From: Streptomyces netropsis
GTDB lineage: Bacteria; Actinomycetota; Actinomycetes; Streptomycetales; Streptomycetaceae
Direction of reading: 5' to 3'
Assembly (NCBI RefSeq): GCF_014203545.1
Contig: NZ_JACHJG010000005.1
Location: 383,726 to 447,725 of the forward strand
DNA length: 64,000 bases
Part shown: in pieces, positions 1 to 64,000 of the stretch
How positions within the stretch are numbered: the stretch's first letter is position 1
Layout: every line of letters starts with the position of its first letter
Position numbers and translations under genes: made by a program
Notes under the pieces: model-generated
The model's database searches: none
Told to the model about the DNA's origin: nothing
What the model saw: the letters and a program-made list of their open reading frames with translations, nothing else

Positions 1-2
1 GC

Positions 3-938
3 GTCGTCGAACTGCGGACGGCGGACCTCGCCCCGGGCGCGGTGCACGGATGGGCGGCGTACCCGGCGGGAGTCGCCTGGGCGCTGCGCGAGGCGGGGCA
101 CGCCGCCGGGGGAGCGGACCTGCACATGGAATCCGACGTGCCCGTCGGTTCGGGACTGTCCTCCTCCGCCGCCCTGGAGGTCGCAACAGCCTTCGCCCTG
201 ACGGAACTTCACAACCTGGAGCTGCCGCCCGACCACCTGGCCCGCCTGGCGCAGCACGCCGAGAACGCCTTCGTCGGCGTCCCCTGCGGAATCATGGACC
301 AGACCGCGGCGGCCTGCTGCGCCGAGGGCCACGCCCTGCACCTCGACACCCGCGACCTCTCCCGCCGCCACCTGCCCTTCGCCCCCGACCTCGAGGGGCT
401 GCGGCTGCTCGTCGTGGACACCCGGGTCCGGCACGACCTGGGCGACGGGGCGTACGCGCGGCGGCGCGCGGGCTGTGAGGAGGGCGCGCGGGCACTGGGC
501 GTGCCCGCGCTGCGCGATGTCGCGTACGGGCAACTCGCCGACGCCCTGGACGCGTTGGCGGGCGACCCGGTCGTGCGGGCCCTCGTGCGGCACGTGGTCA
601 CGGAGAATGACCGTGTGGCCCGCGTCGCGGGTCTGCTCGCGGCGGGCGACCTCCGCGCGATCGGCCCGGTCCTCACCGCCGGCCACGCCTCGCTGCGCGA
701 CGACGTCGCCGTCTCCTGCGCGGAGCTGGACCTGGCCGTCGCTGTCGCGAACGGCGCGGGCGCCCTCGGGGCGCGGATGACCGGCGGCGGTTTCGGCGGT
801 TCGGCGGTCGTCCTGGTCGAGACGGCGGGCGTCGATACGGTCGCCGAGGCCGTCACCGGCGCCTTCGCGTCGGCCGGGCACCGCCCGCCGCACGTCTTCC
901 CGGTGCGCCCGGCGGCGGGCGCCCGCAGGGAACTGTGA
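3..938 (+). CDS. galK: Galactokinase, 5' end cut off by the window
   Basis: Phosphorylates galactose at C1 with ATP in the Leloir pathway (cytoplasm). The open frame runs to the left edge without a start, so the N-terminus with the substrate signature lies outside. About 311 residues are visible. The GHMP-kinase ATP-binding motif is clear (PVGSGLSSSAALEVA), followed by the GIMDQ segment near the catalytic Asp, the MDQTAAAC region, and the C-terminal glycine motif GARMTGGGFGGSAV typical of galactokinases. A GTG at 42 is in frame but sits inside the domain and is not a credible start. It converges on the GNAT gene, with 22 nt between the two stop codons. High confidence in family. Confidence 0.95.
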   Translation, partial: VVELRTADLAPGAVHGWAAYPAGVAWALREAGHAAGGADLHMESDVPVGSGLSSSAALEVATAFALTELHNLELPPDHLARLAQHAENAFVGVPCGIMDQTAAACCAEGHALHLDTRDLSRRHLPFAPDLEGLRLLVVDTRVRHDLGDGAYARRRAGCEEGARALGVPALRDVAYGQLADALDALAGDPVVRALVRHVVTENDRVARVAGLLAAGDLRAIGPVLTAGHASLRDDVAVSCAELDLAVAVANGAGALGARMTGGGFGGSAVVLVETAGVDTVAEAVTGAFASAGHRPPHVFPVRPAAGARREL

Positions 939-960
939 GGCGCCAGCCCTTCGGCCGCCC

Positions 961-1413
961 TCAACCCTCCTGCGGTCGCAGGGACTTGACCAGCAGATAG
1001 TTGGTGATGCCCGGTGGGTAGTCCTCGGTCACGCAGACCGTGCGGTAGCCCGCCTTCCCGTAGAAGCCCGGGGCCTGGAAGTCCCAGGTCTCCACGCGAC
1101 TGCCGATGCAACCGCGCTCGTTCCCGGCCAACTCCTCGGCGCGGGCCAGGAGTCGGCTGCCCAGACCCGCTCCCCGGTGGTGCTCATCGACCCAGAGCAG
1201 GTCGACATGGAGCCAGCCCCACTGGGTGTGGCCGACCAGGCCCCCGGCCAGCGTGCCGTCGGCGCCCGTCGCGTACACCTGGAGAGGGTCCTCCTCGTCC
1301 AGCGTGCCGCGCATCCCCCTTAGCCTCGCGGAGAGTTGGGAGTTGGACTGCCGCAGACGCGCATGGACCACATCGCGTCGTTCCTCGTCGTTCACCGCCT
1401 CAATACTGAACAT
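961..1413 (-). CDS. GNAT family N-acetyltransferase
   Basis: Predicted acetyl-CoA dependent acyltransferase of unknown substrate, about 150 residues. The acetyl-CoA binding loop reads HHRGAGLGSRLLARAEE (Q/RxxGxG/A pattern), followed by the usual C-terminal segment GFYGKAGYRTV. The start is uncertain. I prefer ATG 1413. An in-frame TTG at 1440 lies upstream, and GTG codons lie slightly downstream. On the coding strand TTGACA (about 1453) followed by 17 nt and TGTTTA resembles a promoter so close to the ATG that the message may be leaderless. No operon partner: it converges on galK and is divergent from the response regulator. Confidence 0.8.
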   Translation of the reverse strand: MFSIEAVNDEERRDVVHARLRQSNSQLSARLRGMRGTLDEEDPLQVYATGADGTLAGGLVGHTQWGWLHVDLLWVDEHHRGAGLGSRLLARAEELAGNERGCIGSRVETWDFQAPGFYGKAGYRTVCVTEDYPPGITNYLLVKSLRPQEG

Positions 1414-1642
1414 AAAGCTCACGATAAACAGCTGGGTCAAGCAGTTTTGTCAATCGGCTTCCGATGTCGTACCCCCGCCGTACGCTGATGCACAGCGTTC
1501 GGTGGGGGCCGACGCTGATCAGGGGGCGAGACAGGCAGGTACGACGCCCGGGGTGGGGTAGATGTCAGGGGCACGGCGGCGGCCGTGCGCGTGTGGCGAC
1601 CCCGTTCCGGGCGCCGTGCCCGCACTGCCCGCCTCCCGGGAT

Positions 1643-2443
1643 ATGGGGGTGGCTGTGGCACGTATTCGGGTTCTGGTGGTCGACGACCACCGCATCTTCG
1701 CCGAGTCGCTCGCCGCCGCCCTCGCGGCCGAGCAGGACGTGGACGTCTCGGCGGCCGGCAGCGGGCCGGCGGCACTGCGCGCCCTGGAGCGCGCGGCGGG
1801 CGAGGGGCGGCGCTTCGACGTGCTGCTGATCGACGCCGACCTGGGCGCGGCGGCGACGGACGTCGCGCAGGTACCGGGACAGCTCCGGGGGCCGGGGCAG
1901 GAGGGCGGCGGGCCGGGTGAGGGCGTGGTGGACGGCATTTCCCTGGTGGCCGGGGTCCGGTCAGGGCAGCCGGCGGTACGGACGGTGGTGCTCGCCGAGC
2001 GCGACGACCCCCGGCGGGCCGCCGCCGCACTGCAAGCCGGGGCCAGCGGCTGGGTCGCCAAGGACTGCTCGTTGTCGCGGCTGCTGTCCGTCATACGGGG
2101 GGTGCTGCGGGATGAGACCCATCTGCCGCCCGCCCTGCTGACCGGCGTGCTGCGGGAGCTGACCGCCGCGCGCAAACACCGTACGGAGAGCGAGCGGCTG
2201 GTGGAGTCGCTGACCCCGCGCGAGCGCGAGGTGCTGCGCTGCATGGTGGCCGGGCTGGGCCGCAAGGCGGTCGCCGAGCGGCTCTATCTCTCCCCGCACA
2301 CGGTCCGCACCCACATGCAGAACGTGCTGGGCAAGCTCGGGGTGCACTCCACGCTGGCCGCGGTGGCGCTGGCCCGGCGGGCCGGGGTGGGCCCGGTGGA
2401 CCTAGCCGGGGATGTTGTCGAACGGGGCGGTCAACTGGCGTAG
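1643..2443 (+). CDS. NarL/LuxR-type response regulator (orphan)
   Basis: DNA-binding transcription factor with an N-terminal receiver domain (RVLVVDDHRIFAESL, acidic pocket; phospho-acceptor region LLIDADLG) and a C-terminal LuxR helix-turn-helix (LTPREREVLRCMVAGL, ERLYLSPHTVRTHMQNVL). A Gly/Gln/Pro-rich insertion of about 25 residues follows the phospho-Asp, longer than usual for NarL proteins. No histidine kinase is adjacent, so it is an orphan regulator. Start choice is open: ATG 1562 (weak GGGG site), ATG 1643 or GTG 1655 (GGGGG five bases upstream); the receiver starts directly after the last two. Its end overlaps the convergent MarR gene by 42 nt. Confidence 0.88.
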   Translation: MGVAVARIRVLVVDDHRIFAESLAAALAAEQDVDVSAAGSGPAALRALERAAGEGRRFDVLLIDADLGAAATDVAQVPGQLRGPGQEGGGPGEGVVDGISLVAGVRSGQPAVRTVVLAERDDPRRAAAALQAGASGWVAKDCSLSRLLSVIRGVLRDETHLPPALLTGVLRELTAARKHRTESERLVESLTPREREVLRCMVAGLGRKAVAERLYLSPHTVRTHMQNVLGKLGVHSTLAAVALARRAGVGPVDLAGDVVERGGQLA

Positions 2444-2899
2444 CAGACCGGCCAGTTCCAGACGCTGGGCGTGGGACAGCTCGGCGAGGATCGCCCGTTC
2501 CTGGGCGAGCAGGCCGGCGAGCGCCTGGTCGGCGCGGTCCCGGCCCTCGGCGGTCAGCCGCACCAGCACGCCGCGCCGGTCGCTGGGGTCCGGGAGCCGC
2601 TCGACGAGGCTCTTCTTCGCGAGTCGGTCGATGCGGTTGGTCATGGTGCCCGAGGTGACCAGGGTCTGGGTCAGTAGCTGGCCGGGCGAGAGCTGATACG
2701 GCGGCCCGGCGCGGCGCAGCGAGGTGAGGACGTCGAACTCCCAGGGCTCGAGCTGGTGCTCGGCGAAGGCGATCCGCCGGGCCCGGTCGAGGTGGCGGGC
2801 CAGCCTGCTGACACGACTGAGCACCTCGAGCGGTTCCACGTCGAGGTCCGGGCGCTCCCGGCGCCATGCTGCGACCAGCCGATCGACCTCGTCCTCCAT
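2402..2899 (-). CDS. MarR family transcriptional regulator
   Basis: Winged-helix repressor of 165 residues. The core shows the MarR pattern: a dimerisation helix, then YQLSPGQLLTQTLVTSGTMTNRIDRLAKKSLVERLPDPSDRRGVLVRLTAEG, in which DxRGxxVxLT is the wing (positions roughly 65-115). ATG 2899 is the only ATG that starts at the family's usual length. There is no clear ribosome site, but TACACT lies 7 nt upstream, which suggests a leaderless message. It is divergent from the methyltransferase at 3039, and perfect palindromes in the shared 139-nt gap (2920-2927, 2935-2948) are likely its operators. Effector unknown. Confidence 0.92.
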   Translation of the reverse strand: MEDEVDRLVAAWRRERPDLDVEPLEVLSRVSRLARHLDRARRIAFAEHQLEPWEFDVLTSLRRAGPPYQLSPGQLLTQTLVTSGTMTNRIDRLAKKSLVERLPDPSDRRGVLVRLTAEGRDRADQALAGLLAQERAILAELSHAQRLELAGLLRQLTAPFDNIPG

Positions 2900-2919
2900 G
2901 ACGATCAGTGTAGAGGGTC

Positions 2920-2954
2920 TGTCGACATGAAGTCTCTTGACGTCAAGATATAAC
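2920..2954. promoter_or_regulatory. Divergent promoter with palindromic operators (MarR-type)
   Basis: The gap between the MarR gene and the methyltransferase holds TGTCGACA (2920-2927) and the perfect 14-bp palindrome TCTTGACGTCAAGA (2935-2948), followed at once by TATAAC (2949-2954), a good -10 for the methyltransferase. TTGAc-n-TCAA palindromes are typical of MarR operators, so binding here would block the rightward promoter and could also act on the regulator's own promoter. The link to this MarR is inferred from position. Confidence 0.6.
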
Positions 2955-3038
2955 GGGGGGAATGCTGGACAACAGGTCGCCGGCAGCGCCACCACGCCCC
3001 GGTCGCCCCGGCATGTCCACCCCGCAGGGAGGCCCCTC

Positions 3039-3851
3039 ATGCACAGCGCACCCACCTGGGACCCGCAGCAGTACCTCCGCCACGCCGACCACCGGACCCG
3101 CCCCTTCCAGGACCTGCTCGCCCGGGTCCCCGAGCTGCCGGCCCGCTCCCCGCGGATCGCCGACCTCGGCTGCGGCCCCGGCAACGTCACCACGATCCTC
3201 GCCGAGCGCTGGCCGACCGCCCACATCACCGGCTTCGACAACTCCGCCGCGATGCTCGCCGACGCCCACGCCTACGCGGGCCGCACCCTGCGCGGCGGCC
3301 TGCTCGACTTCCGCCACGCCGACCTCGACCACTGGGTGCCCGACGAGCGCTACGACCTGATCATCTCCAACGCGGCCTTCCAGTGGGTACCCGGCCACGC
3401 CGCGTCCTTTCGCACCTGGACCGATGCGCTGACCCCCGGCGGCACCTTCGCCTTCCAGGTCCCCGGCAACGCGGACGCCCCCAGCCACGCCATCCTGCGC
3501 GAGCTGTGCTCCAGCAAGCGCTGGAGCACCCGCCTGGGAGAGGCCGGCCGCCGCCGCGTCGCCGTCCTCGACCCCGCCGACTACCTGGAGCGACTGGCCG
3601 GCCCCGGCCGCGAGGTGGATGCCTGGGAGACCACGTATCTGCACCTGCTCACCGGCGAGGACCCCGTCCTCGACTGGGTCAAGGGCACGGGCCTGCGCCC
3701 GGTCCTGACCGCCCTGGACGGCGACCCGGCGGCCACGGAGGAATTCCTCGCCGCGTACCGCACCCGCCTCCGCGAGGCCTACCCGCCGGGCCCGCACGGC
3801 ACGGTCTTCCCCTTCCGGCGGATCTTCGTCGTCGCCCGCCACCTGGGCTGA
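3039..3851 (+). CDS. tam: Trans-aconitate 2-methyltransferase family protein
   Basis: SAM-dependent methyltransferase, 270 residues, matching the length and pattern of Tam, which esterifies trans-aconitate, an inhibitor of the citric-acid cycle. Visible: N-terminal WDPQQYLRHADHRTRPFQDLL; SAM motif I ADLGCGPGNVT (about residues 41-51); an acidic residue in GFDNSAAML; motif IV region YDLIISNAAFQWVPGH; and the Tam-like C-terminal tail (YPPGPHGTVFPFRRIFVVAR). ATG 3039 has AGGGAGG six bases upstream. Likely regulated by the divergent MarR repressor. The substrate is inferred from the family. Confidence 0.88.
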   Translation: MHSAPTWDPQQYLRHADHRTRPFQDLLARVPELPARSPRIADLGCGPGNVTTILAERWPTAHITGFDNSAAMLADAHAYAGRTLRGGLLDFRHADLDHWVPDERYDLIISNAAFQWVPGHAASFRTWTDALTPGGTFAFQVPGNADAPSHAILRELCSSKRWSTRLGEAGRRRVAVLDPADYLERLAGPGREVDAWETTYLHLLTGEDPVLDWVKGTGLRPVLTALDGDPAATEEFLAAYRTRLREAYPPGPHGTVFPFRRIFVVARHLG

Positions 3852-3903
3852 CCCACAGCCGCCAGGCGGCCCGGCCCGGCCCCCGGGGCCCGGCCCGGCG
3901 TCG

Positions 3904-4596
3904 TCAGGACCGCCGATGCCCGATCAGCCGGGGCTTCGGCTCCAGACCGTCCAGCCCGTGCCAGGCCAGATTCACCAGATGAGCCGCCACCTCGGCCTTC
4001 TTCGGCTTACGGACGTCCAGCCACCACTGACCCGTCAGCGCCACCATGCCGACCAGCGCCTGCGCGTACAACGGGGCCAGCTTCGGATCGAAGCCGCGGG
4101 CCTTGAACTCCAGCCCCAGAATGTCCTCGACCTGGGTAGCGATATCGCTGATCAACGACGCGAACGTGCCCGTCGACTGCGCCACCGGCGAATCCCGCAC
4201 CAGGATGCGGAAGCCGTCCGTATACGTCTCGATGTAATCCAGCAGGGCGAACGCCGCCTGCTCCAGCAGCTCCCGCGGATGCCCCGCCGTCAGCGCCCCC
4301 GTCACCAGATCCAACAGCTGCCGCATCTCCCGGTCCACGACCACCGCGTACAGCCCCTCCTTGCCGCCGAAGTGCTCGTACACCACCGGTTTGGAGACCC
4401 CGGCCTTCGCCGCGATCTCCTCCACCGACGTGCCCTCGAACCCCTTCTCGGCGAAGAGTGTGCGACCGATGTCCAGCAGCTGCTCACGGCGCTCCGCGCC
4501 GGTCATCCGCACCCGGCGGGAGCGACGGCTCCCCGAAGCCGGGGTCCGGTCCTTGTTACTGGTGGTGTTGCTATCGATCGCCACGCTGTCAATCAT
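3904..4596 (-). CDS. TetR family regulator of the desaturase operon
   Basis: 230-residue TetR repressor. The N-terminal HTH is clear: [60 protein letters not shown]. The C-terminal ligand domain contains [18 protein letters not shown]. Its ATG overlaps the desaturase stop as ATGA (4593-4596), so the two are co-transcribed and probably translationally coupled. Two adjacent TACG-N4-CGTA palindromes upstream of the desaturase are probable binding sites, which would give autoregulation. By analogy with Streptomyces fatty-acid regulators an acyl-CoA is a plausible ligand, but nothing in the sequence proves it. Confidence 0.93.
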
Positions 4597-5573
4597 GCCG
4601 CGTGCGCGGCATCTTCCTTCCGTCGGGATTCGATGCGGCCGGCATCGGGCCACCGCACGTCATACGCCCAGCCCGCCTTCTCGAACCAGCGGATGATCCG
4701 GGCACTGGAATCCAGCTGCCCCTTCAGCACACCGTGCCGCGCCGACGTCGGGTCGGCGTGGTGGAGGTTGTGCCAGGACTCCCCGCAGGACAGCACCGCC
4801 AGCCACCACACATTGCCCGACCGGTCACGCGACTTGAACGGACGCTTGCCCACGGCATGACAGATCGAGTTGATCGACCAGGTCACATGGTGCAACAACG
4901 CCACCCGTACCAGCGAACCCCAGAAGAACGCCGTCACCGCGCCCTGCCACGACCACGTCACCAGACCGCCCACCACCGGCGGGATCATCAGCGACACCAC
5001 CGTCCACAGCGCGAACTGCCGCGACACCTGCCGCAGCGCCGGATCCTTGATCAGATCCGGGGCGTACTTCTGCTGCGACGTCTGCTCCTCATCGAACATC
5101 CAGGCGATGTGCGCCCACCACAGGCCCTTCATCAGCGCCGGCACGCTCTCACCGAACCGCCACGGCGAATGCGGATCGCCCTCCGCGTCCGAGAAACGGT
5201 GGTGCTTGCGATGATCCGCGACCCAGCGCACCAGCGGTCCCTCGACCGCCAGCGACCCCATGATCGCCAACGCGATCCGCAGCGGCCGCTTGGCCTTGAA
5301 CGAACCATGCGTGAAATAGCGGTGGAAGCCGATCGTGATGCCATGGCAACCGATGTAGTACATCGCCACCATCAGCCCCAGATCCAGCCAGCTCACCCCC
5401 CAGCCCCAGGCCAGCGGGACCGCGGCGAGCAATGCGACAAAAGGGACGGTGATGAACAGCAGCAACGCGATCTGCTCGACCGAACGCTTACTGTCGCCAC
5501 CCAGCGTGGCGGAGGGGAGCGAAGTTTCCTGGGCCATCGGCGCATCTTCCATCACGTCGGGGCTTGCAGTCAT
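4593..5573 (-). CDS. Membrane acyl-CoA desaturase (delta-9 type)
   Basis: Di-iron fatty-acyl desaturase of 326 residues that introduces a double bond into long-chain acyl-CoA at the membrane. The three histidine boxes are intact: HRYFTH (84-89), HRKHH (121-125) and HNLHH near residue 270 within [10 protein letters not shown]. Hydrophobic stretches at about 33-75 and 180-215 form the membrane segments. ATG 5573 has GAGGG seven bases upstream. It is the first gene of a two-gene operon with the TetR gene (ATGA overlap) and is divergent from ppc. Confidence 0.95.
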
Positions 5574-5603
5574 TGGGTTCCCTCGTGGGGCTCGGGGCAA
5601 GGC

Positions 5604-5630
5604 TACGGTTCCGTAACCTACGGCTACGTA
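5604..5630. promoter_or_regulatory. Tandem TACG-N4-CGTA operators upstream of the desaturase
   Basis: Two 12-bp sites, TACGGTTCCGTA (5604-5615) and TACGGCTACGTA (5619-5630), share the arms TACG and CGTA and lie 15 bp centre to centre in the gap between the desaturase and ppc. They sit 31-57 nt upstream of the desaturase start. CATACT (minus strand, about 5632-5637) could be a -10 next to the second site. Two close palindromes fit cooperative binding of the TetR protein encoded in the same operon. Assignment is inferred. Confidence 0.6.
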
Positions 5631-5693
5631 AGTATGGCAGGACCGGCGGCCCGACCACGAGGGCTGTGGACAACCGCGCGTCGAGCGGAGACC

Positions 5694-5699
5694 TATGCT
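5694..5699 (+). promoter_or_regulatory. Possible -10 element of ppc
   Basis: TATGCT lies about 70 nt upstream of the ppc start. No good -35 is seen at the proper distance, so this is a weak prediction. Confidence 0.3.
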
Positions 5700-5768
5700 G
5701 GGGATCGCCGGACAGCGCGGTCCGCAACCCCTCCAGACGTGCTCAGAAATCTGCAAGGAGCCGCACCT

Positions 5769-8546
<2,778 letters not shown>

Positions 8547-8595
8547 CGCCGCGGGGCGTGGTGCCGGCTGCGCCGGCGAGCGCCCTGCGGGCGCG

Positions 8596-8645
8596 TCCTC
8601 AAACGCCGGACAGGCTGGAAACCCAGCCTGTCCGGCGTTTGAGGA
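8596..8645. terminator. Long inverted repeat after ppc (terminator, dispersed-repeat family)
   Basis: Perfect 23-bp arms (8596-8618 and 8623-8645) with the loop AAAC lie between the convergent ppc and pth genes. The arms hold the core CTCAAACGCCGGACAGGCTG. Nearly the same palindrome recurs at 38457-38506, so this is a copy of a dispersed intergenic element that can also act as a bidirectional terminator. Confidence 0.8.
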
Positions 8646-8657
8646 CAGGTAATACCG

Positions 8658-9248
8658 CTACGAGTTGTACGTGCCCTGCGCACGCTCCAGGCCGTCCACG
8701 ATCAGCGTCTCCACCGCGTCCGCCGCCCGGTCCACCTCGAAGTCCAGCTCCTTGCGCTCGGTGGACGAGAAGTCCTTGAGCACGAAGTCGGCGACCTGCA
8801 TACGGCCCGGCGGCCGCCCGATCCCGAACCGCACCCGGCAGTAGTCCGGCCCCAGCGCCTTGGTGATCGACTTCAGACCGTTGTGGCCGTTGTCGCCACC
8901 GCCCAGCTTCAGCCGCAGCTGCCCGTAATCGATGTCCAGCTCGTCATGGACGGCGACGATCCGCTCCACCGGCACCTTGTAGAAGTCCCGCAGCGCGGCC
9001 GTCGGCCCACCCGACAGATTCATGAACGACATCGGCTTGGCGATGACCACCCGCCGGCTGGACGGACCCGGCGCACCGAGCCGGCCCTCGACGACCTGCG
9101 CCCGCGACTTGTGCGCCTTGAACTTCGCCCGCATGCGCTCCGCGAGCAGGTCCGCGACCATGAAGCCCACGTTGTGCCGGTTCGCCGCGTACTCGGGACC
9201 GGGGTTGCCCAGGCCCACGATGAGCCAGGGACTCGTGTCGTCCGTCAT
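8658..9248 (-). CDS. pth: Peptidyl-tRNA hydrolase
   Basis: Frees tRNA from prematurely released peptidyl-tRNA in the cytoplasm; 196 residues. Family motifs: [21 protein letters not shown] with the catalytic His, [38 protein letters not shown], and FGIGRPPG. Start: ATG 9248 has GGAGG seven bases upstream, whereas ATG 9254 would lie one base from it. It follows rplY on the same strand with 85 nt between, the common rplY-pth order, separated by a GC-rich hairpin (9271-9304). Confidence 0.97.
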
Positions 9249-9270
9249 CTGCATACCTCCTTATAGCCAA

Positions 9271-9304
9271 CCGCCGCCCCGCTCCGTGCGGAGCGGGGCG
9301 GCGG
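9271..9304 (-). terminator. Hairpin between rplY and pth
   Basis: Perfect 16-bp arms (9271-9286 and 9289-9304) with a TG loop. It may terminate or attenuate transcription from rplY into pth. There is no U-tract, as is usual in Streptomyces. Confidence 0.65.
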
Positions 9305-9333
9305 CGGCAAAGAAAAACCTCAGCAGGCGAGGA

Positions 9334-9909
9334 TCAGGCCTCGGTGCCCTCGGCCTCGGCCGGGGCCTCGGTCTGAGCGGCCAGGACCTGCAGGACGACG
9401 GCGTCGGCGTCGACGGCGAGGGTGGTGCCGGCCGGCAGGACGATGTCCTTGGCGAGGACGGAGGCACCGGCCTCGAGGCCCGCGATGTTGGCGGTGACGG
9501 ACTCGGGGAGGTGGGTGGCCTCGGCCTCGACCGGCAGCGCGTTCAGCACGTGCTCGAGCAGGTTGCCGCCCGGGGCCAGCTCGCCCTCGGTGTGGACCGG
9601 AACCTCGACGGTGACCTTCTCGCCCTTGGAGACGACCAGCAGGTCGACGTGGACCAGGAAGCCCTTGAGCGCGTCACGCTGGACGTCCTTGGGGATGACC
9701 AGCTCGGTGCGGCCCTCGATGTCCAGGGAGAGCAGAACGTTCGGGGTCTTCAGCGCCATCATGAGCTCGTGGCCCGGCAGGGTCACGTGGACCGGCTCGC
9801 CACCGTGGCCGTAGACGACGGCGGGAACCTGGGCGGCGGCACGGGCACGGCGGGCGAAGCCCTTGCCGAACTCGCGGCGGACCTGTGCGGGGATCTTGAC
9901 CTCGGACAC
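9334..9909 (-). CDS. rplY: 50S ribosomal protein L25 (CTC/general stress type)
   Basis: 5S-rRNA binding ribosomal protein bL25 in its long CTC form (191 residues): an L25 beta-barrel (EVKIPAQVRREFGKGFARRARAAAQVPAVVYGHG, residues 3-35) plus the C-terminal TL5/CTC domain ending in an Ala/Glu-rich tail. GTG 9909 has GAGGAG six bases upstream. A longer frame to 9957 exists but lacks a ribosome site. It lies downstream of prs and upstream of pth. Confidence 0.97.
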   Translation of the reverse strand: MSEVKIPAQVRREFGKGFARRARAAAQVPAVVYGHGGEPVHVTLPGHELMMALKTPNVLLSLDIEGRTELVIPKDVQRDALKGFLVHVDLLVVSKGEKVTVEVPVHTEGELAPGGNLLEHVLNALPVEAEATHLPESVTANIAGLEAGASVLAKDIVLPAGTTLAVDADAVVLQVLAAQTEAPAEAEGTEA

Positions 9910-10012
9910 GGGGCACTCCTCGTAAGCGATGGGATCTGCGGCCGTTACCCGGCCCACGACAGACCTGCTACGAAGAGCGCGTCGATAACGGACCGCCGCA
10001 CACTGCGAACAG

Positions 10013-10071
10013 CAGTGCGGCCTCCCTCGCCGAGCAACTCGATGAGTCTACCCGGCGGGAAGGCCGCACTG
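10013..10071. repeat. Inverted repeat in the prs-rplY gap
   Basis: Arms CAGTGCGGCCT (10013-10023) and AGGCCGCACTG (10061-10071) are perfect with a 37-nt loop. On the minus strand TAGACT lies inside the loop and could be the -10 of rplY. The element may be the prs terminator or a leader control for rplY. Confidence 0.45.
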
Positions 10072-10091
10072 AAATCGATCTATGGAGCGGG

Positions 10092-11069
10092 TTACGCCTG
10101 CTCGTCGAAGAGGCTCGTGACCGAACCGTCCTCGAAGACCTCGCGCACCGCGCGGGCGATCGTCGGCGCCATCGACAGCACCGTGATCTTGTCGAGCTCC
10201 AGGTCGCCCGGGTCGGGCAGCGTGTTCGTGAAGACGAACTCGCTCACCTTGGAGTTCTTCAGACGGTCCGCGGCGGGACCGGACAGGATGCCGTGCGTGG
10301 CCGTCACGATGACGTCCTCCGCACCATTGGCGAACAGCGCGTCCGCCGCGGCGCAGATCGTGCCACCGGTGTCGATCATGTCGTCGACCAGGATGCAGAT
10401 GCGGCCCTTCACGTCACCGACGACCTCGTGGACGGTGACCTGGTTGGCGACGTCCTTGTCACGACGCTTGTGCACGATCGCCAGCGGCGCGTCCAGACGG
10501 TCGCACCAGCGGTCGGCGACCCGCACCCGGCCGGCGTCCGGCGAGACGACCGTGAGCTTGGAACGGTCGACCTTCGCACCCACGTAGTCGGCGAGCACCG
10601 GCAGCGCGGAGAGGTGGTCCACCGGACCGTCGAAGAAGCCCTGGATCTGGTCGGTGTGCAGATCGACCGTGAGGATGCGGTCGGCACCCGCGGTCTTCAG
10701 CAGGTCCGCGATCAGACGGGCCGAGATCGGCTCGCGACCACGGTGCTTCTTGTCCTGACGGGCATAGCCGTAGGACGGGATGATCACGGTGATGCTCCGG
10801 GCGGAGGCCCGCTTCAGAGCGTCGATCATGATGAGCTGTTCCATGATCCACTTGTTGATGGGAGCCGTGTGGCTCTGCATCAGGAAGCAGTCGGCGCCGC
10901 GCGCCGACTCCTGGAAGCGGACGTAGATCTCACCGTTGGCGAAGTCGAATGCCTTGGTCGGGACCAGGTCGACACCCAGCTGGTGCGCGACCTCCTCGGC
11001 AAGCTCGGGGTGGGCGCGGCCGGAGAAGAGCATCAGCTTCTTCTCGCCGGTCGTCTTGATCCCGCTCAC
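10092..11069 (-). CDS. prs: Ribose-phosphate pyrophosphokinase
   Basis: Makes PRPP from ribose 5-phosphate and ATP for nucleotide, histidine and tryptophan synthesis. 325 residues. Motifs: LMLFSGRAHPELAEEVA, FANGEIYVRF, YGYARQDKKHRGREPISARL (ATP and catalytic loop), and the PRPP-binding loop ILVDDMIDTGGTICAAA. GTG 11069 has AAGGAG eight bases upstream. Downstream of glmU by 73 nt on the same strand, the common glmU-prs order. Confidence 0.98.
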   Translation of the reverse strand: MSGIKTTGEKKLMLFSGRAHPELAEEVAHQLGVDLVPTKAFDFANGEIYVRFQESARGADCFLMQSHTAPINKWIMEQLIMIDALKRASARSITVIIPSYGYARQDKKHRGREPISARLIADLLKTAGADRILTVDLHTDQIQGFFDGPVDHLSALPVLADYVGAKVDRSKLTVVSPDAGRVRVADRWCDRLDAPLAIVHKRRDKDVANQVTVHEVVGDVKGRICILVDDMIDTGGTICAAADALFANGAEDVIVTATHGILSGPAADRLKNSKVSEFVFTNTLPDPGDLELDKITVLSMAPTIARAVREVFEDGSVTSLFDEQA

Positions 11070-11142
11070 AGCACAGTCTCCTTGGATGTCCATTTGTGTG
11101 CGCTTATCACGGTACGCCCCGCACGGCGTGCCCGTGTCACGG

Positions 11143-12600
11143 TCACTGCTCGCCGTCGGGCTCCTGGCGAGCAGTGGAAGCGGCCTGTGCGGCCGCGCTT
11201 CCGGGACGCTTACGGGCGACCCAACCCTCGATATTCCGCTGCTGACCACGGGCGACAGCCAGCGAACCCGGGGGCACATCCTTGGTGATGACGGAGCCGG
11301 CGGCGGTGTACGCGCCGTCCCCGACCGTGACAGGAGCCACAAACATGTTGTCCGACCCGGTCCGGCAGTGCGAACCGATCGTCGTGTGGTGCTTGTTCAC
11401 ACCGTCGTAGTTCACGAAGACGCTCGCCGCGCCGATGTTCGTGTACTCACCGATGGTCGCATCACCGACGTACGACAGGTGCGGCACCTTGGTGCCCTCG
11501 CCGATGTCGGCGTTCTTCATCTCGACGTACGCCCCGGCCTTCGACTTGCGGCCGAGCTTCGTACCCGGCCGCAGGTACGCGTACGGACCGACGGTCGCTC
11601 CCTCGCCGATCAGCGCGCTGTCGGCGACGGTGTTGTCCACCACGGCGCCCGCACCGACGGACGTGTCCTTCAGGCGGCTGTTCGGACCGACCTCGGCGCC
11701 CGTGGCGACGTGCGTCGCCCCGAGCAGCTGCGTACCGGGCTGGACGAGCGCGTCCGGCTCGAAGGTGACCGTGACGTCCACCCAGGTCGTGGCGGGGTCG
11801 ACGACCGTCACACCACTCATCATCGCGTCGTGCAGCAGCCGCTCGTTGAGCAGTTTGCGGGCCTCGGCGAGCTGGACGCGGTTGTTGATGCCCAGGATCT
11901 CCCGGTGATCACCCGCGACGGCCGCACCCACCCGGTGACCGGCCTCGCGCAGGATGCCGAGCACATCGGTGAGGTACTCCTCACCCTGGCTGTTGTCCGT
12001 ACGGACCTTGCCGAGCGCGTCGGTCAGGAGCTGGGCGTCGAACGCGAACACCCCGGAGTTGATCTCACGGATGGCGCGCTGCGCGTCGGTGGCGTCCTTG
12101 TGCTCGACGATCGCGGTCACGGCGCCGCTGCCGGCGTCGCGCACGATGCGGCCGTAGCCGGTGGAGTCGGGCACCTCGGCGGTCAGCACGGTGACGGCGT
12201 TGCCGTCGGCGGCGTGGGTGTCGCTCAGGGCCTTGAGCGTGGCGCCGGTCAGCAGGGGGGTGTCGCCGCAGACCACGACGACGGTGCCGTCGAGGACGAC
12301 CCCGCTGTCGCTCAGCGACTCCAGGCCCATCCGCACGGCGTGGCCGGTGCCGTTCTGCTCGTACTGGACGGCGGTGCGCGTGGCCGGGTCGATCTCCGCC
12401 AGATGCGCGCTCACCTGCTCGCGGGCGTGCCCGACGATCACCACGAGGTGCTCGGGGTCCAGCTCGCGGGAGGCGGCGACGACGTGTCCGACGAGGGAGC
12501 GGCCGCAGATGGCGTGCAGGACCTTGGGGGTCGCCGACTTCATGCGGGTGCCCTCACCCGCTGCGAGGACGACGACGGCTGCCGGGCGGTTGGCGCTCAC
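11143..12600 (-). CDS. glmU: Bifunctional GlcN-1-P acetyltransferase / GlcNAc-1-P uridylyltransferase
   Basis: Carries out the last two steps of UDP-GlcNAc synthesis for peptidoglycan. 485 residues. N-terminal pyrophosphorylase motif LAAGEGTRMKSATPKVLH (about 10-27), then the left-handed beta-helix acetyltransferase half with hexapeptide turns (DTSVGAGAVVDNTVADSALIGEG...) and the catalytic region NYDGVNKHHTTIG. GTG 12600 has GAAGGG seven bases upstream. It follows tRNA-Gln, from which a perfect hairpin separates it. Confidence 0.98.
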   Translation of the reverse strand: MSANRPAAVVVLAAGEGTRMKSATPKVLHAICGRSLVGHVVAASRELDPEHLVVIVGHAREQVSAHLAEIDPATRTAVQYEQNGTGHAVRMGLESLSDSGVVLDGTVVVVCGDTPLLTGATLKALSDTHAADGNAVTVLTAEVPDSTGYGRIVRDAGSGAVTAIVEHKDATDAQRAIREINSGVFAFDAQLLTDALGKVRTDNSQGEEYLTDVLGILREAGHRVGAAVAGDHREILGINNRVQLAEARKLLNERLLHDAMMSGVTVVDPATTWVDVTVTFEPDALVQPGTQLLGATHVATGAEVGPNSRLKDTSVGAGAVVDNTVADSALIGEGATVGPYAYLRPGTKLGRKSKAGAYVEMKNADIGEGTKVPHLSYVGDATIGEYTNIGAASVFVNYDGVNKHHTTIGSHCRTGSDNMFVAPVTVGDGAYTAAGSVITKDVPPGSLAVARGQQRNIEGWVARKRPGSAAAQAASTARQEPDGEQ

Positions 12601-12670
12601 GGGTGTGCCCTTCGGCTTCGAGTGGTGGACACCCGAAGGATACCGGTGCGTATGGAAGCCGAAACGCGGG

Positions 12671-12698
12671 CGGGTCCTGACCTGGAGGTCAGGACCCG
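12671..12698 (-). terminator. Hairpin between tRNA-Gln and glmU
   Basis: Perfect 13-bp arms with a GG loop, about 19 nt after the 3' end of the tRNA gene and 70 nt before glmU. It probably ends the tRNA transcript and is the 3' boundary for processing. Confidence 0.75.
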
Positions 12699-12716
12699 AT
12701 GTATTCGAACTTTGAG

Positions 12717-12787
12717 CTCCCGGGGAAGGAATCGAACCCTCATTCAATGGACCAAAACCATTTGTCCTGCCATTAGACGACCCGGGA
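12717..12787 (-). tRNA. tRNA-Gln (anticodon TTG)
   Basis: On the minus strand the acceptor TCCCGGG pairs with CCCGGGA. The D arm is GTCT/GGAC, the anticodon loop TTTTGGT (anticodon TTG, reads CAA), and the T arm GAGGG-TTCGATT-CCTTC, with discriminator G. No CCA is encoded. Its 5' end is only 11 nt from the stop of the upstream HTH gene on the same strand, so it may be co-transcribed with it. Confidence 0.93.
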
Positions 12788-12798
12788 TGGTTCGCCCG

Positions 12799-13491
12799 TT
12801 ACGCCCGATTTTCTTGGTCGGGCTTTCGTGCAGCCACCACTATGCCGTACCACCAGCCTTCGATGCGACGGTATAGGTCGGCGCTTCCGAGGACGCGGAC
12901 CACCAGGCAACCCCGATAGCTCTCCCCGACGTTCTTGCGGACGGTCTTCGGGTTGTGTTTCTTGAGGCTCGTCTTGCCGAAGGTGCCGCCGCCCACGTGC
13001 GCGGCCCAGAAGTGCTCCGCTCCGGTTACGTCGGCGGACTCGTGGATCATGACATGGAAGCGCAGGCGGTCCTCGTCGACGCCCAGTACGCGCAGCCAGG
13101 CCAGGTAGAGGCTGATCATGTCCGGGTCGCTGTTCACGAACGTGGCGCGCTCGCTCGGCCGGTGGGTCTTGCTCTTCGTTCCCTCGGCCCAGTAGAGCCC
13201 GACCCCGATCAGCAGGAGTTCGCGGTCGCTGAGCCGGCCTATCTCCTGAGTGGCGATGTCCTTGGTCTGCTGGCGCTCCAGATCCCGCGCCTTACGGATC
13301 GGCTCCCAGCGGGCCTCGGCCATCATGCGGCAGTGCTCCGCCACCTTCCGTTCCGGCTTCGGCAGATCCCGCACCCACAGCGACACCGAACTCTTCGACA
13401 CGCCGAGCTCCGCGACGATCTCGTCGTACGTCTTCCCCGCCCGCCGCAGCTCCCGTGCGCGGGCCTTCATGTCTGTTTTGGCTTGGACCAT
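12799..13491 (-). CDS. HTH protein with LAGLIDADG-like core, next to tRNA-Gln
   Basis: 230 residues. N-terminus: a basic homeodomain-like HTH (ARELRRAGKTYDEIVAELGVSKSSVSLWVRDL, about 9-41) of the kind found in transposases and resolvases, followed by a charged helix. The rest contains LLIGVGLYWAEGTKS, VNSDPDMISLYLAWLRVLGV, RFHVMIHESAD, FWAAHVGGGTFGKTSLKKHNPKTV and YRGCLVVRVLGSADLYRRIEGW, which resembles a single LAGLIDADG homing-endonuclease repeat (GxYxAEG as the degenerate motif, then the NSDP strand). The likeness is by eye and nuclease activity is inferred. ATG 13491 has GAGG nine bases upstream; ATG 13470 is an alternative. It ends 11 nt before the tRNA. Confidence 0.7.
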   Translation of the reverse strand: MVQAKTDMKARARELRRAGKTYDEIVAELGVSKSSVSLWVRDLPKPERKVAEHCRMMAEARWEPIRKARDLERQQTKDIATQEIGRLSDRELLLIGVGLYWAEGTKSKTHRPSERATFVNSDPDMISLYLAWLRVLGVDEDRLRFHVMIHESADVTGAEHFWAAHVGGGTFGKTSLKKHNPKTVRKNVGESYRGCLVVRVLGSADLYRRIEGWWYGIVVAARKPDQENRA

Positions 13492-13647
13492 GCCCCGCAG
13501 CCTCGTCGTACGTGCGTGCACATGTGCCGAAAATCTGGCCGATTCAACAGTTCGAGGGAAAAGCTCGCTATTCGTCCTTGTTCGCACACCCTCCGTGCCG
13601 CTGTGCGCACCGGAAAACCGGTGGCCGCCGCCCTTAGTCTGGGAGGT

Positions 13648-15009
13648 ATGACCACAACGGGGGCAATCGCGGAGGCGGGCGCGCGGGGCGCGCCCTCGGG
13701 GCCTTGGTGGTGGGCCCGGCGGCGGAGTATGGCGCTGGATGTCGCGCTGGCTCTGGTGTCGGTGCTGGAGTGTGTGCTGGAGGGGGTCCAGTTCGCCGAC
13801 GAGCACGGGCTGCCGGGGGCGCTCGGGGCGGTGGTCGGGGTGCCGGCCGGTGCTTCGTTGCTGCTGCGGCGGCGGTGGCCGGTCGCCGTGGTGCTGGTGT
13901 CGATCGCGATCACGCCGGCGGAGATGGGTTTCCTGCTCAGCATCGTCGGTCTGTACACGCTGGCCGCGTCGGAGGTGCCGCGTCGGATCACCGCGGTGCT
14001 GGCGGGGGCGTCGCTGGCGGGGACGCTGATCGTGACGTTCGTGCGGTTCGAGCAGGACATGGCGCAGGACGGCTATCAGCCGGGCCTGTGGGTGGTCGTG
14101 GCGTTCACGGTGGCGATGGCGCTGGGGCTGACGGCTCCGCCCGTGCTGCTGGGGTTGTACGTGGGTGCGCGGCGCCGGTTGGTCGACAGTCTGCGGGAGC
14201 GGGCGGACGGGCTGGAGCGGGAGCTGTCGCTGCTGGCGGACCGGGCGGAGGAGCGGGCGGTGTGGGCCCGTAACGAGGAGCGCACCCGGATCGCCCGGGA
14301 GATGCACGACGTGGTGGCGCACCGGGTGTCGTTGATGGTGGTGCACGCGGCGGCGTTGCAGGCCGTGGCGTTGAAGGATCCGGAGAAGGCGTCGAAGAAC
14401 GCGGGTCTGGTCGGTGACATGGGCCGGCAGGCGCTGACGGAGTTGCGCGAGATGCTCGGTGTGCTGCGGACGTCGTCGGACGGGGTGGTGGCGGAGAAGC
14501 CGGCGGCGGCGCAGACGCAGCGGTTGGCGGCGGTGGCGGCGGTGGCGTCGGCGCGGGTGTCGGCGGGTGCCGCGGGTGGTCATGACGACGACGGGGGTCC
14601 GGTCGGTGACGGTCCGTGTCTGGACGGTCTGGCGGATCTGGTGGGGCAGTCGCGGGCGGCGGGGATGGCCGTGGAGCTGTCGGTGGAGGGTGAGGAGCGG
14701 GCGTACGGGCGGCGGGTGGAGCGTACGGCGTACCGCGTGGTGCAGGAGGCGCTGACGAACGTCCACAAGCATGCTCCGGGTGCGAAGGCGCAGGTGCGGC
14801 TGGCGCATCGGGAGGGTGAGGTGGCGTTGCAGGTGGAGAACGGCCCGTCGGACGGTGGTGCGGATGCGGGGCTGCCGAGCGGGGGCAATGGTCTGGTGGG
14901 GATGCGGGAGCGGGTGTCCGCGCTCGGTGGGGTGTTCGTGTCGGGGCCGACGGAGGCGGGTGGTTTCCGGGTGTCCGCGGTGATTCCGGATCGGGTGCGG
15001 GCGGCCTGA
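13648..15009 (+). CDS. Sensor histidine kinase, NarL/DesK type (orphan)
   Basis: 453-residue membrane sensor kinase. Four or more hydrophobic segments fill residues 28-180. A coiled linker (DSLRERADGLERELSLLADRAEERA) leads to the HisKA_3 box IAREMHDVVAHRVSLMVVHAAAL with the phospho-acceptor His220. The HATPase domain shows the N box VVQEALTNVHKHAPGA and G box GNGLVGMRERVSALGGVF. An Ala/Gly-rich spacer with GGHDDDGG separates the two. ATG 13648 is the only good start, though GGGAGG ends one base before it. No response regulator is adjacent; the LuxR-type regulator 11 kb upstream is a possible but unproven partner. Confidence 0.92.
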   Translation: MTTTGAIAEAGARGAPSGPWWWARRRSMALDVALALVSVLECVLEGVQFADEHGLPGALGAVVGVPAGASLLLRRRWPVAVVLVSIAITPAEMGFLLSIVGLYTLAASEVPRRITAVLAGASLAGTLIVTFVRFEQDMAQDGYQPGLWVVVAFTVAMALGLTAPPVLLGLYVGARRRLVDSLRERADGLERELSLLADRAEERAVWARNEERTRIAREMHDVVAHRVSLMVVHAAALQAVALKDPEKASKNAGLVGDMGRQALTELREMLGVLRTSSDGVVAEKPAAAQTQRLAAVAAVASARVSAGAAGGHDDDGGPVGDGPCLDGLADLVGQSRAAGMAVELSVEGEERAYGRRVERTAYRVVQEALTNVHKHAPGAKAQVRLAHREGEVALQVENGPSDGGADAGLPSGGNGLVGMRERVSALGGVFVSGPTEAGGFRVSAVIPDRVRAA

Positions 15010-15035
15010 CGGGCGCTCTGGACAGAGCGCCGGTG

Positions 15036-15539
15036 TCAGCGGCGTCCGGCGGAGAGCCGGGCGGGGCGGGTGCCGGTGACCAGGGTGCCGATGGCGTGGT
15101 CGATGTCTGGGCCGAGGTACCAGTCGCCGGTGTGGTCGAGGCTGTAGACGCGGCCGTGGGTGTCGATGGTGAGCAGGGCCTGGTTGTCGGCTTCCTGGCC
15201 GAGGGGGCAGACCTCGGTGCCGAGTGCGCGGCCGAGGTCGGCGACGGTGCGGGCGAGGTGGAGTCCGTGCAGGGGGTCGATGTGGAAGGGCGTGGGGGCG
15301 ATGTGGCGGCCCGCGCCGGGGGCGGCGATGCGCAGTCCGCCGAATTCCGCCCAGGCTTCGACGGCGGCGGGGAAGACCGTGTGCCGGTGGCCGGCGGGGG
15401 AGACGTGGGCGCGTAGGGCGTCGGCCCAGTTCTCGGCGGCTTTGATGTCCCAGCGGCCGGGCTGCCAGCCGGCTTCGCGCAGGGCCGCGTCGACGGCTAC
15501 GGGGAAGCGGGTGGCGGCGGTGCGGTCGAAGGCGCGCAT
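15036..15539 (-). CDS. SUKH-3 family immunity protein
   Basis: 167 residues with the SUKH-3 pattern: FPVAVDAALREAGWQPGRWD at the start, FPAAVEAWAEFGGLRI in the middle, TPFHIDPLHGL, and the strand LLTIDTHGRVYSLDHTGDWYLGPDIDHAIGTLVTG near the end. SUKH proteins neutralise nucleic-acid-attacking toxins by direct binding. It starts 5 nt after the stop of the YwqJ-like deaminase on the same strand, so the two form a toxin-immunity operon: deaminase first, antidote second. No signal peptide, so it acts in the cytoplasm. Confidence 0.85.
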   Translation of the reverse strand: MRAFDRTAATRFPVAVDAALREAGWQPGRWDIKAAENWADALRAHVSPAGHRHTVFPAAVEAWAEFGGLRIAAPGAGRHIAPTPFHIDPLHGLHLARTVADLGRALGTEVCPLGQEADNQALLTIDTHGRVYSLDHTGDWYLGPDIDHAIGTLVTGTRPARLSAGRR

Positions 15540-15544
15540 GTGTG

Positions 15545-16075
15545 TCAGCTCTTGCCGTTGGTGGGGGCGGCGGGGTCGACGGACCGTACGCCGAAGTGGG
15601 AGAGGAGGGCGGTACAGGACCGGCAGGGGGCTGCGTAGCTGCCGTGTCGGGGGTCGCCGTCCTCGCGGATGTGGCGTGCGGTGAGTTTGGACTGTTTGAG
15701 TGCGCGTCGGGCTTCGCCGTGGGTGAGGGGTTTGCGGGAGGCGCGTTTGCTGCGGCCGGCTTCGAAGGCGCTGAGGTAGCGGGTGAGGAGTACGGCTTCG
15801 GGGCAGCGGCCGGTGAAGCGTTCGCGTCGTTCGCTGGTGAGGGTGTCGAGGAAGTCCTGGACGAGTGGGTGCAGGGCGGGTGGTTGGTCGGATCTGCCCG
15901 CGGTGCAGGTGAGGGTCTCGCCGCGGACGGAGAGCGCGGCGGCCACGGCGGGGAGTATGCCGTCGCGGCGGTGGAGCAGTGCGGGCGCGCGGTCGGCGTC
16001 GTCGGTGGCGCTCCAGGTGAGCCGGGGGTCGCCCGGTGTGCCGCCGTCGGTGTGGCGGTCCTGCGTCGTGTGCAT
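15545..16075 (-). CDS. YwqJ-like nucleic acid deaminase (toxin family)
   Basis: 176 residues resembling YwqJ-type deaminases. Visible: LTCTAGRSDQPPALHPLVQDFLDTL, RERFTGRCPEAVLLTRYL (the Cys-x-Glu that replaces His-x-Glu), and GDPRHGSYAAPCRSCTALLSHFGV, where PCRSC supplies the zinc cysteines. The predicted reaction is zinc-dependent deamination of a base in DNA or RNA. There is no signal peptide or secretion domain, unlike the large polymorphic toxins, so it looks like a free-standing intracellular effector. ATG 16075 has AGGGAAG upstream. Operon with the SUKH-3 gene. Confidence 0.8.
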   Translation of the reverse strand: MHTTQDRHTDGGTPGDPRLTWSATDDADRAPALLHRRDGILPAVAAALSVRGETLTCTAGRSDQPPALHPLVQDFLDTLTSERRERFTGRCPEAVLLTRYLSAFEAGRSKRASRKPLTHGEARRALKQSKLTARHIREDGDPRHGSYAAPCRSCTALLSHFGVRSVDPAAPTNGKS

Positions 16076-16447
16076 GGTGGTTCTTCCCTCCCGTGCAATC
16101 CCCCTGTTGCGGGGATCAGACTGCCAAATGGGATGCGGGGTGTGGAAGTCAGGGCGGTGTTGTGCGCGCGTCGTGTGACGGATGTGCCTGATGAGGTCAG
16201 GGGTGGTGAGGCTGTGCGGGCCCTTGGCGCGCTGGGGGCGGGCGGGGTGGAACCGGAGGCTCCGCGTGGGCGGGGGCGGGGGCGGCTCTTGCGCCACCGC
16301 ATAGGCTGTCCGCCACGAGGTGTCCTCGGCCATGGGGACACCGACCGGCCGAGCCGCCCCGTGGTCCGGCCGGGGATCTGGTGGCCCGCGGCGTCCGCCG
16401 CATCTGTCCGGGCCTCCAGGAGACACAGTCAGCAGGGGGCATCCGCC

Positions 16448-17425
16448 ATGACGACAGGTCGGCTCGGGCAGCAAGCCGCGCCACCGAACACGGCCTACGC
16501 AGGGCAGGTCGTGCACTTTCCGGACCCGGTCCGGGCCAGCCGCTACCCCAAGGGTGTGCGGATGGACGAGGACGGTTTCCCGGACTTCTCGCCGTACGCG
16601 CGTGCCGCCGCGGAGATCGCGGAGCCGCCGGAGGGTTTCGGCGTGGACGAGCTGCGGCTGACCGACTACGTGTCGGCGAACGCCGCCCTGCACGCGGACG
16701 GTCACGAGCTGTGGGCGAGTCTGCCGCCGGTGGCGACACCGCACGGCTGGACGTGGCACCACTCGGTCCGCAGCCGCCGTCTGGAGCTGGTCCCGGTGGA
16801 GGTCAAGGCGCTGTTGCGGCACCACGGCGGGCTGGCGACGGCCCCGGTGGACCAGGACAAGCGCGGTACGCGGCCGTTGGCGGAGACCCGGCCGGTGCAC
16901 TTCGCGCTGCCGCAGCGGGACCTGGCGGTCTCGGAGGAGCAGGTGCGGGGGGTCGAGGAGGACCTCGGCTACCGGCTGCCGGGCGCCTACCGGGCGTTCC
17001 TGAAGGCGGCCGGCGGCTGCGCCCCGGTGGGTGCCGCGCTGGACGCGGATCTGGGGCTGCTGCTGGACCAGCCGTTCTTCACGGTGCGGGACGAGGCGGC
17101 GGTCAACGACCTCGTGTACGTCAACAAGTGTCTGCGCGACCACTTCACCAAGGACTATCTGGGTGTCGGGTTCGTGCAGGGCGGTGTGATCGCGGTCAAG
17201 GTGAAGGGCGAGGCCATCGGCTCGGTGTGGTTCTGCCCGTACGACGACGCCCGTGACCAGGACGGTTTGACGGTGCAGGAGCGGGTGGAGCGGCTGCTGT
17301 TGCCCTGCGGTGAGGATTTCGACGCGTTTCTCTCCCGGCTGGCGGGTGGCCCGCCGGAGCTGGAGACCGTGGCGAATCTGATGGTGGACGGCGGCTTCGC
17401 TTACGCCGTCCCGGTGGAGGGGTGA
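16448..17425 (+). CDS. WHH-type nuclease fused to a SUKH (SMI1/KNR4) domain
   Basis: 325 residues with two parts. N-terminus: VHFPDPVRASRYPKGVRM, DGFPDFSPYARAAAEI and then GWTWHHSVRSRRLELVPVEV...LLRHHGG, with Trp103-His104-His105 and His125/126-Gly127, the pattern of HNH/Endo VII nuclease toxins of the WHH class. C-terminus (about 150-320): a SUKH domain (VSEEQVRGVEEDLGYRLPGAYRAFLKAAGGCAPV). Toxin and antidote in one chain is a known arrangement for this superfamily; the activity here is inferred. ATG 16448 has AGGGGG eight bases upstream. It overlaps or abuts the next gene (GTGA at 17422). Confidence 0.82.
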   Translation: MTTGRLGQQAAPPNTAYAGQVVHFPDPVRASRYPKGVRMDEDGFPDFSPYARAAAEIAEPPEGFGVDELRLTDYVSANAALHADGHELWASLPPVATPHGWTWHHSVRSRRLELVPVEVKALLRHHGGLATAPVDQDKRGTRPLAETRPVHFALPQRDLAVSEEQVRGVEEDLGYRLPGAYRAFLKAAGGCAPVGAALDADLGLLLDQPFFTVRDEAAVNDLVYVNKCLRDHFTKDYLGVGFVQGGVIAVKVKGEAIGSVWFCPYDDARDQDGLTVQERVERLLLPCGEDFDAFLSRLAGGPPELETVANLMVDGGFAYAVPVEG

Positions 17426-17430
17426 GCGCG

Positions 17431-20106
17431 ATGGTGACGTTCGCGCAGGCGCAGGAGCGCGCGGAGCGCTGGGTCAACGGCGACGTACCGGCGTATCTGC
17501 ACCGTGAGGTGCGGGTGCGGGAGTTCGATCTGGGCTTCGTGGCCTGGGCCGAGGACCGTGCGGACCGTCCGACGACGGACGGCGGACGGGCGCGCCTGGT
17601 GATCGCCCGTGACAGCGGGGAGACCACGCTGTGGCCGGGGCTGCCGGTGGGTGAGGTGATCCGTCGGTACGAAGAGGAGTACGGGGCCGTGGACGAGTCG
17701 GTACCGGTGGCGGACACTCCGCCGAAGCGGTTGGACCTTGAGGCGACGTCGTTCCTGCTGAGTCCGCCGCAGTGGTTGCAGGACGCGGCGGACGCGATCG
17801 GGATCCCGGACCGGAGGTCGGGGTCCTCTTCGGCTGCTTCCTCCTCGGACGCGGACGCCCCGGCGCCTTCTCCGGCTGCTCCGTCCGTGCCCGCCGCTCG
17901 TGCGGACGCGGGCCGGCTGCCCGCTGAGGCCCCCGTTGAGGCCCCTGCTGCGGCCGCTCCGGCTCCGAGCGCCCCCGCTCCTTCGGCCCCTGCTCCGGAG
18001 GCAGCTGTTCCGCCGGGGGCGACCCCGTGGGCCGGTGCCGACACGAACACGGGGGCGGACGACAGCGACCGTTCGGTCGGTCTGCCCGCCACGGTCTTCG
18101 CGCCCGCGCTGGAGGACACCGGCGCGCCGGACGCCGCGTCACCCGCCGTGCCGGCGGACGCCAAGACGGCGCTGATGGCCACGGGCAGTGCGCTGCCCCG
18201 TACGGCGATCGCCCCCGCGATCGAGGACCCCGCCGCGCCGGTTCCCGGCGCGCCCGCGCCCGTTGCCGCTCCCGAGCCGCCGGCCGCCCAGTCGACCGCA
18301 CCGCCGAGTGCGCCCCCGGCCGCCGCGCCGGCCGCTCCTCCGGCCGCGCCGCCGGGTGGGTACGCACGCACGCAGCTTGTTTCCCAGCTCGACGACAGCC
18401 TCGCCCCGGGCACCCCGGGCACCCCGGGCACCCCGGACGTGCCGGGCGGTGCGCAGGTGCCCGGTGCGGCCGGTGCCCCTGGTGCCCCCGGTGCGCCGCA
18501 GGTGCCGAGTGCCCCCAACCCGCCGCAGGCTCCCGGTGTCCCCGGTGTCCCCGGTGGCGGTGCGCACGCGGCGGCCACGATGCTCGCGGGCCCCGGTACG
18601 CCGGGCCAGCCCGGTGCGCCGGTGCCGCCCGGGCCCCCCGGTGCCCCGGGCCAGCCGCCCGCGTTCCCGGGCGCTCCCGGTCAGCCCCCGGCCGCCGCGT
18701 ACCCGGGTCAGCCCGGTGCGCAGCCTCCGGCGGCGCCCGCGCCCGGTCAGCCGCAGGGTGTGCACGCGGCGGCGACGATGCTCGCCGGTCCCGGCACGCC
18801 GGGCATGCCGGGTGCTCCCGGTGCGGCCCCGGTGCCTCCGGGCCCGCCCGGTGCTCCCGGGCAGGGGCACGTGCCCGGCCGTCCGCAGGCGCCCGGTGCC
18901 CCCGGCCAGCCCGGTGCGCAGCCTCCGGCCGCGCCCGCGCCCGGCCAGCCGCAGGGTGTCCACGCGGCGGCGACGATGCTCGCCGGTCCCGGCACCCCGG
19001 GCATGCCGGGTGCTCCGGGTCAGCCTCCCGGTGCGCCGATGCCCCCGGCGGCTCCCGTGGGTGCCGCGGCTCCGGCCGCCCCGGGCGGGTACGGGTATCC
19101 GCAGGCCGCTCCCACGGGGGTGCCGACCGTCGGCCCCGGCTACATGGCCGTGCTGCGCTATCGGGCGCAGGACGGTTCCGAGCAGCAGATCATCCGGCGC
19201 AGCGCGCCGGGTACGCCGCATCCCGAGTGGCAGATCCTGCACGAGCTGCGGGCGATGAACGTGCCGCCGCAGCAGGTGCTGGAGCTGCACACGGAGCTGG
19301 AGTCGTGTGATCTGCCCGGTGGTTACTGCGCCCGGATGGTGCGGGAGACGTGGCCGCAGGTGCGGATCAGCCATACGGCCGCGTACGGGCGGGATCATCT
19401 GACCCGTCAGCAGGGTGTGCGGCACCTGGTGGAGCATCAGGGCGAGCTGCACCAGGTCGCGGACGGGCCGGCGCGTCCGGCGCCGAACCGGGTGCCGTTG
19501 CCGCACCCGGGCCAGGTGCAGCAGGCGCCGCCGGTCGCTCCGGACGGCATCGCGCGGGAGCTGGTGGAGGCGTTCGGCCCGCAGGGGATCTTCCGTTTCG
19601 ACCAGCGGGCGGTCTCGCGCCAGGGCGTGCCGGACATCGTGGCGCAGACGTTGGTGTGGGCGGGTCTGCCGATGGACTTCGGCCCGTTCTTCTGGGGTCA
19701 GGCGCAGCCCGGTCGTCCGGTGCCGACGCTGGCGGAGCTGGCGGCGGAGCGCGGGGTGCGGCCGTCGCCGGACGCCGGTTCGTATCTCGTCATGGGCAGT
19801 GATTTCGGCCGTCAGCTGTGTGTGCAGTACGGGACGGCGCACATCGTGGCGGTGCCGGTGGAGGCGGGTCCGGACGGCGGTTCGGTGGCGCCGCAGTTCG
19901 TCAACACGAGCCTGCCTCAGTTCGTACGCTGTTTGGCGCTGCTCGGGAAGATGTGGCGCTGGCGCTACGGGCTGACGCCGGAGCAGGCCGGGCGCTGGAC
20001 CGTGGATTTCCAGGCTCAGCTGATGGCGTTGGACCCCGCGGCGCTGTCGTCGCCGGAGAACTGGTGGGCCGTACTGCTGGAGCAGATGTGGGACGGTCTC
20101 TTCTAG
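17431..20106 (+). CDS. Imm35/YrhB - deaminase - SUKH-4 multidomain protein
   Basis: 891 residues. (1) Residues 1-88 resemble YrhB/immunity protein 35 (FDLGFVAWAEDR, VIARDSGETTLWPGLPVGEVIRRYEEEYG). (2) Residues 130-567 are Pro/Ala/Gly-rich with collagen-like GAPGxPG runs and three copies of HAAATMLAGPGTPG. (3) About 570-670: a deaminase-fold domain with His597-Pro-Glu599 (PHPEW) and Cys626-x6-Cys633 (ESCDLPGGYC), close to the XOO_2897 type. (4) About 750-891: a SUKH-4 domain (GSDFGRQLCVQYGTAHIVAVP...FVNTSLPQFVRCLALL). ATG 17431 has GGAGGGG eight bases upstream; GTG 17422, overlapping the previous stop, is the alternative. Co-transcribed with the WHH-SUKH gene. Confidence 0.8.
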   Translation: MVTFAQAQERAERWVNGDVPAYLHREVRVREFDLGFVAWAEDRADRPTTDGGRARLVIARDSGETTLWPGLPVGEVIRRYEEEYGAVDESVPVADTPPKRLDLEATSFLLSPPQWLQDAADAIGIPDRRSGSSSAASSSDADAPAPSPAAPSVPAARADAGRLPAEAPVEAPAAAAPAPSAPAPSAPAPEAAVPPGATPWAGADTNTGADDSDRSVGLPATVFAPALEDTGAPDAASPAVPADAKTALMATGSALPRTAIAPAIEDPAAPVPGAPAPVAAPEPPAAQSTAPPSAPPAAAPAAPPAAPPGGYARTQLVSQLDDSLAPGTPGTPGTPDVPGGAQVPGAAGAPGAPGAPQVPSAPNPPQAPGVPGVPGGGAHAAATMLAGPGTPGQPGAPVPPGPPGAPGQPPAFPGAPGQPPAAAYPGQPGAQPPAAPAPGQPQGVHAAATMLAGPGTPGMPGAPGAAPVPPGPPGAPGQGHVPGRPQAPGAPGQPGAQPPAAPAPGQPQGVHAAATMLAGPGTPGMPGAPGQPPGAPMPPAAPVGAAAPAAPGGYGYPQAAPTGVPTVGPGYMAVLRYRAQDGSEQQIIRRSAPGTPHPEWQILHELRAMNVPPQQVLELHTELESCDLPGGYCARMVRETWPQVRISHTAAYGRDHLTRQQGVRHLVEHQGELHQVADGPARPAPNRVPLPHPGQVQQAPPVAPDGIARELVEAFGPQGIFRFDQRAVSRQGVPDIVAQTLVWAGLPMDFGPFFWGQAQPGRPVPTLAELAAERGVRPSPDAGSYLVMGSDFGRQLCVQYGTAHIVAVPVEAGPDGGSVAPQFVNTSLPQFVRCLALLGKMWRWRYGLTPEQAGRWTVDFQAQLMALDPAALSSPENWWAVLLEQMWDGLF

Positions 20107-20131
20107 CGACCGGCCGGCGTAGGTGAGGGCA

Positions 20132-20168
20132 CAGGGCGCTCGACCCGGGTGAGGGGTCGGGCGCCCTG
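20132..20168 (+). terminator. Hairpin after the SUKH-4 gene
   Basis: 15-bp arms with one G-U pair (20132-20146 and 20154-20168) and a 7-nt loop, 25 nt after the stop. Confidence 0.75.
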
Positions 20169-20270
20169 CGTCGTGGGTCGGCGCATCCTTGAGAGATGAA
20201 TAGGGCGGAGTGTCGCGTTTTGGGCGCTTCGGTGGTCCAGGAAATGATGTGCGCCGGATCGCGTCGCATA

Positions 20271-20288
20271 CCGGATATCCGGATATAA
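20271..20288. repeat. CCGGATATCCGG palindrome upstream of the coiled-coil gene
   Basis: A perfect 12-bp palindrome (20271-20282) overlaps a direct repeat of CCGGATAT (20271-20278 and 20279-20286), ending in TATAA 15 nt before the start codon. It is likely part of a promoter or operator for the next gene. Confidence 0.45.
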
Positions 20289-20300
20289 GGGGCTTCAAGG

Positions 20301-21206
20301 ATGAGTGCATCGGTGTCTCCCGACGGTTTCACTGTCGTGCGGGGCCGCGGCTACCGGCCTGAGCAGGTCGAGCGCGCGTCGGCGGAGTTCGCACGCCAGC
20401 GGGACGGTGCGTGGGAGCGGGTGGCGCGACTGACCGTGCTCGCACGGGAGATGGAGAGCGAGGTGGAGCGCCTCGCCCAGGTGGTGGCGCATCTTCCGCC
20501 GCAGACGTACGAGTCGCTCGGTTCGCGCGCCCGGGGGCTGCTGGTCACCGCGGAGGCCGAGGCGGCGGGGCTGCGTGAGCGTGCCGACGCGGCGGCGGCC
20601 GAACTGCGGGAGTCCGCCGAGGCCCATGCCCGCGTGGTCCGGGACGAGGCGCAGGCGCACGCCGTGGCGGTGAAGGCGGAGTCGGAGGGCTGGGCGCGGC
20701 AGGTGGTGCTGGCCGCGCAGTCCGCGGCGGACGAGCTGCGGGCGGAGGTGCGCCGGGAGGTCAAGGCGCGGCGGGGGGAGTCGCTGGCGGCGCTGCGGGA
20801 GATGCGGCAGCACACGGCGGGTCTGCTGGCGGAGCAGGAGAAGGACCAGGCCGAGCGGTGGGACGCGGCGGGCCGCGAGATCGCCGAGCGGGAGGCGGCG
20901 ATGGACGTGCGGGTGGCCGCCCTGGAGGAGTACGCGCGCTCGACGCTGGGGGAGGCGCAGCGCCGGTTCGCGGAGGCGGAGGAGGCGGCGCGGCACGGTC
21001 AGGAGGACGCGGAGGCACAGGCGGGGGCGTTGCTCGCGCAGGCGCGGGTGCGCGAGGAGCGCATCAACCGGGAGACCGAGCGGCTGCTGCGGGAGCACGA
21101 GGAGCGCCGTGAGGAGCTCCGCTCGCACATGGCGCATGTGCGGCACAGTCTGGCGGCGTTGACGGGCAAGCCGGTCGCCGAGGACGCGGGCGCGGGCGAT
21201 CTGTAG
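20301..21206 (+). CDS. Coiled-coil protein (Streptomyces 'cellulose-binding protein' annotation)
   Basis: 301 residues, almost wholly alpha-helical and rich in Ala, Glu and Arg, with continuous heptads from about residue 35 to 275 (e.g. AEAEAAGLRERADAAAAELRESAEA, ERINRETERLLREHEERREELR). The N-terminus FTVVRGRGYRPEQVERASAEFARQRDGAWERVARL is a pattern seen in Streptomyces coiled-coil proteins often labelled cellulose-binding. No signal peptide or cellulose module is visible, so a cytoskeletal or scaffold role like that of DivIVA-, FilP- or Scy-type proteins is more plausible, but unproven. Single gene. AAGG lies just before the ATG. Confidence 0.75.
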   Translation: MSASVSPDGFTVVRGRGYRPEQVERASAEFARQRDGAWERVARLTVLAREMESEVERLAQVVAHLPPQTYESLGSRARGLLVTAEAEAAGLRERADAAAAELRESAEAHARVVRDEAQAHAVAVKAESEGWARQVVLAAQSAADELRAEVRREVKARRGESLAALREMRQHTAGLLAEQEKDQAERWDAAGREIAEREAAMDVRVAALEEYARSTLGEAQRRFAEAEEAARHGQEDAEAQAGALLAQARVREERINRETERLLREHEERREELRSHMAHVRHSLAALTGKPVAEDAGAGDL

Positions 21207-21237
21207 GAGCTGACGGCCCCACAGGGGCCGGGCCGCG

Positions 21238-21275
21238 GTCCCGCCCGGTCCCCGCGAGGCGGGGGCGGGCGGGAC
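21238..21275. terminator. Bidirectional hairpin between convergent genes
   Basis: GTCCCGCCCG...CGGGCGGGAC arms (about 17 bp with a small imperfection) close around GAG, between the coiled-coil gene and the transglycosylase gene. Confidence 0.7.
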
Positions 21276-21286
21276 GGGGCGCGGTC

Positions 21287-23062
21287 TCAGGCCTTCGGGG
21301 TGCCGCTCGGGGTGGCGGGCGGCGTGGTGGACGGCTGCTGCGTGGACTCCGCCGCCAGCACGTTCAGGTGCACGATGAGGACCTGGCCGTCGGTGCTGAC
21401 GATGCGGAGGGTGAAGCCACCGGACTTGTTGTCGGCGAAGAGCTCCGGCAGTTCGAGCTGGCCGTCCTTGCCGGTCTTGCCGAGGTCGACCTCGCGGACC
21501 GGCTTACCGTTCTCGTCCTTGAAGTACGGGCCGGACTTGACGGTGCTCTCGCCGTCGGCGGCGGCCACGGTGGCCGTCATGCCGATGCCGGGCATGGCCT
21601 TGCCCCCGTTGGAGGCCTGGATCACGACCTTGTCGGCGAAGGCGCTGTTCGGCTTGGCCTCCAAGCGCTTGTTGCCGACGCGGACGATCTTGTCGGCGTG
21701 CACCGGGGCGGCCTTGACCGTCGCATTGATGTCGACGGGCGCGAGGTCCTTGCCCTCGACGGTGATGCGCAGGGTGAACTGGCCGGCCTGGTCGCCCGCG
21801 AGGACACGGGGTGCGGCGGCCTTGCCGTCCTTGGCCGTCGGGACGGTGACCTTGGTGGTGTTGCCCAGGAAGCGGGCCCCGGTCCTGCCGATGATCTCGA
21901 AGCGGACCCGGGTGCCGGCGACCGGCTTGCCGGCCTTGTCGAGGGCCCGGACGCTCGCGGGTTCGGCGAAGGTCTCACCCGCCGTGGTCTCCCACTCCGC
22001 CGCGCCGATCCGCTCCAGGCGGGCGACGGGCGCGGGGGTCGGCTTGGTGGGATCGGGCTTCGGCTCGGGCTTCGGGGTCGGCTTCTGCGGGTCAGGCTTC
22101 TGCGGATCCGGCTTCGGGGTCGGCTTCTGCGGCGTGGGCGTCTGCTTGCCGGGGCTGGGCTTGTTGCCCGACGGCGTGGACGAGCCGGTCCCGGGCGTGG
22201 TGCCGGGGGAGGGGGTGGTGGGGGTCGTGCCGGAGGTGTCGCCCGACGGGTTGTGCGGGGTCGTCGGGGTGTTGTCGGGGACCGTGCCGACATTGCCGCT
22301 CTGGTACGTGCGCATCCAGGCCAGGACCGCGTTGACGTACTCGCGGGACTGGTTGTAGCTCAGCACGGCCTTGTCGAGGTCCGCGCTGCTGTTCAGGTCC
22401 CGGTTGTTCGCGCAGAGGTAGTGGGCGGTGCCCAGCGCGGCGTCGAAGATGTTGTTGGGGTCCTTGATGCCGTCGCCGTTGCCGTCGGCGCCCGACATCT
22501 CCCAGGTGGAGGGGATGAACTGGGTCGGGCCGACGGCCCGGTCGTACTCGGTGTCGCCGTCCCAGCGGCCCTTGTCGGTGTCCCGGATCTCCGCGAACTG
22601 ACCACCGGTCAGCCGCGGTCCGCGGATCGGCTTCTCCGTCGAGCCGTCGCTGCGCAGCCCGTAACCGCCGGCGTGCACCGACTCCACACGGCCGATGCCC
22701 GCGATCAGCTCCCACGGGATGTGGCAGCCCGGCAGCTGGGTCGCGGCGAGGCGCGCGGCGTTCTGATAGGCGGCCAGGGCGGTCTTGGGGATGCCTGTGT
22801 TGCCGTCCGGGGAGTCGCCGCCGGTGCCGCCGCCGGGCTTGCCGGCGTTGCCCGGCTTCTTCGGGGCGAGGTCGGGCAGGGCGAGGTTGGGGACGCCATG
22901 CGGCTTGCCCTGGGGGTCGGAAGGTCTGGGTGAGGAATCGTCGGCACCGGCGGTGTTGTGCGGCGGACTGACGCCGACAGCCGCCGTGAGGCTGGCGACG
23001 AGCAGAGCAGTGCACAGTCCCTGCCGGGAGACGCTGGCAGCGCGAGTACGAAGTATCTTCAC
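21287..23062 (-). CDS. Secreted lytic transglycosylase with Ig-like tail
   Basis: 591 residues. Signal peptide at about 1-40 (basic start, LCTALLVASLTAAVGVS, then GADDS). Catalytic domain at about 95-260 of the MltB/SLT_2 type: IPWELIAGIGRVESVHAGGYG with the catalytic Glu, DRAVGPTQFIPSTWEMSGADGNGDG, and FDAALGTAHYLCAN. A Thr/Pro/Lys-rich wall-spanning linker with KPDPQKP repeats (about 270-345) leads to two beta-rich bacterial Ig/invasin-like domains. Predicted to cleave peptidoglycan glycan strands outside the membrane. GTG 23062 has AAGGAAG eight bases upstream. Single gene. Confidence 0.9.
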   Translation of the reverse strand: MKILRTRAASVSRQGLCTALLVASLTAAVGVSPPHNTAGADDSSPRPSDPQGKPHGVPNLALPDLAPKKPGNAGKPGGGTGGDSPDGNTGIPKTALAAYQNAARLAATQLPGCHIPWELIAGIGRVESVHAGGYGLRSDGSTEKPIRGPRLTGGQFAEIRDTDKGRWDGDTEYDRAVGPTQFIPSTWEMSGADGNGDGIKDPNNIFDAALGTAHYLCANNRDLNSSADLDKAVLSYNQSREYVNAVLAWMRTYQSGNVGTVPDNTPTTPHNPSGDTSGTTPTTPSPGTTPGTGSSTPSGNKPSPGKQTPTPQKPTPKPDPQKPDPQKPTPKPEPKPDPTKPTPAPVARLERIGAAEWETTAGETFAEPASVRALDKAGKPVAGTRVRFEIIGRTGARFLGNTTKVTVPTAKDGKAAAPRVLAGDQAGQFTLRITVEGKDLAPVDINATVKAAPVHADKIVRVGNKRLEAKPNSAFADKVVIQASNGGKAMPGIGMTATVAAADGESTVKSGPYFKDENGKPVREVDLGKTGKDGQLELPELFADNKSGGFTLRIVSTDGQVLIVHLNVLAAESTQQPSTTPPATPSGTPKA

Positions 23063-23547
23063 GGAGGCTGCTTCCTTGGGAGACCGACTGGCCGGTGCGA
23101 GGAGGGTCGCACGTGCCCCCCACGGCCATAGACCCGAACACTAATTCCCTCTGGCCCCAATTGTCTTGTCCCGGGACTGGCTTCACGTATTCTTCGCTCT
23201 TCGTTCCCCCTCAGGGGCCCGTTTCCCCCCTGTTACCCCCTGTCTTCGACTGTTCGTCCGCCCCGCGACCCCGAGGCGGAGGCGGCTCGACGGGGCCCGT
23301 CCCCTAGGGGTGGATCCGTACATCCCCCCAGCCCCGGCTCGTACCGCAGCAGGATGCTCCGAGCGAGGGCGATATCTAGCCTTTTTATGGGTGGCCGGAG
23401 GGACGCCGGTAGGGCTGGCACCACCCCGAAGACAGGGACGGGCCCCATCGTGGCCGCGTCCGGATTCCCGCAGGCTTGAGGCGTGTCACCCCGTTGCGGC
23501 GGGATGCACCCAGACGCAACGAATTGCATAGAAACAGGAGACTTACC
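23063..23547. other. 485-nt non-coding gap between divergent genes
   Basis: No credible gene. It holds a C/T-rich stretch on the plus strand (about 23200-23270) and an A/T patch with CTTTTTAT near 23382. The ribosome site CAGGAG for the ABC ATPase gene lies at 23535-23540. Promoters for both flanking genes must lie here; none has a good -35/-10 pair by eye. Confidence 0.6.
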
Positions 23548-24336
23548 GTGAAAACGGCTGTATCGATTCCCACGACCGGGGGCAGTGGAGGACATGCGGC
23601 CGTCGCGGCGAGGGCCCGTCAGGTCCTCAAGGCGTACGGCGCGGGGGAGACCCGGGTCGTCGCGCTCGACCACGTGGACGTGGACATCGCCCGTGGGCAG
23701 TTCACGGCCATCATGGGCCCCTCCGGCTCCGGCAAGTCGACGCTGATGCACTGCCTGGCCGGCCTCGACACCGTCACCTCCGGGCAGATATTCATCGACG
23801 AGACCGAGATCACCGGGCTCAAGGACAAGAAGCTCACCCAACTGCGCCGGGATCGGATCGGCTTCATCTTCCAGGCGTTCAACCTGCTGCCGACGCTGAA
23901 CGCCCTGGAGAACATCACGCTCCCCATGGACATCGCCGGCCGCAAGCCGGACCGGGCGTGGCTGGACCGCGTCGTGGAGACCGTGGGCCTCGCGGGCCGC
24001 CTCAAGCACCGGCCCAACCAGCTCTCCGGCGGCCAGCAGCAGCGCGTCGCCGTGGCCCGCGCGCTCGCCGCCCGGCCCGAGATCATCTTCGGTGACGAGC
24101 CCACCGGAAACCTGGACTCGCGGGCCGGCGCCGAGGTGCTGGGCTTCCTGCGCCGCTCGGTCGACGAGCTGGGCCAGACCATCGTCATGGTCACCCACGA
24201 CCCCGTGGCCGCCTCGTACGCGGACCGGGCACTGTTCCTGGCGGACGGGCGGATCGTGGACGAGATGTACCAGCCGACCGCCGACCTGGTCCTCGAGCGG
24301 ATGAAGCACTTCGACGCGCGCGGGCGGGTGTCGTGA
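23548..24336 (+). CDS. MacB-type ABC transporter ATP-binding protein
   Basis: 262-residue ATPase. Walker A GPSGSGKST (about 58), Q loop FIFQAFNLLPTLNALENITLPMD, signature LSGGQQQRVAVARALA, Walker B IIFGDEPTGNLDS, and H loop MVTHDPVAASYADR. This is the LolD/MacB/FtsE-like class that works with FtsX-domain permeases as a mechanotransmitter. GTG 23548 has CAGGAG seven bases upstream. Its stop overlaps the permease start as GTGA, so translation is coupled. Closely similar to the ATPase at 57565-58347. Confidence 0.95.
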   Translation: MKTAVSIPTTGGSGGHAAVAARARQVLKAYGAGETRVVALDHVDVDIARGQFTAIMGPSGSGKSTLMHCLAGLDTVTSGQIFIDETEITGLKDKKLTQLRRDRIGFIFQAFNLLPTLNALENITLPMDIAGRKPDRAWLDRVVETVGLAGRLKHRPNQLSGGQQQRVAVARALAARPEIIFGDEPTGNLDSRAGAEVLGFLRRSVDELGQTIVMVTHDPVAASYADRALFLADGRIVDEMYQPTADLVLERMKHFDARGRVS

Positions 24337-26894
24337 CCGTCCTCAAGACCTCGCTGCGCAACTTCGTCGCCCACAAGGGGCGCATGGCGCTGTCCGCCGT
24401 CGCGGTGCTGCTGTCGGTGGCGTTCGTCTGCGGCACGCTCGTCTTCACCGACACCATGAGCGCCACGTTCGACAAGCTCTTCGCCTCCACCGCCTCCGAC
24501 GTCAGCGTCGCCGCGCCGAAGAACGACAACGCCCAGCAGACCGGCAGGCCGCAGACCGTCCCCGCGTCGCTCCAGGCGAAGCTCGCCAAGGCCGACGGGG
24601 TCGCGAAGGTCGAACCGCACGCCACCAACCAGCAGATCACCGCCGCCGACGCGAAGAACAAGAACATCGGCCCCACGTCCGGCGCCCCCACCGTGGGCAC
24701 CAACTGGGACGACAGCCAGAAGAAGTCCGTCGACATCACCAGCGGCCACGAGCCGCGCGGCCCCACCGAGGTCGTCCTCGACTCCGACACCGCCGACAAG
24801 CACGGTCTGAAGCCGGGCGACACCCTGCGCGTGATGGCCGCCCCGGGCGACTTCAAGGTCACGATCATCGGTCTCGCCACGTACAAGACCACCAACCCGG
24901 GCGCGGCGATCCTCTACTTCGACACCGCGACCGCCCAGAGCAAGCTCCTCGGCACCACGACCGGCTACAGCGGCTACGGCCTGACGGCGGCCGCCGGGGT
25001 CAGCGACGAGCAGCTCAAGAAGAACGTCACCGCCGCCATCGGCACCGGCTACACCGTGCACACCGCCGCCGAGACGAAGGCGGAGAACAAGAAGGACGTC
25101 GGCTCCTTCCTCGACGTCATGAAGTACGCGCTGCTCGGCTTCGCCGGCATCGCCGTGCTCGTCGGCATCTTCCTCATCGTCAACACCTTCTCCATGCTGG
25201 TCGCCCAGCGCACCCGTGAGATCGGCCTGATGCGGGCCATCGGCTCCAGCCGCAAGCAGGTCAACCGGTCGGTGCTGGCCGAGGCGCTGCTCCTCGGCGT
25301 CGTCGGCTCGCTCCTCGGCATCGGCGGCGGTGTCGCCCTGGCCGTCGGGCTGATGGAACTCATGGGCTCCATGGGCATGAAGCTCGACACCTCCGAGCTG
25401 ACCATCAAGCCCACCACGCCGCTGATCGGCCTCGCGATCGGTGTCGTCGTCACCGTCCTCGCCGCCTACCTCCCCGCCCGCCGGGCCGGGAAGATCTCGC
25501 CCATGGCCGCCCTGCGCGACGCGGGAACCCCCGCCGACGGCAAGGCCGGCAAGGTGCGGGCCGCCATCGGCCTGCTGCTCACCGGCGCGGGCGCGGCCGC
25601 CCTCGTCGCGGGCGGCACGGCGGACCAGGCGTCGGCGGGCTCGGCGTTCCTGGGCCTGGGCGTGCTGCTGACCCTCGTCGGCTTCGTCGTCGTCGGTCCG
25701 CTGCTGGCCTCCGTCGTCGTCCGCGGCCTCAGCGTGGTCGTGCTGCGCCTCTTCGGCCCCGTCGGCCGCCTCGCCGAGCGCAACGCGCTGCGCAACCCGC
25801 GGCGTACGGGCGGCACGGCCTCCGCCCTGATGATCGGCCTCGCGCTCGTCGCCGCCCTCTCGGTGGTCGGCTCCTCCATGGTCGCCTCGGCCACGGACCA
25901 GCTCGACAAGTCGGTCGGCGCGGACTTCATCATCGGCGGCGACACCGGACCGCTCAGCCCCGCCATGGTCAAGGCCGTCAGGTCCGCGGACCACGTGGCG
26001 CACTTCACCGAGTACACCGGCGTCAACGCCAAGATCACCACCCCGGACGGCACGACCGCCACGGAACGGCTGACCGCGGCCACCCCGACCTACGCCCAGG
26101 ACCTGCGGATCGAAACGGTCCGGGGCAAGCTGTCGGACGCCTACGCCAAGGACGCCATGTCGGTGCCCGAGGGCTGGGCGAAGGACCACGGCGTCAAGCT
26201 GGGCGACCGGCTGACCGTCGCCATGGTCGACGGCCGGACGGCGAAGCTCAAGATCAACGCGATCACCACGGACGACACCACGTTCGACAAGGGCGCGATG
26301 TACACGGACATCGCCACCGCGAAGCGGTACCTCCCGGCGGACAAGGTCCCGGCGATCTCGATGATGTTCGCCAAGGCCGAGGACGGCCAGGCGAAGGAGG
26401 CGGCCGCGGCCCTGAAGGCGGCGGTGGAGGACTACCCGCAGATCGAGGTCCGTGACCAGGCCGACTACAAGGAGCTCATCAAGGGCCAGGTCGACCAGCT
26501 GCTCAACATGATCTACGGCCTGCTGGCCCTGGCCATCATCGTCGCGGTCCTGGGCGTCGTGAACACCCTCGCCCTGTCGGTCGTCGAGCGGACCCGCGAG
26601 ATCGGCCTGATGCGCGCCATCGGTCTCTCCCGCCGCCAGCTGCGCCGCATGATCCGTCTGGAGTCGGTGGTCATCGCCCTCTTCGGCGCCCTCCTGGGCC
26701 TCGGCCTCGGCATGGCGTGGGGCATGACGGCCCAGAAGCTGCTGGCCCTGCAGGGCCTGGGAATCCTGGAGATCCCCTGGCCGACGATCACCGCGGTCTT
26801 CCTCGGCTCGGCACTGGTGGGCCTGCTCGCCGCCCTGGTCCCGGCGTTCCGGGCGGGCCGGATGAACGTCCTGAACGCCATCGCGACGGACTGA
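24333..26894 (+). CDS. FtsX-domain ABC transporter permease (MacB-like)
   Basis: 853 residues. An N-terminal membrane helix (MALSAVAVLLSVAFVCGTLVFTDT) precedes a large extracytoplasmic MacB_PCD region (about 45-265). The first FtsX domain (about 270-395) contains VAQRTREIGLMRAIGSSRKQ; two central helices follow, then a second PCD-like region and a second FtsX domain (about 720-853) with VVERTREIGLMRAIGLSRRQ. The ending PAFRAGRMNVLNAIATD is typical. Substrate unknown; the family extrudes peptides, lipoproteins or antibiotics, or signals to wall hydrolases. Confidence 0.95.
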   Translation: MTVLKTSLRNFVAHKGRMALSAVAVLLSVAFVCGTLVFTDTMSATFDKLFASTASDVSVAAPKNDNAQQTGRPQTVPASLQAKLAKADGVAKVEPHATNQQITAADAKNKNIGPTSGAPTVGTNWDDSQKKSVDITSGHEPRGPTEVVLDSDTADKHGLKPGDTLRVMAAPGDFKVTIIGLATYKTTNPGAAILYFDTATAQSKLLGTTTGYSGYGLTAAAGVSDEQLKKNVTAAIGTGYTVHTAAETKAENKKDVGSFLDVMKYALLGFAGIAVLVGIFLIVNTFSMLVAQRTREIGLMRAIGSSRKQVNRSVLAEALLLGVVGSLLGIGGGVALAVGLMELMGSMGMKLDTSELTIKPTTPLIGLAIGVVVTVLAAYLPARRAGKISPMAALRDAGTPADGKAGKVRAAIGLLLTGAGAAALVAGGTADQASAGSAFLGLGVLLTLVGFVVVGPLLASVVVRGLSVVVLRLFGPVGRLAERNALRNPRRTGGTASALMIGLALVAALSVVGSSMVASATDQLDKSVGADFIIGGDTGPLSPAMVKAVRSADHVAHFTEYTGVNAKITTPDGTTATERLTAATPTYAQDLRIETVRGKLSDAYAKDAMSVPEGWAKDHGVKLGDRLTVAMVDGRTAKLKINAITTDDTTFDKGAMYTDIATAKRYLPADKVPAISMMFAKAEDGQAKEAAAALKAAVEDYPQIEVRDQADYKELIKGQVDQLLNMIYGLLALAIIVAVLGVVNTLALSVVERTREIGLMRAIGLSRRQLRRMIRLESVVIALFGALLGLGLGMAWGMTAQKLLALQGLGILEIPWPTITAVFLGSALVGLLAALVPAFRAGRMNVLNAIATD

Positions 26895-26910
26895 CCACCG
26901 GCGGGGGAAC

Positions 26911-26955
26911 GACCCGGCCCGGACGCGCCACGGGGGTGCGCGTCCGGGCCGGGTC
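26911..26955 (+). terminator. Strong hairpin after the ABC operon
   Basis: Perfect 18-bp arms (26911-26928 and 26938-26955) with a 9-nt loop, followed by CTTTG. Confidence 0.85.
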
Positions 26956-27063
26956 CTTTGCGTGCGTGCGTGCGGTCGGTCCGTCGGAGGTCCGTGTCCG
27001 CCGTCCGGCCCATCCGGCACGATCGGTTGCCGTACGGTGATCGGGGCACCCTTGGGAGGACGT

Positions 27064-27423
27064 ATGACCACGCAGCCCGTTCACGACGGTGGGGCGCTGA
27101 TCCCCAGACCCGAGAAGACGTTCCCCGCGCTGCGGGCGGCCCTCGCGCAGGTCGCGCCGTCGCGGCTGGCGGAGATGACGACCGAGCGCGACACGGTCTT
27201 CACGATGGCCACCCAGTCCAACAGCTTCGGGCCGATCGCCATGTTCCAGCTCAAGTGGGCCACGGTGATCGAGATCGAGCGTTTCCCCGATGTCGCCCGG
27301 CGGCTGCGCGCGGCCGAGTACGCCGCCCAGACGCTGGACCACGAGGACCCGGCATGGCGGGCCGCCATGGACGACATCCGGCAGATCATGGACGGTGCCC
27401 GGGCGCAGGTCGCCGGTGGGTGA
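27064..27423 (+). CDS. DUF6247 family protein, possible antitoxin
   Basis: 119 residues with the pattern I associate with actinobacterial DUF6247: LIPRPEKTFPALRAALAQVAPSRLAEM, then a helix with FQLKWATVIEIERFPDVARRLRAAEYAAQ. No signal peptide or catalytic motif. ATG 27064 has GGAGG four bases upstream. The next gene starts 8 nt before its stop, so the two form a tight unit. The layout (a small helical protein followed by a small basic protein) recalls toxin-antitoxin pairs; this is inference. Confidence 0.7.
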   Translation: MTTQPVHDGGALIPRPEKTFPALRAALAQVAPSRLAEMTTERDTVFTMATQSNSFGPIAMFQLKWATVIEIERFPDVARRLRAAEYAAQTLDHEDPAWRAAMDDIRQIMDGARAQVAGG

Positions 27424-27679
27424 CTGGCACTGGGAGTACGACCCGGACCCGCGGCACGTCATCGGTGAGACGCCGAACCTCGCCTTCGTCGCGTTGGTGG
27501 AGGAGCGCGCGGACGAACTGGTACGGGCTGCGGCAGCGCTCTACCTGGACGGTGCCGCTCATCAGGGGGCCTCTCCCGGTCTGCGTGAGGAGGTCCTCCC
27601 GAACGGGATGTTCCAGTACCTGACGATCGTGCGGCAGCGGTGCCTGTACATCGTTCAGGTCACGCCGTGGCCGCTCTGA
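27416..27679 (+). CDS. Small protein coupled to DUF6247, possible RelE/ParE-like toxin
   Basis: 87 residues, overlapping the preceding gene. The order WEYDPDPRHVI...LVEERADELVRAAAALYLDG...GMFQYLTIVRQRCLYIVQVTPW gives a strand, two helices and then two or three beta strands, which is the RelE/ParE fold order, with Arg in the last strands. I do not recognise a named family. GTG 27416 is the only start after the previous reading frame with any site (AGGT). Function uncertain. Confidence 0.55.
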   Translation: MGDWHWEYDPDPRHVIGETPNLAFVALVEERADELVRAAAALYLDGAAHQGASPGLREEVLPNGMFQYLTIVRQRCLYIVQVTPWPL

Positions 27680-27871
27680 GACGAGGCTGACCGGGGGCGA
27701 TCGGGCCTGCGGCGGGGACGTCCTGGGGCGTTCGTGGTCCGACCGCGGTTGTCGGCCCGCCGTCGTAGGCTGGGGGCACCCCGGCCCGTATCCCACGTGT
27801 CGGGTGGTTCGCGTTGTCCCCCGACCTCGTCACCTTGCCATCCTCTGTTCGAACCGGGACGGAAGCCCCTC

Positions 27872-31395
<3,524 letters not shown>

Positions 31396-31402
<7 letters not shown>

Positions 31403-31479
31403 CGAAGGCTCGTAGCGAGAGTTCGTAGCGGAGGTTCGTAGCGAGGGTTCGTAGCGGAGGTTCGTAGCGAGGGTTCGTC
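31396..31479. repeat. 13-bp tandem repeat overlapping the mfd stop
   Basis: Six units of TTCGTAGCGAGGG (variants end AAGG, GAGAG or GGAGG) run from 31396 to 31473, with a partial seventh TTCGTC. The first unit supplies the last mfd codon and its TAG stop. Unit length 13 is not a multiple of 3, so the array arose as DNA, not as a protein repeat. Confidence 0.9.
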
Positions 31480-31489
31480 AGCAGCCTTC

Positions 31490-31542
31490 CAGCGCCCGCG
31501 GTCGTGCGATCCCCTGGCAGGGGGGCGCAGCCGCGGGCGCTG
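31490..31542 (+). terminator. Hairpin after mfd
   Basis: Arms CAGCGCCCGCGG (31490-31501) and CCGCGGGCGCTG (31531-31542) are perfect, and a smaller CCCCT/AGGGG hairpin lies inside the loop. Confidence 0.75.
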
Positions 31543-31687
31543 TGGCATGGGTGGATGTGCGCCTTCGCGCCGTTTGTGACCGTCTGAACCGGGACAAATT
31601 CCCTACGGCCCGGTGGGCGCCCGCCGGGTGGCCACGGGATCAGGTTCATGCCGCCTCACAGACGGGACGTCTCCCTTGCCCCGGTCC

Positions 31688-32413
31688 ATGCTGCACGCGT
31701 CCACCGCCGTTCGCACCGCCGCCTCCGCCGTCCTCGCCTGCGCGGTGCTGTTCGCCGCCGCCGGCTGTTCCTCCGAGAGTGAGAAGAAGGGTGATGCCAA
31801 GGGTGGTGAGGGCTCGGCCCTGAAGACCGCGTCCGCCCTGACGGTCAAGGGGCGGGAGTCCATGTCGGGTTACACCCGGACGAAGTTCGGCCAGGCCTGG
31901 GCGGACACCGACGGGAACAAGTGCGGCACCCGGGACGACATCCTCAAACGCGACCTGTCCGAGGTGAAGTTCGGCGACGGCCGCTGCACGGTCACCTCCG
32001 GCACGCTCGCCAAGGACCCGTACACGGGGAAGTCGGTCCGCTTCGAGCGGGGGAAGAGCAAGATAGACATCGATCATGTCGTCGCCCTGTCCGACGCGTG
32101 GCAGAAGGGCGCCCGCGCGTGGGACCCCGCCAAGCGCGTCGCCCTCGCCAACGACCCGCTCAACCTGATAGCCGCCGACGCCTCCGCCAACCGCAGCAAG
32201 GGCGACGGCGACACGGCGAAGTGGCTGCCGGACAACGAGGCCTACCGCTGTGAGTACGTCGCCCGTCAGGTGGCGGTGAAGAAGAAGTACGGCCTGTGGG
32301 TGACCGACGTGGAGAAGGCGGCCATGGTGAAGGTCCTCTCCACCTGTCCCTCCCGCAAGCCGCCCACCGGGGGCAACCCCACCGCGGCGCCGACCCGGTT
32401 CACGACCAAGTAG
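31688..32413 (+). CDS. Lipoprotein with HNH (GmrSD C-terminal / DUF1524) nuclease domain
   Basis: 241 residues. Signal peptide with lipobox (AVLFAAAGCSS, Cys about 26). The rest is the Streptomyces exported HNH domain: YTRTKFGQAWADTDGNKCGTRDDILKRDL, then the active site IDIDHVVALSDAWQKGARAW, LANDPLNLIAADASANRSKGDGD, and YRCEYVARQVAVKKKYGLWVTDVE. The His in DHVVALSDAW and the Asn-rich NLIA/NRSKGD are the catalytic set. Predicted extracellular, membrane-anchored nuclease. ATG 31688 lacks a clear ribosome site; TTG 31676 is an alternative. Single gene. Confidence 0.88.
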   Translation: MLHASTAVRTAASAVLACAVLFAAAGCSSESEKKGDAKGGEGSALKTASALTVKGRESMSGYTRTKFGQAWADTDGNKCGTRDDILKRDLSEVKFGDGRCTVTSGTLAKDPYTGKSVRFERGKSKIDIDHVVALSDAWQKGARAWDPAKRVALANDPLNLIAADASANRSKGDGDTAKWLPDNEAYRCEYVARQVAVKKKYGLWVTDVEKAAMVKVLSTCPSRKPPTGGNPTAAPTRFTTK

Positions 32414-32417
32414 ACGC

Positions 32418-32454
32418 AGGTCCTGCCGGCCGGTCACGCCGGCCGACAGGACCT
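32418..32454. terminator. Hairpin between convergent lipoprotein genes
   Basis: AGGTCCTG-CCGGCCGG / CCGGCCG-CAGGACCT arms with a short loop. Confidence 0.75.
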
Positions 32455-32462
32455 CGTCACGG

Positions 32463-32900
32463 TCAGGAGCGTGTGGTCGCCGAGGACGGTTTGGGTGTGC
32501 CCGGTGCGCTCCCCAGGGGGACGTACCAGGTCTTCCCGGTCCGTTCGAGGGTCAGCCGGTGCCGGTAGGTGCGGCCCTTGCTGTCGGTGCCCCAAATGGC
32601 GACGTCCGCGAAGTCGGGGCCGAATTCGTGGTTCACCGCCACGTCCTCGACCTGTATGCCCCGGCCGCCCTCGCGGTTGACGAGGTCGCGGGCCCCCTGC
32701 TGCGCGCCCTGGTCGCCGGGGCGCCCCAGCTTCGCCAGGGCGTCCGGGTCACGGGCGTTGAGGGCCTCGACGTAGGCCGAGGCGGTCTCCTTCTCCGTTC
32801 TCGCCTCGTCCTGGTTCTCGCTGTCGCAGCCGGTCAGTGCGAGCAGTGCCGCTGTGGCCAACCCTGCCGCGCCGAGCGCGGCCGTGCGACGTGCTGTCAT
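32463..32900 (-). CDS. Small lipoprotein of unknown function
   Basis: 145 residues. Lipobox ALLALTGCDS (Cys 25) after a basic N-terminus. The mature part (about 35-130) has a NTF2-like outline: EKETASAYVEALNARDPDALAKL, then beta strands with VAVNHEFGPDFADVAIWGTDSKGRTYRHRLTLERTGKTWYVPLG. That fold is often a ligand pocket; none can be assigned. GGGGG precedes the ATG. It lies 49 nt downstream of the amidase gene on the same strand and may be co-transcribed. Confidence 0.75.
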   Translation of the reverse strand: MTARRTAALGAAGLATAALLALTGCDSENQDEARTEKETASAYVEALNARDPDALAKLGRPGDQGAQQGARDLVNREGGRGIQVEDVAVNHEFGPDFADVAIWGTDSKGRTYRHRLTLERTGKTWYVPLGSAPGTPKPSSATTRS

Positions 32901-32949
32901 CTGTGCCCCCAGGGCCAGGCGGGTCGGACGGCCCGATACCGGGTCGGTA

Positions 32950-34101
32950 TCAGGTGCGGTGTGCGTAGTACCAGGCGTCGGGACGCTTGGCCAAGAGGTT
33001 GCTCAGCTTCCGGTTGTGTGTGTTGCCCGTGTGGTAGGTGAGGTACCGCTCGGTGCGCGTCAGCGCGGTGACGATCATGGAGTGGTCGATGTTGTTGTTG
33101 GGGCGCGGGCCCCAGTCGGCCTGGAGCACGTCCGCGGTGCCGAGGGCCCAGATGTTGCGCAGCGGCTTGGTGCGCTTGGAGTGCACCTGGGCGAAGAAGT
33201 ACCAGTTCTCGGCGCCGGCCCAGGTGTAGCTGGTCCACGGCTGAGGGCCGTAGAACCACTTCTTGTTGTTCCTGCGGTCGAGAAGGGACCCGCCCACGGG
33301 CTTCCAGCCGCCCGCGTACATCGCCTGGGAGATGAAGTTGGTGCAGTCGTTGCCGTAGGTGCGGTAGTCGTCGTTCGGGTGCTTCCAGTACTTGTTGGCG
33401 TAGGCGACCATCTTGCGGTAGTTGTACGACGCCGCGGCCTTCGGGGACTGCTCCGCGGGGCGGGCGAGCGAGGCCCGCACGGCGGGTGTGTCCTTGTCCT
33501 GGGAGTCGGGCTCCGTGCGGCCCTCTTCCGGCGCCGCCGCATAGGTGGTGACGTCGCCGGTGCCCAGGTCCGGCTTGTCGGAGGCGAGCTGCCAGCCGCC
33601 CGCCGCGGTCCGGGTGAAGGTGAGCGTGTGGGCGAGGGAGTACTCCTCCGCCTCCGGGGCGCCCTTCGGGACGTCCGGGTAGAGGAGCCTGGTGTCCTCG
33701 GTGAGCTCGAGCGTGGCGGTGTCGCCGCTCCGCGTCGCCGCGCCCGGGGTGGCCTTCACCTCGGCGCGGGTGTAGCCGCCGCTGGCCTTCTCGTAGGCGC
33801 GGCCCTGCTTGGCCAGGGTCGTGAACTCCTGGGCCAGCCGGGCCCGCAGCGAGGCCTCGGCGGCCTGCGGGACGACGGGCGCCTTCCGGTTCCGCCCGGT
33901 GGCGGTCACGGTGTCCGCGCGCTGGTTCAGATAGCCGTCGGCTATCCGGACGAGCTCGGAGGTGTCGGTGGCCGAAAGCGGTGTGTCGGCGGCAGCGGCG
34001 GAATCCGGCCGTTCGGCGGCCAGGGCCGCGGGCGCCGCACCGAGCGCCAACGCGGTGGTGACGGTGACCGCACAGGCGGCATGGGTCAGTTTCCTCGGCA
34101 T
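32950..34101 (-). CDS. Secreted protein with putative amidase domain (Amidase_6)
   Basis: 383 residues. Signal peptide at 1-28 (MPRKLTH..CAVTVTTALALGAAPAALA-A). An N-terminal alpha/beta region at about 45-220 is followed by the putative amidase domain at about 240-383: YNYRKMVAYANKYWKHPNDDYRTYGNDCTNFISQAMYAGGW, with Cys in NDCTNF and His in NNIDHSMIVTALT forming a papain-like Cys-His pair as in NlpC/P60 relatives. Likely acts on cell-wall peptides outside the membrane. ATG 34101 sits five bases from GGGGG; a longer frame to 34146 is less likely. Confidence 0.85.
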   Translation of the reverse strand: MPRKLTHAACAVTVTTALALGAAPAALAAERPDSAAAADTPLSATDTSELVRIADGYLNQRADTVTATGRNRKAPVVPQAAEASLRARLAQEFTTLAKQGRAYEKASGGYTRAEVKATPGAATRSGDTATLELTEDTRLLYPDVPKGAPEAEEYSLAHTLTFTRTAAGGWQLASDKPDLGTGDVTTYAAAPEEGRTEPDSQDKDTPAVRASLARPAEQSPKAAASYNYRKMVAYANKYWKHPNDDYRTYGNDCTNFISQAMYAGGWKPVGGSLLDRRNNKKWFYGPQPWTSYTWAGAENWYFFAQVHSKRTKPLRNIWALGTADVLQADWGPRPNNNIDHSMIVTALTRTERYLTYHTGNTHNRKLSNLLAKRPDAWYYAHRT

Positions 34102-34266
34102 GTGCTCCCCCATAAGCAGTAGCTGATTGACCGAAACCACAGTCACTCGGGGGAACGCGAGTGGCGAGGGTGGTGGTTGCCGTGTGGCTGGAACACCCCG
34201 GCGAAATGGCCGGGTCCGCCCTCTCGCCCGCGGCGGGCTCAGGTGCCGAGGGGCGCTTCGGCTGGG

Positions 34267-34342
34267 GGGACCGTCTTTGCCGCCTGCGGCGGCGGGGCGC
34301 CCTTCGGGCTCGCCCCCAGGCCCGCTGGGAGCCTCCCAGCGG
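34267..34342. repeat. Dispersed GC-rich repeat and hairpin
   Basis: The stretch from about 34273 (CCGTCTTTGCCGCCTGCGG) also occurs at 38418, so it is a repeated intergenic module. It is followed by a hairpin CCGCTGGGA/TCCCAGCGG (34322-34342). The whole gap 34102-34395 holds no credible gene. Confidence 0.6.
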
Positions 34343-34395
34343 TAGCCGGGGGAGGGATGGAGAGCACCGCGCAGCGGGAGGGCGGGCGACGCCGT

Positions 34396-35844
34396 CTAGG
34401 GGATCCGCTTCAGCACGACGTAGCCGCCCTCGCCGCCGAGGACGCCGAACCGCGAGCCGGGATGCCGCCGCTGGGCCTCGGCGGCCAGCTCCTGGGGCGG
34501 CTTGCCGTCGGTGACGTGCTGGGCGACGTAGTCGGGGACGACGCCCCGGGTGTCCCCGATCCACAGCACCCGGCAGCGGGAGACGAGCCGGCTTATCGGG
34601 CCGACGTCGGATTCGACGACGGCGCCGTCGGGGATGCGGGCCAGCAGGCGTTCGGTCGCCTTGACGCCCTCGGATATCCGGTACGTGTCGGGCTCGGTCA
34701 GCCCGTACAGCGGCAGCGAGGCGCTCAGCGCGAGCGCCGCCGCGAGCACGGCGGCGGGCAGCTGGTGCGCGTAGCGGCGCAGCCACCGGCGTCGGCTGCG
34801 CCGTGCCGTGGCCAGCGCGTCGACGAGGGCGAGGAAGACGACGGGCATCAGCACGGCGCTGTAGTGCCAGTCGGTGCCCCAGTAGTGCTCCTCGTGGGAG
34901 AGGAACCGCCAGCCCAGCGTCGGCAGTGCGACGATCAGCAGCGGCGAGCGCAGCGCCAGCAGCCCGGTGGTGGGCAGCAGCACCCACAGCAGGGTGCGGA
35001 CCGCGGTGTCGAGGGGGATGGTGGCGGTGGGGCCGGTGCCGTTGACCTTGTTCCAGTAGTCGTACGAGCCGCCGGTGTTGAAGCCGGGGATGATCAGGCC
35101 GACGGTGACGGCGAGGGCGGCCAGCCCGAACGCGACCAGCCCGACGGCGAGCGCCGTCGCGCGCGGGTCGCGCTTCGTGCCGCGCAGCCGCACGAGGATC
35201 AGCACCCCGATGGCCGCGGCCGTGACGCCCAGGTCCTCCTTGACGAGGACGAGCGGCAGCGCCCACCACACCGCGGCCCGCCACCGCCGGCGCACCACGG
35301 CCTCCAGGGAGAAGGCGAGCAGCGGCATGGCGAAGGCGATCTCGTGGAAGTCGAAGTCGACCGCCCGCTGCACCCCCCACGACAGTCCGTACGCGACGCC
35401 GACGGCCAGTCCGCGGGCCCGGCCCAGCAGCCCGGCCGCGAGCCGGGTGACGGGCACGGCGGACAGCGCGAACAGCGCGGCCTGCGCGACGAGCAGCGTG
35501 ACGGGGCTGGGGAAGACCCGGTAGAAGGGCGCGATCAGCGCGGTGACCGGACTGAAGTGGTCGCCGAGGATATGGGTGCCGGGCCCCTTGAGGTCCGCGA
35601 CGGGCGCCTGGAGGTGGGCGTAGGCGCGTATCGCCTGCTCGAAGATGCCCAGGTCCCAGGACATGGTCAGCATCCGCCGGTGCCGGCACACCGACACCGC
35701 GGTGAACAGGACGAAGAGGACGGCGCCCACCCAGTACGGGTCGGCCCGCGGCCCGCGCAGTGCGGCGGCGCGCGGCTTGGTCCCGGACGCGGACCGGGCC
35801 GGGCTCCGGCCCGGTGCCGAGACGGCGGCTGCGGCCGAATCCAT
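34396..35844 (-). CDS. DUF2079 integral membrane protein
   Basis: 482 residues with about nine to ten hydrophobic segments and a soluble C-terminal tail. DUF2079 landmarks: MSWDLGIFEQAIRAYAH near the N-terminus, GDHFSPVTALIAPFYRVFPSPVTLL, DFDFHEIAFAMPLLAFSLEAV, VLVKEDLGVTAAAIGV, and HYSAVLMPVVFLALVDAL. The plan resembles GT-C/ArnT-like membrane glycosyltransferases, but the activity is unknown. ATG 35844 has AGGA upstream. Single gene. Confidence 0.88.
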   Translation of the reverse strand: MDSAAAAVSAPGRSPARSASGTKPRAAALRGPRADPYWVGAVLFVLFTAVSVCRHRRMLTMSWDLGIFEQAIRAYAHLQAPVADLKGPGTHILGDHFSPVTALIAPFYRVFPSPVTLLVAQAALFALSAVPVTRLAAGLLGRARGLAVGVAYGLSWGVQRAVDFDFHEIAFAMPLLAFSLEAVVRRRWRAAVWWALPLVLVKEDLGVTAAAIGVLILVRLRGTKRDPRATALAVGLVAFGLAALAVTVGLIIPGFNTGGSYDYWNKVNGTGPTATIPLDTAVRTLLWVLLPTTGLLALRSPLLIVALPTLGWRFLSHEEHYWGTDWHYSAVLMPVVFLALVDALATARRSRRRWLRRYAHQLPAAVLAAALALSASLPLYGLTEPDTYRISEGVKATERLLARIPDGAVVESDVGPISRLVSRCRVLWIGDTRGVVPDYVAQHVTDGKPPQELAAEAQRRHPGSRFGVLGGEGGYVVLKRIP

Positions 35845-36192
35845 GGGCGGTCCTGTCCTCTCTATTGCGCTGTGTCCGACGAGCCGCCGGGGCCACGGGG
35901 CGCCGGGGCGAATGTCGAAAAGATACGCGAAAGCGACCGGGGCCGGTCAGAAGCCGATTCCCGGCCGGGAGCCGTGCCGTCCTTCTCCGGCCTCCTCAGC
36001 AGAGACGGCTCCCAGAGGGCGGTGGTTCACTCGGCCGGGCTTTCGCGACGCACCTCACGCCCCCACCGCATCGGGTGCCACTGGCGAATCGTTGGCCGAA
36101 TCAGTGGCCTACGTCACGTGGACTCCCTAACATCGATCAACGCAAGGCCGACTGCCCGCCCGTCATCGTCCACGACCCAGCCGGGAGGCTCC
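35845..36192. other. 348-nt divergent intergenic region
   Basis: No gene seen. TAACAT (36128-36133) could be the -10 of the SurA-like gene, and CAGTGGCCTACGTCACGTG just upstream contains an ACGTCACGT core. GGGAGG at 36183-36188 is its ribosome site. Confidence 0.5.
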
Positions 36193-36819
36193 ATGCACCG
36201 CCGTAGGACCGCGCTCGTTGTCTCCGCCGCCGTGCTCCTCCTCTCCGCGCCCCTGCTCACCGCGTGCGGATCCGCGGCGCATCCCGGCGCCGCGGCCGTC
36301 GTGGGCGACGACCGGATCACGGTCTCGCAGCTCCAGCACGAGGTGAACGACGTACGGGACGCGCAGCAGTCCTCCCCGCAGGGCCGGCAGCTGCAGGCCA
36401 ACAGCGCCCGGCTGAACCAGGACACCCTGATCCGCCTCGTCCAGTACCGGATCGTGGCGCGGGCCGCCGAGGACAACGGCGTGGAGGTCACCCGCCGCGA
36501 GGCGCAGCGCCGCCGCGCCGACGTCGAGCGGTCCAACGGGGGAGCGGAGGCGGTGCGGAGCAGGTTCCTCGCCCTCGGCATCGCACCCGACCGGATCGAC
36601 GAGGCGCTGACCATGGACCTCACCCGGGCCAAGCTGGACGGCAAGCTCGGCACCGCCCGGACCAACGACGTCCTGCGGCGCACCTCCGACGCCCTGCACG
36701 TGGACGTGAACCCGCGCTACGGCACCTGGGACCCCAAGCGCGGCATCGCCCAGCCCACGCAGGAGCCGTGGCTGCGGGCCGCCGCTCCCGCCCCGGGCGA
36801 ACCGCAGCGCCCGGCGTGA
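36193..36819 (+). CDS. SurA N-terminal domain lipoprotein
   Basis: 208 residues. Signal peptide with lipobox LLTACGSAA (Cys 25). The mature part follows the SurA/PpiC-type chaperone N-terminus: AAVVGDDRITVSQLQHEVNDVRDAQ, RLNQDTLIRLVQYRIVARAAEDNGVEVTRREAQ, and a C-terminal NPRYGTWDPKRG that closes the fold. There is no PpiC isomerase domain, so it is a holdase-like exported protein. ATG 36193 has GGGAGG four bases upstream. Next to mazG, which starts 34 nt after its stop. Confidence 0.87.
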   Translation: MHRRRTALVVSAAVLLLSAPLLTACGSAAHPGAAAVVGDDRITVSQLQHEVNDVRDAQQSSPQGRQLQANSARLNQDTLIRLVQYRIVARAAEDNGVEVTRREAQRRRADVERSNGGAEAVRSRFLALGIAPDRIDEALTMDLTRAKLDGKLGTARTNDVLRRTSDALHVDVNPRYGTWDPKRGIAQPTQEPWLRAAAPAPGEPQRPA

Positions 36820-36853
36820 GCCGCCGCCGGTGCCGTCACCTACGCTCGGCGGT

Positions 36854-37828
36854 GTGAACGACTCCGCACCTGGCCGCATCGTCCTGCTCACCACCAGCCA
36901 CCGGGTCGCCCCCGGTCTGCTGTCCTGGCCCGCCTGGCAGGTGCTGCGCGCCGCCGACCGGGTGCTGTGCGCCGACCCCGCCCACCCGCAGCTGCCGTAT
37001 CTGCGGGAGGCGGGCGTCGAGGTCGAGGAGGGCGGCGCCACCGCCCGTGAGCTGGTCGACTACTGCGTGGGCGACGACCGCACGGCCGTGGTGCTCACCT
37101 CGGCCGTCGGCGAGTCCGCCCTCACCGACGGCCTGGCCCGTCTCGCGGGCTCCGGCCGCGAGACGATGCCCGCCCTGGAACTGCTCCCCGGCTCCTACGA
37201 CCTGCCCGGCGCGCGCCTGATCGACCTCGTCCAGGTCATGGATCGGATCCGGCGGGCCTGCCCGTGGAGCGGCATCCGCACCCACGAGGACCTGGCGAAG
37301 TACGGCCTGGAGGAGACGTACGAGCTTCTGGAGGCCATCGAGACCGGTGACCGGGAGTCGCTGCGCGAGGAGCTGGGCGACGTGCTGCTCCAGGTCGTCT
37401 TCCACGCCCGGATCGCCCAGGACGACCCGGACGAGCCGTTCTCGGTCGACGACGTGGCGGGGGTGATCGTCGACAAGCTCATCCACCGCCACCCGCACGT
37501 CTTCGGCGAGGAGACCGCCGAGACGCCCGAGGACGTCAAGGCGCACTGGCTGCGGACGAAGGCGGTCGAGAAGGGCCGCGAGTCGGTCACCGAGGGGGTT
37601 CCGCTCGGTCAGCCGGCCCTGGCCCTGGCCGCGAAGCTGGCCTCCCGGGCCCGGGCCGAGGGCCTGGAGGTGACCCCGCCGACCGGGGGCGGCGTCGGCT
37701 ACGAGCTGCTCGCCCTGGCCGTACGGGCCGAGGCGGACGGCGTCGAGCCGGAGACCGCCCTGCGGGCCGCGGCCCGCGCCTACCGCGACGCGATCCGCGC
37801 GGCCGAGGGCGGGCCAGCCGGAAGCTGA
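36854..37828 (+). CDS. mazG: MazG family nucleoside triphosphate pyrophosphohydrolase
   Basis: 324 residues. Hydrolyses NTPs to NMP and pyrophosphate (housekeeping). The N-terminal part (1-125) resembles a truncated tetrapyrrole-methylase-like domain (IVLLTTSHRVAPGLLSWPAW). The MazG core: LIDLVQVMDRIRRACPWSGIRTHEDLAKYGLEETYELLEAIETGD, EELGDVLLQVVFHARIA with the EExxE/ExxD metal residues, and VDKLIHRHPHVFGEE. GTG 36854 lacks a ribosome site; TACGCT lies 7 nt upstream, suggesting a leaderless message. The C-terminus is Ala-rich. Confidence 0.93.
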   Translation: MNDSAPGRIVLLTTSHRVAPGLLSWPAWQVLRAADRVLCADPAHPQLPYLREAGVEVEEGGATARELVDYCVGDDRTAVVLTSAVGESALTDGLARLAGSGRETMPALELLPGSYDLPGARLIDLVQVMDRIRRACPWSGIRTHEDLAKYGLEETYELLEAIETGDRESLREELGDVLLQVVFHARIAQDDPDEPFSVDDVAGVIVDKLIHRHPHVFGEETAETPEDVKAHWLRTKAVEKGRESVTEGVPLGQPALALAAKLASRARAEGLEVTPPTGGGVGYELLALAVRAEADGVEPETALRAAARAYRDAIRAAEGGPAGS

Positions 37829-37908
37829 CCCGGCGGGGCCGTGGCGGCCGGGCACCCGTTCGGCCCAGGTTCGGGGCTGTCCGCGCGCAGCCGGGGTAAC
37901 CGGACCGC

Positions 37909-38331
37909 ATGCTGGAGAACATGGACCTCGCCAACCGCGACCACCTCGTCGGTATCGCGCCCGCGGTCGTCGGCGTGATCGTCACCATCCTCCTGGTGAT
38001 CGCCGTCTTCTGGGGGCGCCGGAAGCGTGACGCGGAACCGCCGCCCCCGGCCGCGCCGCAGCGGCGCATGGGCGCGTGGAGCACGCCGGGCGAGCGGGAA
38101 GGCCCGAAGTCGCCCGACCACGGCCCGGGCCACGACGACGACGAGGACACGGTCGGCTATGTCACCGAGCACCACGAACAGGACGAAGTGCCCGTACAGG
38201 ACCAGGAACACCGGCTGCTGCCGCACGAGCTGAACCCCGCCACCCACGAGGAAGAGCTGTCGGAGGAGCGCAAGAAGTGGCACGAGGGCGGCAGCGGCGG
38301 CTTCGGCAGCGGCGGCGGCGGTCACACGTAG
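37909..38331 (+). CDS. DUF6479 family small membrane protein
   Basis: 140 residues. One membrane helix (VGIAPAVVGVIVTILLVIAVFWGRRKR, about 14-40), then a charged cytoplasmic tail with ERKKWHEGGSGGFGSGGG at the end, matching what I know as DUF6479. The tail holds an acidic DDDEDTVGYVTEHHEQDEV stretch. ATG 37909 is used; ATG 37921 with GGAG three bases upstream is an alternative. Function unknown. Follows mazG by 80 nt. Confidence 0.7.
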   Translation: MLENMDLANRDHLVGIAPAVVGVIVTILLVIAVFWGRRKRDAEPPPPAAPQRRMGAWSTPGEREGPKSPDHGPGHDDDEDTVGYVTEHHEQDEVPVQDQEHRLLPHELNPATHEEELSEERKKWHEGGSGGFGSGGGGHT

Positions 38332-38351
38332 GCCTGTCCGGCGGATCTCCG

Positions 38352-38438
38352 CCTGCGGGCTGTCGTGCCGACTGCGGACCGTCTTGCCGCCTGCGGGCTG
38401 TCGTGCCGACTGCGGGCCGTCTTTGCCGCCTGCGGCGG
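38352..38438. repeat. 38-bp tandem repeat
   Basis: CCTGCGGGCTGTCGTGCCGAC... starts at 38352 and again at 38390 (two near-identical units), with a truncated third beginning at 38429. The end of the second unit shares CCGTCTTTGCCGCCTGCGG with the copy at 34273. Confidence 0.8.
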
Positions 38439-38456
38439 CGGGCGCCCTGCGGGCGC

Positions 38457-38602
38457 GTCCTCAATCGCCGGACGGGCTGAAATCAGCCCGTCCGGCGCTT
38501 GAGGACACGGCACAGTAGCCCGTCCGGCGATTGAGGACACGGCACAGTAGCCCGTCCGGCGATTGAGGACACGGCACAGCAGCCCGTCCGGCGATTGAGG
38601 AC
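38457..38602. repeat. Palindromic dispersed element plus 32-bp tandem half-copies
   Basis: A near-perfect palindrome (arms 38457-38480 and 38483-38506, one mismatch) has the same core as the repeat after ppc. Its right half AGCCCGTCCGGCGATTGAGG then recurs at 38517, 38549 and 38581 with a strict 32-bp period and almost identical 10-bp spacers (ACGGCACAGT). Together with the 38-bp repeat it fills the 330-nt gap before the P450 gene; no gene is seen. Confidence 0.88.
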
Positions 38603-38661
38603 ACCGCCGCGCAGCGGAGGCACACGCCACGGCCCGCAGGGCCCAGAGGTAGCGTCGGGGG

Positions 38662-39927
38662 GTGCACGACGACAAGGACACACCCCCCGCGCCGCCCCTG
38701 TTCACCTGGGAATTCGCCGCCGATCCGTACCCCGCGTACGCCTGGTTGCGCGAACACGCGCCCGTGCACCGCACCGCCCTGCCCAGTGGCGTCGAGGCCT
38801 GGCTCGTCACCCGCTACGCCGACGCCCGCCAGGCCCTCGCCGACCAGCGGCTGTCGAAGAACCCCGCGCACCACTCCGAGTCCGCGCACGGCAAGGGCAA
38901 GGTCGGCATTCCGGGCGAGCGCAGCGCGAACCTGATGACGCACCTGCTCAACATCGACCCGCCGGACCACACCCGGCTGCGCCGGCTGGTGTCGAAGGCC
39001 TTCACCCCGCGCCGCGTCGCCGAGTTCGCCCCGCGCGTGCAGGAGCTGACCGACCAGCTCATCGACGCCTTCATCGACAAGGGGGAGGCGGACCTGATCC
39101 ACGAGTTCGCCTTCCCGCTGCCCATCTACGCGATCTGCGACCTGCTCGGCGTGCCCCGCGAGGACCAGGACGACTTCCGCGACTGGGCGGGCATGATGAT
39201 CCGCCACGGCGGCGGGCCGCGCGGCGGGGTCGCGCGGTCGGTGAAGAAGATGCGCGGCTATCTCGCCGAGCTGATCCACCGTAAGCGGGAGGAACTGGGA
39301 GAAGGAGGGGACGACGACCTCATCTCCGGACTCATCCGCGCCAGCGACCACGGCGAGCACCTCACGGAGAACGAGGCCGCCGCCATGGCCTTCATCCTGC
39401 TGTTCGCCGGTTTCGAGACCACCGTGAACCTGATCGGCAACGGCGTCTACGCCCTGCTGCGCAACCCCGGCGAGCGCGAGCGCCTGCAACGCGCCCTGGC
39501 CGAGGGCGACGAGAGCCTGCTCGCCACCGGCGTGGAGGAACTGCTGCGCTACGACGGGCCGGTGGAGCTCGCGACCTGGCGGTTCGCGACCGAGCCGATC
39601 ACCCTGGGCGGGCAGCGCATCGCCGCCGGCGACCCCGTGCTCGTCGTGCTGGCAGCCGCCGACCGCGACCCCGAGCGGTTCGCCGAGCCGGACACCCTCG
39701 ACCTGTCCCGGCGTGACAATCAGCACCTCGGCTACGGCCACGGCATCCACTACTGCCTGGGCGCGCCGCTCGCCCGGCTGGAGGGCCAGGCCGCGCTCGC
39801 GACGCTGTTGCGCCGCCTGCCGGACCTGCGGCTTGCCGCCGATCCGGAGGAGTTGAGGTGGCGCGGCGGGCTGATTATGCGTGGTCTACGCACGCTTCCG
39901 GTGGAATTCGCTCCGCGTATCAGATGA
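38662..39927 (+). CDS. Cytochrome P450, CYP107-like
   Basis: 421 residues. Heme-thiolate monooxygenase; a CYP107 (probably CYP107U) member by context and sequence. I-helix AFILLFAGFETTVNLIGNG, ExxR in VEELLRYDGPVE, and heme loop LGYGHGIHYCLGAPLARLEG with Cys365. The usual first Phe of the heme motif is Tyr here. No ferredoxin or reductase gene adjoins. GTG 38662 follows GGGGG, and TAGCGT 6 nt upstream suggests a leaderless or short-leader message. Native substrate unknown. Confidence 0.94.
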   Translation: MHDDKDTPPAPPLFTWEFAADPYPAYAWLREHAPVHRTALPSGVEAWLVTRYADARQALADQRLSKNPAHHSESAHGKGKVGIPGERSANLMTHLLNIDPPDHTRLRRLVSKAFTPRRVAEFAPRVQELTDQLIDAFIDKGEADLIHEFAFPLPIYAICDLLGVPREDQDDFRDWAGMMIRHGGGPRGGVARSVKKMRGYLAELIHRKREELGEGGDDDLISGLIRASDHGEHLTENEAAAMAFILLFAGFETTVNLIGNGVYALLRNPGERERLQRALAEGDESLLATGVEELLRYDGPVELATWRFATEPITLGGQRIAAGDPVLVVLAAADRDPERFAEPDTLDLSRRDNQHLGYGHGIHYCLGAPLARLEGQAALATLLRRLPDLRLAADPEELRWRGGLIMRGLRTLPVEFAPRIR

Positions 39928-40042
39928 CCATACGTCAACTCGCGTGACCTTCGCGTGACCTCCGCTACACCGGCTTGTGACTCCTGTGGTCCGTCGCTAT
40001 GTTCGACCACCATCAACTGAGCCGCCAACGAGAGGCCCACGC

Positions 40043-41113
40043 ATGCGCTCCGGCAACGGTAGACACCGCAGACCCCGTCAGGTACCGGCGATCGTGGTCG
40101 CGGCGGGGGTGACGGGCGCGTCCATCGCCATGCCGCTGCTCGCCGCCACCGGCGCGAACGCCGCCGAGGCCCAGACGTGGGACAAGGTCGCCAAGTGCGA
40201 GAGCGGAGGCGTCTGGAGCTCCAACTCCGGCAACGGCTTCTTCGGCGGACTGCAGATGACGCCGGAGATGTGGCAGCAGAACGGCGGCACGGACTACGCG
40301 CCGCGCCCCGACCTCGCCAGCCGCTCGCAGCAGATCGCCGTGGCCGAGCGGATCCTCGCGAACCGCGGCCCGGACGCCTGGCCGAGCTGCGCGGTGTCCT
40401 CGGGACTCGCGAAGGGCGGCAAGGCGCCGGAGGTCAACCCCGGCAATACGCACACCCCCGAGCCGGAGGCGCCCGCCAAGCCCGCGCCGACGCGCAACAC
40501 CCCCTCCACCCCGTCGACCCCTTCCCCCGACTCCTCCGAGAAGCCCTCTCCCTCCGAGAAGCCCTCCTCCGAGAAGCCGTCCTCCCCCTCTTCCACGCCC
40601 TCGTCCCCCGACTCGTCCGCTTCGCCCTCCACGCCCACGGGGACCGGCGAGCCGACCGGCAAGCCCACCGAACCGGTGCCCGGGGAGTCCACGCAGCCCA
40701 CGGACGGTTCCACGGAGGGCGGCAAGCACCGCAAGCCCTCCACGGACGACCCCACCGAAATCCCCTCGACCACGCCCGGCGCACCCTCGGGCACCCCCGG
40801 CGCGGACACGGGCTCCTCCGGCACGCCGGCGCCCGGCGCCACGGACGGCACGGGCACGGACAAGGACCACGCCGGTACGCCGCGTTCGGACGACGGGCGT
40901 GCCTCGCGGGACGGCGGCGCGCGGACGGAACAGCCGGGCGCCGGCGACTACACGGTGCGCCCCGGTGACAATCTGTCAGCCATCGCGGAGGAGCACTCCG
41001 TCGAGGGCGGCTGGTCCTCCCTCTACCAGGACAACAAGAAGGTTGTCGGCGCCGATCCGGACCTGATCCAGCCTGGTCAGAAGCTTGAGGTCAAGAAGAA
41101 AGCCGGGAAATAG
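40043..41113 (+). CDS. Resuscitation-promoting factor with LysM domain
   Basis: 356 residues. Signal peptide to ANAAEA (about 40). Rpf/transglycosylase-like domain at about 41-115: QTWDKVAKCESGGVWSSNSGNGFFGGLQMTPEMWQQNGG with the catalytic Glu in AKCESGG and the paired Cys in SCAVSSG. A Ser/Pro/Thr/Gly-rich linker of about 185 residues follows, then a C-terminal LysM (YTVRPGDNLSAIAEEHSVEGGWSSLYQDNKKVVGADPDLIQPGQKL). Muralytic enzyme of spore germination and growth; probably the rpfC-type partner of rpfA. GAGAGG is 8 nt upstream. Neighbour of rpfA. Confidence 0.92.
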   Translation: MRSGNGRHRRPRQVPAIVVAAGVTGASIAMPLLAATGANAAEAQTWDKVAKCESGGVWSSNSGNGFFGGLQMTPEMWQQNGGTDYAPRPDLASRSQQIAVAERILANRGPDAWPSCAVSSGLAKGGKAPEVNPGNTHTPEPEAPAKPAPTRNTPSTPSTPSPDSSEKPSPSEKPSSEKPSSPSSTPSSPDSSASPSTPTGTGEPTGKPTEPVPGESTQPTDGSTEGGKHRKPSTDDPTEIPSTTPGAPSGTPGADTGSSGTPAPGATDGTGTDKDHAGTPRSDDGRASRDGGARTEQPGAGDYTVRPGDNLSAIAEEHSVEGGWSSLYQDNKKVVGADPDLIQPGQKLEVKKKAGK

Positions 41114-41276
41114 AGCAGACTTCTGAGGGAATGTCCGTTCCGGTCGAAAGTGAGACATGGGTCTCGTTGACTTTTGGTCGGAAGGCGCCCGTCCGGAGTT
41201 TGTTCATGGTCTCCCACCTGCGGAAACGAGGTGTTCCCGTGGGTAACCAGAGGCAACTGTGGCTGGAATCAGGGGT

Positions 41277-41304
41277 TTGAACCCGTACGCCAGCTGTGTC
41301 TAAC
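41277..41304 (+). promoter_or_regulatory. Predicted promoter of the rpfA riboswitch
   Basis: TTGAAC (41277-41282), 16 nt, TCTAAC (41299-41304), directly upstream of the conserved aptamer, so the transcript would begin just before it. Confidence 0.45.
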
Positions 41305-41330
41305 GTCGTCACCGCTCGCCACCGCGAGCA

Positions 41331-41541
41331 CCACGGCCGCCACGCCGAATCCTGCCGGCGGCCGGAGGGGTCGTCGCGAAAGCGCCGTAGGCAGGAGCGG
41401 GGGAACCAAGGTAGGCGCCGGAACGGTCCAGCCGATCATCCGATCGACAGGGGCGGGACGGCTTGGGGTGAAGCCGAGTGTGCACCGCACACCAGGCCGG
41501 GCAACTCACAGCCCGAACCCGACAGCTCACCTCGTAGGCGT
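41331..41541 (+). ncRNA. ydaO-yuaA (cyclic di-AMP) riboswitch
   Basis: The conserved aptamer blocks occur in order: CGCCGAATCCTGCC (41344), GTAGGCAGGAGCGGGGGAACC (about 41389), GGCTTGGGGTGAAGCCG (41460 region), GGGCAACTCACAGCCCGAACCCGACAGCTCACCTCGTAGGCGT (ending at 41541). These match the ydaO consensus, an off-switch that binds c-di-AMP. It lies 18 nt before rpfA, and the same riboswitch is known upstream of rpfA in S. coelicolor. The ends given are approximate. Open frames across this stretch are spurious. Confidence 0.93.
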
Positions 41542-41547
41542 CGGTGA

Positions 41548-43878
<2,331 letters not shown>

Positions 43879-44027
43879 CACCCACCGGCTCAAGGGCTCT
43901 GAACGGGCGCTGAACGCTCCCGGCCGAAAACCCTCCCGGGACAGACGGCAGCCTCACTACGTCCTCGGCCACGGTCCCGTACCGTGGCCGAGGACGTACG
44001 TTCGTTCAGAGACCACGGGGAGGCGAC

Positions 44028-44501
44028 GTGGCGGCGGAACGGTTGCCCACCGCGACCAGGCTCAAGGCGCTCGGCACGGTGCTCGTACAGGGCCCGTCGG
44101 CCCGGGGCGGCCGGGTCTACCGCGCGCGGCCACCCCGCCGCAGCCGGCTCACCGGCCGCGCCGCGCTCCTCGTGCTCGTCGTCTGCTCCCTGCTCGTCGC
44201 GCTGGCCTACCCCATGCGCCAGTGGGTCACCCAGCGCTCGGACATCGCCGACCAGCGGCGCCAGTCCGAGCGCGCCCGTGAACAGGTCAAACGGCTGCAG
44301 GAGCAGAAGGCGCGGCTGGAGGACCCGGCGTACGTCGAGCAGCAGGCGCGCGAGCACCTGCACTACGTACGCCCCGGCGAGACCGGCTACAGCGTGGTGG
44401 ACGGCAGCGGGCCCGCCAAGCGCCGCACGGACCAGGGCGCGGCCAGCCGCCCCTGGTACAGCAACCTCTGGGACGGCGTGGACGCCACGGACTCGCCGTA
44501 G
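44028..44501 (+). CDS. divIC: Septum formation initiator, FtsB/DivIC family
   Basis: 157 residues, bitopic membrane protein of the division machinery. Cytoplasmic N-terminus of 46 residues (longer and more basic than FtsB of Gram-negatives), one membrane helix (AALLVLVVCSLLVALAYP, about 47-64), then a coiled coil ([48 protein letters not shown]) outside the membrane, ending in PGETGYSVVD typical of the family. GTG 44028 has GGGAGG four bases upstream. Lies between eno and DUF501, the conserved actinobacterial cluster. Confidence 0.93.
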   Translation: MAAERLPTATRLKALGTVLVQGPSARGGRVYRARPPRRSRLTGRAALLVLVVCSLLVALAYPMRQWVTQRSDIADQRRQSERAREQVKRLQEQKARLEDPAYVEQQAREHLHYVRPGETGYSVVDGSGPAKRRTDQGAASRPWYSNLWDGVDATDSP

Positions 44502-44558
44502 AGCCCCACTTCCCGTCCCGCCCCCGACCATTCGAGAACACCGAGTACGAGCGAGCAC

Positions 44559-45110
44559 ATGGACACCCCTCCTCCGAAGACCGAGCCCACCGAGCCGACC
44601 GACGCGGACATCGCGGCGTTCAAGGAGCAGCTGGGCCGCCCGCCGCGCGGTCTGCGCGCCATCGCCCACCGCTGCCCCTGCGGCAACCCCGACGTCGTCG
44701 AGACGCAGCCGCGTCTGGAGGACGGCACGCCGTTCCCGACGCTGTACTACCTGACCTGCCCGCGCGCCGCCTCCGCGATCGGCACGCTGGAGGCGGACGG
44801 CGTCATGAAGGACATGACCGCCCGGCTGCAGAGCGACCCGGAGCTGGCCGACGCCTACCGCGCCGCGCACGAGGACTACATCACCCGCCGCGACGCCATC
44901 GAGGTGCTGGAGGGCTTCCCGAGCGCCGGCGGCATGCCGGACCGGGTCAAGTGCCTGCACGTGCTCGTCGGCCACTCCCTCGCCGCGGGTCCCGGTGTGA
45001 ACCCGCTGGGCGACGAGGCCATCGCGATGCTCCCCGAGTGGTGGGCCAAGGGCCCCTGCGTGAGCCCGTGCGACACCGACGGGACGTGCGACGCCGACGC
45101 GAAGGCGTGA
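44559..45110 (+). CDS. DUF501 domain protein
   Basis: 183 residues. The DUF501 pattern is visible: AAFKEQLGRPPRGLRAIAHRCPCGNPDVVETQPRLEDGTPFPTLYYLTCPRAASAIGTLEADGVM, then CLHVLVGHSLAAGPGVNPLGDEAIAMLPEWWAKGPC and a Cys-rich end (CVSPCDTDGTCDADA). The conserved Cys and His may bind metal. Function unknown. It sits 57 nt after divIC and just before ppx, and the three are probably co-regulated. Confidence 0.92.
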   Translation: MDTPPPKTEPTEPTDADIAAFKEQLGRPPRGLRAIAHRCPCGNPDVVETQPRLEDGTPFPTLYYLTCPRAASAIGTLEADGVMKDMTARLQSDPELADAYRAAHEDYITRRDAIEVLEGFPSAGGMPDRVKCLHVLVGHSLAAGPGVNPLGDEAIAMLPEWWAKGPCVSPCDTDGTCDADAKA

Positions 45111-45129
45111 GCCCCGCCCGGCAGCAGAC

Positions 45130-45150
45130 CCCCGGGCGCTCCGCCCGGGG
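45130..45150 (+). terminator. Hairpin between DUF501 and ppx
   Basis: CCCCGGGC-GCTCC-GCCCGGGG, 8-bp arms. It may only partly stop transcription, as ppx follows closely. Confidence 0.5.
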
Positions 45151-45177
45151 TGCGAAACCAACCCTTCAGGAGTGCGC

Positions 45178-46131
45178 ATGACTCGCGTCGCGGCCATCGA
45201 CTGCGGCACCAACTCCATCCGGCTCCTCGTCGCGGACGCCGACCCGGTGACCGGCGAACTCAAGGAGCTCGACCGGCGGATGACGATCGTCCGGCTCGGC
45301 CAGGGCGTGGACCGCACGGGCCGGCTCGCGCCGGAGGCGCTGGAGCGCACCTTCGCCGCCTGCCGGGAGTACGCCGAGGTCATCAAGGAGCACGGCGCGA
45401 GCCGGCTGCGCTTCGTCGCGACGTCCGCCTCCCGGGACGCGGAGAACCGCGAGGACTTCGTGCGCGGCGTGGTCGACATCCTGGGCGTCGAGCCCGAGGT
45501 GATCAGCGGTGACCAGGAGGCGGAGTTCTCCTTCACCGGCGCCACCAAGGAACTGACGGGTCGCGACGACCTGGCGAAGCCGTACCTGGTGGTGGACATC
45601 GGCGGCGGCTCGACGGAGTTCGTCGTCGGCGAGGAGCACGTGGGCGCGGCGCGCAGCGTGGACGTGGGCTGCGTCCGGATGACCGAGCGTCATCTGGTCC
45701 GCGACGGCGTCGTCACCGACCCGCCGACCTTCGGTCAGCTGTCGGCGATAAAGGCCGACATCGAGGCCGCGCTGGACCTGGCGGAGCAGAGCGTCCCCCT
45801 CACCGAGGCTCGCACCCTCGTCGGCCTGGCCGGCTCGGTCACCACGGTCGCGGCGATCGCGCTGGGCCTGTCGGAGTACGACTCGTCCGCGATCCACCAC
45901 GCGCGGATCTCCCTGGAGCAGGTCCAGGAGATCACCGGCATGCTGCTGTCCTCGACGCACGAGCAGCGCGCGGCGATCCCCGCGATGCACCCGGGCCGGG
46001 TGGACGTGATCGGCGCCGGGGCGCTCGTCCTCCAGACGGTGATGGAGCGGATCGGTGCGCGGGAGGTCGTGGTGAGCGAACACGACATCCTGGACGGCAT
46101 TGCTTGGTCCGTGGCGAACGGCGACGCCTGA
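45178..46131 (+). CDS. ppx: Ppx/GppA family exopolyphosphatase
   Basis: 317 residues. Cleaves terminal phosphate from polyphosphate and/or pppGpp. Actin-like ATPase fold: AAIDCGTNSIRLLVAD (phosphate 1), RFVATSASRDAENREDF, VISGDQEAEFSFTGA, VVDIGGGSTEFVVG (phosphate 2), LVGLAGSVTTVAAIALG, and PGRVDVIGAGALVLQ. It is the short actinobacterial form without the C-terminal HD domain. ATG 45178 has AGGAG five bases upstream. Confidence 0.94.
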   Translation: MTRVAAIDCGTNSIRLLVADADPVTGELKELDRRMTIVRLGQGVDRTGRLAPEALERTFAACREYAEVIKEHGASRLRFVATSASRDAENREDFVRGVVDILGVEPEVISGDQEAEFSFTGATKELTGRDDLAKPYLVVDIGGGSTEFVVGEEHVGAARSVDVGCVRMTERHLVRDGVVTDPPTFGQLSAIKADIEAALDLAEQSVPLTEARTLVGLAGSVTTVAAIALGLSEYDSSAIHHARISLEQVQEITGMLLSSTHEQRAAIPAMHPGRVDVIGAGALVLQTVMERIGAREVVVSEHDILDGIAWSVANGDA

Positions 46132-46151
46132 CCGTTCGGATCCGCGGTACG

Positions 46152-46183
46152 GGCCGCTCGGAGTCGTGGGACTCCGGGCGGCC
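46152..46183. terminator. Hairpin after ppx
   Basis: GGCCGCTCGGAGTC / GACTCCGGGCGGCC arms with one G-U pair around GTGG. The remaining bases to 46304 hold only a short, start-less open frame. Confidence 0.7.
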
Positions 46184-46304
46184 TGGTTCGTTCAGGCGTT
46201 GCGCCGGCCGTCGCGCTCCGCGAACAGGTCCGCCGCCGGTTCGGCCATCGTCACGGTCGGAACGCCTTCGGCGAGGACCGCCTCGACTGCGAAGCACTCC
46301 GTGA

Positions 46305-46502
46305 CTACTGCGGGCGGCTGTTCTCGCGTACGCAGTCGAGGCACACCCACCCCTTACGGGCCACCAGCTTCGTCCGCTCCTTGGGGTGCTCACCGCACCA
46401 TTCGGAGGGCCCGGACCTGTCGGGCAGATCGCGCTTGATCAGCAGCCCGATCATGAACCTGTTGGTCGGCGGCTCGTCCGGGAACGGCGTGTCGTCAGTC
46501 AT
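46305..46502 (-). CDS. Small Cys-containing protein of the radical SAM operon
   Basis: 65 residues: MTDDTPFPDEPPTNRF, then MIGLLIKRDLPDRSGPSEWCGEHPKERTKLVARKGWVCLDCVRENSRPQ (in parts). CGEH and CLDC give a possible C-x2-H...C-x2-C zinc ribbon. No known family recognised. It is the last gene of a minus-strand run and starts 64 nt after the methyltransferase stop, with GGAGG about 12 nt and AAAGG 2 nt before ATG 46502. It could be an accessory protein or the substrate of the upstream enzymes; neither is shown. Confidence 0.6.
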   Translation of the reverse strand: MTDDTPFPDEPPTNRFMIGLLIKRDLPDRSGPSEWCGEHPKERTKLVARKGWVCLDCVRENSRPQ

Positions 46503-46566
46503 CGCCTTTGTCGTCCTCCTCCGGCTCCGACACCGTCGTCTGTCGTCGCCATGCGAGTGGGTTCCT

Positions 46567-47694
46567 CTAAAGCTTGGCCGACCACGATCCGCGAGCCAGG
46601 TACGTTGAGCCATTCGGCTTGACGAAGACACGAGCTCCGCGCACCGGTAGTTCGCCATTGGCGAGCCAGTGGTCACGAACCGCATCGAGGGCGTCCCAGA
46701 GGCGGCGCGGCCCGCCTTGGTGGACGGTGGGCGAGTCCGTGCCGTGGGCGGTCGCGCGTGCCCAAGAGCCATCCGCGTGAGCCATGAGAGCCGTGCGGAA
46801 CCCGTCCACTTCTTCGAATTCGTGCTCGATCCCCGGCGTGGTGACGTCGAGCATCGAAGCGAGGTCCCACGCTTCCGTCACCTGGACGACGGGATACCTG
46901 CCGGTCGTGATGTCCTCGCCGTCATGGTCGCGAGCAGTGGCGAGCAACTCGGCGAGGCCCGGCGGGTAATCGGCCCCGCTGCGGGCGTGCATGAAGCCGG
47001 CCCGGTCCCATTCGACGCGCCCGGACGCGCTCCCGTCCTCATTCTTGTCGGCGGTGATGAGAAGGGAGGTACCGGCGATCGTGGTCACCAGCCGGCCGCC
47101 GGGGTTCAGCGCTACGAGCCAGCTCGCGGGGATCGGCCGGACGGCGACAGTGGCGACGATGCGGTCGAAGCTGCCGGGAAGCTCGCCGGTGGCGTCGACG
47201 GTTTCGAGGGTGGGGTGCAGGCCCAGTTCGCCGAGGCGTTCCCTTGCGGCCTCGACGAGGTACGGGTCGACATCCATGCTGGTGACCTGTTTGTCGCCGA
47301 GGCGGTGGCACGCGAGACAGTCGCCGTAGCCCGGTCCCGTGCCGATGTGCCCGAGCGTGTCCTTGTCGCCGATTCGGGCGTGTTGAAGCATCTGGATGTT
47401 GAGGCTGGGCAAGGTCGAGGAGGAGGTCGGCCGTCCGGTCGGCCGTTCGTCGCCGGTCGCGTGGTCGGCGTGCAAGAGGCCGACACTCGTGACGAGTGTC
47501 TGGTCGCTGTACGCGACGTCGAGCCATCGCTCTTCGTCCGCCATCCCGTCCTGCACCGACCAGCCATCGGGGCTGCGCTCCCACCACCGTTGGACGAGTG
47601 CGTGTCGTGGGGTTCGGGCTACGGGGGCGCGCCATCGCGACGCGCGGTGGGTGACGCGCTCGGCAAGCGCCACGGCGTGAGGCTCCCACTCCAT
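46567..47694 (-). CDS. PCMT-like methyltransferase (peptide-maturase type)
   Basis: 375 residues. The pattern resembles protein-L-isoaspartyl methyltransferase relatives found in peptide-maturation clusters: VARTPRHALVQRWW, YSDQTLVTSVG, PTSSSTLPSLNIQMLQHARIG, SAM motif I LGHIGTGPGYGDCLACHRLG (GTGPGYG, about 142-148), VTSMDVDPYLVEAARERL, FDRIVATVAVRPIPASWLVALNPGGRLVTTIAG. The C-terminal half carries DWRRAL-type repeats common to this group (VHQGGPRRLWDALDAVRDHWLANG). ATG 47694 has AGGAG seven bases upstream, overlapping the radical SAM stop, so the two are coupled. No ATP-grasp gene is nearby. Target unknown. Confidence 0.75.
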   Translation of the reverse strand: MEWEPHAVALAERVTHRASRWRAPVARTPRHALVQRWWERSPDGWSVQDGMADEERWLDVAYSDQTLVTSVGLLHADHATGDERPTGRPTSSSTLPSLNIQMLQHARIGDKDTLGHIGTGPGYGDCLACHRLGDKQVTSMDVDPYLVEAARERLGELGLHPTLETVDATGELPGSFDRIVATVAVRPIPASWLVALNPGGRLVTTIAGTSLLITADKNEDGSASGRVEWDRAGFMHARSGADYPPGLAELLATARDHDGEDITTGRYPVVQVTEAWDLASMLDVTTPGIEHEFEEVDGFRTALMAHADGSWARATAHGTDSPTVHQGGPRRLWDALDAVRDHWLANGELPVRGARVFVKPNGSTYLARGSWSAKL

Positions 47695-47704
47695 TGCGTT
47701 GCTC

Positions 47705-48595
47705 CTAATCTTCGTCGTCTTCTTCGTCGTCCGGGAATGATGGGGCGCAGGCCGGTGTGCTGGCGGGATCGCAGTCGTTGCTGTCGTCAGGTGTGCAGGC
47801 GTTGCGTGTGACGGGGATGCTCGCGGTGATCTGTGCCCACTTGTCGCCGGTGAGAACAGTGCTGAGTCCGTCCGTCTTCACGTTCCCGGCGAGCAAGTGC
47901 CGGGACAGAATGCATCCGTACACGTCTCCGTCAGGGGAGATCGCGGCCCGGTGGTGAAAGCAGCGCCCGCACAGCTCGTCGAGGCCTGGAGTGGGGACGT
48001 CAGGGTCGGCGGCGCGCCCGACCTTCCGCACGCGGTCGATCTTTGTGTGCTTCACACCAAGGGCGTGCAGTTCGGTCTTGGCCTCCCGGACGCGCTGGCT
48101 GGTGAGGACTTCGACAAGGCCGACGCGGAGAGGGATGCTGCGACGCACGGCTTCGATGATGTTTGACCGGGTGCGGACGTGGCTGCCCTTGGTCCGGGTG
48201 ATCTGATCATGCTGGACCGGATCGTCGCTGTAGTAGCTGGTTGCCAGACGGACGCCTTTGCGCTCGAACAGGCGCCAGAGGGCGGGGCGGATGATGGCGA
48301 GATTTGAGTAGATCTCGACGCCGAGTTTACGGTCGAGGGCGTAGGTCACGAGGGCGGGTAGATGGGGCGACAGTGTGGGTTCGCCACCGATGAACTGCAC
48401 CGCCGGGATCGCCAGTTCTGCGATGTCGTCGATGACCCTCTGCCAATCACTGAGGCCCATCGTTCCGTGGCTGACCTTCGGGCCCGACAGCGTGCAGCAG
48501 TGGCTGCACCCGTGATTGCAGAGCCCCGTGAGTTCGCACTCGACCGAATCGAGAACGACCCCAGTGGTTTGCTGTGCCTGCATTACAGAGGACAT
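47705..48595 (-). CDS. Radical SAM protein with SPASM-like Cys-rich C-terminus
   Basis: 296 residues. The 4Fe-4S motif CNHGCSHC (Cys26, Cys30, Cys33; CxxxCxxC) follows ECELTGL. VQFIGGEPTL provides the GGE SAM-binding motif. The second part has LCGRCFHHRAAISPDGDVYGCILSRHLLAGNV, a SPASM/twitch-type auxiliary cluster region, and a tail NACTPDDSNDCDPASTPAC with evenly spaced Cys before an acidic end. Such enzymes modify peptides or small proteins. ATG 48595 has AGGAGG seven bases upstream. Followed with 9 nt between by the methyltransferase gene. Confidence 0.87.
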   Translation of the reverse strand: MSSVMQAQQTTGVVLDSVECELTGLCNHGCSHCCTLSGPKVSHGTMGLSDWQRVIDDIAELAIPAVQFIGGEPTLSPHLPALVTYALDRKLGVEIYSNLAIIRPALWRLFERKGVRLATSYYSDDPVQHDQITRTKGSHVRTRSNIIEAVRRSIPLRVGLVEVLTSQRVREAKTELHALGVKHTKIDRVRKVGRAADPDVPTPGLDELCGRCFHHRAAISPDGDVYGCILSRHLLAGNVKTDGLSTVLTGDKWAQITASIPVTRNACTPDDSNDCDPASTPACAPSFPDDEEDDED

Positions 48596-48700
48596 GGCTG
48601 TACCTCCTGCGGCTGTGGCGGGCCCGGGTGGCCCGCCGGGTTGTGGTGGGGCCCTTCCAAGACGGGCCCGCGTGCCGTGCGGTGGTTCAGCTGCCGGGCA

Positions 48701-49042
48701 CTACGCGCATGTGCCTCGGCCGAGTGTTTGGCCTGTCCTGGCTGGGCATATCGCGCCGCACTCGCCCGCGTCAACGAGGCCCGGTGAGGACAGGGGCGTC
48801 GGGAGGTAGTCCGGCGGCATCCACACCGCGCGGTACTCGGTGAAACGGCGGACGGGGCAGTGGGGGCACTGTTCTACACCGTCGTCACTACGTACCCACC
48901 CGACAGGGTGTCGGCACTGCCCGGCGGTGCGGCTGAACACAGACCTTGAGGTGGGTATCCGGGCCGTCGCAGGAGGTACACCCGCGTGGTCCCATACGGA
49001 GCGCATGGTCAGCACCGTTCCGGACGGGCCGGTCAGTGCCAC
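48701..49042 (-). CDS. Small Cys/His-rich protein, unknown family
   Basis: 113 residues: VALTGPSGTVLTMRSVWDHAG, then GQCRHPVGWVRSDDGVEQCPHCPVRRFTEYRAVWMPPDYLP. C-x-H and C-x2-C suggest a zinc ribbon around residues 48-66, and two further Cys lie near the end. I do not recognise a family. GTG 49042 has GGAG five bases upstream and overlaps the HATPase gene by 10 nt, so the two are coupled. It sits 105 nt before the radical SAM gene; a candidate partner or substrate of it. Confidence 0.6.
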   Translation of the reverse strand: MALTGPSGTVLTMRSVWDHAGVPPATARIPTSRSVFSRTAGQCRHPVGWVRSDDGVEQCPHCPVRRFTEYRAVWMPPDYLPTPLSSPGLVDAGECGAICPARTGQTLGRGTCA

Positions 49043-49473
49043 GTGAGCTCCGCCCAAACGGTCTTTCCGAGCGGCCGGTCATCGACTCCCCAGATTTCGG
49101 CGAGATGTTCCACGATGAACATGCCGCGCCCTCGCTGCCGTTCTTCTGACTCCGGTTTGAAGCGCGGCCGACGACGGGTGGGGTCGTGCACCTCGACGCG
49201 CACGCGGTTCGCCGAGGCCGAGATGGTCAGGGCGACTCTGTCCCCGGGCTCGGTGCCGTATCGGAAGGAGTTGGTCACCAACTCGGAGACGACCAGTTGC
49301 ACATCGGCTACGTGGGCCGGGGCGATACCGGGTGCGTCGCGTTCAATGATCTCGAGGGCGTAGCCACGGGCCGCGCCAACCGATTCAGGGGCGCTCGGGA
49401 ACGTGGTGTGCGAAGGCGGACCCACCGACGGACGGCGGGGGGACTGGGCCAACGGGCTCGGATACATGAACAC
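49033..49473 (-). CDS. ATP-binding protein, RsbW/anti-sigma-like HATPase
   Basis: 146 residues. GHKL ATPase fold: VGAARGYALEIIERDAPGIAPAHVADVQLVVSELVTNSFRYG (N box), VRVEVHDPTRRRPRF (G1), RGRGMFIVEHLAEIWGV (G2). These proteins are kinases of the anti-sigma-factor type and are abundant in Streptomyces beside Xre/DUF397 genes. GTG 49473 has AAGGGG nine bases upstream. It is the first gene of the minus-strand operon and is divergent from the Xre gene. Partner unknown. Confidence 0.9.
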   Translation of the reverse strand: MFMYPSPLAQSPRRPSVGPPSHTTFPSAPESVGAARGYALEIIERDAPGIAPAHVADVQLVVSELVTNSFRYGTEPGDRVALTISASANRVRVEVHDPTRRRPRFKPESEERQRGRGMFIVEHLAEIWGVDDRPLGKTVWAELTWH

Positions 49474-49714
49474 CGTGCAAATCCCCTTACGGGCAGTGTC
49501 GACCAGCGCCGATCCATGTCACGGCAGTGATCGCACGATGACGTTTCGTAGTTTCAGGGTGCTCTCACTACTGCATCACCGCAAGCGTTTCTCACGTAAG
49601 AGTGAGAATTTGCAGGGACCTCTAAGGGTGACGGCGAACAAATGATCAGCACAGATGACATGGCCAGAGGGCAGGCGGCAGACTGGCAGCCAGAACGCAA
49701 TGACGGAGGGTCAC

Positions 49715-50575
49715 GTGAGCACACCAACAGTGCGTCGTCGCAGGCTGGGGGCGAAGTTGCGCGCGCTCCGCGACGTCTTGGGGCTCACCCTCGAAGAGGT
49801 TGCGGAGAAGTCCGCAGGCAAGATCACGGTAGCCAAGCTGTCCCGCTTGGAGACGGCTCGCACCGCGGCAAAGCCCGACGATGTCGAGATGCTCCTCAGT
49901 CTGTACGGCGTTGACGACCCGGAGCTTCAAGCGGCGCTGCTGGCCCTCGCGAGCGAAGGTGCGCGGCGCGGTTGGTGGCACTCGTACCGTGGGGTCCTGT
50001 CGCCGGTCTACGAGGATCTGATCTCTCTCGAAGCCGATGCGGCGTCGGCGCGGTCGTGGCAGATGGGCGCCATTCCGGGCCTGCTCCAGACCGCCGAGTA
50101 CGCTCGCGAGATCATCACCACCACAGCCATGTCGGCTGCGGTTGAAGAACGGGTAGACGCGTTGGTCGAGGTTCGGCTTGCGCGCCAGGCGGTGCTCACG
50201 TCACGGGAGCGGCCTCTCGATCTGTGCGTGATCATCGCCGAGAACGCGCTTCACACGCGGTGCCTGGGCGAGGGAGTAATGCACGACCAGCTCACGCGCT
50301 TGCACACGCTGAGTCGGCGACCCAACATCACTATTCAAGTGATGCCGCCGGACGCCCCGCCCCACGTCGGGCAGATGGGGTCGTTCTCGATCCTTGGGTT
50401 CAACGGTCACGCCGACCTCGACGTCGTCCACGTGGAAAGCCTGACCTCGGCGCTCTACGTCGAGGACGGCGAACAGGTCGGCGTCTACCAGGACGCGTTC
50501 GATCGGTTGCGCGCCGCTGCGCTTCCGGCTGAAGCGTCCGCTGACCGCATCGCAGAGATAAGGAAGCTGGCATGA
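49715..50575 (+). CDS. Xre-family regulator with DUF5753 domain
   Basis: 286 residues. N-terminal HTH_31/Xre domain (LGAKLRALRDVLGLTLEEVAEKSAGKITVAKLSRLETARTAAKPDDVEMLLSLY, about 10-65), then the DUF5753 effector part (WWHSYRGVLSPVYEDLISLEADAASARSWQMGAIPGLLQTAEYAREI, AENALHTRCLG, ITIQVMPPDAPPHVGQMGSFSIL). GTG 49715 has GGAGGG four bases upstream; ATG 49700 is an alternative. Its stop overlaps the DUF397 start as ATGA. Such pairs (BldB-like context) regulate development, antibiotics or stress in Streptomyces. Probably controls the divergent operon. Confidence 0.93.
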   Translation: MSTPTVRRRRLGAKLRALRDVLGLTLEEVAEKSAGKITVAKLSRLETARTAAKPDDVEMLLSLYGVDDPELQAALLALASEGARRGWWHSYRGVLSPVYEDLISLEADAASARSWQMGAIPGLLQTAEYAREIITTTAMSAAVEERVDALVEVRLARQAVLTSRERPLDLCVIIAENALHTRCLGEGVMHDQLTRLHTLSRRPNITIQVMPPDAPPHVGQMGSFSILGFNGHADLDVVHVESLTSALYVEDGEQVGVYQDAFDRLRAAALPAEASADRIAEIRKLA

Positions 50576-50784
50576 GCCACATAGACGATGCCTCGACTCT
50601 CCCCGTGAGCTGGTGGAAATCGACGGCATCCGGCGCGGTGTCCGACTGCGTCGAGTTCGGCATCGTCGACGAGCGGGTCGTCGCGGTCCGGGACAGCAAG
50701 AACCCGACGGGGCCGGCCCTGCTGCTGAGCTTCGGGCAGGTGCACGGCCTTGTCGCGGCGGTTCGCGACGGCAGATTCGAGTAA
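50572..50784 (+). CDS. DUF397 protein
   Basis: 70 residues: SWWKSTASGAVSDCVEFGIVDERVVAVRDSKNPTGPALLLSFGQVHGLVAAVRDGRFE, the full DUF397 pattern (WxKSxxS, DCVE, VAVRDSKNPxGPALLF). It partners the upstream Xre protein with ATGA coupling. In related pairs the small protein modulates the regulator. Confidence 0.95.
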   Translation: MSHIDDASTLPVSWWKSTASGAVSDCVEFGIVDERVVAVRDSKNPTGPALLLSFGQVHGLVAAVRDGRFE

Positions 50785-50808
50785 GGGCGCGATTGCTCCT
50801 GAACGGCA

Positions 50809-50927
50809 CGAGTGGCCCACCCCCGCGGGATTCGGGGGCGGCCACTCGCTGTGCGGAGGAGGCGCTACCGATCGGTGGCCCGATACGGCAGCAGGGCCCG
50901 GACCGCGCGTCGCGGTCCGGGCCCTGC
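50809..50927. terminator. Two hairpins between DUF397 and DUF6243
   Basis: First hairpin: CGAGTGGCC/GGCCACTCG (50809-50817, 50840-50848) with an inner CCCCCG/CGGGGG. Second hairpin: perfect 17-bp arms at 50891-50907 and 50911-50927 with loop CGT. They separate the convergent genes. Confidence 0.85.
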
Positions 50928-50959
50928 CCCGTGCGGTGCCGCCCTGCGGCGGCGGTGCG

Positions 50960-51187
50960 TCAGCTCTGTGCGGTGTCGTCGCCGGTGTCGTCGCCCGCCT
51001 GCCCGGCGCTCTCGGCTGCGGCTGCCTTCTCGCGCATCTTGCGCACCAGCTCCGCCTTCTGGTCGGCCGCACCCCGGCGGTCGAGGTTGCGGTGCGGACC
51101 GTTGTTCTGCCGTTCGGCGCGGGACTGCCTCTTGCGCTGGCCGCCGCCCTGGCCCACGGGGTTGTTGATGTTCTTGCTCACGGTCAC
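50960..51187 (-). CDS. DUF6243 small protein
   Basis: 75 residues: MTVSKNINNPVGQGGGQRKRQSRAERQNNGPHRNLDRRGAADQKAELVRKMREKAAAA in parts, the conserved Streptomyces DUF6243 pattern: a basic, Gly/Gln-rich start, one helix, an acidic end. Unknown function, probably cytoplasmic. GTG 51187 has GGGAG five bases upstream; GTG 51181 is an alternative. Confidence 0.85.
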   Translation of the reverse strand: MTVSKNINNPVGQGGGQRKRQSRAERQNNGPHRNLDRRGAADQKAELVRKMREKAAAAESAGQAGDDTGDDTAQS

Positions 51188-51568
51188 GGGTTCTCCCGGT
51201 AATGATGGTGAAGTGATCTACGGATTCATCGGTGGGGGACGGGCGGCGACGTCGAAGGACGTCAGCAGGGGCCCATCACGCTCTCACTCGTAAATCGGCG
51301 CCTGGAAGAACATGACAAAGACGTTACCCGGTTCCGTCGGCCCCGCGCACCAGCCTTTTCGCCTCCCAGGGCGTTGTCGTGGCCGTGGGTGAGGTCGCCC
51401 CCGGCAAGGGGGGCCAGGGGGCGGTTCACGTGGGCTGTACGTCCGGATCCTGTGCGTGCGCGGAGACTGCCGGCTTTTGTTCACCCCCCGGCGCGGGGTC
51501 AGGGGCGCCCCGGTGGGTGCCTGGAGCGCCGAGCGGGGGGCTCCGAAGGCCCTCCGCGAAAAAGGTTC

Positions 51569-51582
51569 GTGAAATCCTTCAC
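51569..51582. promoter_or_regulatory. Rex-like palindrome upstream of ndh (distal)
   Basis: GTGAAATCCTTCAC is a perfect inverted repeat with a 4-nt centre. With its flanks it matches the Rex box TGTGAA-N4-TTCACA at nearly all bases. Rex senses NADH/NAD+, so a site near an NADH dehydrogenase gene makes sense, though it is 320 nt away. Confidence 0.5.
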
Positions 51583-51850
51583 ATGAAAAAGTGGCTCGAC
51601 GGGCACCCACAGGGGCCTTCCGGCCCCCTTTCGGGGCCCGACAGGCCCTGGCGGCCGCAAACAGTCCGGTTTCATGCGGGTTAAAGGAACGTTTATGCAC
51701 GCGGTCCCGTGCCACTGGTCCAGCCGCCGCGAAGGACGCAAGGCCAGTTCAGCAGGGGTGAACAACGGACGCGACCGAAGAGTGGTTCCCTTACGGGAGT
51801 ATGGCGTGGGTCACGAGGGCGGCGGAGTGTAGCAGATGGACCCTCAGACC

Positions 51851-51868
51851 TTGTGAAGGGGCTCACGA
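51851..51868. promoter_or_regulatory. Rex/Crp-like palindrome at the ndh promoter
   Basis: TTGTGA-AGGGGC-TCACGA differs from a perfect palindrome by one base and lies at about the -35 region of the predicted ndh start. The spacing fits both Rex and Crp (TGTGA-N6-TCACA), so the regulator cannot be told from sequence alone. Confidence 0.5.
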
Positions 51869-51889
51869 GCACCCCTCCCGAGAGTGCTG

Positions 51890-51895
51890 GATACT
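51890..51895 (+). promoter_or_regulatory. -10 element giving a leaderless ndh message
   Basis: GATACT ends 6 nt before the ATG, with no ribosome site between, so transcription would begin at or next to the start codon. Confidence 0.45.
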
Positions 51896-51901
51896 CGAAA
51901 C

Positions 51902-53281
51902 ATGAGCACCACGGAGCGTCCACGGATCCTCGTAGTAGGCGGTGGGTACGTCGGCCTGTACGCGGCGCGCCGCATCCTTAAGAAGATGCGGTACGCGGAG
52001 GCGACCGTCACGGTCGTCGACCCGCGCTCGTACATGACCTACCAGCCCTTCCTGCCCGAAGCAGCTGCCGGCAGCATCTCCCCCCGCCACGTCGTGGTGC
52101 CGCTGCGACGCGTGCTCCCCAAGGCGGAGGTCCTCACCGGCCGCGTCACCACGATCGACCATGACCGGAAGGTCGCCACCGTCGCGCCGCTCGTCGGCGA
52201 GGCGTACGAGCTGCCCTTCGATTACCTGGTCATCGCGCTCGGCGCCGTCTCCCGTACCTTCCCGATCCCCGGCCTCGCCGAGAACGGCATCGGCATGAAG
52301 GGCATCGAGGAGGCCATCGGCCTGCGCAACCACGTCCTCGAGCAGCTCGACAAGGCTGACTCCACGACCGACGAGGAGATCCGCCGCAAGGCGCTGACCT
52401 TCGTCTTCATCGGCGGTGGCTTCGCGGGCGCGGAGACCATCGGTGAGGTCGAGGACATGGCGCGCGACGCCGCCAAGTACTACCCGACCGTCAAGCGCGA
52501 GGACATGCGTTTCGTCCTCGTCGACGCCGCCGACAAGATCCTTCCCGAGGTCGGCCCGAAGCTCGGCGAGTACGGCAAGAAGCACCTGGCGAGCCGCGGC
52601 ATCGAGATCCACCTCTCGACGTCCATGGACTCCTGCATCGACGGCCACGTCGTGCTGAAGAACGGCCTCGAGGTCGACTCCAACACGATCGTGTGGACCG
52701 CGGGCGTCAAGCCCAACCCGGCGCTGGCCCGCTTCGGCCTGCCGCTCGGTCCGCGCGGCCACGTCGACACCTCCGAGACCCTCCAGGTCCAGGGCACCGA
52801 CTACGTCTGGGCCGCGGGCGACAACGCCCAGGTTCCGGACATGGTCGGCCGCAACGCCGGCAACCCGAACGCCTGGTGCCCGCCGAACGCCCAGCACGCG
52901 CTGCGTCAGGCGAAGGTCCTCGGCGACAACGTGATCTCCGGCATGCGCGGCTTCCCGCAGAAGACGTACTCGCACGCCAACAAGGGCGCCGTCGCGGGCC
53001 TCGGCCTGCACAAGGGCGTCGCGATGATCGTCATGGGCAAGATGAAGATCAAGCTCAAGGGCCGTCTCGCCTGGTACATGCACCGTGGCTACCACGGCAT
53101 GGCGATGCCGACCTTCAACCGGAAGATCCGCGTCCTGGCCGACTGGACGCTGGGCATGTTCCTCAAGCGCGAGGTCGTCTCGCTCGGTGCCATGGAGAAC
53201 CCCCGCGAGGAGTTCTACGAGGCGGCCAAGCCGGCCCCGCAGGCCAAGAAGGCCGACGCGGAGAAGGCCAAGGCCTCCTAG
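51902..53281 (+). CDS. ndh: Type II NADH dehydrogenase
   Basis: 459 residues. Single-subunit, non-proton-pumping NADH:quinone oxidoreductase at the membrane surface. FAD-binding Rossmann motif ILVVGGGYVGLYAARRI (9-25), YLVIALGAVSRTFPIPGL, NAD-binding motif FVFIGGGFAGAETIGE, VWTAGVKPNP, YVWAAGDNAQVPD (FAD), and the C-terminal region with an amphipathic membrane-anchoring segment (WTLGMFLKREVVSLG). ATG 51902 fits the domain start and has no ribosome site, but a close -10. Likely under redox control through the Rex-like sites. Confidence 0.95.
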   Translation: MSTTERPRILVVGGGYVGLYAARRILKKMRYAEATVTVVDPRSYMTYQPFLPEAAAGSISPRHVVVPLRRVLPKAEVLTGRVTTIDHDRKVATVAPLVGEAYELPFDYLVIALGAVSRTFPIPGLAENGIGMKGIEEAIGLRNHVLEQLDKADSTTDEEIRRKALTFVFIGGGFAGAETIGEVEDMARDAAKYYPTVKREDMRFVLVDAADKILPEVGPKLGEYGKKHLASRGIEIHLSTSMDSCIDGHVVLKNGLEVDSNTIVWTAGVKPNPALARFGLPLGPRGHVDTSETLQVQGTDYVWAAGDNAQVPDMVGRNAGNPNAWCPPNAQHALRQAKVLGDNVISGMRGFPQKTYSHANKGAVAGLGLHKGVAMIVMGKMKIKLKGRLAWYMHRGYHGMAMPTFNRKIRVLADWTLGMFLKREVVSLGAMENPREEFYEAAKPAPQAKKADAEKAKAS

Positions 53282-53302
53282 CGTCAAGCCGCAGCACGTA
53301 GT

Positions 53303-53342
53303 CCGAAGGGCGTCCATCTTCCGTGGGGTGGGCGCCCTTCGG
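53303..53342 (+). terminator. ndh terminator
   Basis: CCGAAGGGCG (53303-53312) and CGCCCTTCGG (53333-53342), perfect 10-bp arms. Confidence 0.75.
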
Positions 53343-53459
53343 CATGTTTAGCGGCAGGGGAGTTGACCAAGTCTCAGGGGACGGGAGTACAGCGCGACCC
53401 GTAGGTGTTTAGGTGTCAGATGAATCTTTTCCTGGCGCTTCATCACGGAGGTGTGCGAC

Positions 53460-54776
53460 ATGGCCGACGCCGCTGGACGGCTCACCGCGCTCGCGGAGCA
53501 GGTACTGGGAGCCCCGCTCCCGGTGCGGCTCCGCGCCTGGGACCGCAGCGAGTCCGGCCCTCCGGGGACCCCGGTCCTGGTCATCCGCCGTCGTCGGGCC
53601 CTGCGCAGGCTGCTGTGGAAGCCGGGCGAGCTGGGCCTGGCCCGCGCCTGGGTCGCCGGTGACCTCGACGTCGACGGCGATCTCTACGAAGCCCTCGACC
53701 TGCTCTCCGGCTCCCTCTGGGAGCGCGGCGAGGACACCACCCGCACCTCGGGCCTCACCGCCCTGCTGAGCGCCCTGCGCGACCCGGGAACGCGCGCCGC
53801 GGGCATCGAGCTGATCAAGATCGCCGGGCCCGGGCTGCCGCCGACGCCGCCGCCCGAGGAGGCGGCCCGCACCCGCGGCGGCCGGCTGCACACCCCGCGC
53901 CGCGACAAGGCGGCCATCAGCCACCACTACGACGTGGGCAACACCTTCTACGAGCGGGTCCTCGGCCCCTCGATGGTCTACTCCTGCGCCTATTGGGAGA
54001 GCCCCGGCTCCACCCTCGAAGAGGCCCAGCGGGCCAAGCTCGACCTCGTCTGCCGCAAGCTGGCCCTCGAACCCGGACAGCGCCTCCTGGACGTCGGCTG
54101 CGGCTGGGGCTCGATGGTGCTGCACGCCGCCCGCGAGTACGGGGTGAGCGCGGTGGGCATCACGCTCTCCGAGGAGCAGGCCGCGTACGCCCGCAAGCGG
54201 ATCGCCGAGGCCGGGCTGGCGGACCGCGTCGAGGTACGGGTCCAGGACTACCGCGAGACCTTCGACGGTCCCTTCGACGCCATTTCCTCCATCGGCATGG
54301 CCGAGCACGTCGGCTCCGCGCGCTACGCCGAGTACGCCGCCGAGTTGTACGGGCTGCTGAAGCCCGGCGGCCGGCTGCTCAACCACCAGATCGCCCGCCG
54401 GCCGCTGACGGACGAGGGGGCCTACGAGGTCGACGAGTTCATCGACCGCTACGTCTTCCCCGACGGTGAGCTGGCGCCCGTCGGCCGGACCGTCGGACAA
54501 CTGGAGCGGGCCGGGTTCGAGGTCCGCGACGTGGAGGCGCTGCGCGAGCACTACGCCCTGACGCTGCGCCGCTGGGTGGCCAATCTGGAGACCCACTGGG
54601 ACGAGGCCGTCCGGCTCGGTTCGCCCGGTCGCGCCCGTGTCTGGCGTCTCTACATGGCCGCGTCCGCGCTGTCCTTCGAGCGCAACCGGATAGGGGTCAA
54701 CCAGGTGCTGGCGGTCCGTACGCCCGAATCCGGCGCGTCGGGGCTGCCGCTGCGGACCCGGGAGTGGCGGGGCTGA
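53460..54776 (+). CDS. Cyclopropane-fatty-acyl-phospholipid synthase family protein
   Basis: 438 residues. SAM-dependent enzyme that adds a methylene bridge (or methyl) to an unsaturated acyl chain of phospholipids. Features: DKAAISHHYDVGNTFYERVLGPSMVYSCAYWE (phospholipid/active-site lid), SAM motif LLDVGCGWGSMVLHAAREYGV, VEVRVQDYRETFDGPFDAISSIGMAEHVG (catalytic Glu region), and the C-terminal HYALTLRRWVANLE signature. The N-terminal 150 residues carry the family's lipid-binding domain. ATG 53460 has GGAGG eight bases upstream. It may act on the products of the desaturase. Confidence 0.9.
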   Translation: MADAAGRLTALAEQVLGAPLPVRLRAWDRSESGPPGTPVLVIRRRRALRRLLWKPGELGLARAWVAGDLDVDGDLYEALDLLSGSLWERGEDTTRTSGLTALLSALRDPGTRAAGIELIKIAGPGLPPTPPPEEAARTRGGRLHTPRRDKAAISHHYDVGNTFYERVLGPSMVYSCAYWESPGSTLEEAQRAKLDLVCRKLALEPGQRLLDVGCGWGSMVLHAAREYGVSAVGITLSEEQAAYARKRIAEAGLADRVEVRVQDYRETFDGPFDAISSIGMAEHVGSARYAEYAAELYGLLKPGGRLLNHQIARRPLTDEGAYEVDEFIDRYVFPDGELAPVGRTVGQLERAGFEVRDVEALREHYALTLRRWVANLETHWDEAVRLGSPGRARVWRLYMAASALSFERNRIGVNQVLAVRTPESGASGLPLRTREWRG

Positions 54777-54845
54777 ACCCGGACGAAGAAGGTCCGCTCC
54801 GTACGGAGAAGGCCCGGCCCGTACGGAGGAGGCCGGCGTACGAAG

Positions 54846-54931
54846 AAGGCCCGGTCCGCGCGACGGGAGGTCGCGCGGGCCGGGCCTTGTCCACGGGCGT
54901 CGCGGTCGGATTCGGGCCGACCGCGACGCCC
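54846..54931. terminator. Two hairpins between convergent genes
   Basis: First: 19-bp arms at 54846-54864 and 54870-54888 (one G-U). Second: perfect 15-bp arms at 54895-54909 and 54917-54931. The stretch before them (54782-54860) contains three imperfect CGTACGGAG-AAGGCC units. Confidence 0.85.
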
Positions 54932-54938
54932 GCGTCCG

Positions 54939-57458
54939 CTACTCGGCCTTGATGGCCGAGAGCATGTTCAGCCGGGCCGCCCGGCGGGCGGGCCACAGCG
55001 CGGCCAGCACGCCCACGGCGGCGGCCAGCAGCAGGAAGATCCCCATGCGGCCCCACGGGAGCACCAGCTCGTAGGTGGCCATGGCGTTGCGGATCAGCTC
55101 GCCGGCCGCCCAGCCGAGGAAGACACCGAGGCCGATGCCGAGCACACCGCCGAAGAGCGAGATGACCAGCGACTCCAGCCGCACCATCCGCTTGATGCCC
55201 TTGCGGTCCAGGCCGATGGCGCGCAGCATGCCGATCTCCTGCGACCGCTCGAAGACGGACATCGCGAGGGTGTTGACGACGCCGAGCACCGCGACGATCA
55301 CGGCCATCGCGAGCAGCCCGTAGAGCATGTTCAGCATCAGGTTGATCGCGCCGGCGATGGACTCGGAGATGTCCTTCTTGTCCTGGACCAGGATGGCCGG
55401 GTTGTCGCCGAGGGCCTTGTGCAGCGACTCCTTGGACGCCTCGCTCACGCCGGCCTTGGTCTTGACCATGACCTGCTGGTCGGTGATCTCGCTCTGGTGC
55501 GGGGCGAGGGTCCTGGTGTCGACCATGATGCCGCGCATCAGGTCGTTGCCCACGTAGACACCCGAGACCGTGAGCTTGCCCCGCTTGCCGTCCTCAAAGG
55601 TGGTGTCGAGGGTCGAGCCGAGCTTCCAGCCGTAGCTGCGGGCGGTCTTGTCGTCGACGACGACCTTGTTGCCGGAGAGGCCGGCGAACGAGCCCTTGGT
55701 GAAGTCGAGCTTGGTGAGGTCGGTGATGGTCTTGCTGTTCACCCCGACCAGCTGCTGGAAGTCGCCGTCGATCCGGGACGGGGACTGGCGCAGCGGGCTG
55801 GAGGCGGTGACCCCGTCCAGCGCGGACAGCTTCTTCTCGACGTCCGGGGAGAGCGGGGTCCGGCTCGCCATGGAGACGATGTAGTCGGCCTTGATGGCCT
55901 CCGTGGCCATCTTGTCGATGGCCTTGGACACGCTGCCCGCGATGACCGTGAGGCCGGTGATCAGGGTGAGGCCGATCATCAGGGCCGAGGCGGTCGCGGC
56001 GGTGCGGCGCGGGTTGCGGACCGCGTTCTGCCGGGCGAGCTTGCCGGAGATCCCGAAGACGCGCAGCACGGGGGCCGCGGCGGCGATCAGCGGGCGGGAC
56101 AGCAGCGGGGTGAGCACGAAGACGCCGACGAGCAGCAGCGCCGCGCCCATGCCGAGGATCGACTGGGTCTTCGAGACGAGGACGAGCGCGACACCCGCGG
56201 CGGCGAGGACGGCGCCGATGGAGTTGCGGACCACCAGCGACCGGGTGGTGGCCACGGCGTGCACGCTGTTCATCGCGGCGACCGGGGGGATCTTCGCGGC
56301 ACGGCGGCCGGGCAGCCAGGCGGCGAGCATCGTCACGACGATGCCGACGACCAGCGAGCTGATGATCGCGGAGGGCGGGATCACGAGCGGGCCGTCGGGG
56401 ACGGTGGCGCCGGTGCCGTTCATCAGGGCGCGCAGACCGGAGCCGATGCCGATGCCGGCCACGAGGCCCGCGACGGCCGCGACCGCGCCGACGACGAACG
56501 CCTCGATGAGCACGGAGCGGGTGACCTGACGGCGGCTCGCGCCGACCGCGCGCATCAGCGCCAGCTCCTTGGTGCGCTGGGAGACCAGCATGGTGAAGGT
56601 GTTGGCGATGATGAAGATGCCCACGAAGAGCGAGATGCCCGCGAAGATCAGCAGGCCGTCCTTCATGCCGTTCATGCCGGTGGCGATGATCTTCGCCTGG
56701 TCGTCGGCGAGCTTCTTGCCGGTGGTGGCCTCGGCGTCGCGCGGCAGGATCTTGTCCAGCTCGGTCTTGAGCGCGGTCTGGGACGTGCCGGGCGCGGCCT
56801 TCACGTCGATCTCGCTGAACCGGCCGGGCTTGGCGTAGAGCTTCTGCGCGGTCGGGGTGTCGAAGAGGGCGAGGCTGCCACCGGCGGCGACGTTGCCGTC
56901 GTCGGTGGTGAAGATGCCGGTGACCTTCTGCGGCAGCACCGGGCCGTTCACGGAGACCCGGACGGTGTCACCGACCTTGTAGCCCGCGCGGTCGGCGGTG
57001 GTGGCGTCGAGGGCGATCTCGCCCTTCGCCTGCGGCGCGCGGCCGCTCTTCATCGGGTAGCGGGGGTCCTTGCCGCCGGTGCCCGGGTAGTAGTTGGCGC
57101 CGGAGGAGGCGAAGCCCTCACCGAGGAGCTTGCCCTTCTTGTCCGATATCGCGGCGAAGCCGTTCACGGAGCCGGTGACCGAGGCGGCGCCCGGCACCTT
57201 CGCGGCCCGGTCGAGCAGGCCCTGGCCGAGGTCGGGCGCGGCACCGGGCTTGCCCTTGTCGCCGTCCTCCCGGTGGGGCTGGATGGCGACGTCGACGCCG
57301 GTGAAGCCCTTCTGGGAGCTCTTCTGGTACGCGTCCGAGATGGTCGAGGTGAAGACCAGGGTGCCGGAGACGAAGGCCACGCCGAGCATGACGGCGAGGA
57401 CGGTCATCAGCAGCCGGGCCTTGTGCGCGAGCACATTGCGCAAGGCGGTACGGAACAT
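54939..57458 (-). CDS. FtsX-domain ABC transporter permease (MacB-like), second copy
   Basis: 839 residues with the same plan as the permease at 24333-26894: an N-terminal helix (ARLLMTVLAVMLGVAFVSGTLVFTST), a large extracytoplasmic domain, a first FtsX domain with VSQRTKELALMRAVGASRRQ, a central helix pair, a second extracytoplasmic part, and a C-terminal FtsX domain with VFERSQEIGMLRAIGLDRKG, ending ARRAARLNMLSAIKAE. Clear paralogue, but well diverged. ATG 57458 has AGGA six bases upstream. It follows its ATPase gene on the minus strand after 106 nt. Confidence 0.95.
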   Translation of the reverse strand: MFRTALRNVLAHKARLLMTVLAVMLGVAFVSGTLVFTSTISDAYQKSSQKGFTGVDVAIQPHREDGDKGKPGAAPDLGQGLLDRAAKVPGAASVTGSVNGFAAISDKKGKLLGEGFASSGANYYPGTGGKDPRYPMKSGRAPQAKGEIALDATTADRAGYKVGDTVRVSVNGPVLPQKVTGIFTTDDGNVAAGGSLALFDTPTAQKLYAKPGRFSEIDVKAAPGTSQTALKTELDKILPRDAEATTGKKLADDQAKIIATGMNGMKDGLLIFAGISLFVGIFIIANTFTMLVSQRTKELALMRAVGASRRQVTRSVLIEAFVVGAVAAVAGLVAGIGIGSGLRALMNGTGATVPDGPLVIPPSAIISSLVVGIVVTMLAAWLPGRRAAKIPPVAAMNSVHAVATTRSLVVRNSIGAVLAAAGVALVLVSKTQSILGMGAALLLVGVFVLTPLLSRPLIAAAAPVLRVFGISGKLARQNAVRNPRRTAATASALMIGLTLITGLTVIAGSVSKAIDKMATEAIKADYIVSMASRTPLSPDVEKKLSALDGVTASSPLRQSPSRIDGDFQQLVGVNSKTITDLTKLDFTKGSFAGLSGNKVVVDDKTARSYGWKLGSTLDTTFEDGKRGKLTVSGVYVGNDLMRGIMVDTRTLAPHQSEITDQQVMVKTKAGVSEASKESLHKALGDNPAILVQDKKDISESIAGAINLMLNMLYGLLAMAVIVAVLGVVNTLAMSVFERSQEIGMLRAIGLDRKGIKRMVRLESLVISLFGGVLGIGLGVFLGWAAGELIRNAMATYELVLPWGRMGIFLLLAAAVGVLAALWPARRAARLNMLSAIKAE

Positions 57459-57564
57459 GGTCAGTCCTGAGTGGGGTTCCCTCGTCCCTGTGACGGGTGA
57501 GGGGCGAGGGGGGACGAGAGGGAGGGGGCCCTGTGGGCGTCGGTTCGGGGGCTGCCCCCGGTCC

Positions 57565-58347
57565 TCAGCTCGTGCGGCCCTTGGCGTCGAAGCGCTTCAT
57601 GCGGTCGAGGACCGCGTCGGCGGTGGGCTCGCGCAGTTCGTCGACGATGCGGCCGTCGGCGAGGAAGACGACGCGGTCGGCGTAGGAGGCGGCGACGGGG
57701 TCGTGGGTGACCATGACCACGGTCTGGCCCAGCTCGCGCACCGAGTTGCGCAGGAAGCCCAGCACCTCGGCGCCGGAGCGGGAGTCGAGGTTTCCGGTCG
57801 GCTCGTCGGCGAACATGATCTCGGGGCGGCCGGCCAGGGCGCGGGCCACGGCGACGCGCTGCTGCTGGCCGCCGGAGAGCTGGTTGGGCCGGTGCTTGAG
57901 CCGCCCGGAGAGCCCGACGGTGTCGACGACCATGTCCAGCCACTGCTTGTCGGGCTTGCGGCCCGCGATGTCCATGGGAAGCGTGATGTTCTCCAGGGCG
58001 TTCAGCGTGGGCAGCAGGTTGAACGCCTGGAAGATGAAGCCGATCTTGTCGCGCCGAAGGCGGGTGAGCTTCTTGTCGTTCAGCGAGGTGAGCTCGGTGT
58101 CGCCGATCCGCGCGGAGCCGCCGGAGACGGAGTCGAGGCCCGCCATGCAGTGCATGAGCGTCGACTTGCCGGAGCCGGACGGGCCCATGATCGCGGTGAA
58201 CTCGGCCTGACGGAACTCCACGGACACGGCGTCCAGGGCGACCACCTGGGTCTCGCCCTGTCCGTAGACCTTGGTGAGGTCCGTGGCGCGGGCCGCCACC
58301 GCGGTGGTGCGGACGGCGGTCTGGACGCCGAAGGGGGTGGTGGTCAC
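57565..58347 (-). CDS. MacB-type ABC transporter ATP-binding protein, second copy
   Basis: 260 residues. Walker A GPSGSGKST, FIFQAFNLLPTLNALENITLPMDIAGRKPD, LSGGQQQRVAVARALAGRP, IMFADEPTGNLDSRSGAEV, VVMVTHDPVAASYADR. Long stretches are identical to the ATPase at 23548-24336. GTG 58347 has AGGAG nine bases upstream. First gene of the operon with the permease. Upstream the promoter region extends to about 58660. Confidence 0.95.
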   Translation of the reverse strand: MTTTPFGVQTAVRTTAVAARATDLTKVYGQGETQVVALDAVSVEFRQAEFTAIMGPSGSGKSTLMHCMAGLDSVSGGSARIGDTELTSLNDKKLTRLRRDKIGFIFQAFNLLPTLNALENITLPMDIAGRKPDKQWLDMVVDTVGLSGRLKHRPNQLSGGQQQRVAVARALAGRPEIMFADEPTGNLDSRSGAEVLGFLRNSVRELGQTVVMVTHDPVAASYADRVVFLADGRIVDELREPTADAVLDRMKRFDAKGRTS

Positions 58348-58755
58348 GGTGGAGCACTCCTGTCGGGACGAGGGCGGGGACGTATCTCCATCGTCCTGTG
58401 CGGATATGCCGCCGGGGTCAGACCCAGCTCCCGTTCCCGGGACAGACTCAAGGGGTAGCCGCCGAGCGGTTCGTCATCCTTTGGTAGGAGGGCGCCCCTG
58501 AGTGCCGGAGACGAGATTGCGACAATTGCGGGCGGCGCCGGGGGCGGGGGGATGGACAGGGGAGATCGGGGGAGATCGGCCTCTGGCATGTGCCAATGGC
58601 GTCATCCCTGCACTGATAGGCCCTCAGTTGCCAATAAAATAAGACAACCTCGGGTCATCGTTCCGCTGTTTGGGGGGCGCTCCCCGGATAGGCTCGTCCT
58701 GCTCTCTTCTGGTGAGGCGCGCGCGCCTCCCAGCCCGTTACGGCCCGAGAGCTCT
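58348..58755. other. 408-nt region between the ABC operon and bldA
   Basis: No gene seen. It has a rare A/T-rich patch CCAATAAAATAAGAC (58631-58645) and TAGGCT (58689-58694), the likely -10 of the tRNA gene. The minus-strand promoter of the ABC operon must also lie here. Confidence 0.6.
58689..58694 (+). promoter_or_regulatory. Predicted bldA -10 element
   Basis: TAGGCT, 62 nt upstream of the mature 5' end, with TTTGGG-like -35 bases about 16 nt before it. Confidence 0.45.
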
Positions 58756-58840
58756 GCCCGGATGGTGGAATGCAGACACGGCGAGCTTAAACCTCGCTGG
58801 CCTTACGGCCGTGCCGGTTCGAGTCCGGTTCCGGGCACCA
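58756..58840 (+). tRNA. bldA: tRNA-Leu (anticodon TAA), bldA
   Basis: Acceptor GCCCGGA pairs with TCCGGGC, and the 3' CCA is encoded. The anticodon stem GCGAG/CTCGC encloses the loop CTTAAAC, so the anticodon is TAA and reads UUA. The variable arm (GGCC..GGCC type) marks a class II Leu tRNA. In Streptomyces this single UUA tRNA is bldA, needed for aerial growth and for many antibiotics because UUA codons sit in their regulatory genes. I noticed no in-frame TTA in the genes here, but did not check every codon. Confidence 0.96.
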
Positions 58841-59064
58841 ACGCGCACCGTGCTGTATCCGCACACGGGCGCGGTCTCCGCCGGAAGCGGAATGTACCCC
58901 ACCGTTTCTCGGTGTGCGACGCGTCACGTGGAACCGACCGGCTTCGGTTTGCGTTGTGAGGGAAGACGCGCAAAGAAAAGATCGTCCCCAAGCAGGAGGG
59001 CCATTTCTTTGCCTACCTATTACCCTTGTCGCAAGGCCGCGCAGGGTGGCCATGGAGGAGTGAA

Positions 59065-59937
59065 ATGAGGAGCAGCAACCCGGTCTTCTCGCGACGGGGG
59101 TTCAGCCGCGACAACGGCGGCTACGCGGGCTTCAACGCGGGGCCGCAGGCCGGGGCCGCGACCCAGGGCAACCCCTACGCGACCAACCCGTACGCCGAGC
59201 CCACCAACCCCTACGCGGCGAACCCGTACGCGACCGGCGGGCCCGATCTGCAGCACGGTGCCCCGCAGGCTCCGGCGCAGCCCGGCCGGATGACCATGGA
59301 CGACGTCGTCTCGCGCACCGGCATGACGCTGGGCGCCGTCGTCGTCGCCGCCGGTCTGGCCTGGGCGCTCGAGCTGCCCGTGGCGCTCGGATTCGGTGCC
59401 GGTCTCGTCGCGATGGTGCTCGGCTTCATCCAGGCGTTCAAGGCCAAGCCCGTCCCCGCGCTGATCCTCGGCTACGCCGTCTTCGAGGGCCTGTTCCTCG
59501 GCGTGATCAGCCAGGTCTACAACAACGTCGCGCAGGGCGCCCCGATGCAGGCGGTGCTCGGTACGACCGCCGTCTTCGTGGGTGTCCTGATCGCCTACAA
59601 GACCCGCCTCATCCGGGTCGACCGCAGGTTCGTCCGCTTCGTGATGGCGGCCGCGATCGGCTTCGTGCTGCTGATGGCCGTCAACATGCTGTTCGCCGTC
59701 TTCGGCGGTGGCGACGGCCTCGGCTTCCGCACCGGCGGTCTGGGCATCGTCGTCGGCATCGTCGGCGTGCTGCTCGGCGCGGCGTTCCTCGCGCTGGACT
59801 TCAAGCAGATCGAGGACGGCGTCCGCTACGGCGCGCCCCGCGAGGAGTCCTGGCTGGCGGCCTTCGGCCTGACGCTCTCCCTCGTGTGGATCTACACCGA
59901 GATGCTCCGCCTGATCTCGCTGCTGAGCAGCGACTGA
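59065..59937 (+). CDS. Bax inhibitor-1/YccA family membrane protein
   Basis: 290 residues. An N-terminal tail of about 75 residues with NPY repeats (NPYATNPYAEPTNPYAANPYAT), then seven hydrophobic segments (about 95-290), including MTLGAVVVAAGLAWALELPVALGFGAGLVAMVLGF, AVFEGLFLGVISQVYNN (BI-1 signature region), and the final LALDFKQIEDGVRYGAPREESWLAAFGLTLSLVWIYTEMLRLISLL, where the Asp/Glu pair is conserved in BI-1 channels. ATG 59065 has GGAGGAG four bases upstream. Perhaps a pH-sensitive Ca2+ leak; function in Streptomyces unknown. Confidence 0.93.
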   Translation: MRSSNPVFSRRGFSRDNGGYAGFNAGPQAGAATQGNPYATNPYAEPTNPYAANPYATGGPDLQHGAPQAPAQPGRMTMDDVVSRTGMTLGAVVVAAGLAWALELPVALGFGAGLVAMVLGFIQAFKAKPVPALILGYAVFEGLFLGVISQVYNNVAQGAPMQAVLGTTAVFVGVLIAYKTRLIRVDRRFVRFVMAAAIGFVLLMAVNMLFAVFGGGDGLGFRTGGLGIVVGIVGVLLGAAFLALDFKQIEDGVRYGAPREESWLAAFGLTLSLVWIYTEMLRLISLLSSD

Positions 59938-59961
59938 CGGCAACAGCAGTAGTAGTGGGAA

Positions 59962-60017
59962 CCGGTCGCCATGGCGACCGGAAGGGCCCGGGAAGGCATC
60001 GCCTTCCCGGGCCCTTC
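59962..60017 (+). terminator. Palindrome and terminator after the BI-1 gene
   Basis: A perfect 20-bp palindrome CCGGTCGCCATGGCGACCGG (59962-59981) abuts a hairpin with perfect 17-bp arms (59981-59997 and 60001-60017) and loop ATC. Confidence 0.85.
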
Positions 60018-60052
60018 GTCGTCTGTCGGGGGTCGTTTCGCCGGGTGTGCGG

Positions 60053-60283
60053 CTATCCCAGCTTCCGCGCCGCCCGCCGGAGGTCGTACTCGTGGACGAT
60101 CGCTTTGGCGTGGCCGTATGCGAGGTCGTGCTCTCCCCGCAGCCAGCTGACCTTCTCCTCGAAGCGGAAGAGAGAGGGGCCTTCATCGACCGTGCGCAGC
60201 CAGTCGGCGATCTCGCGACCGGTGCATTGGGGGATTCGGGAGAGCAGATTCCGGTGGGTTTCGTCGGAGAAGACGTGGGTCAT
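60053..60283 (-). CDS. DUF4287-like small protein
   Basis: 76 residues: MTHVFSDETHRNLLSRIPQCTGREIADWLRTVDEGPSLFRFEEKVSWLRGEHDLAYGHAKAIVHEYDLRRA in parts. TGREIxxW and KxxWLRxEHxLxYGHAxAIV match the DUF4287 pattern. ATG 60283 with GGAGG five bases upstream is the start; ATG 60319 would add 12 residues. Function unknown. Confidence 0.82.
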   Translation of the reverse strand: MTHVFSDETHRNLLSRIPQCTGREIADWLRTVDEGPSLFRFEEKVSWLRGEHDLAYGHAKAIVHEYDLRRAARKLG

Positions 60284-60381
60284 CGGCGCCTCCGGACGCG
60301 TCGAATGATGGTCCTTCATGTCACCGTGCCTGAGTGTTCAGGCGTTGGCAACAGTCGGTGGGCGGCGCATAGGCTCGCGGC

Positions 60382-60720
60382 GTGGATGATGTGACGCCTC
60401 TTCTGGCCGCTGTGGACGCCTTCGCCGACCGGCTGCGTGCCCTGCCGCAGTCCCGACTGAGCAGGGGGGCGGCGGCGGAAGCGCTGGCCCTGGCCCGAGA
60501 CCTGGCCGCCTGGACGCAGCGGATCGAGGAGCCGGGGACGGCCGCGCCCAGGGAGATGCCGGAGGCCGGCATGTTCGCGGTCGCCGACCAAGTGGCCGTG
60601 GCCGGCCACGATTTGGCCGAAGCGCTGGCCCTCGGCGGTGGGGATCCGGCCGCGACGGGTCCGGGGGTGGCCGAGGCCGTGGCCCTCGTCGAGGCCGCGG
60701 CGAAGCGCTGCGGCCTGTAA
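60382..60720 (+). CDS. Hypothetical helical protein
   Basis: 112 residues, Ala/Leu-rich and wholly helical by eye (LAAVDAFADRLRALPQSRLSRGAAAEALALARDLAAWTQRIEEPG ...VADQVAVAGHDLAEALALGG... VAEAVALVEAAAKRCGL). No family recognised. GTG 60382 follows TAGGCT (60371-60376) by 5-6 nt and has no ribosome site, so the message is probably leaderless. A match to that pattern is the main support for this start. Confidence 0.7.
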   Translation: MDDVTPLLAAVDAFADRLRALPQSRLSRGAAAEALALARDLAAWTQRIEEPGTAAPREMPEAGMFAVADQVAVAGHDLAEALALGGGDPAATGPGVAEAVALVEAAAKRCGL

Positions 60721-60778
60721 ACGCCTTACGGAGGGCGGCGGAAGGCCCGCCGGGCCCCCGGGGCGTGCGGGAGTGCGT

Positions 60779-60798
60779 ACGGGCCCTGCCGGGCCCGT
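60779..60798. terminator. Hairpin between convergent genes
   Basis: ACGGGCCC-TGCC-GGGCCCGT, perfect 8-bp arms. Confidence 0.6.
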
Positions 60799-60805
60799 GA
60801 GGGGC

Positions 60806-61651
60806 CTACAGGGAGGCGATGACGCGGTCGGCGAGGACGTAGACGTTCCCCGACGCGCAGCCGAACGTCAGGGCGTACGCGCCGGAGACCCCGGAGCCGC
60901 CCAGCAGGACGGGGGCGTCGCCGGTGCGCAGTGCGTCCGCGAGCTGCTCGGCGGTCTCGCGGTGGCCGGGGGTCATGCAGATCGTGGTGCCGTCGGCGAA
61001 GACGTACACGTCGAGGGTGCCGAGCGGTCCGGGGCGCACGTCGGCGAGCGGCATCCGCGTCTCCGCCAGCTCGGCGAGCCGCTCGACGGTGCGCTCGTGA
61101 TCGTCGACCTGGGGGAACGGCGAGAAGTCCGGGTGCGAGGGGTGGCGCCGGCGCGCGGCGGCCAGCTCGGGCGATTCGGCGGCCTCCGCGTCGGCGACGG
61201 CCTCGGCCGCCTCGGTCAGCGGGTCGGTGCCCGGCAGCGGCTCCAGACCGGCGAGGTCCGCCTGGCGGGGCACGAAGAGCCCGCCGTAGGGGCCCTCGGG
61301 CGTCAGCAGGTCGTCACCGAGGCCGGCCAGGCCGCCCAGCAGGGACGGGGCGTCGGCGGCGTCCCGGGCCTCCTGTGCCGCCCAGAAGGCGCGAGCCTCG
61401 GCCAGCTCCCGCTCGCGCTCCTCGGCGAGCGCGTCGGCAACGGCCGCGCGTATCTCGGAGAGCTCCGCGACGGGGGCGGTCCGGGCGGCGGGCACCGGCG
61501 CGTGGACCGGGCGGTCCGCGGTGGCGGCCGCCAGCTCGACGCGCAGGGCGGTGATCTGCCGGCGCAGACCGCGCGTGGTGTGGAGGGCGGCGGCGCCCGC
61601 CGCCGTCGCGGTGGCAGCGGCAAGCAGCAGGGCAAGGGACATGGCGCTCAC
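60806..61651 (-). CDS. Hypothetical membrane-anchored protein
   Basis: 281 residues. A short N-terminal hydrophobic helix (LALLLAAATATAAGAAAL, 6-23) is followed by a predicted coiled coil (RGLRRQITALRVELAAA; EIRAAVADALAEERERELAEARAFWAAQEARDA) and a C-terminal alpha/beta domain ending in TLDVYVFADGTTICMTPGHRETAEQLADAL...GAYALTFGCASGNVYVLADRVIASL. That domain is unfamiliar to me. GTG 61651 has GGGAG seven bases upstream; ATG 61642 is an alternative. Cytoplasmic face inferred from the lack of a signal cleavage site. Confidence 0.75.
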   Translation of the reverse strand: MSAMSLALLLAAATATAAGAAALHTTRGLRRQITALRVELAAATADRPVHAPVPAARTAPVAELSEIRAAVADALAEERERELAEARAFWAAQEARDAADAPSLLGGLAGLGDDLLTPEGPYGGLFVPRQADLAGLEPLPGTDPLTEAAEAVADAEAAESPELAAARRRHPSHPDFSPFPQVDDHERTVERLAELAETRMPLADVRPGPLGTLDVYVFADGTTICMTPGHRETAEQLADALRTGDAPVLLGGSGVSGAYALTFGCASGNVYVLADRVIASL

Positions 61652-61796
61652 TGACGTACTCCCGGTTGCAATAGATCCCCCGAATTCCTACCTCAGCTTC
61701 GCGCGCGATGCCCCCGGAGCGTAGTGCAAAACGTCATGAAACGGGCGGGACCAAGGGCCTGGACGTTGTTCCTTCAACGACTCTGACCTGGGGAAA

Positions 61797-61839
61797 CGAA
61801 TCTCCCCCGGGACATTGGTCACATCCTGGGGGAGATTCG
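61797..61839. repeat. Inverted repeat downstream of the thiolase gene
   Basis: CGAATCTCCCCC (61797-61808) and GGGGGAGATTCG (61828-61839) are perfect with a 19-nt loop. Lying after the thiolase stop on the minus strand, it may be a terminator, or a regulatory site for the gene ending at 60806 (start 61651). Confidence 0.55.
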
Positions 61840-61922
61840 GTCACGTTCCCGCACGGCCACGCCGGAGGCCGATATGGGGTCAGATGTGCGTCGAGCGGGA
61901 GACCTTGCAGGTCAGCTCAGAC

Positions 61923-63143
61923 TCAGCTCAGCCGCTCGATCACCATGGCCATGCCCTGGCCGCCACCGACACACATCGTTTCCAGGCCGAACTGCTTGTC
62001 GTGGAACTGGAGCGAGTTGATGAGCGTGCCGGTGATGCGCGCGCCGGTCATACCGAAGGGGTGACCCACGGCGATGGCGCCGCCGTTGACGTTCAGACGG
62101 TCCAGGTCGATGCCGAGGTCCCGGTACGAGGGGATGACCTGCGCCGCGAACGCCTCGTTGATCTCGACCAGGTCGATGTCGCCGATGCCCAGCCCGGCCC
62201 GCTTCAGGGCCTGCTTGCTGGCCTCCACCGGCCCGTAGCCCATGATCTCGGGGGACAGGCCCGAGACGCCGGTCGAGACGATCCGGGCGAGCGGGGTCAG
62301 GCCCAGCTCGCGCGCCTTGGTGTCGGACATGATCACCAGGGCGGCGGCACCGTCGTTGAGCGGGCAGCAGTTGGCCGCCGTGATCAGACCGTCGGGGCGG
62401 AAGGCGGGCTTCAGGCCCGAGACGCCCTCCAGGGTCACACCCGCGCGCGGACCGTCGTCCTTGGTGACGACCGTGCCGTCCGGGGTGGTGACCGGGGTGA
62501 TCTCGCGCTCCCAGAAGCCGTTCTTGATGGCTTCCTCGGCGAGGTTCTGCGACCGTACGCCGAACTCGTCCATGTCCTGGCGGGTGACGCCCTTGAGGCG
62601 GGCCAGGTTCTCGGCCGTCTGTCCCATCGCGATGTACGCGTCCGGCACGAGGCCGTCCTCGCGCGGGTCGTGCCAGTCCGTGCCCTCCTGCGCGGCGCGC
62701 TCGGCGGTGCGGGCCTCGGCGTCCGCGAAGAGCGGGTTGTGGGTGCCGGGCAGGCCGTCGGAGGAGCCGTTGACGGACCGGGAGACCATCTCGACGCCCG
62801 CCGAGATGAAGACGTCACCCTCGCCCGCCTTGATGGCGTGCAGCGCCATCCGCGAGGTCTGGAGCGACGAGGAACAGTAACGGGTGATCGTGCAGCCCGG
62901 CAGGTGGTCCATGCCCATCTGCACGGCCACGATGCGGCCCAGGTTGTGGCCCTGCTCACCGCCGGGCAGACCGCAGCCGAGCATCAGGTCGTCGATGTCG
63001 CGCGGGTCGAGCTCGGGGATCTTGGCGAGCGCCGCCTGGATGATCGTGGCGGTCAGATCGTCGGGGCGCAGGTCCTTCAGCGAGCCCTTGAAGGCGCGGC
63101 CGATGGGGGAGCGGGCGGTTGAGACGATCACGGCTTCGGGCAT
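61923..63143 (-). CDS. Acetyl-CoA acetyltransferase (thiolase)
   Basis: 406 residues. Interconverts acetyl-CoA and acetoacetyl-CoA, or cleaves longer 3-ketoacyl-CoA in beta-oxidation. Acyl-binding Cys90 in ITRYCSSSLQTS, AGVEMVSRS, the signature NVNGGAIAVGHPFGMTGAR (active-site His), and the second Cys in ETMCVGGGQGMAMVIE. ATG 63143 has GGAG five bases upstream. A longer frame to 63260 is not supported. The length and FadA-type motifs suggest a degradative thiolase, but the physiological direction is open. Confidence 0.95.
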   Translation of the reverse strand: MPEAVIVSTARSPIGRAFKGSLKDLRPDDLTATIIQAALAKIPELDPRDIDDLMLGCGLPGGEQGHNLGRIVAVQMGMDHLPGCTITRYCSSSLQTSRMALHAIKAGEGDVFISAGVEMVSRSVNGSSDGLPGTHNPLFADAEARTAERAAQEGTDWHDPREDGLVPDAYIAMGQTAENLARLKGVTRQDMDEFGVRSQNLAEEAIKNGFWEREITPVTTPDGTVVTKDDGPRAGVTLEGVSGLKPAFRPDGLITAANCCPLNDGAAALVIMSDTKARELGLTPLARIVSTGVSGLSPEIMGYGPVEASKQALKRAGLGIGDIDLVEINEAFAAQVIPSYRDLGIDLDRLNVNGGAIAVGHPFGMTGARITGTLINSLQFHDKQFGLETMCVGGGQGMAMVIERLS

Positions 63144-63313
63144 CACGGCTCCAAGGGGCGAGTGAAGGTGCGGCGCGCAGCGCCTCGTTGAGGGGTGGTG
63201 GCCGGGTGGCGGGCGGGATGGACTCAACTGGAAGTTACCCGCACGTAGGGCCATGGTCACCGACTCCGTGCTGTGATGCGGGCCTCTTTTCTAAGCGGCT
63301 GCTCAGGCGGGGT

Positions 63314-63355
63314 GCGGGTGCGGCGGGGCCGGCCGCCCGGCACCACCGCACCCGC
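63314..63355. terminator. Hairpin downstream of the SGNH hydrolase
   Basis: GCGGGTGCGG (63314-63323) and CCGCACCCGC (63346-63355), perfect arms, 8 nt after the stop on the minus strand. Confidence 0.7.
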
Positions 63356-63362
63356 CCGCCGC

Positions 63363-64000
63363 TCAGGCCTCGCGCCGCGCCCGGGACCAGACGTGGTGGG
63401 GCGTGGCCTCCGTGTGCGCCGGCAGGCGCCGCCGCCTGCGGTGCTTGAGCAGAGCCCACCGGCCGCGGGCCGCCGTGACCTCCGTACCGCCCTCGGCCGC
63501 CGCCTCGGCGGCCGCCCGGGCCACGGGCAGGATGCCCTCGCGGCGGGTCGCGTCCGGCCGCTCCTCGTCCTCCGGCCAGAAGCCCAGCGCCGCGCACAGG
63601 GTCGGCAGCACCGCCATGGCCGCCGTCGCGTACCCCTCGGCCGAGGGGTGGTAGTTGTCCGGGCCGAACAGCTCCCGCGGGTTCTGCTCGAACTCCGGAC
63701 CCAGCAGGGCGCCCAGCGAGACCGTGCGGCCGCCCGCCTCCAGCACCCCTATGGTCTGCGCCGCCGCCAGCTGGCGGCTCAGCTTCCGGGCCAGCCAGCG
63801 CAGCGGCTGGTACACCGGCTCGATCGTGCCCAGGTCGGGGCAGGTGCCCACGACCACCTCGCAGCCCGCCTCCCGCAGTCTGCGCACCGCGTCGGAGAGC
63901 AGCCGCACGGACCGGGCGAAGGGCATCCGGTGGGTGACGTCGTTCGCCCCGATCATGATCACGCAGACGTCGGGGATCCGGGCCGGATCGGACAGCAGCA
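63363..64000 (-). CDS. SGNH/GDSL hydrolase, 5' end beyond the window
   Basis: At least 211 residues are visible and the frame is open to the right edge, so the N-terminal GDS block lies outside. The remaining blocks fit SGNH esterases: VIMIGANDVTHR (block III GxND), VVVGTCPDLGTIEPVYQPLRWLARKLSRQL, and block V NYHPSAEGYATAAMAVLP with the catalytic Asp-x-His replaced by DNYHPS. A basic tail (RRRRRLPAHTE) closes it. Esterase or lipase of unknown substrate; a signal peptide cannot be judged. Confidence 0.85.
   Translation of the reverse strand, partial: LLSDPARIPDVCVIMIGANDVTHRMPFARSVRLLSDAVRRLREAGCEVVVGTCPDLGTIEPVYQPLRWLARKLSRQLAAAQTIGVLEAGGRTVSLGALLGPEFEQNPRELFGPDNYHPSAEGYATAAMAVLPTLCAALGFWPEDEERPDATRREGILPVARAAAEAAAEGGTEVTAARGRWALLKHRRRRRLPAHTEATPHHVWSRARREA

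Follow-up and report, generated by a model that had tools for sequence, protein, structure and literature searches.

Two small, overlapping genes of Streptomyces netropsis, referred to here as ORF1 and ORF2, probably constitute a type II-like toxin-antitoxin module. In this module, a helical protein of a family whose function is unknown, DUF6247, would be paired with a protein that is acidic and divergent but related to the RelE/ParE toxins, and the module is likely of a kind that has not been described before. The genes lie within a stretch of 64,000 nucleotides that was analysed as a whole (the window), and they and their relatives exhibit pairing in the order ORF1-ORF2, overlap, purifying selection, a promoter-like element, a patchy, multi-copy distribution, one-sided decay and confident structural models. 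It is from these features that we infer toxicity, binding, neutralisation and target. In the mechanism that we propose, ORF1, a five-helix DUF6247-like protein, would be made first and serve as the antitoxin, with its translation coupled to that of ORF2 by the overlapping frames. ORF2, a divergent acidic member of the RelE/ParE fold, would be the toxin and would be held inactive by the binding of ORF1. A candidate for the contact is the N-terminal part of ORF1, which is extended and conserved (around P14, P16 and T19).

The two reading frames (Table 1) share eight nucleotides, just as an earlier note on this sequence had it, and this overlap suggests that translation of ORF1 and ORF2 may be coupled. 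Third-position GC is 0.93 in ORF1 and 0.85 in ORF2, and the median dN/dS values, from 15 comparisons among six orthologs, are 0.16 and 0.12, respectively, indicating that both genes are translated and are under purifying selection. A single copy of ORF2 is present in the 8.04-Mb S. netropsis assembly. The slot that contains the pair is bounded on the left by a gene that we take to encode an ABC-transporter permease and on the right by what is presumably mfd. A hairpin like the probable terminator of the upstream gene is also found at the empty site of genome G018 (L311). The window contains two tRNA genes, for tRNA-Gln (12716-12787) and tRNA-Leu (58756-58840), neither of which is near the pair.

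Table 1. Features of the ORF1/ORF2 locus, in window coordinates
Feature	Position	Strand	Basis
Presumed ABC-transporter permease gene, left edge of slot	24333..26894	+	reading frame, relatives
Inverted repeat rich in G+C, probably terminating the ABC-transporter gene upstream	26913..26953	+	read from sequence
Conserved block TTGCCGTACGGTGATC upstream of ORF1	27027..27042	+	kept in close relatives
Likely ribosome-binding site of ORF1	27053..27059	+	read from sequence
ORF1, 119 aa, ATG start, divergent DUF6247-like, proposed antitoxin	27064..27423	+	reading frame, model
ORF1/ORF2 frame overlap, 8 nt	27416..27423	+	read from sequence
ORF2, 87 aa, GTG start, RelE/ParE-like predicted fold, proposed toxin	27416..27679	+	reading frame, model
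Presumed mfd (transcription-repair coupling factor), right edge of slot	27872..31402	+	reading frame, relatives

A survey of this slot that covered 30 of 58 mfd matches showed the pair at two loci (the window's own and that of G060), an ORF1 remnant at one, and neither gene at 27, with the ABC-transporter gene still in place at 18 of these 27, in one case as a weak match. ORF1 is situated near mfd without ORF2 in G031. In G055 (L321/L094), a decayed ORF1 lies beside mfd, where no ORF2 was found.

The pair is conserved, a point that the earlier note had proposed to check. Matches to ORF1 and ORF2 were found in 89 and 57 of 199 Streptomyces genomes, respectively, the latter in up to four copies each, and ORF2 was located directly downstream of an ORF1 match at 85 of its 88 places in these genomes, a count that used the best 136 of at least 150 ORF1 matches and left out 14 weaker ones and the rest. 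The pairing is far beyond chance. The 88 places represent 91 ORF2 matches, from which the second pieces of three split copies (in G060, G018 and G014) were omitted. Unpaired were L252, in which ORF2 is intact and lone, L253, in which both genes are damaged, and a match in G015 (E 0.008) that lacked profile support. Frame overlap is a trait of the family: across 91 pairs, damaged ones included, the start-to-stop overlap was 4 nt in 62 and 8 nt in 12, and across the 73 pairs with a full-length ORF2 these values were 56 and 9. In a second set, consisting of 80 record-titled loci and four plasmid loci, 86 of 88 ORF2 matches were paired by script and the remaining two on reading, as ORF1 of L142 crosses a scaffold gap and the call at L167 was an artefact of start choice. 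The 80 record-titled loci, 76 of them from Streptomyces, were found by one peptide pattern and represent the closer branch only. Finally, the distance matrices of ORF1 and ORF2 were correlated with r=0.85 over 86 pairs, the highest value among 2000 permutations being 0.09. Of the sequence sets, A4 comprised the window's own sequence and 74 of 76 available relatives (L146 and L210 were omitted as damaged), and A5 the window's own sequence and 77 relatives.

Decay of the pair is one-sided. In a census of 138 ORF1 loci, both genes were intact at 86, ORF2 was broken at 15 and absent at 26, a class that may be inflated because ORF2 is shorter and harder to detect, and ORF1 was broken or partial at 11; the pair of G079 (near 4548246) fell outside this census. 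Hence, an intact ORF1 was without an intact ORF2 at 41 of 127 loci. Because ORF1 is the longer gene, chance damage would be expected to strike it more often than ORF2. Conversely, only one intact ORF2 was without an adjacent ORF1 (L252), and the genome in question carries a related pair elsewhere. Two other loci that the script had scored as an intact ORF2 with a broken ORF1, L253 and L275, were found on reading to be damaged in both genes. A second ORF2 copy at L124 has no start, and ORF2 of L007 (G060) is intact by coverage, yet split over two frames. At L275, part of ORF1 continues in frame into ORF2, forming a fused remnant. With ORF2 almost never alone and ORF1 often outliving it, the toxin-antitoxin-like character that the earlier note had suggested is upheld as far as sequence can test it.

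This asymmetry also bears upon the roles of the two genes. Either gene order is known among toxin-antitoxin systems, and nothing more specific than this favours a reversed arrangement, with ORF1 as the toxin and ORF2 as the antitoxin. The 41 loci with ORF1 and no intact ORF2, as against the single intact ORF2 without an adjacent ORF1, together with the location of the toxin-like fold in ORF2, make such a reversal very improbable, and we infer that ORF1 is the antitoxin.

A quick tree of the 127 intact ORF1 proteins, among them the doubtful ORF1 of L263 (branch 3.4), was used to map the losses. Labelling of these loci gave 86, 16 and 25 in the classes intact, broken and absent, with one locus differing in class from the census. 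The label 'intact' changed 32 times on this tree, with at least 20 of these changes forced by starred branches, and it was not clustered, as an equally low number of changes was obtained in 71 of 500 shuffles. The scattering of the changes implies that ORF2 has been lost many times. Common occurrence of DUF6247 without the second gene, together with a lack of toxicity on expression, was named in the earlier note as what would refute a module; such occurrence is seen in part, at the 41 loci described above, but these are scattered, and 15–16 of them keep remnants of ORF2, which fits repeated toxin loss, while 25–26 have no recognisable ORF2. Given the 26 intact ORF1 loci of the census without a recognisable ORF2, ORF1 may serve some function independent of its partner.

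Repeated loss of ORF2 fits a toxin that is held in check by its neighbour. It fits a dependent accessory subunit equally well, because a subunit that is useless without its partner would also be lost one-sidedly. The main rival to a toxin-antitoxin module, and one that we consider unlikely, is a regulatory or enzymatic two-subunit pair, wherein ORF1 would do the work or provide the scaffold and a dependent ORF2, built upon a RelE-like fold, would be accessory to it. Retention of ORF1 without an intact ORF2 is consistent with such a pair, as are the acidic nature of ORF2, its lack of the ParE_toxin arginine (see below) and the precedent of Scr1/Scr2 (XRE-DUF397), which turned out to be a regulator. 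However, a distribution that is patchy, multi-copy, partly plasmid-borne and often decayed is unusual for a housekeeping regulator, and, according to Makarova 2009 (PMC2701414), toxins of the RelE fold do not seem to serve the cell in any other way.

The toxin-antitoxin reading draws on the predicted structure of ORF2. Its AlphaFold2 model (pLDDT 91.3) has the element order E-H-H-E-E-E, which is that of RelE/ParE proteins. When this model was compared with known structures, the first 11 Foldseek matches were all toxin or toxin-antitoxin entries, although the best E value, 0.033, was weak, and the first 17 VIA-align matches were of the RelE/ParE/YoeB type by title, the 18th being the first with another title. 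The best VIA-align match, RelE 2kc8 (rmsd 3.8, 73 aligned), had a Z of 7.5, and values below 8 may, by the tool's own warning, reflect merely a common arrangement. By itself this score is weak, and it is the uniform list of folds together with a sequence bridge through a partner family of DUF6247 that carries the RelE/ParE case. In agreement with the earlier note, which knew no family for ORF2, searches of Pfam, NCBIfam, PADLOC and PHROGs with this protein gave no match. When 68 aligned members of its family were searched, no match below E 0.01 was obtained in Pfam or NCBIfam, and none of the 68 matched ParE_toxin (PF05016) at E<=1. Likewise, phmmer searches of solved structures with single proteins yielded nothing usable (single stretches were non-significant and mostly from repeat proteins), and direct comparison of the ORF2 profile with PF05016 proteins gave less than 1%.

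The assignment of ORF1 to DUF6247 (PF19760) in the earlier note is correct at the level of the family and too strong for the window protein. The DUF6247 model matched 71 of 72 aligned members of the ORF1 family, the window included, at E<=1 (best 1.8e-9), and comparison of the ORF1 family profile with DUF6247 proper gave 97.7% (E 2.1e-12), whereas ORF1 of the window scored 12.9 bits (E 0.13) and did not reach the Pfam gathering cut-off of 26.9. We therefore term it DUF6247-like, a divergent sister of the family. The predicted model of ORF1 (pLDDT 93.1) consists of five helices that follow the extended, conserved N-terminal stretch. Fold searches with this model gave weak helical matches with Foldseek (best E 2.1) and an uninformative best match with VIA-align (Z 5.5 over 42-44 residues), and such weak matches do not amount to the demonstration of a new fold. 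A weak match (E 0.39) that a profile search with ORF1 gave to RelJ, an antitoxin, was discarded as chance. No mention of DUF6247 or PF19760 was found in the literature searched.

The bridge from ORF2 to known toxins passes through DUF6247 proper, for which the Pfam model gave matches in 48 of 296 actinomycete genomes. Of 30 such loci that were read, 17 encode a protein of 76-87 aa whose start coincides with, or lies close to, the DUF6247 stop; 11 had no frame of fitting length downstream, some of them with visible remnants, and two script candidates (L237 and L248) were dropped by eye. The 17 partner proteins, chosen for their position behind DUF6247, were used to build the A6 profile. The first matches of this profile were solved RelE and YoeB-type toxins (E 0.0013-0.0088), and its comparison with Streptomyces PF05016 proteins gave 91.2%. 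Six of the 17 members matched ParE_toxin (best 0.0033), and one matched the PHROG 'RelE-like toxin' at 0.018. Comparison of the ORF2 profile with A6, in turn, gave 95.6% (E 1.2e-8), with values of 0.2-0.3% for cross controls against unrelated profiles. Thus, ORF2 appears to be linked to PF05016 indirectly, through A6, and this profile match, the model and the fold comparison all agree with the RelE/ParE likeness that the earlier note had proposed for the second gene. When A6 was searched back in these genomes, 39 of its 47 matches immediately followed a PF19760 match; the 47 include the 17 founders, which are paired by construction, and without them 22 of 30 remain as independent cases. Seen from the other side, 39 of 79 PF19760 matches have an A6 match next downstream.

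What distinguishes ORF2 from its better known relatives is charge and a changed arginine position. The median pI of the ORF2 family is 4.8 (68 members) and that of A6, also acidic, is 5.0, versus 9.6 for 16 stretches that match PF05016 in this genus. The PF05016 proteins of Streptomyces share an invariant arginine (R54 of A8), which in chained alignments (ORF2-A6-A8) corresponds to M65 of ORF2; a second invariant arginine, R74 near the end, is not covered by these alignments. Given its acidity and the change at the first arginine, ORF2 is unlikely to be an RNase that binds the ribosome in the manner of RelE; it more likely acts on a protein, like ParE on gyrase, or on some other target. The same two properties would also suit a module that was once a toxin-antitoxin system, has lost the activity of its toxin in this branch and is kept for regulation or for the neutralisation of related incoming toxins, and the many intact ORF1 genes next to a broken ORF2 could then act as free anti-toxins. 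We regard this as improbable, because purifying selection on ORF2 is as strong as that on ORF1 in the close clade (dN/dS 0.12) and the two proteins diverge in step, which argue that ORF2 still does something.

Upstream of ORF1, a TANNNT element is present 20-48 nt before the start codon in 68% of 173 homologs, compared to 12% in a control stretch. In the window, a −10-like TACGGT (27033-27038) lies inside the conserved block TTGCCGTACGGTGATC, which also contains the palindrome CCGTACGG. This block is kept in L141, L143, L144 and L148, whose DNA further upstream differs by eye, and with its palindrome it is seen in a close clade (10 of the 173 upstream stretches). The genome contains one exact copy of TTGCCGTACGGTGATC and seven more with one or two mismatches. 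No DNA-binding fold was recognised in ORF1 by the Foldseek and VIA-align searches with its model. At four loci (L105, L119, L095 and L218), a gene of approximately 90 aa lies upstream of ORF1 and ends 4 nt inside the ORF1 start; its product has a stretch that by eye looks like a helix-turn-helix, for which Pfam gave no confirmation. Judged by this appearance, the gene could encode a third, DNA-binding component of the module. A broader proposal, which we offer tentatively and think less probable than not, is that DUF6247 and its Streptomyces sister represent a class of ordered five-helix antitoxins without a DNA-binding domain, that their acidic RelE/ParE partners lack the RNA-cleaving site and act upon another target, possibly a protein, and that in some branches the third gene upstream binds DNA.

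ORF2 relatives were found in nine plasmid records, eight of which are predicted to be non-mobilizable. In each of the six records that were opened, ORF1 lay directly upstream, and ORF2 was broken in one. One pair, on a Kitasatospora plasmid, is next to a gene that carries the annotation PemK/MazF toxin. No relative was found in phage records and none was confirmed in viral contigs, so that a phage origin is not supported. A few loci carry other genes of interest alongside ORF1. At L071, an ORF1 homolog without ORF2 adjoins a downstream gene for a putative Uma2-type endonuclease (Pfam Uma2, 2.1e-8), and at L064, a similarly unaccompanied ORF1 homolog has a Uma2-type gene upstream, by resemblance only. 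At L015 (1804-2191), an intact pair is followed by a DUF6247-like start in frame with what by eye looks like a Phd/YefM antitoxin and then by a gene that likewise resembles RelE by eye, an arrangement that gives the impression of two toxin-antitoxin units fused together. Corrections made for the A6 founders, plasmid mobility and dropped matches leave our estimate of the odds of a toxin-antitoxin module unchanged.

Our studies provide a testable function for DUF6247, a Pfam family of unknown function, and name a partner protein that four family libraries miss. If ORF2 is toxic, the pair would represent a widespread actinobacterial toxin-antitoxin family that is so far undescribed, and an acidic toxin would raise the question of further targets for the RelE/ParE fold. 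The presence of up to four copies in some Streptomyces also matters for the engineering of antibiotic producers.

Other small gene pairs of these bacteria invite comparison. Orf2769/Orf2770 of Streptomyces sp. SCSIO 02999, which was toxic and rescued in E. coli according to its description (PMC6521030), is, like ORF1/ORF2, a small Streptomyces pair of an undescribed kind and without a Pfam domain. It encodes proteins of 90 and 83 aa with the toxin gene first, and by these gene lengths and this order only, it was set apart as a different system. The XRE-DUF397 pair is likewise a conserved actinobacterial pair that was predicted to be a toxin-antitoxin system, a likeness to ORF1/ORF2 that is by description only; its Streptomyces representative Scr1/Scr2 was not toxic and behaved as a regulator in experiments, as reported in that study (PMC6262351). 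With the type II systems RelBE and ParDE, ORF1/ORF2 has in common two small genes with overlapping frames, the known or proposed antitoxin gene first, and a patchy, partly plasmid-borne distribution, and ORF2 resembles their toxins in its length of about 87 aa and its predicted strand-helix-helix-three-strand order. Unlike these toxins, ORF2 is acidic, is without the invariant arginine and is missed by the PF05016 profile, and in place of their antitoxins stands an ordered helical protein with no recognised DNA-binding domain. A further close counterpart is DUF6247 itself, with which the ORF1 family shares homology even though the window protein remains below the cut-off of the model; the gene for DUF6247 proper is often the first of two, the second encoding a RelE-like protein, just as ORF1 precedes ORF2.
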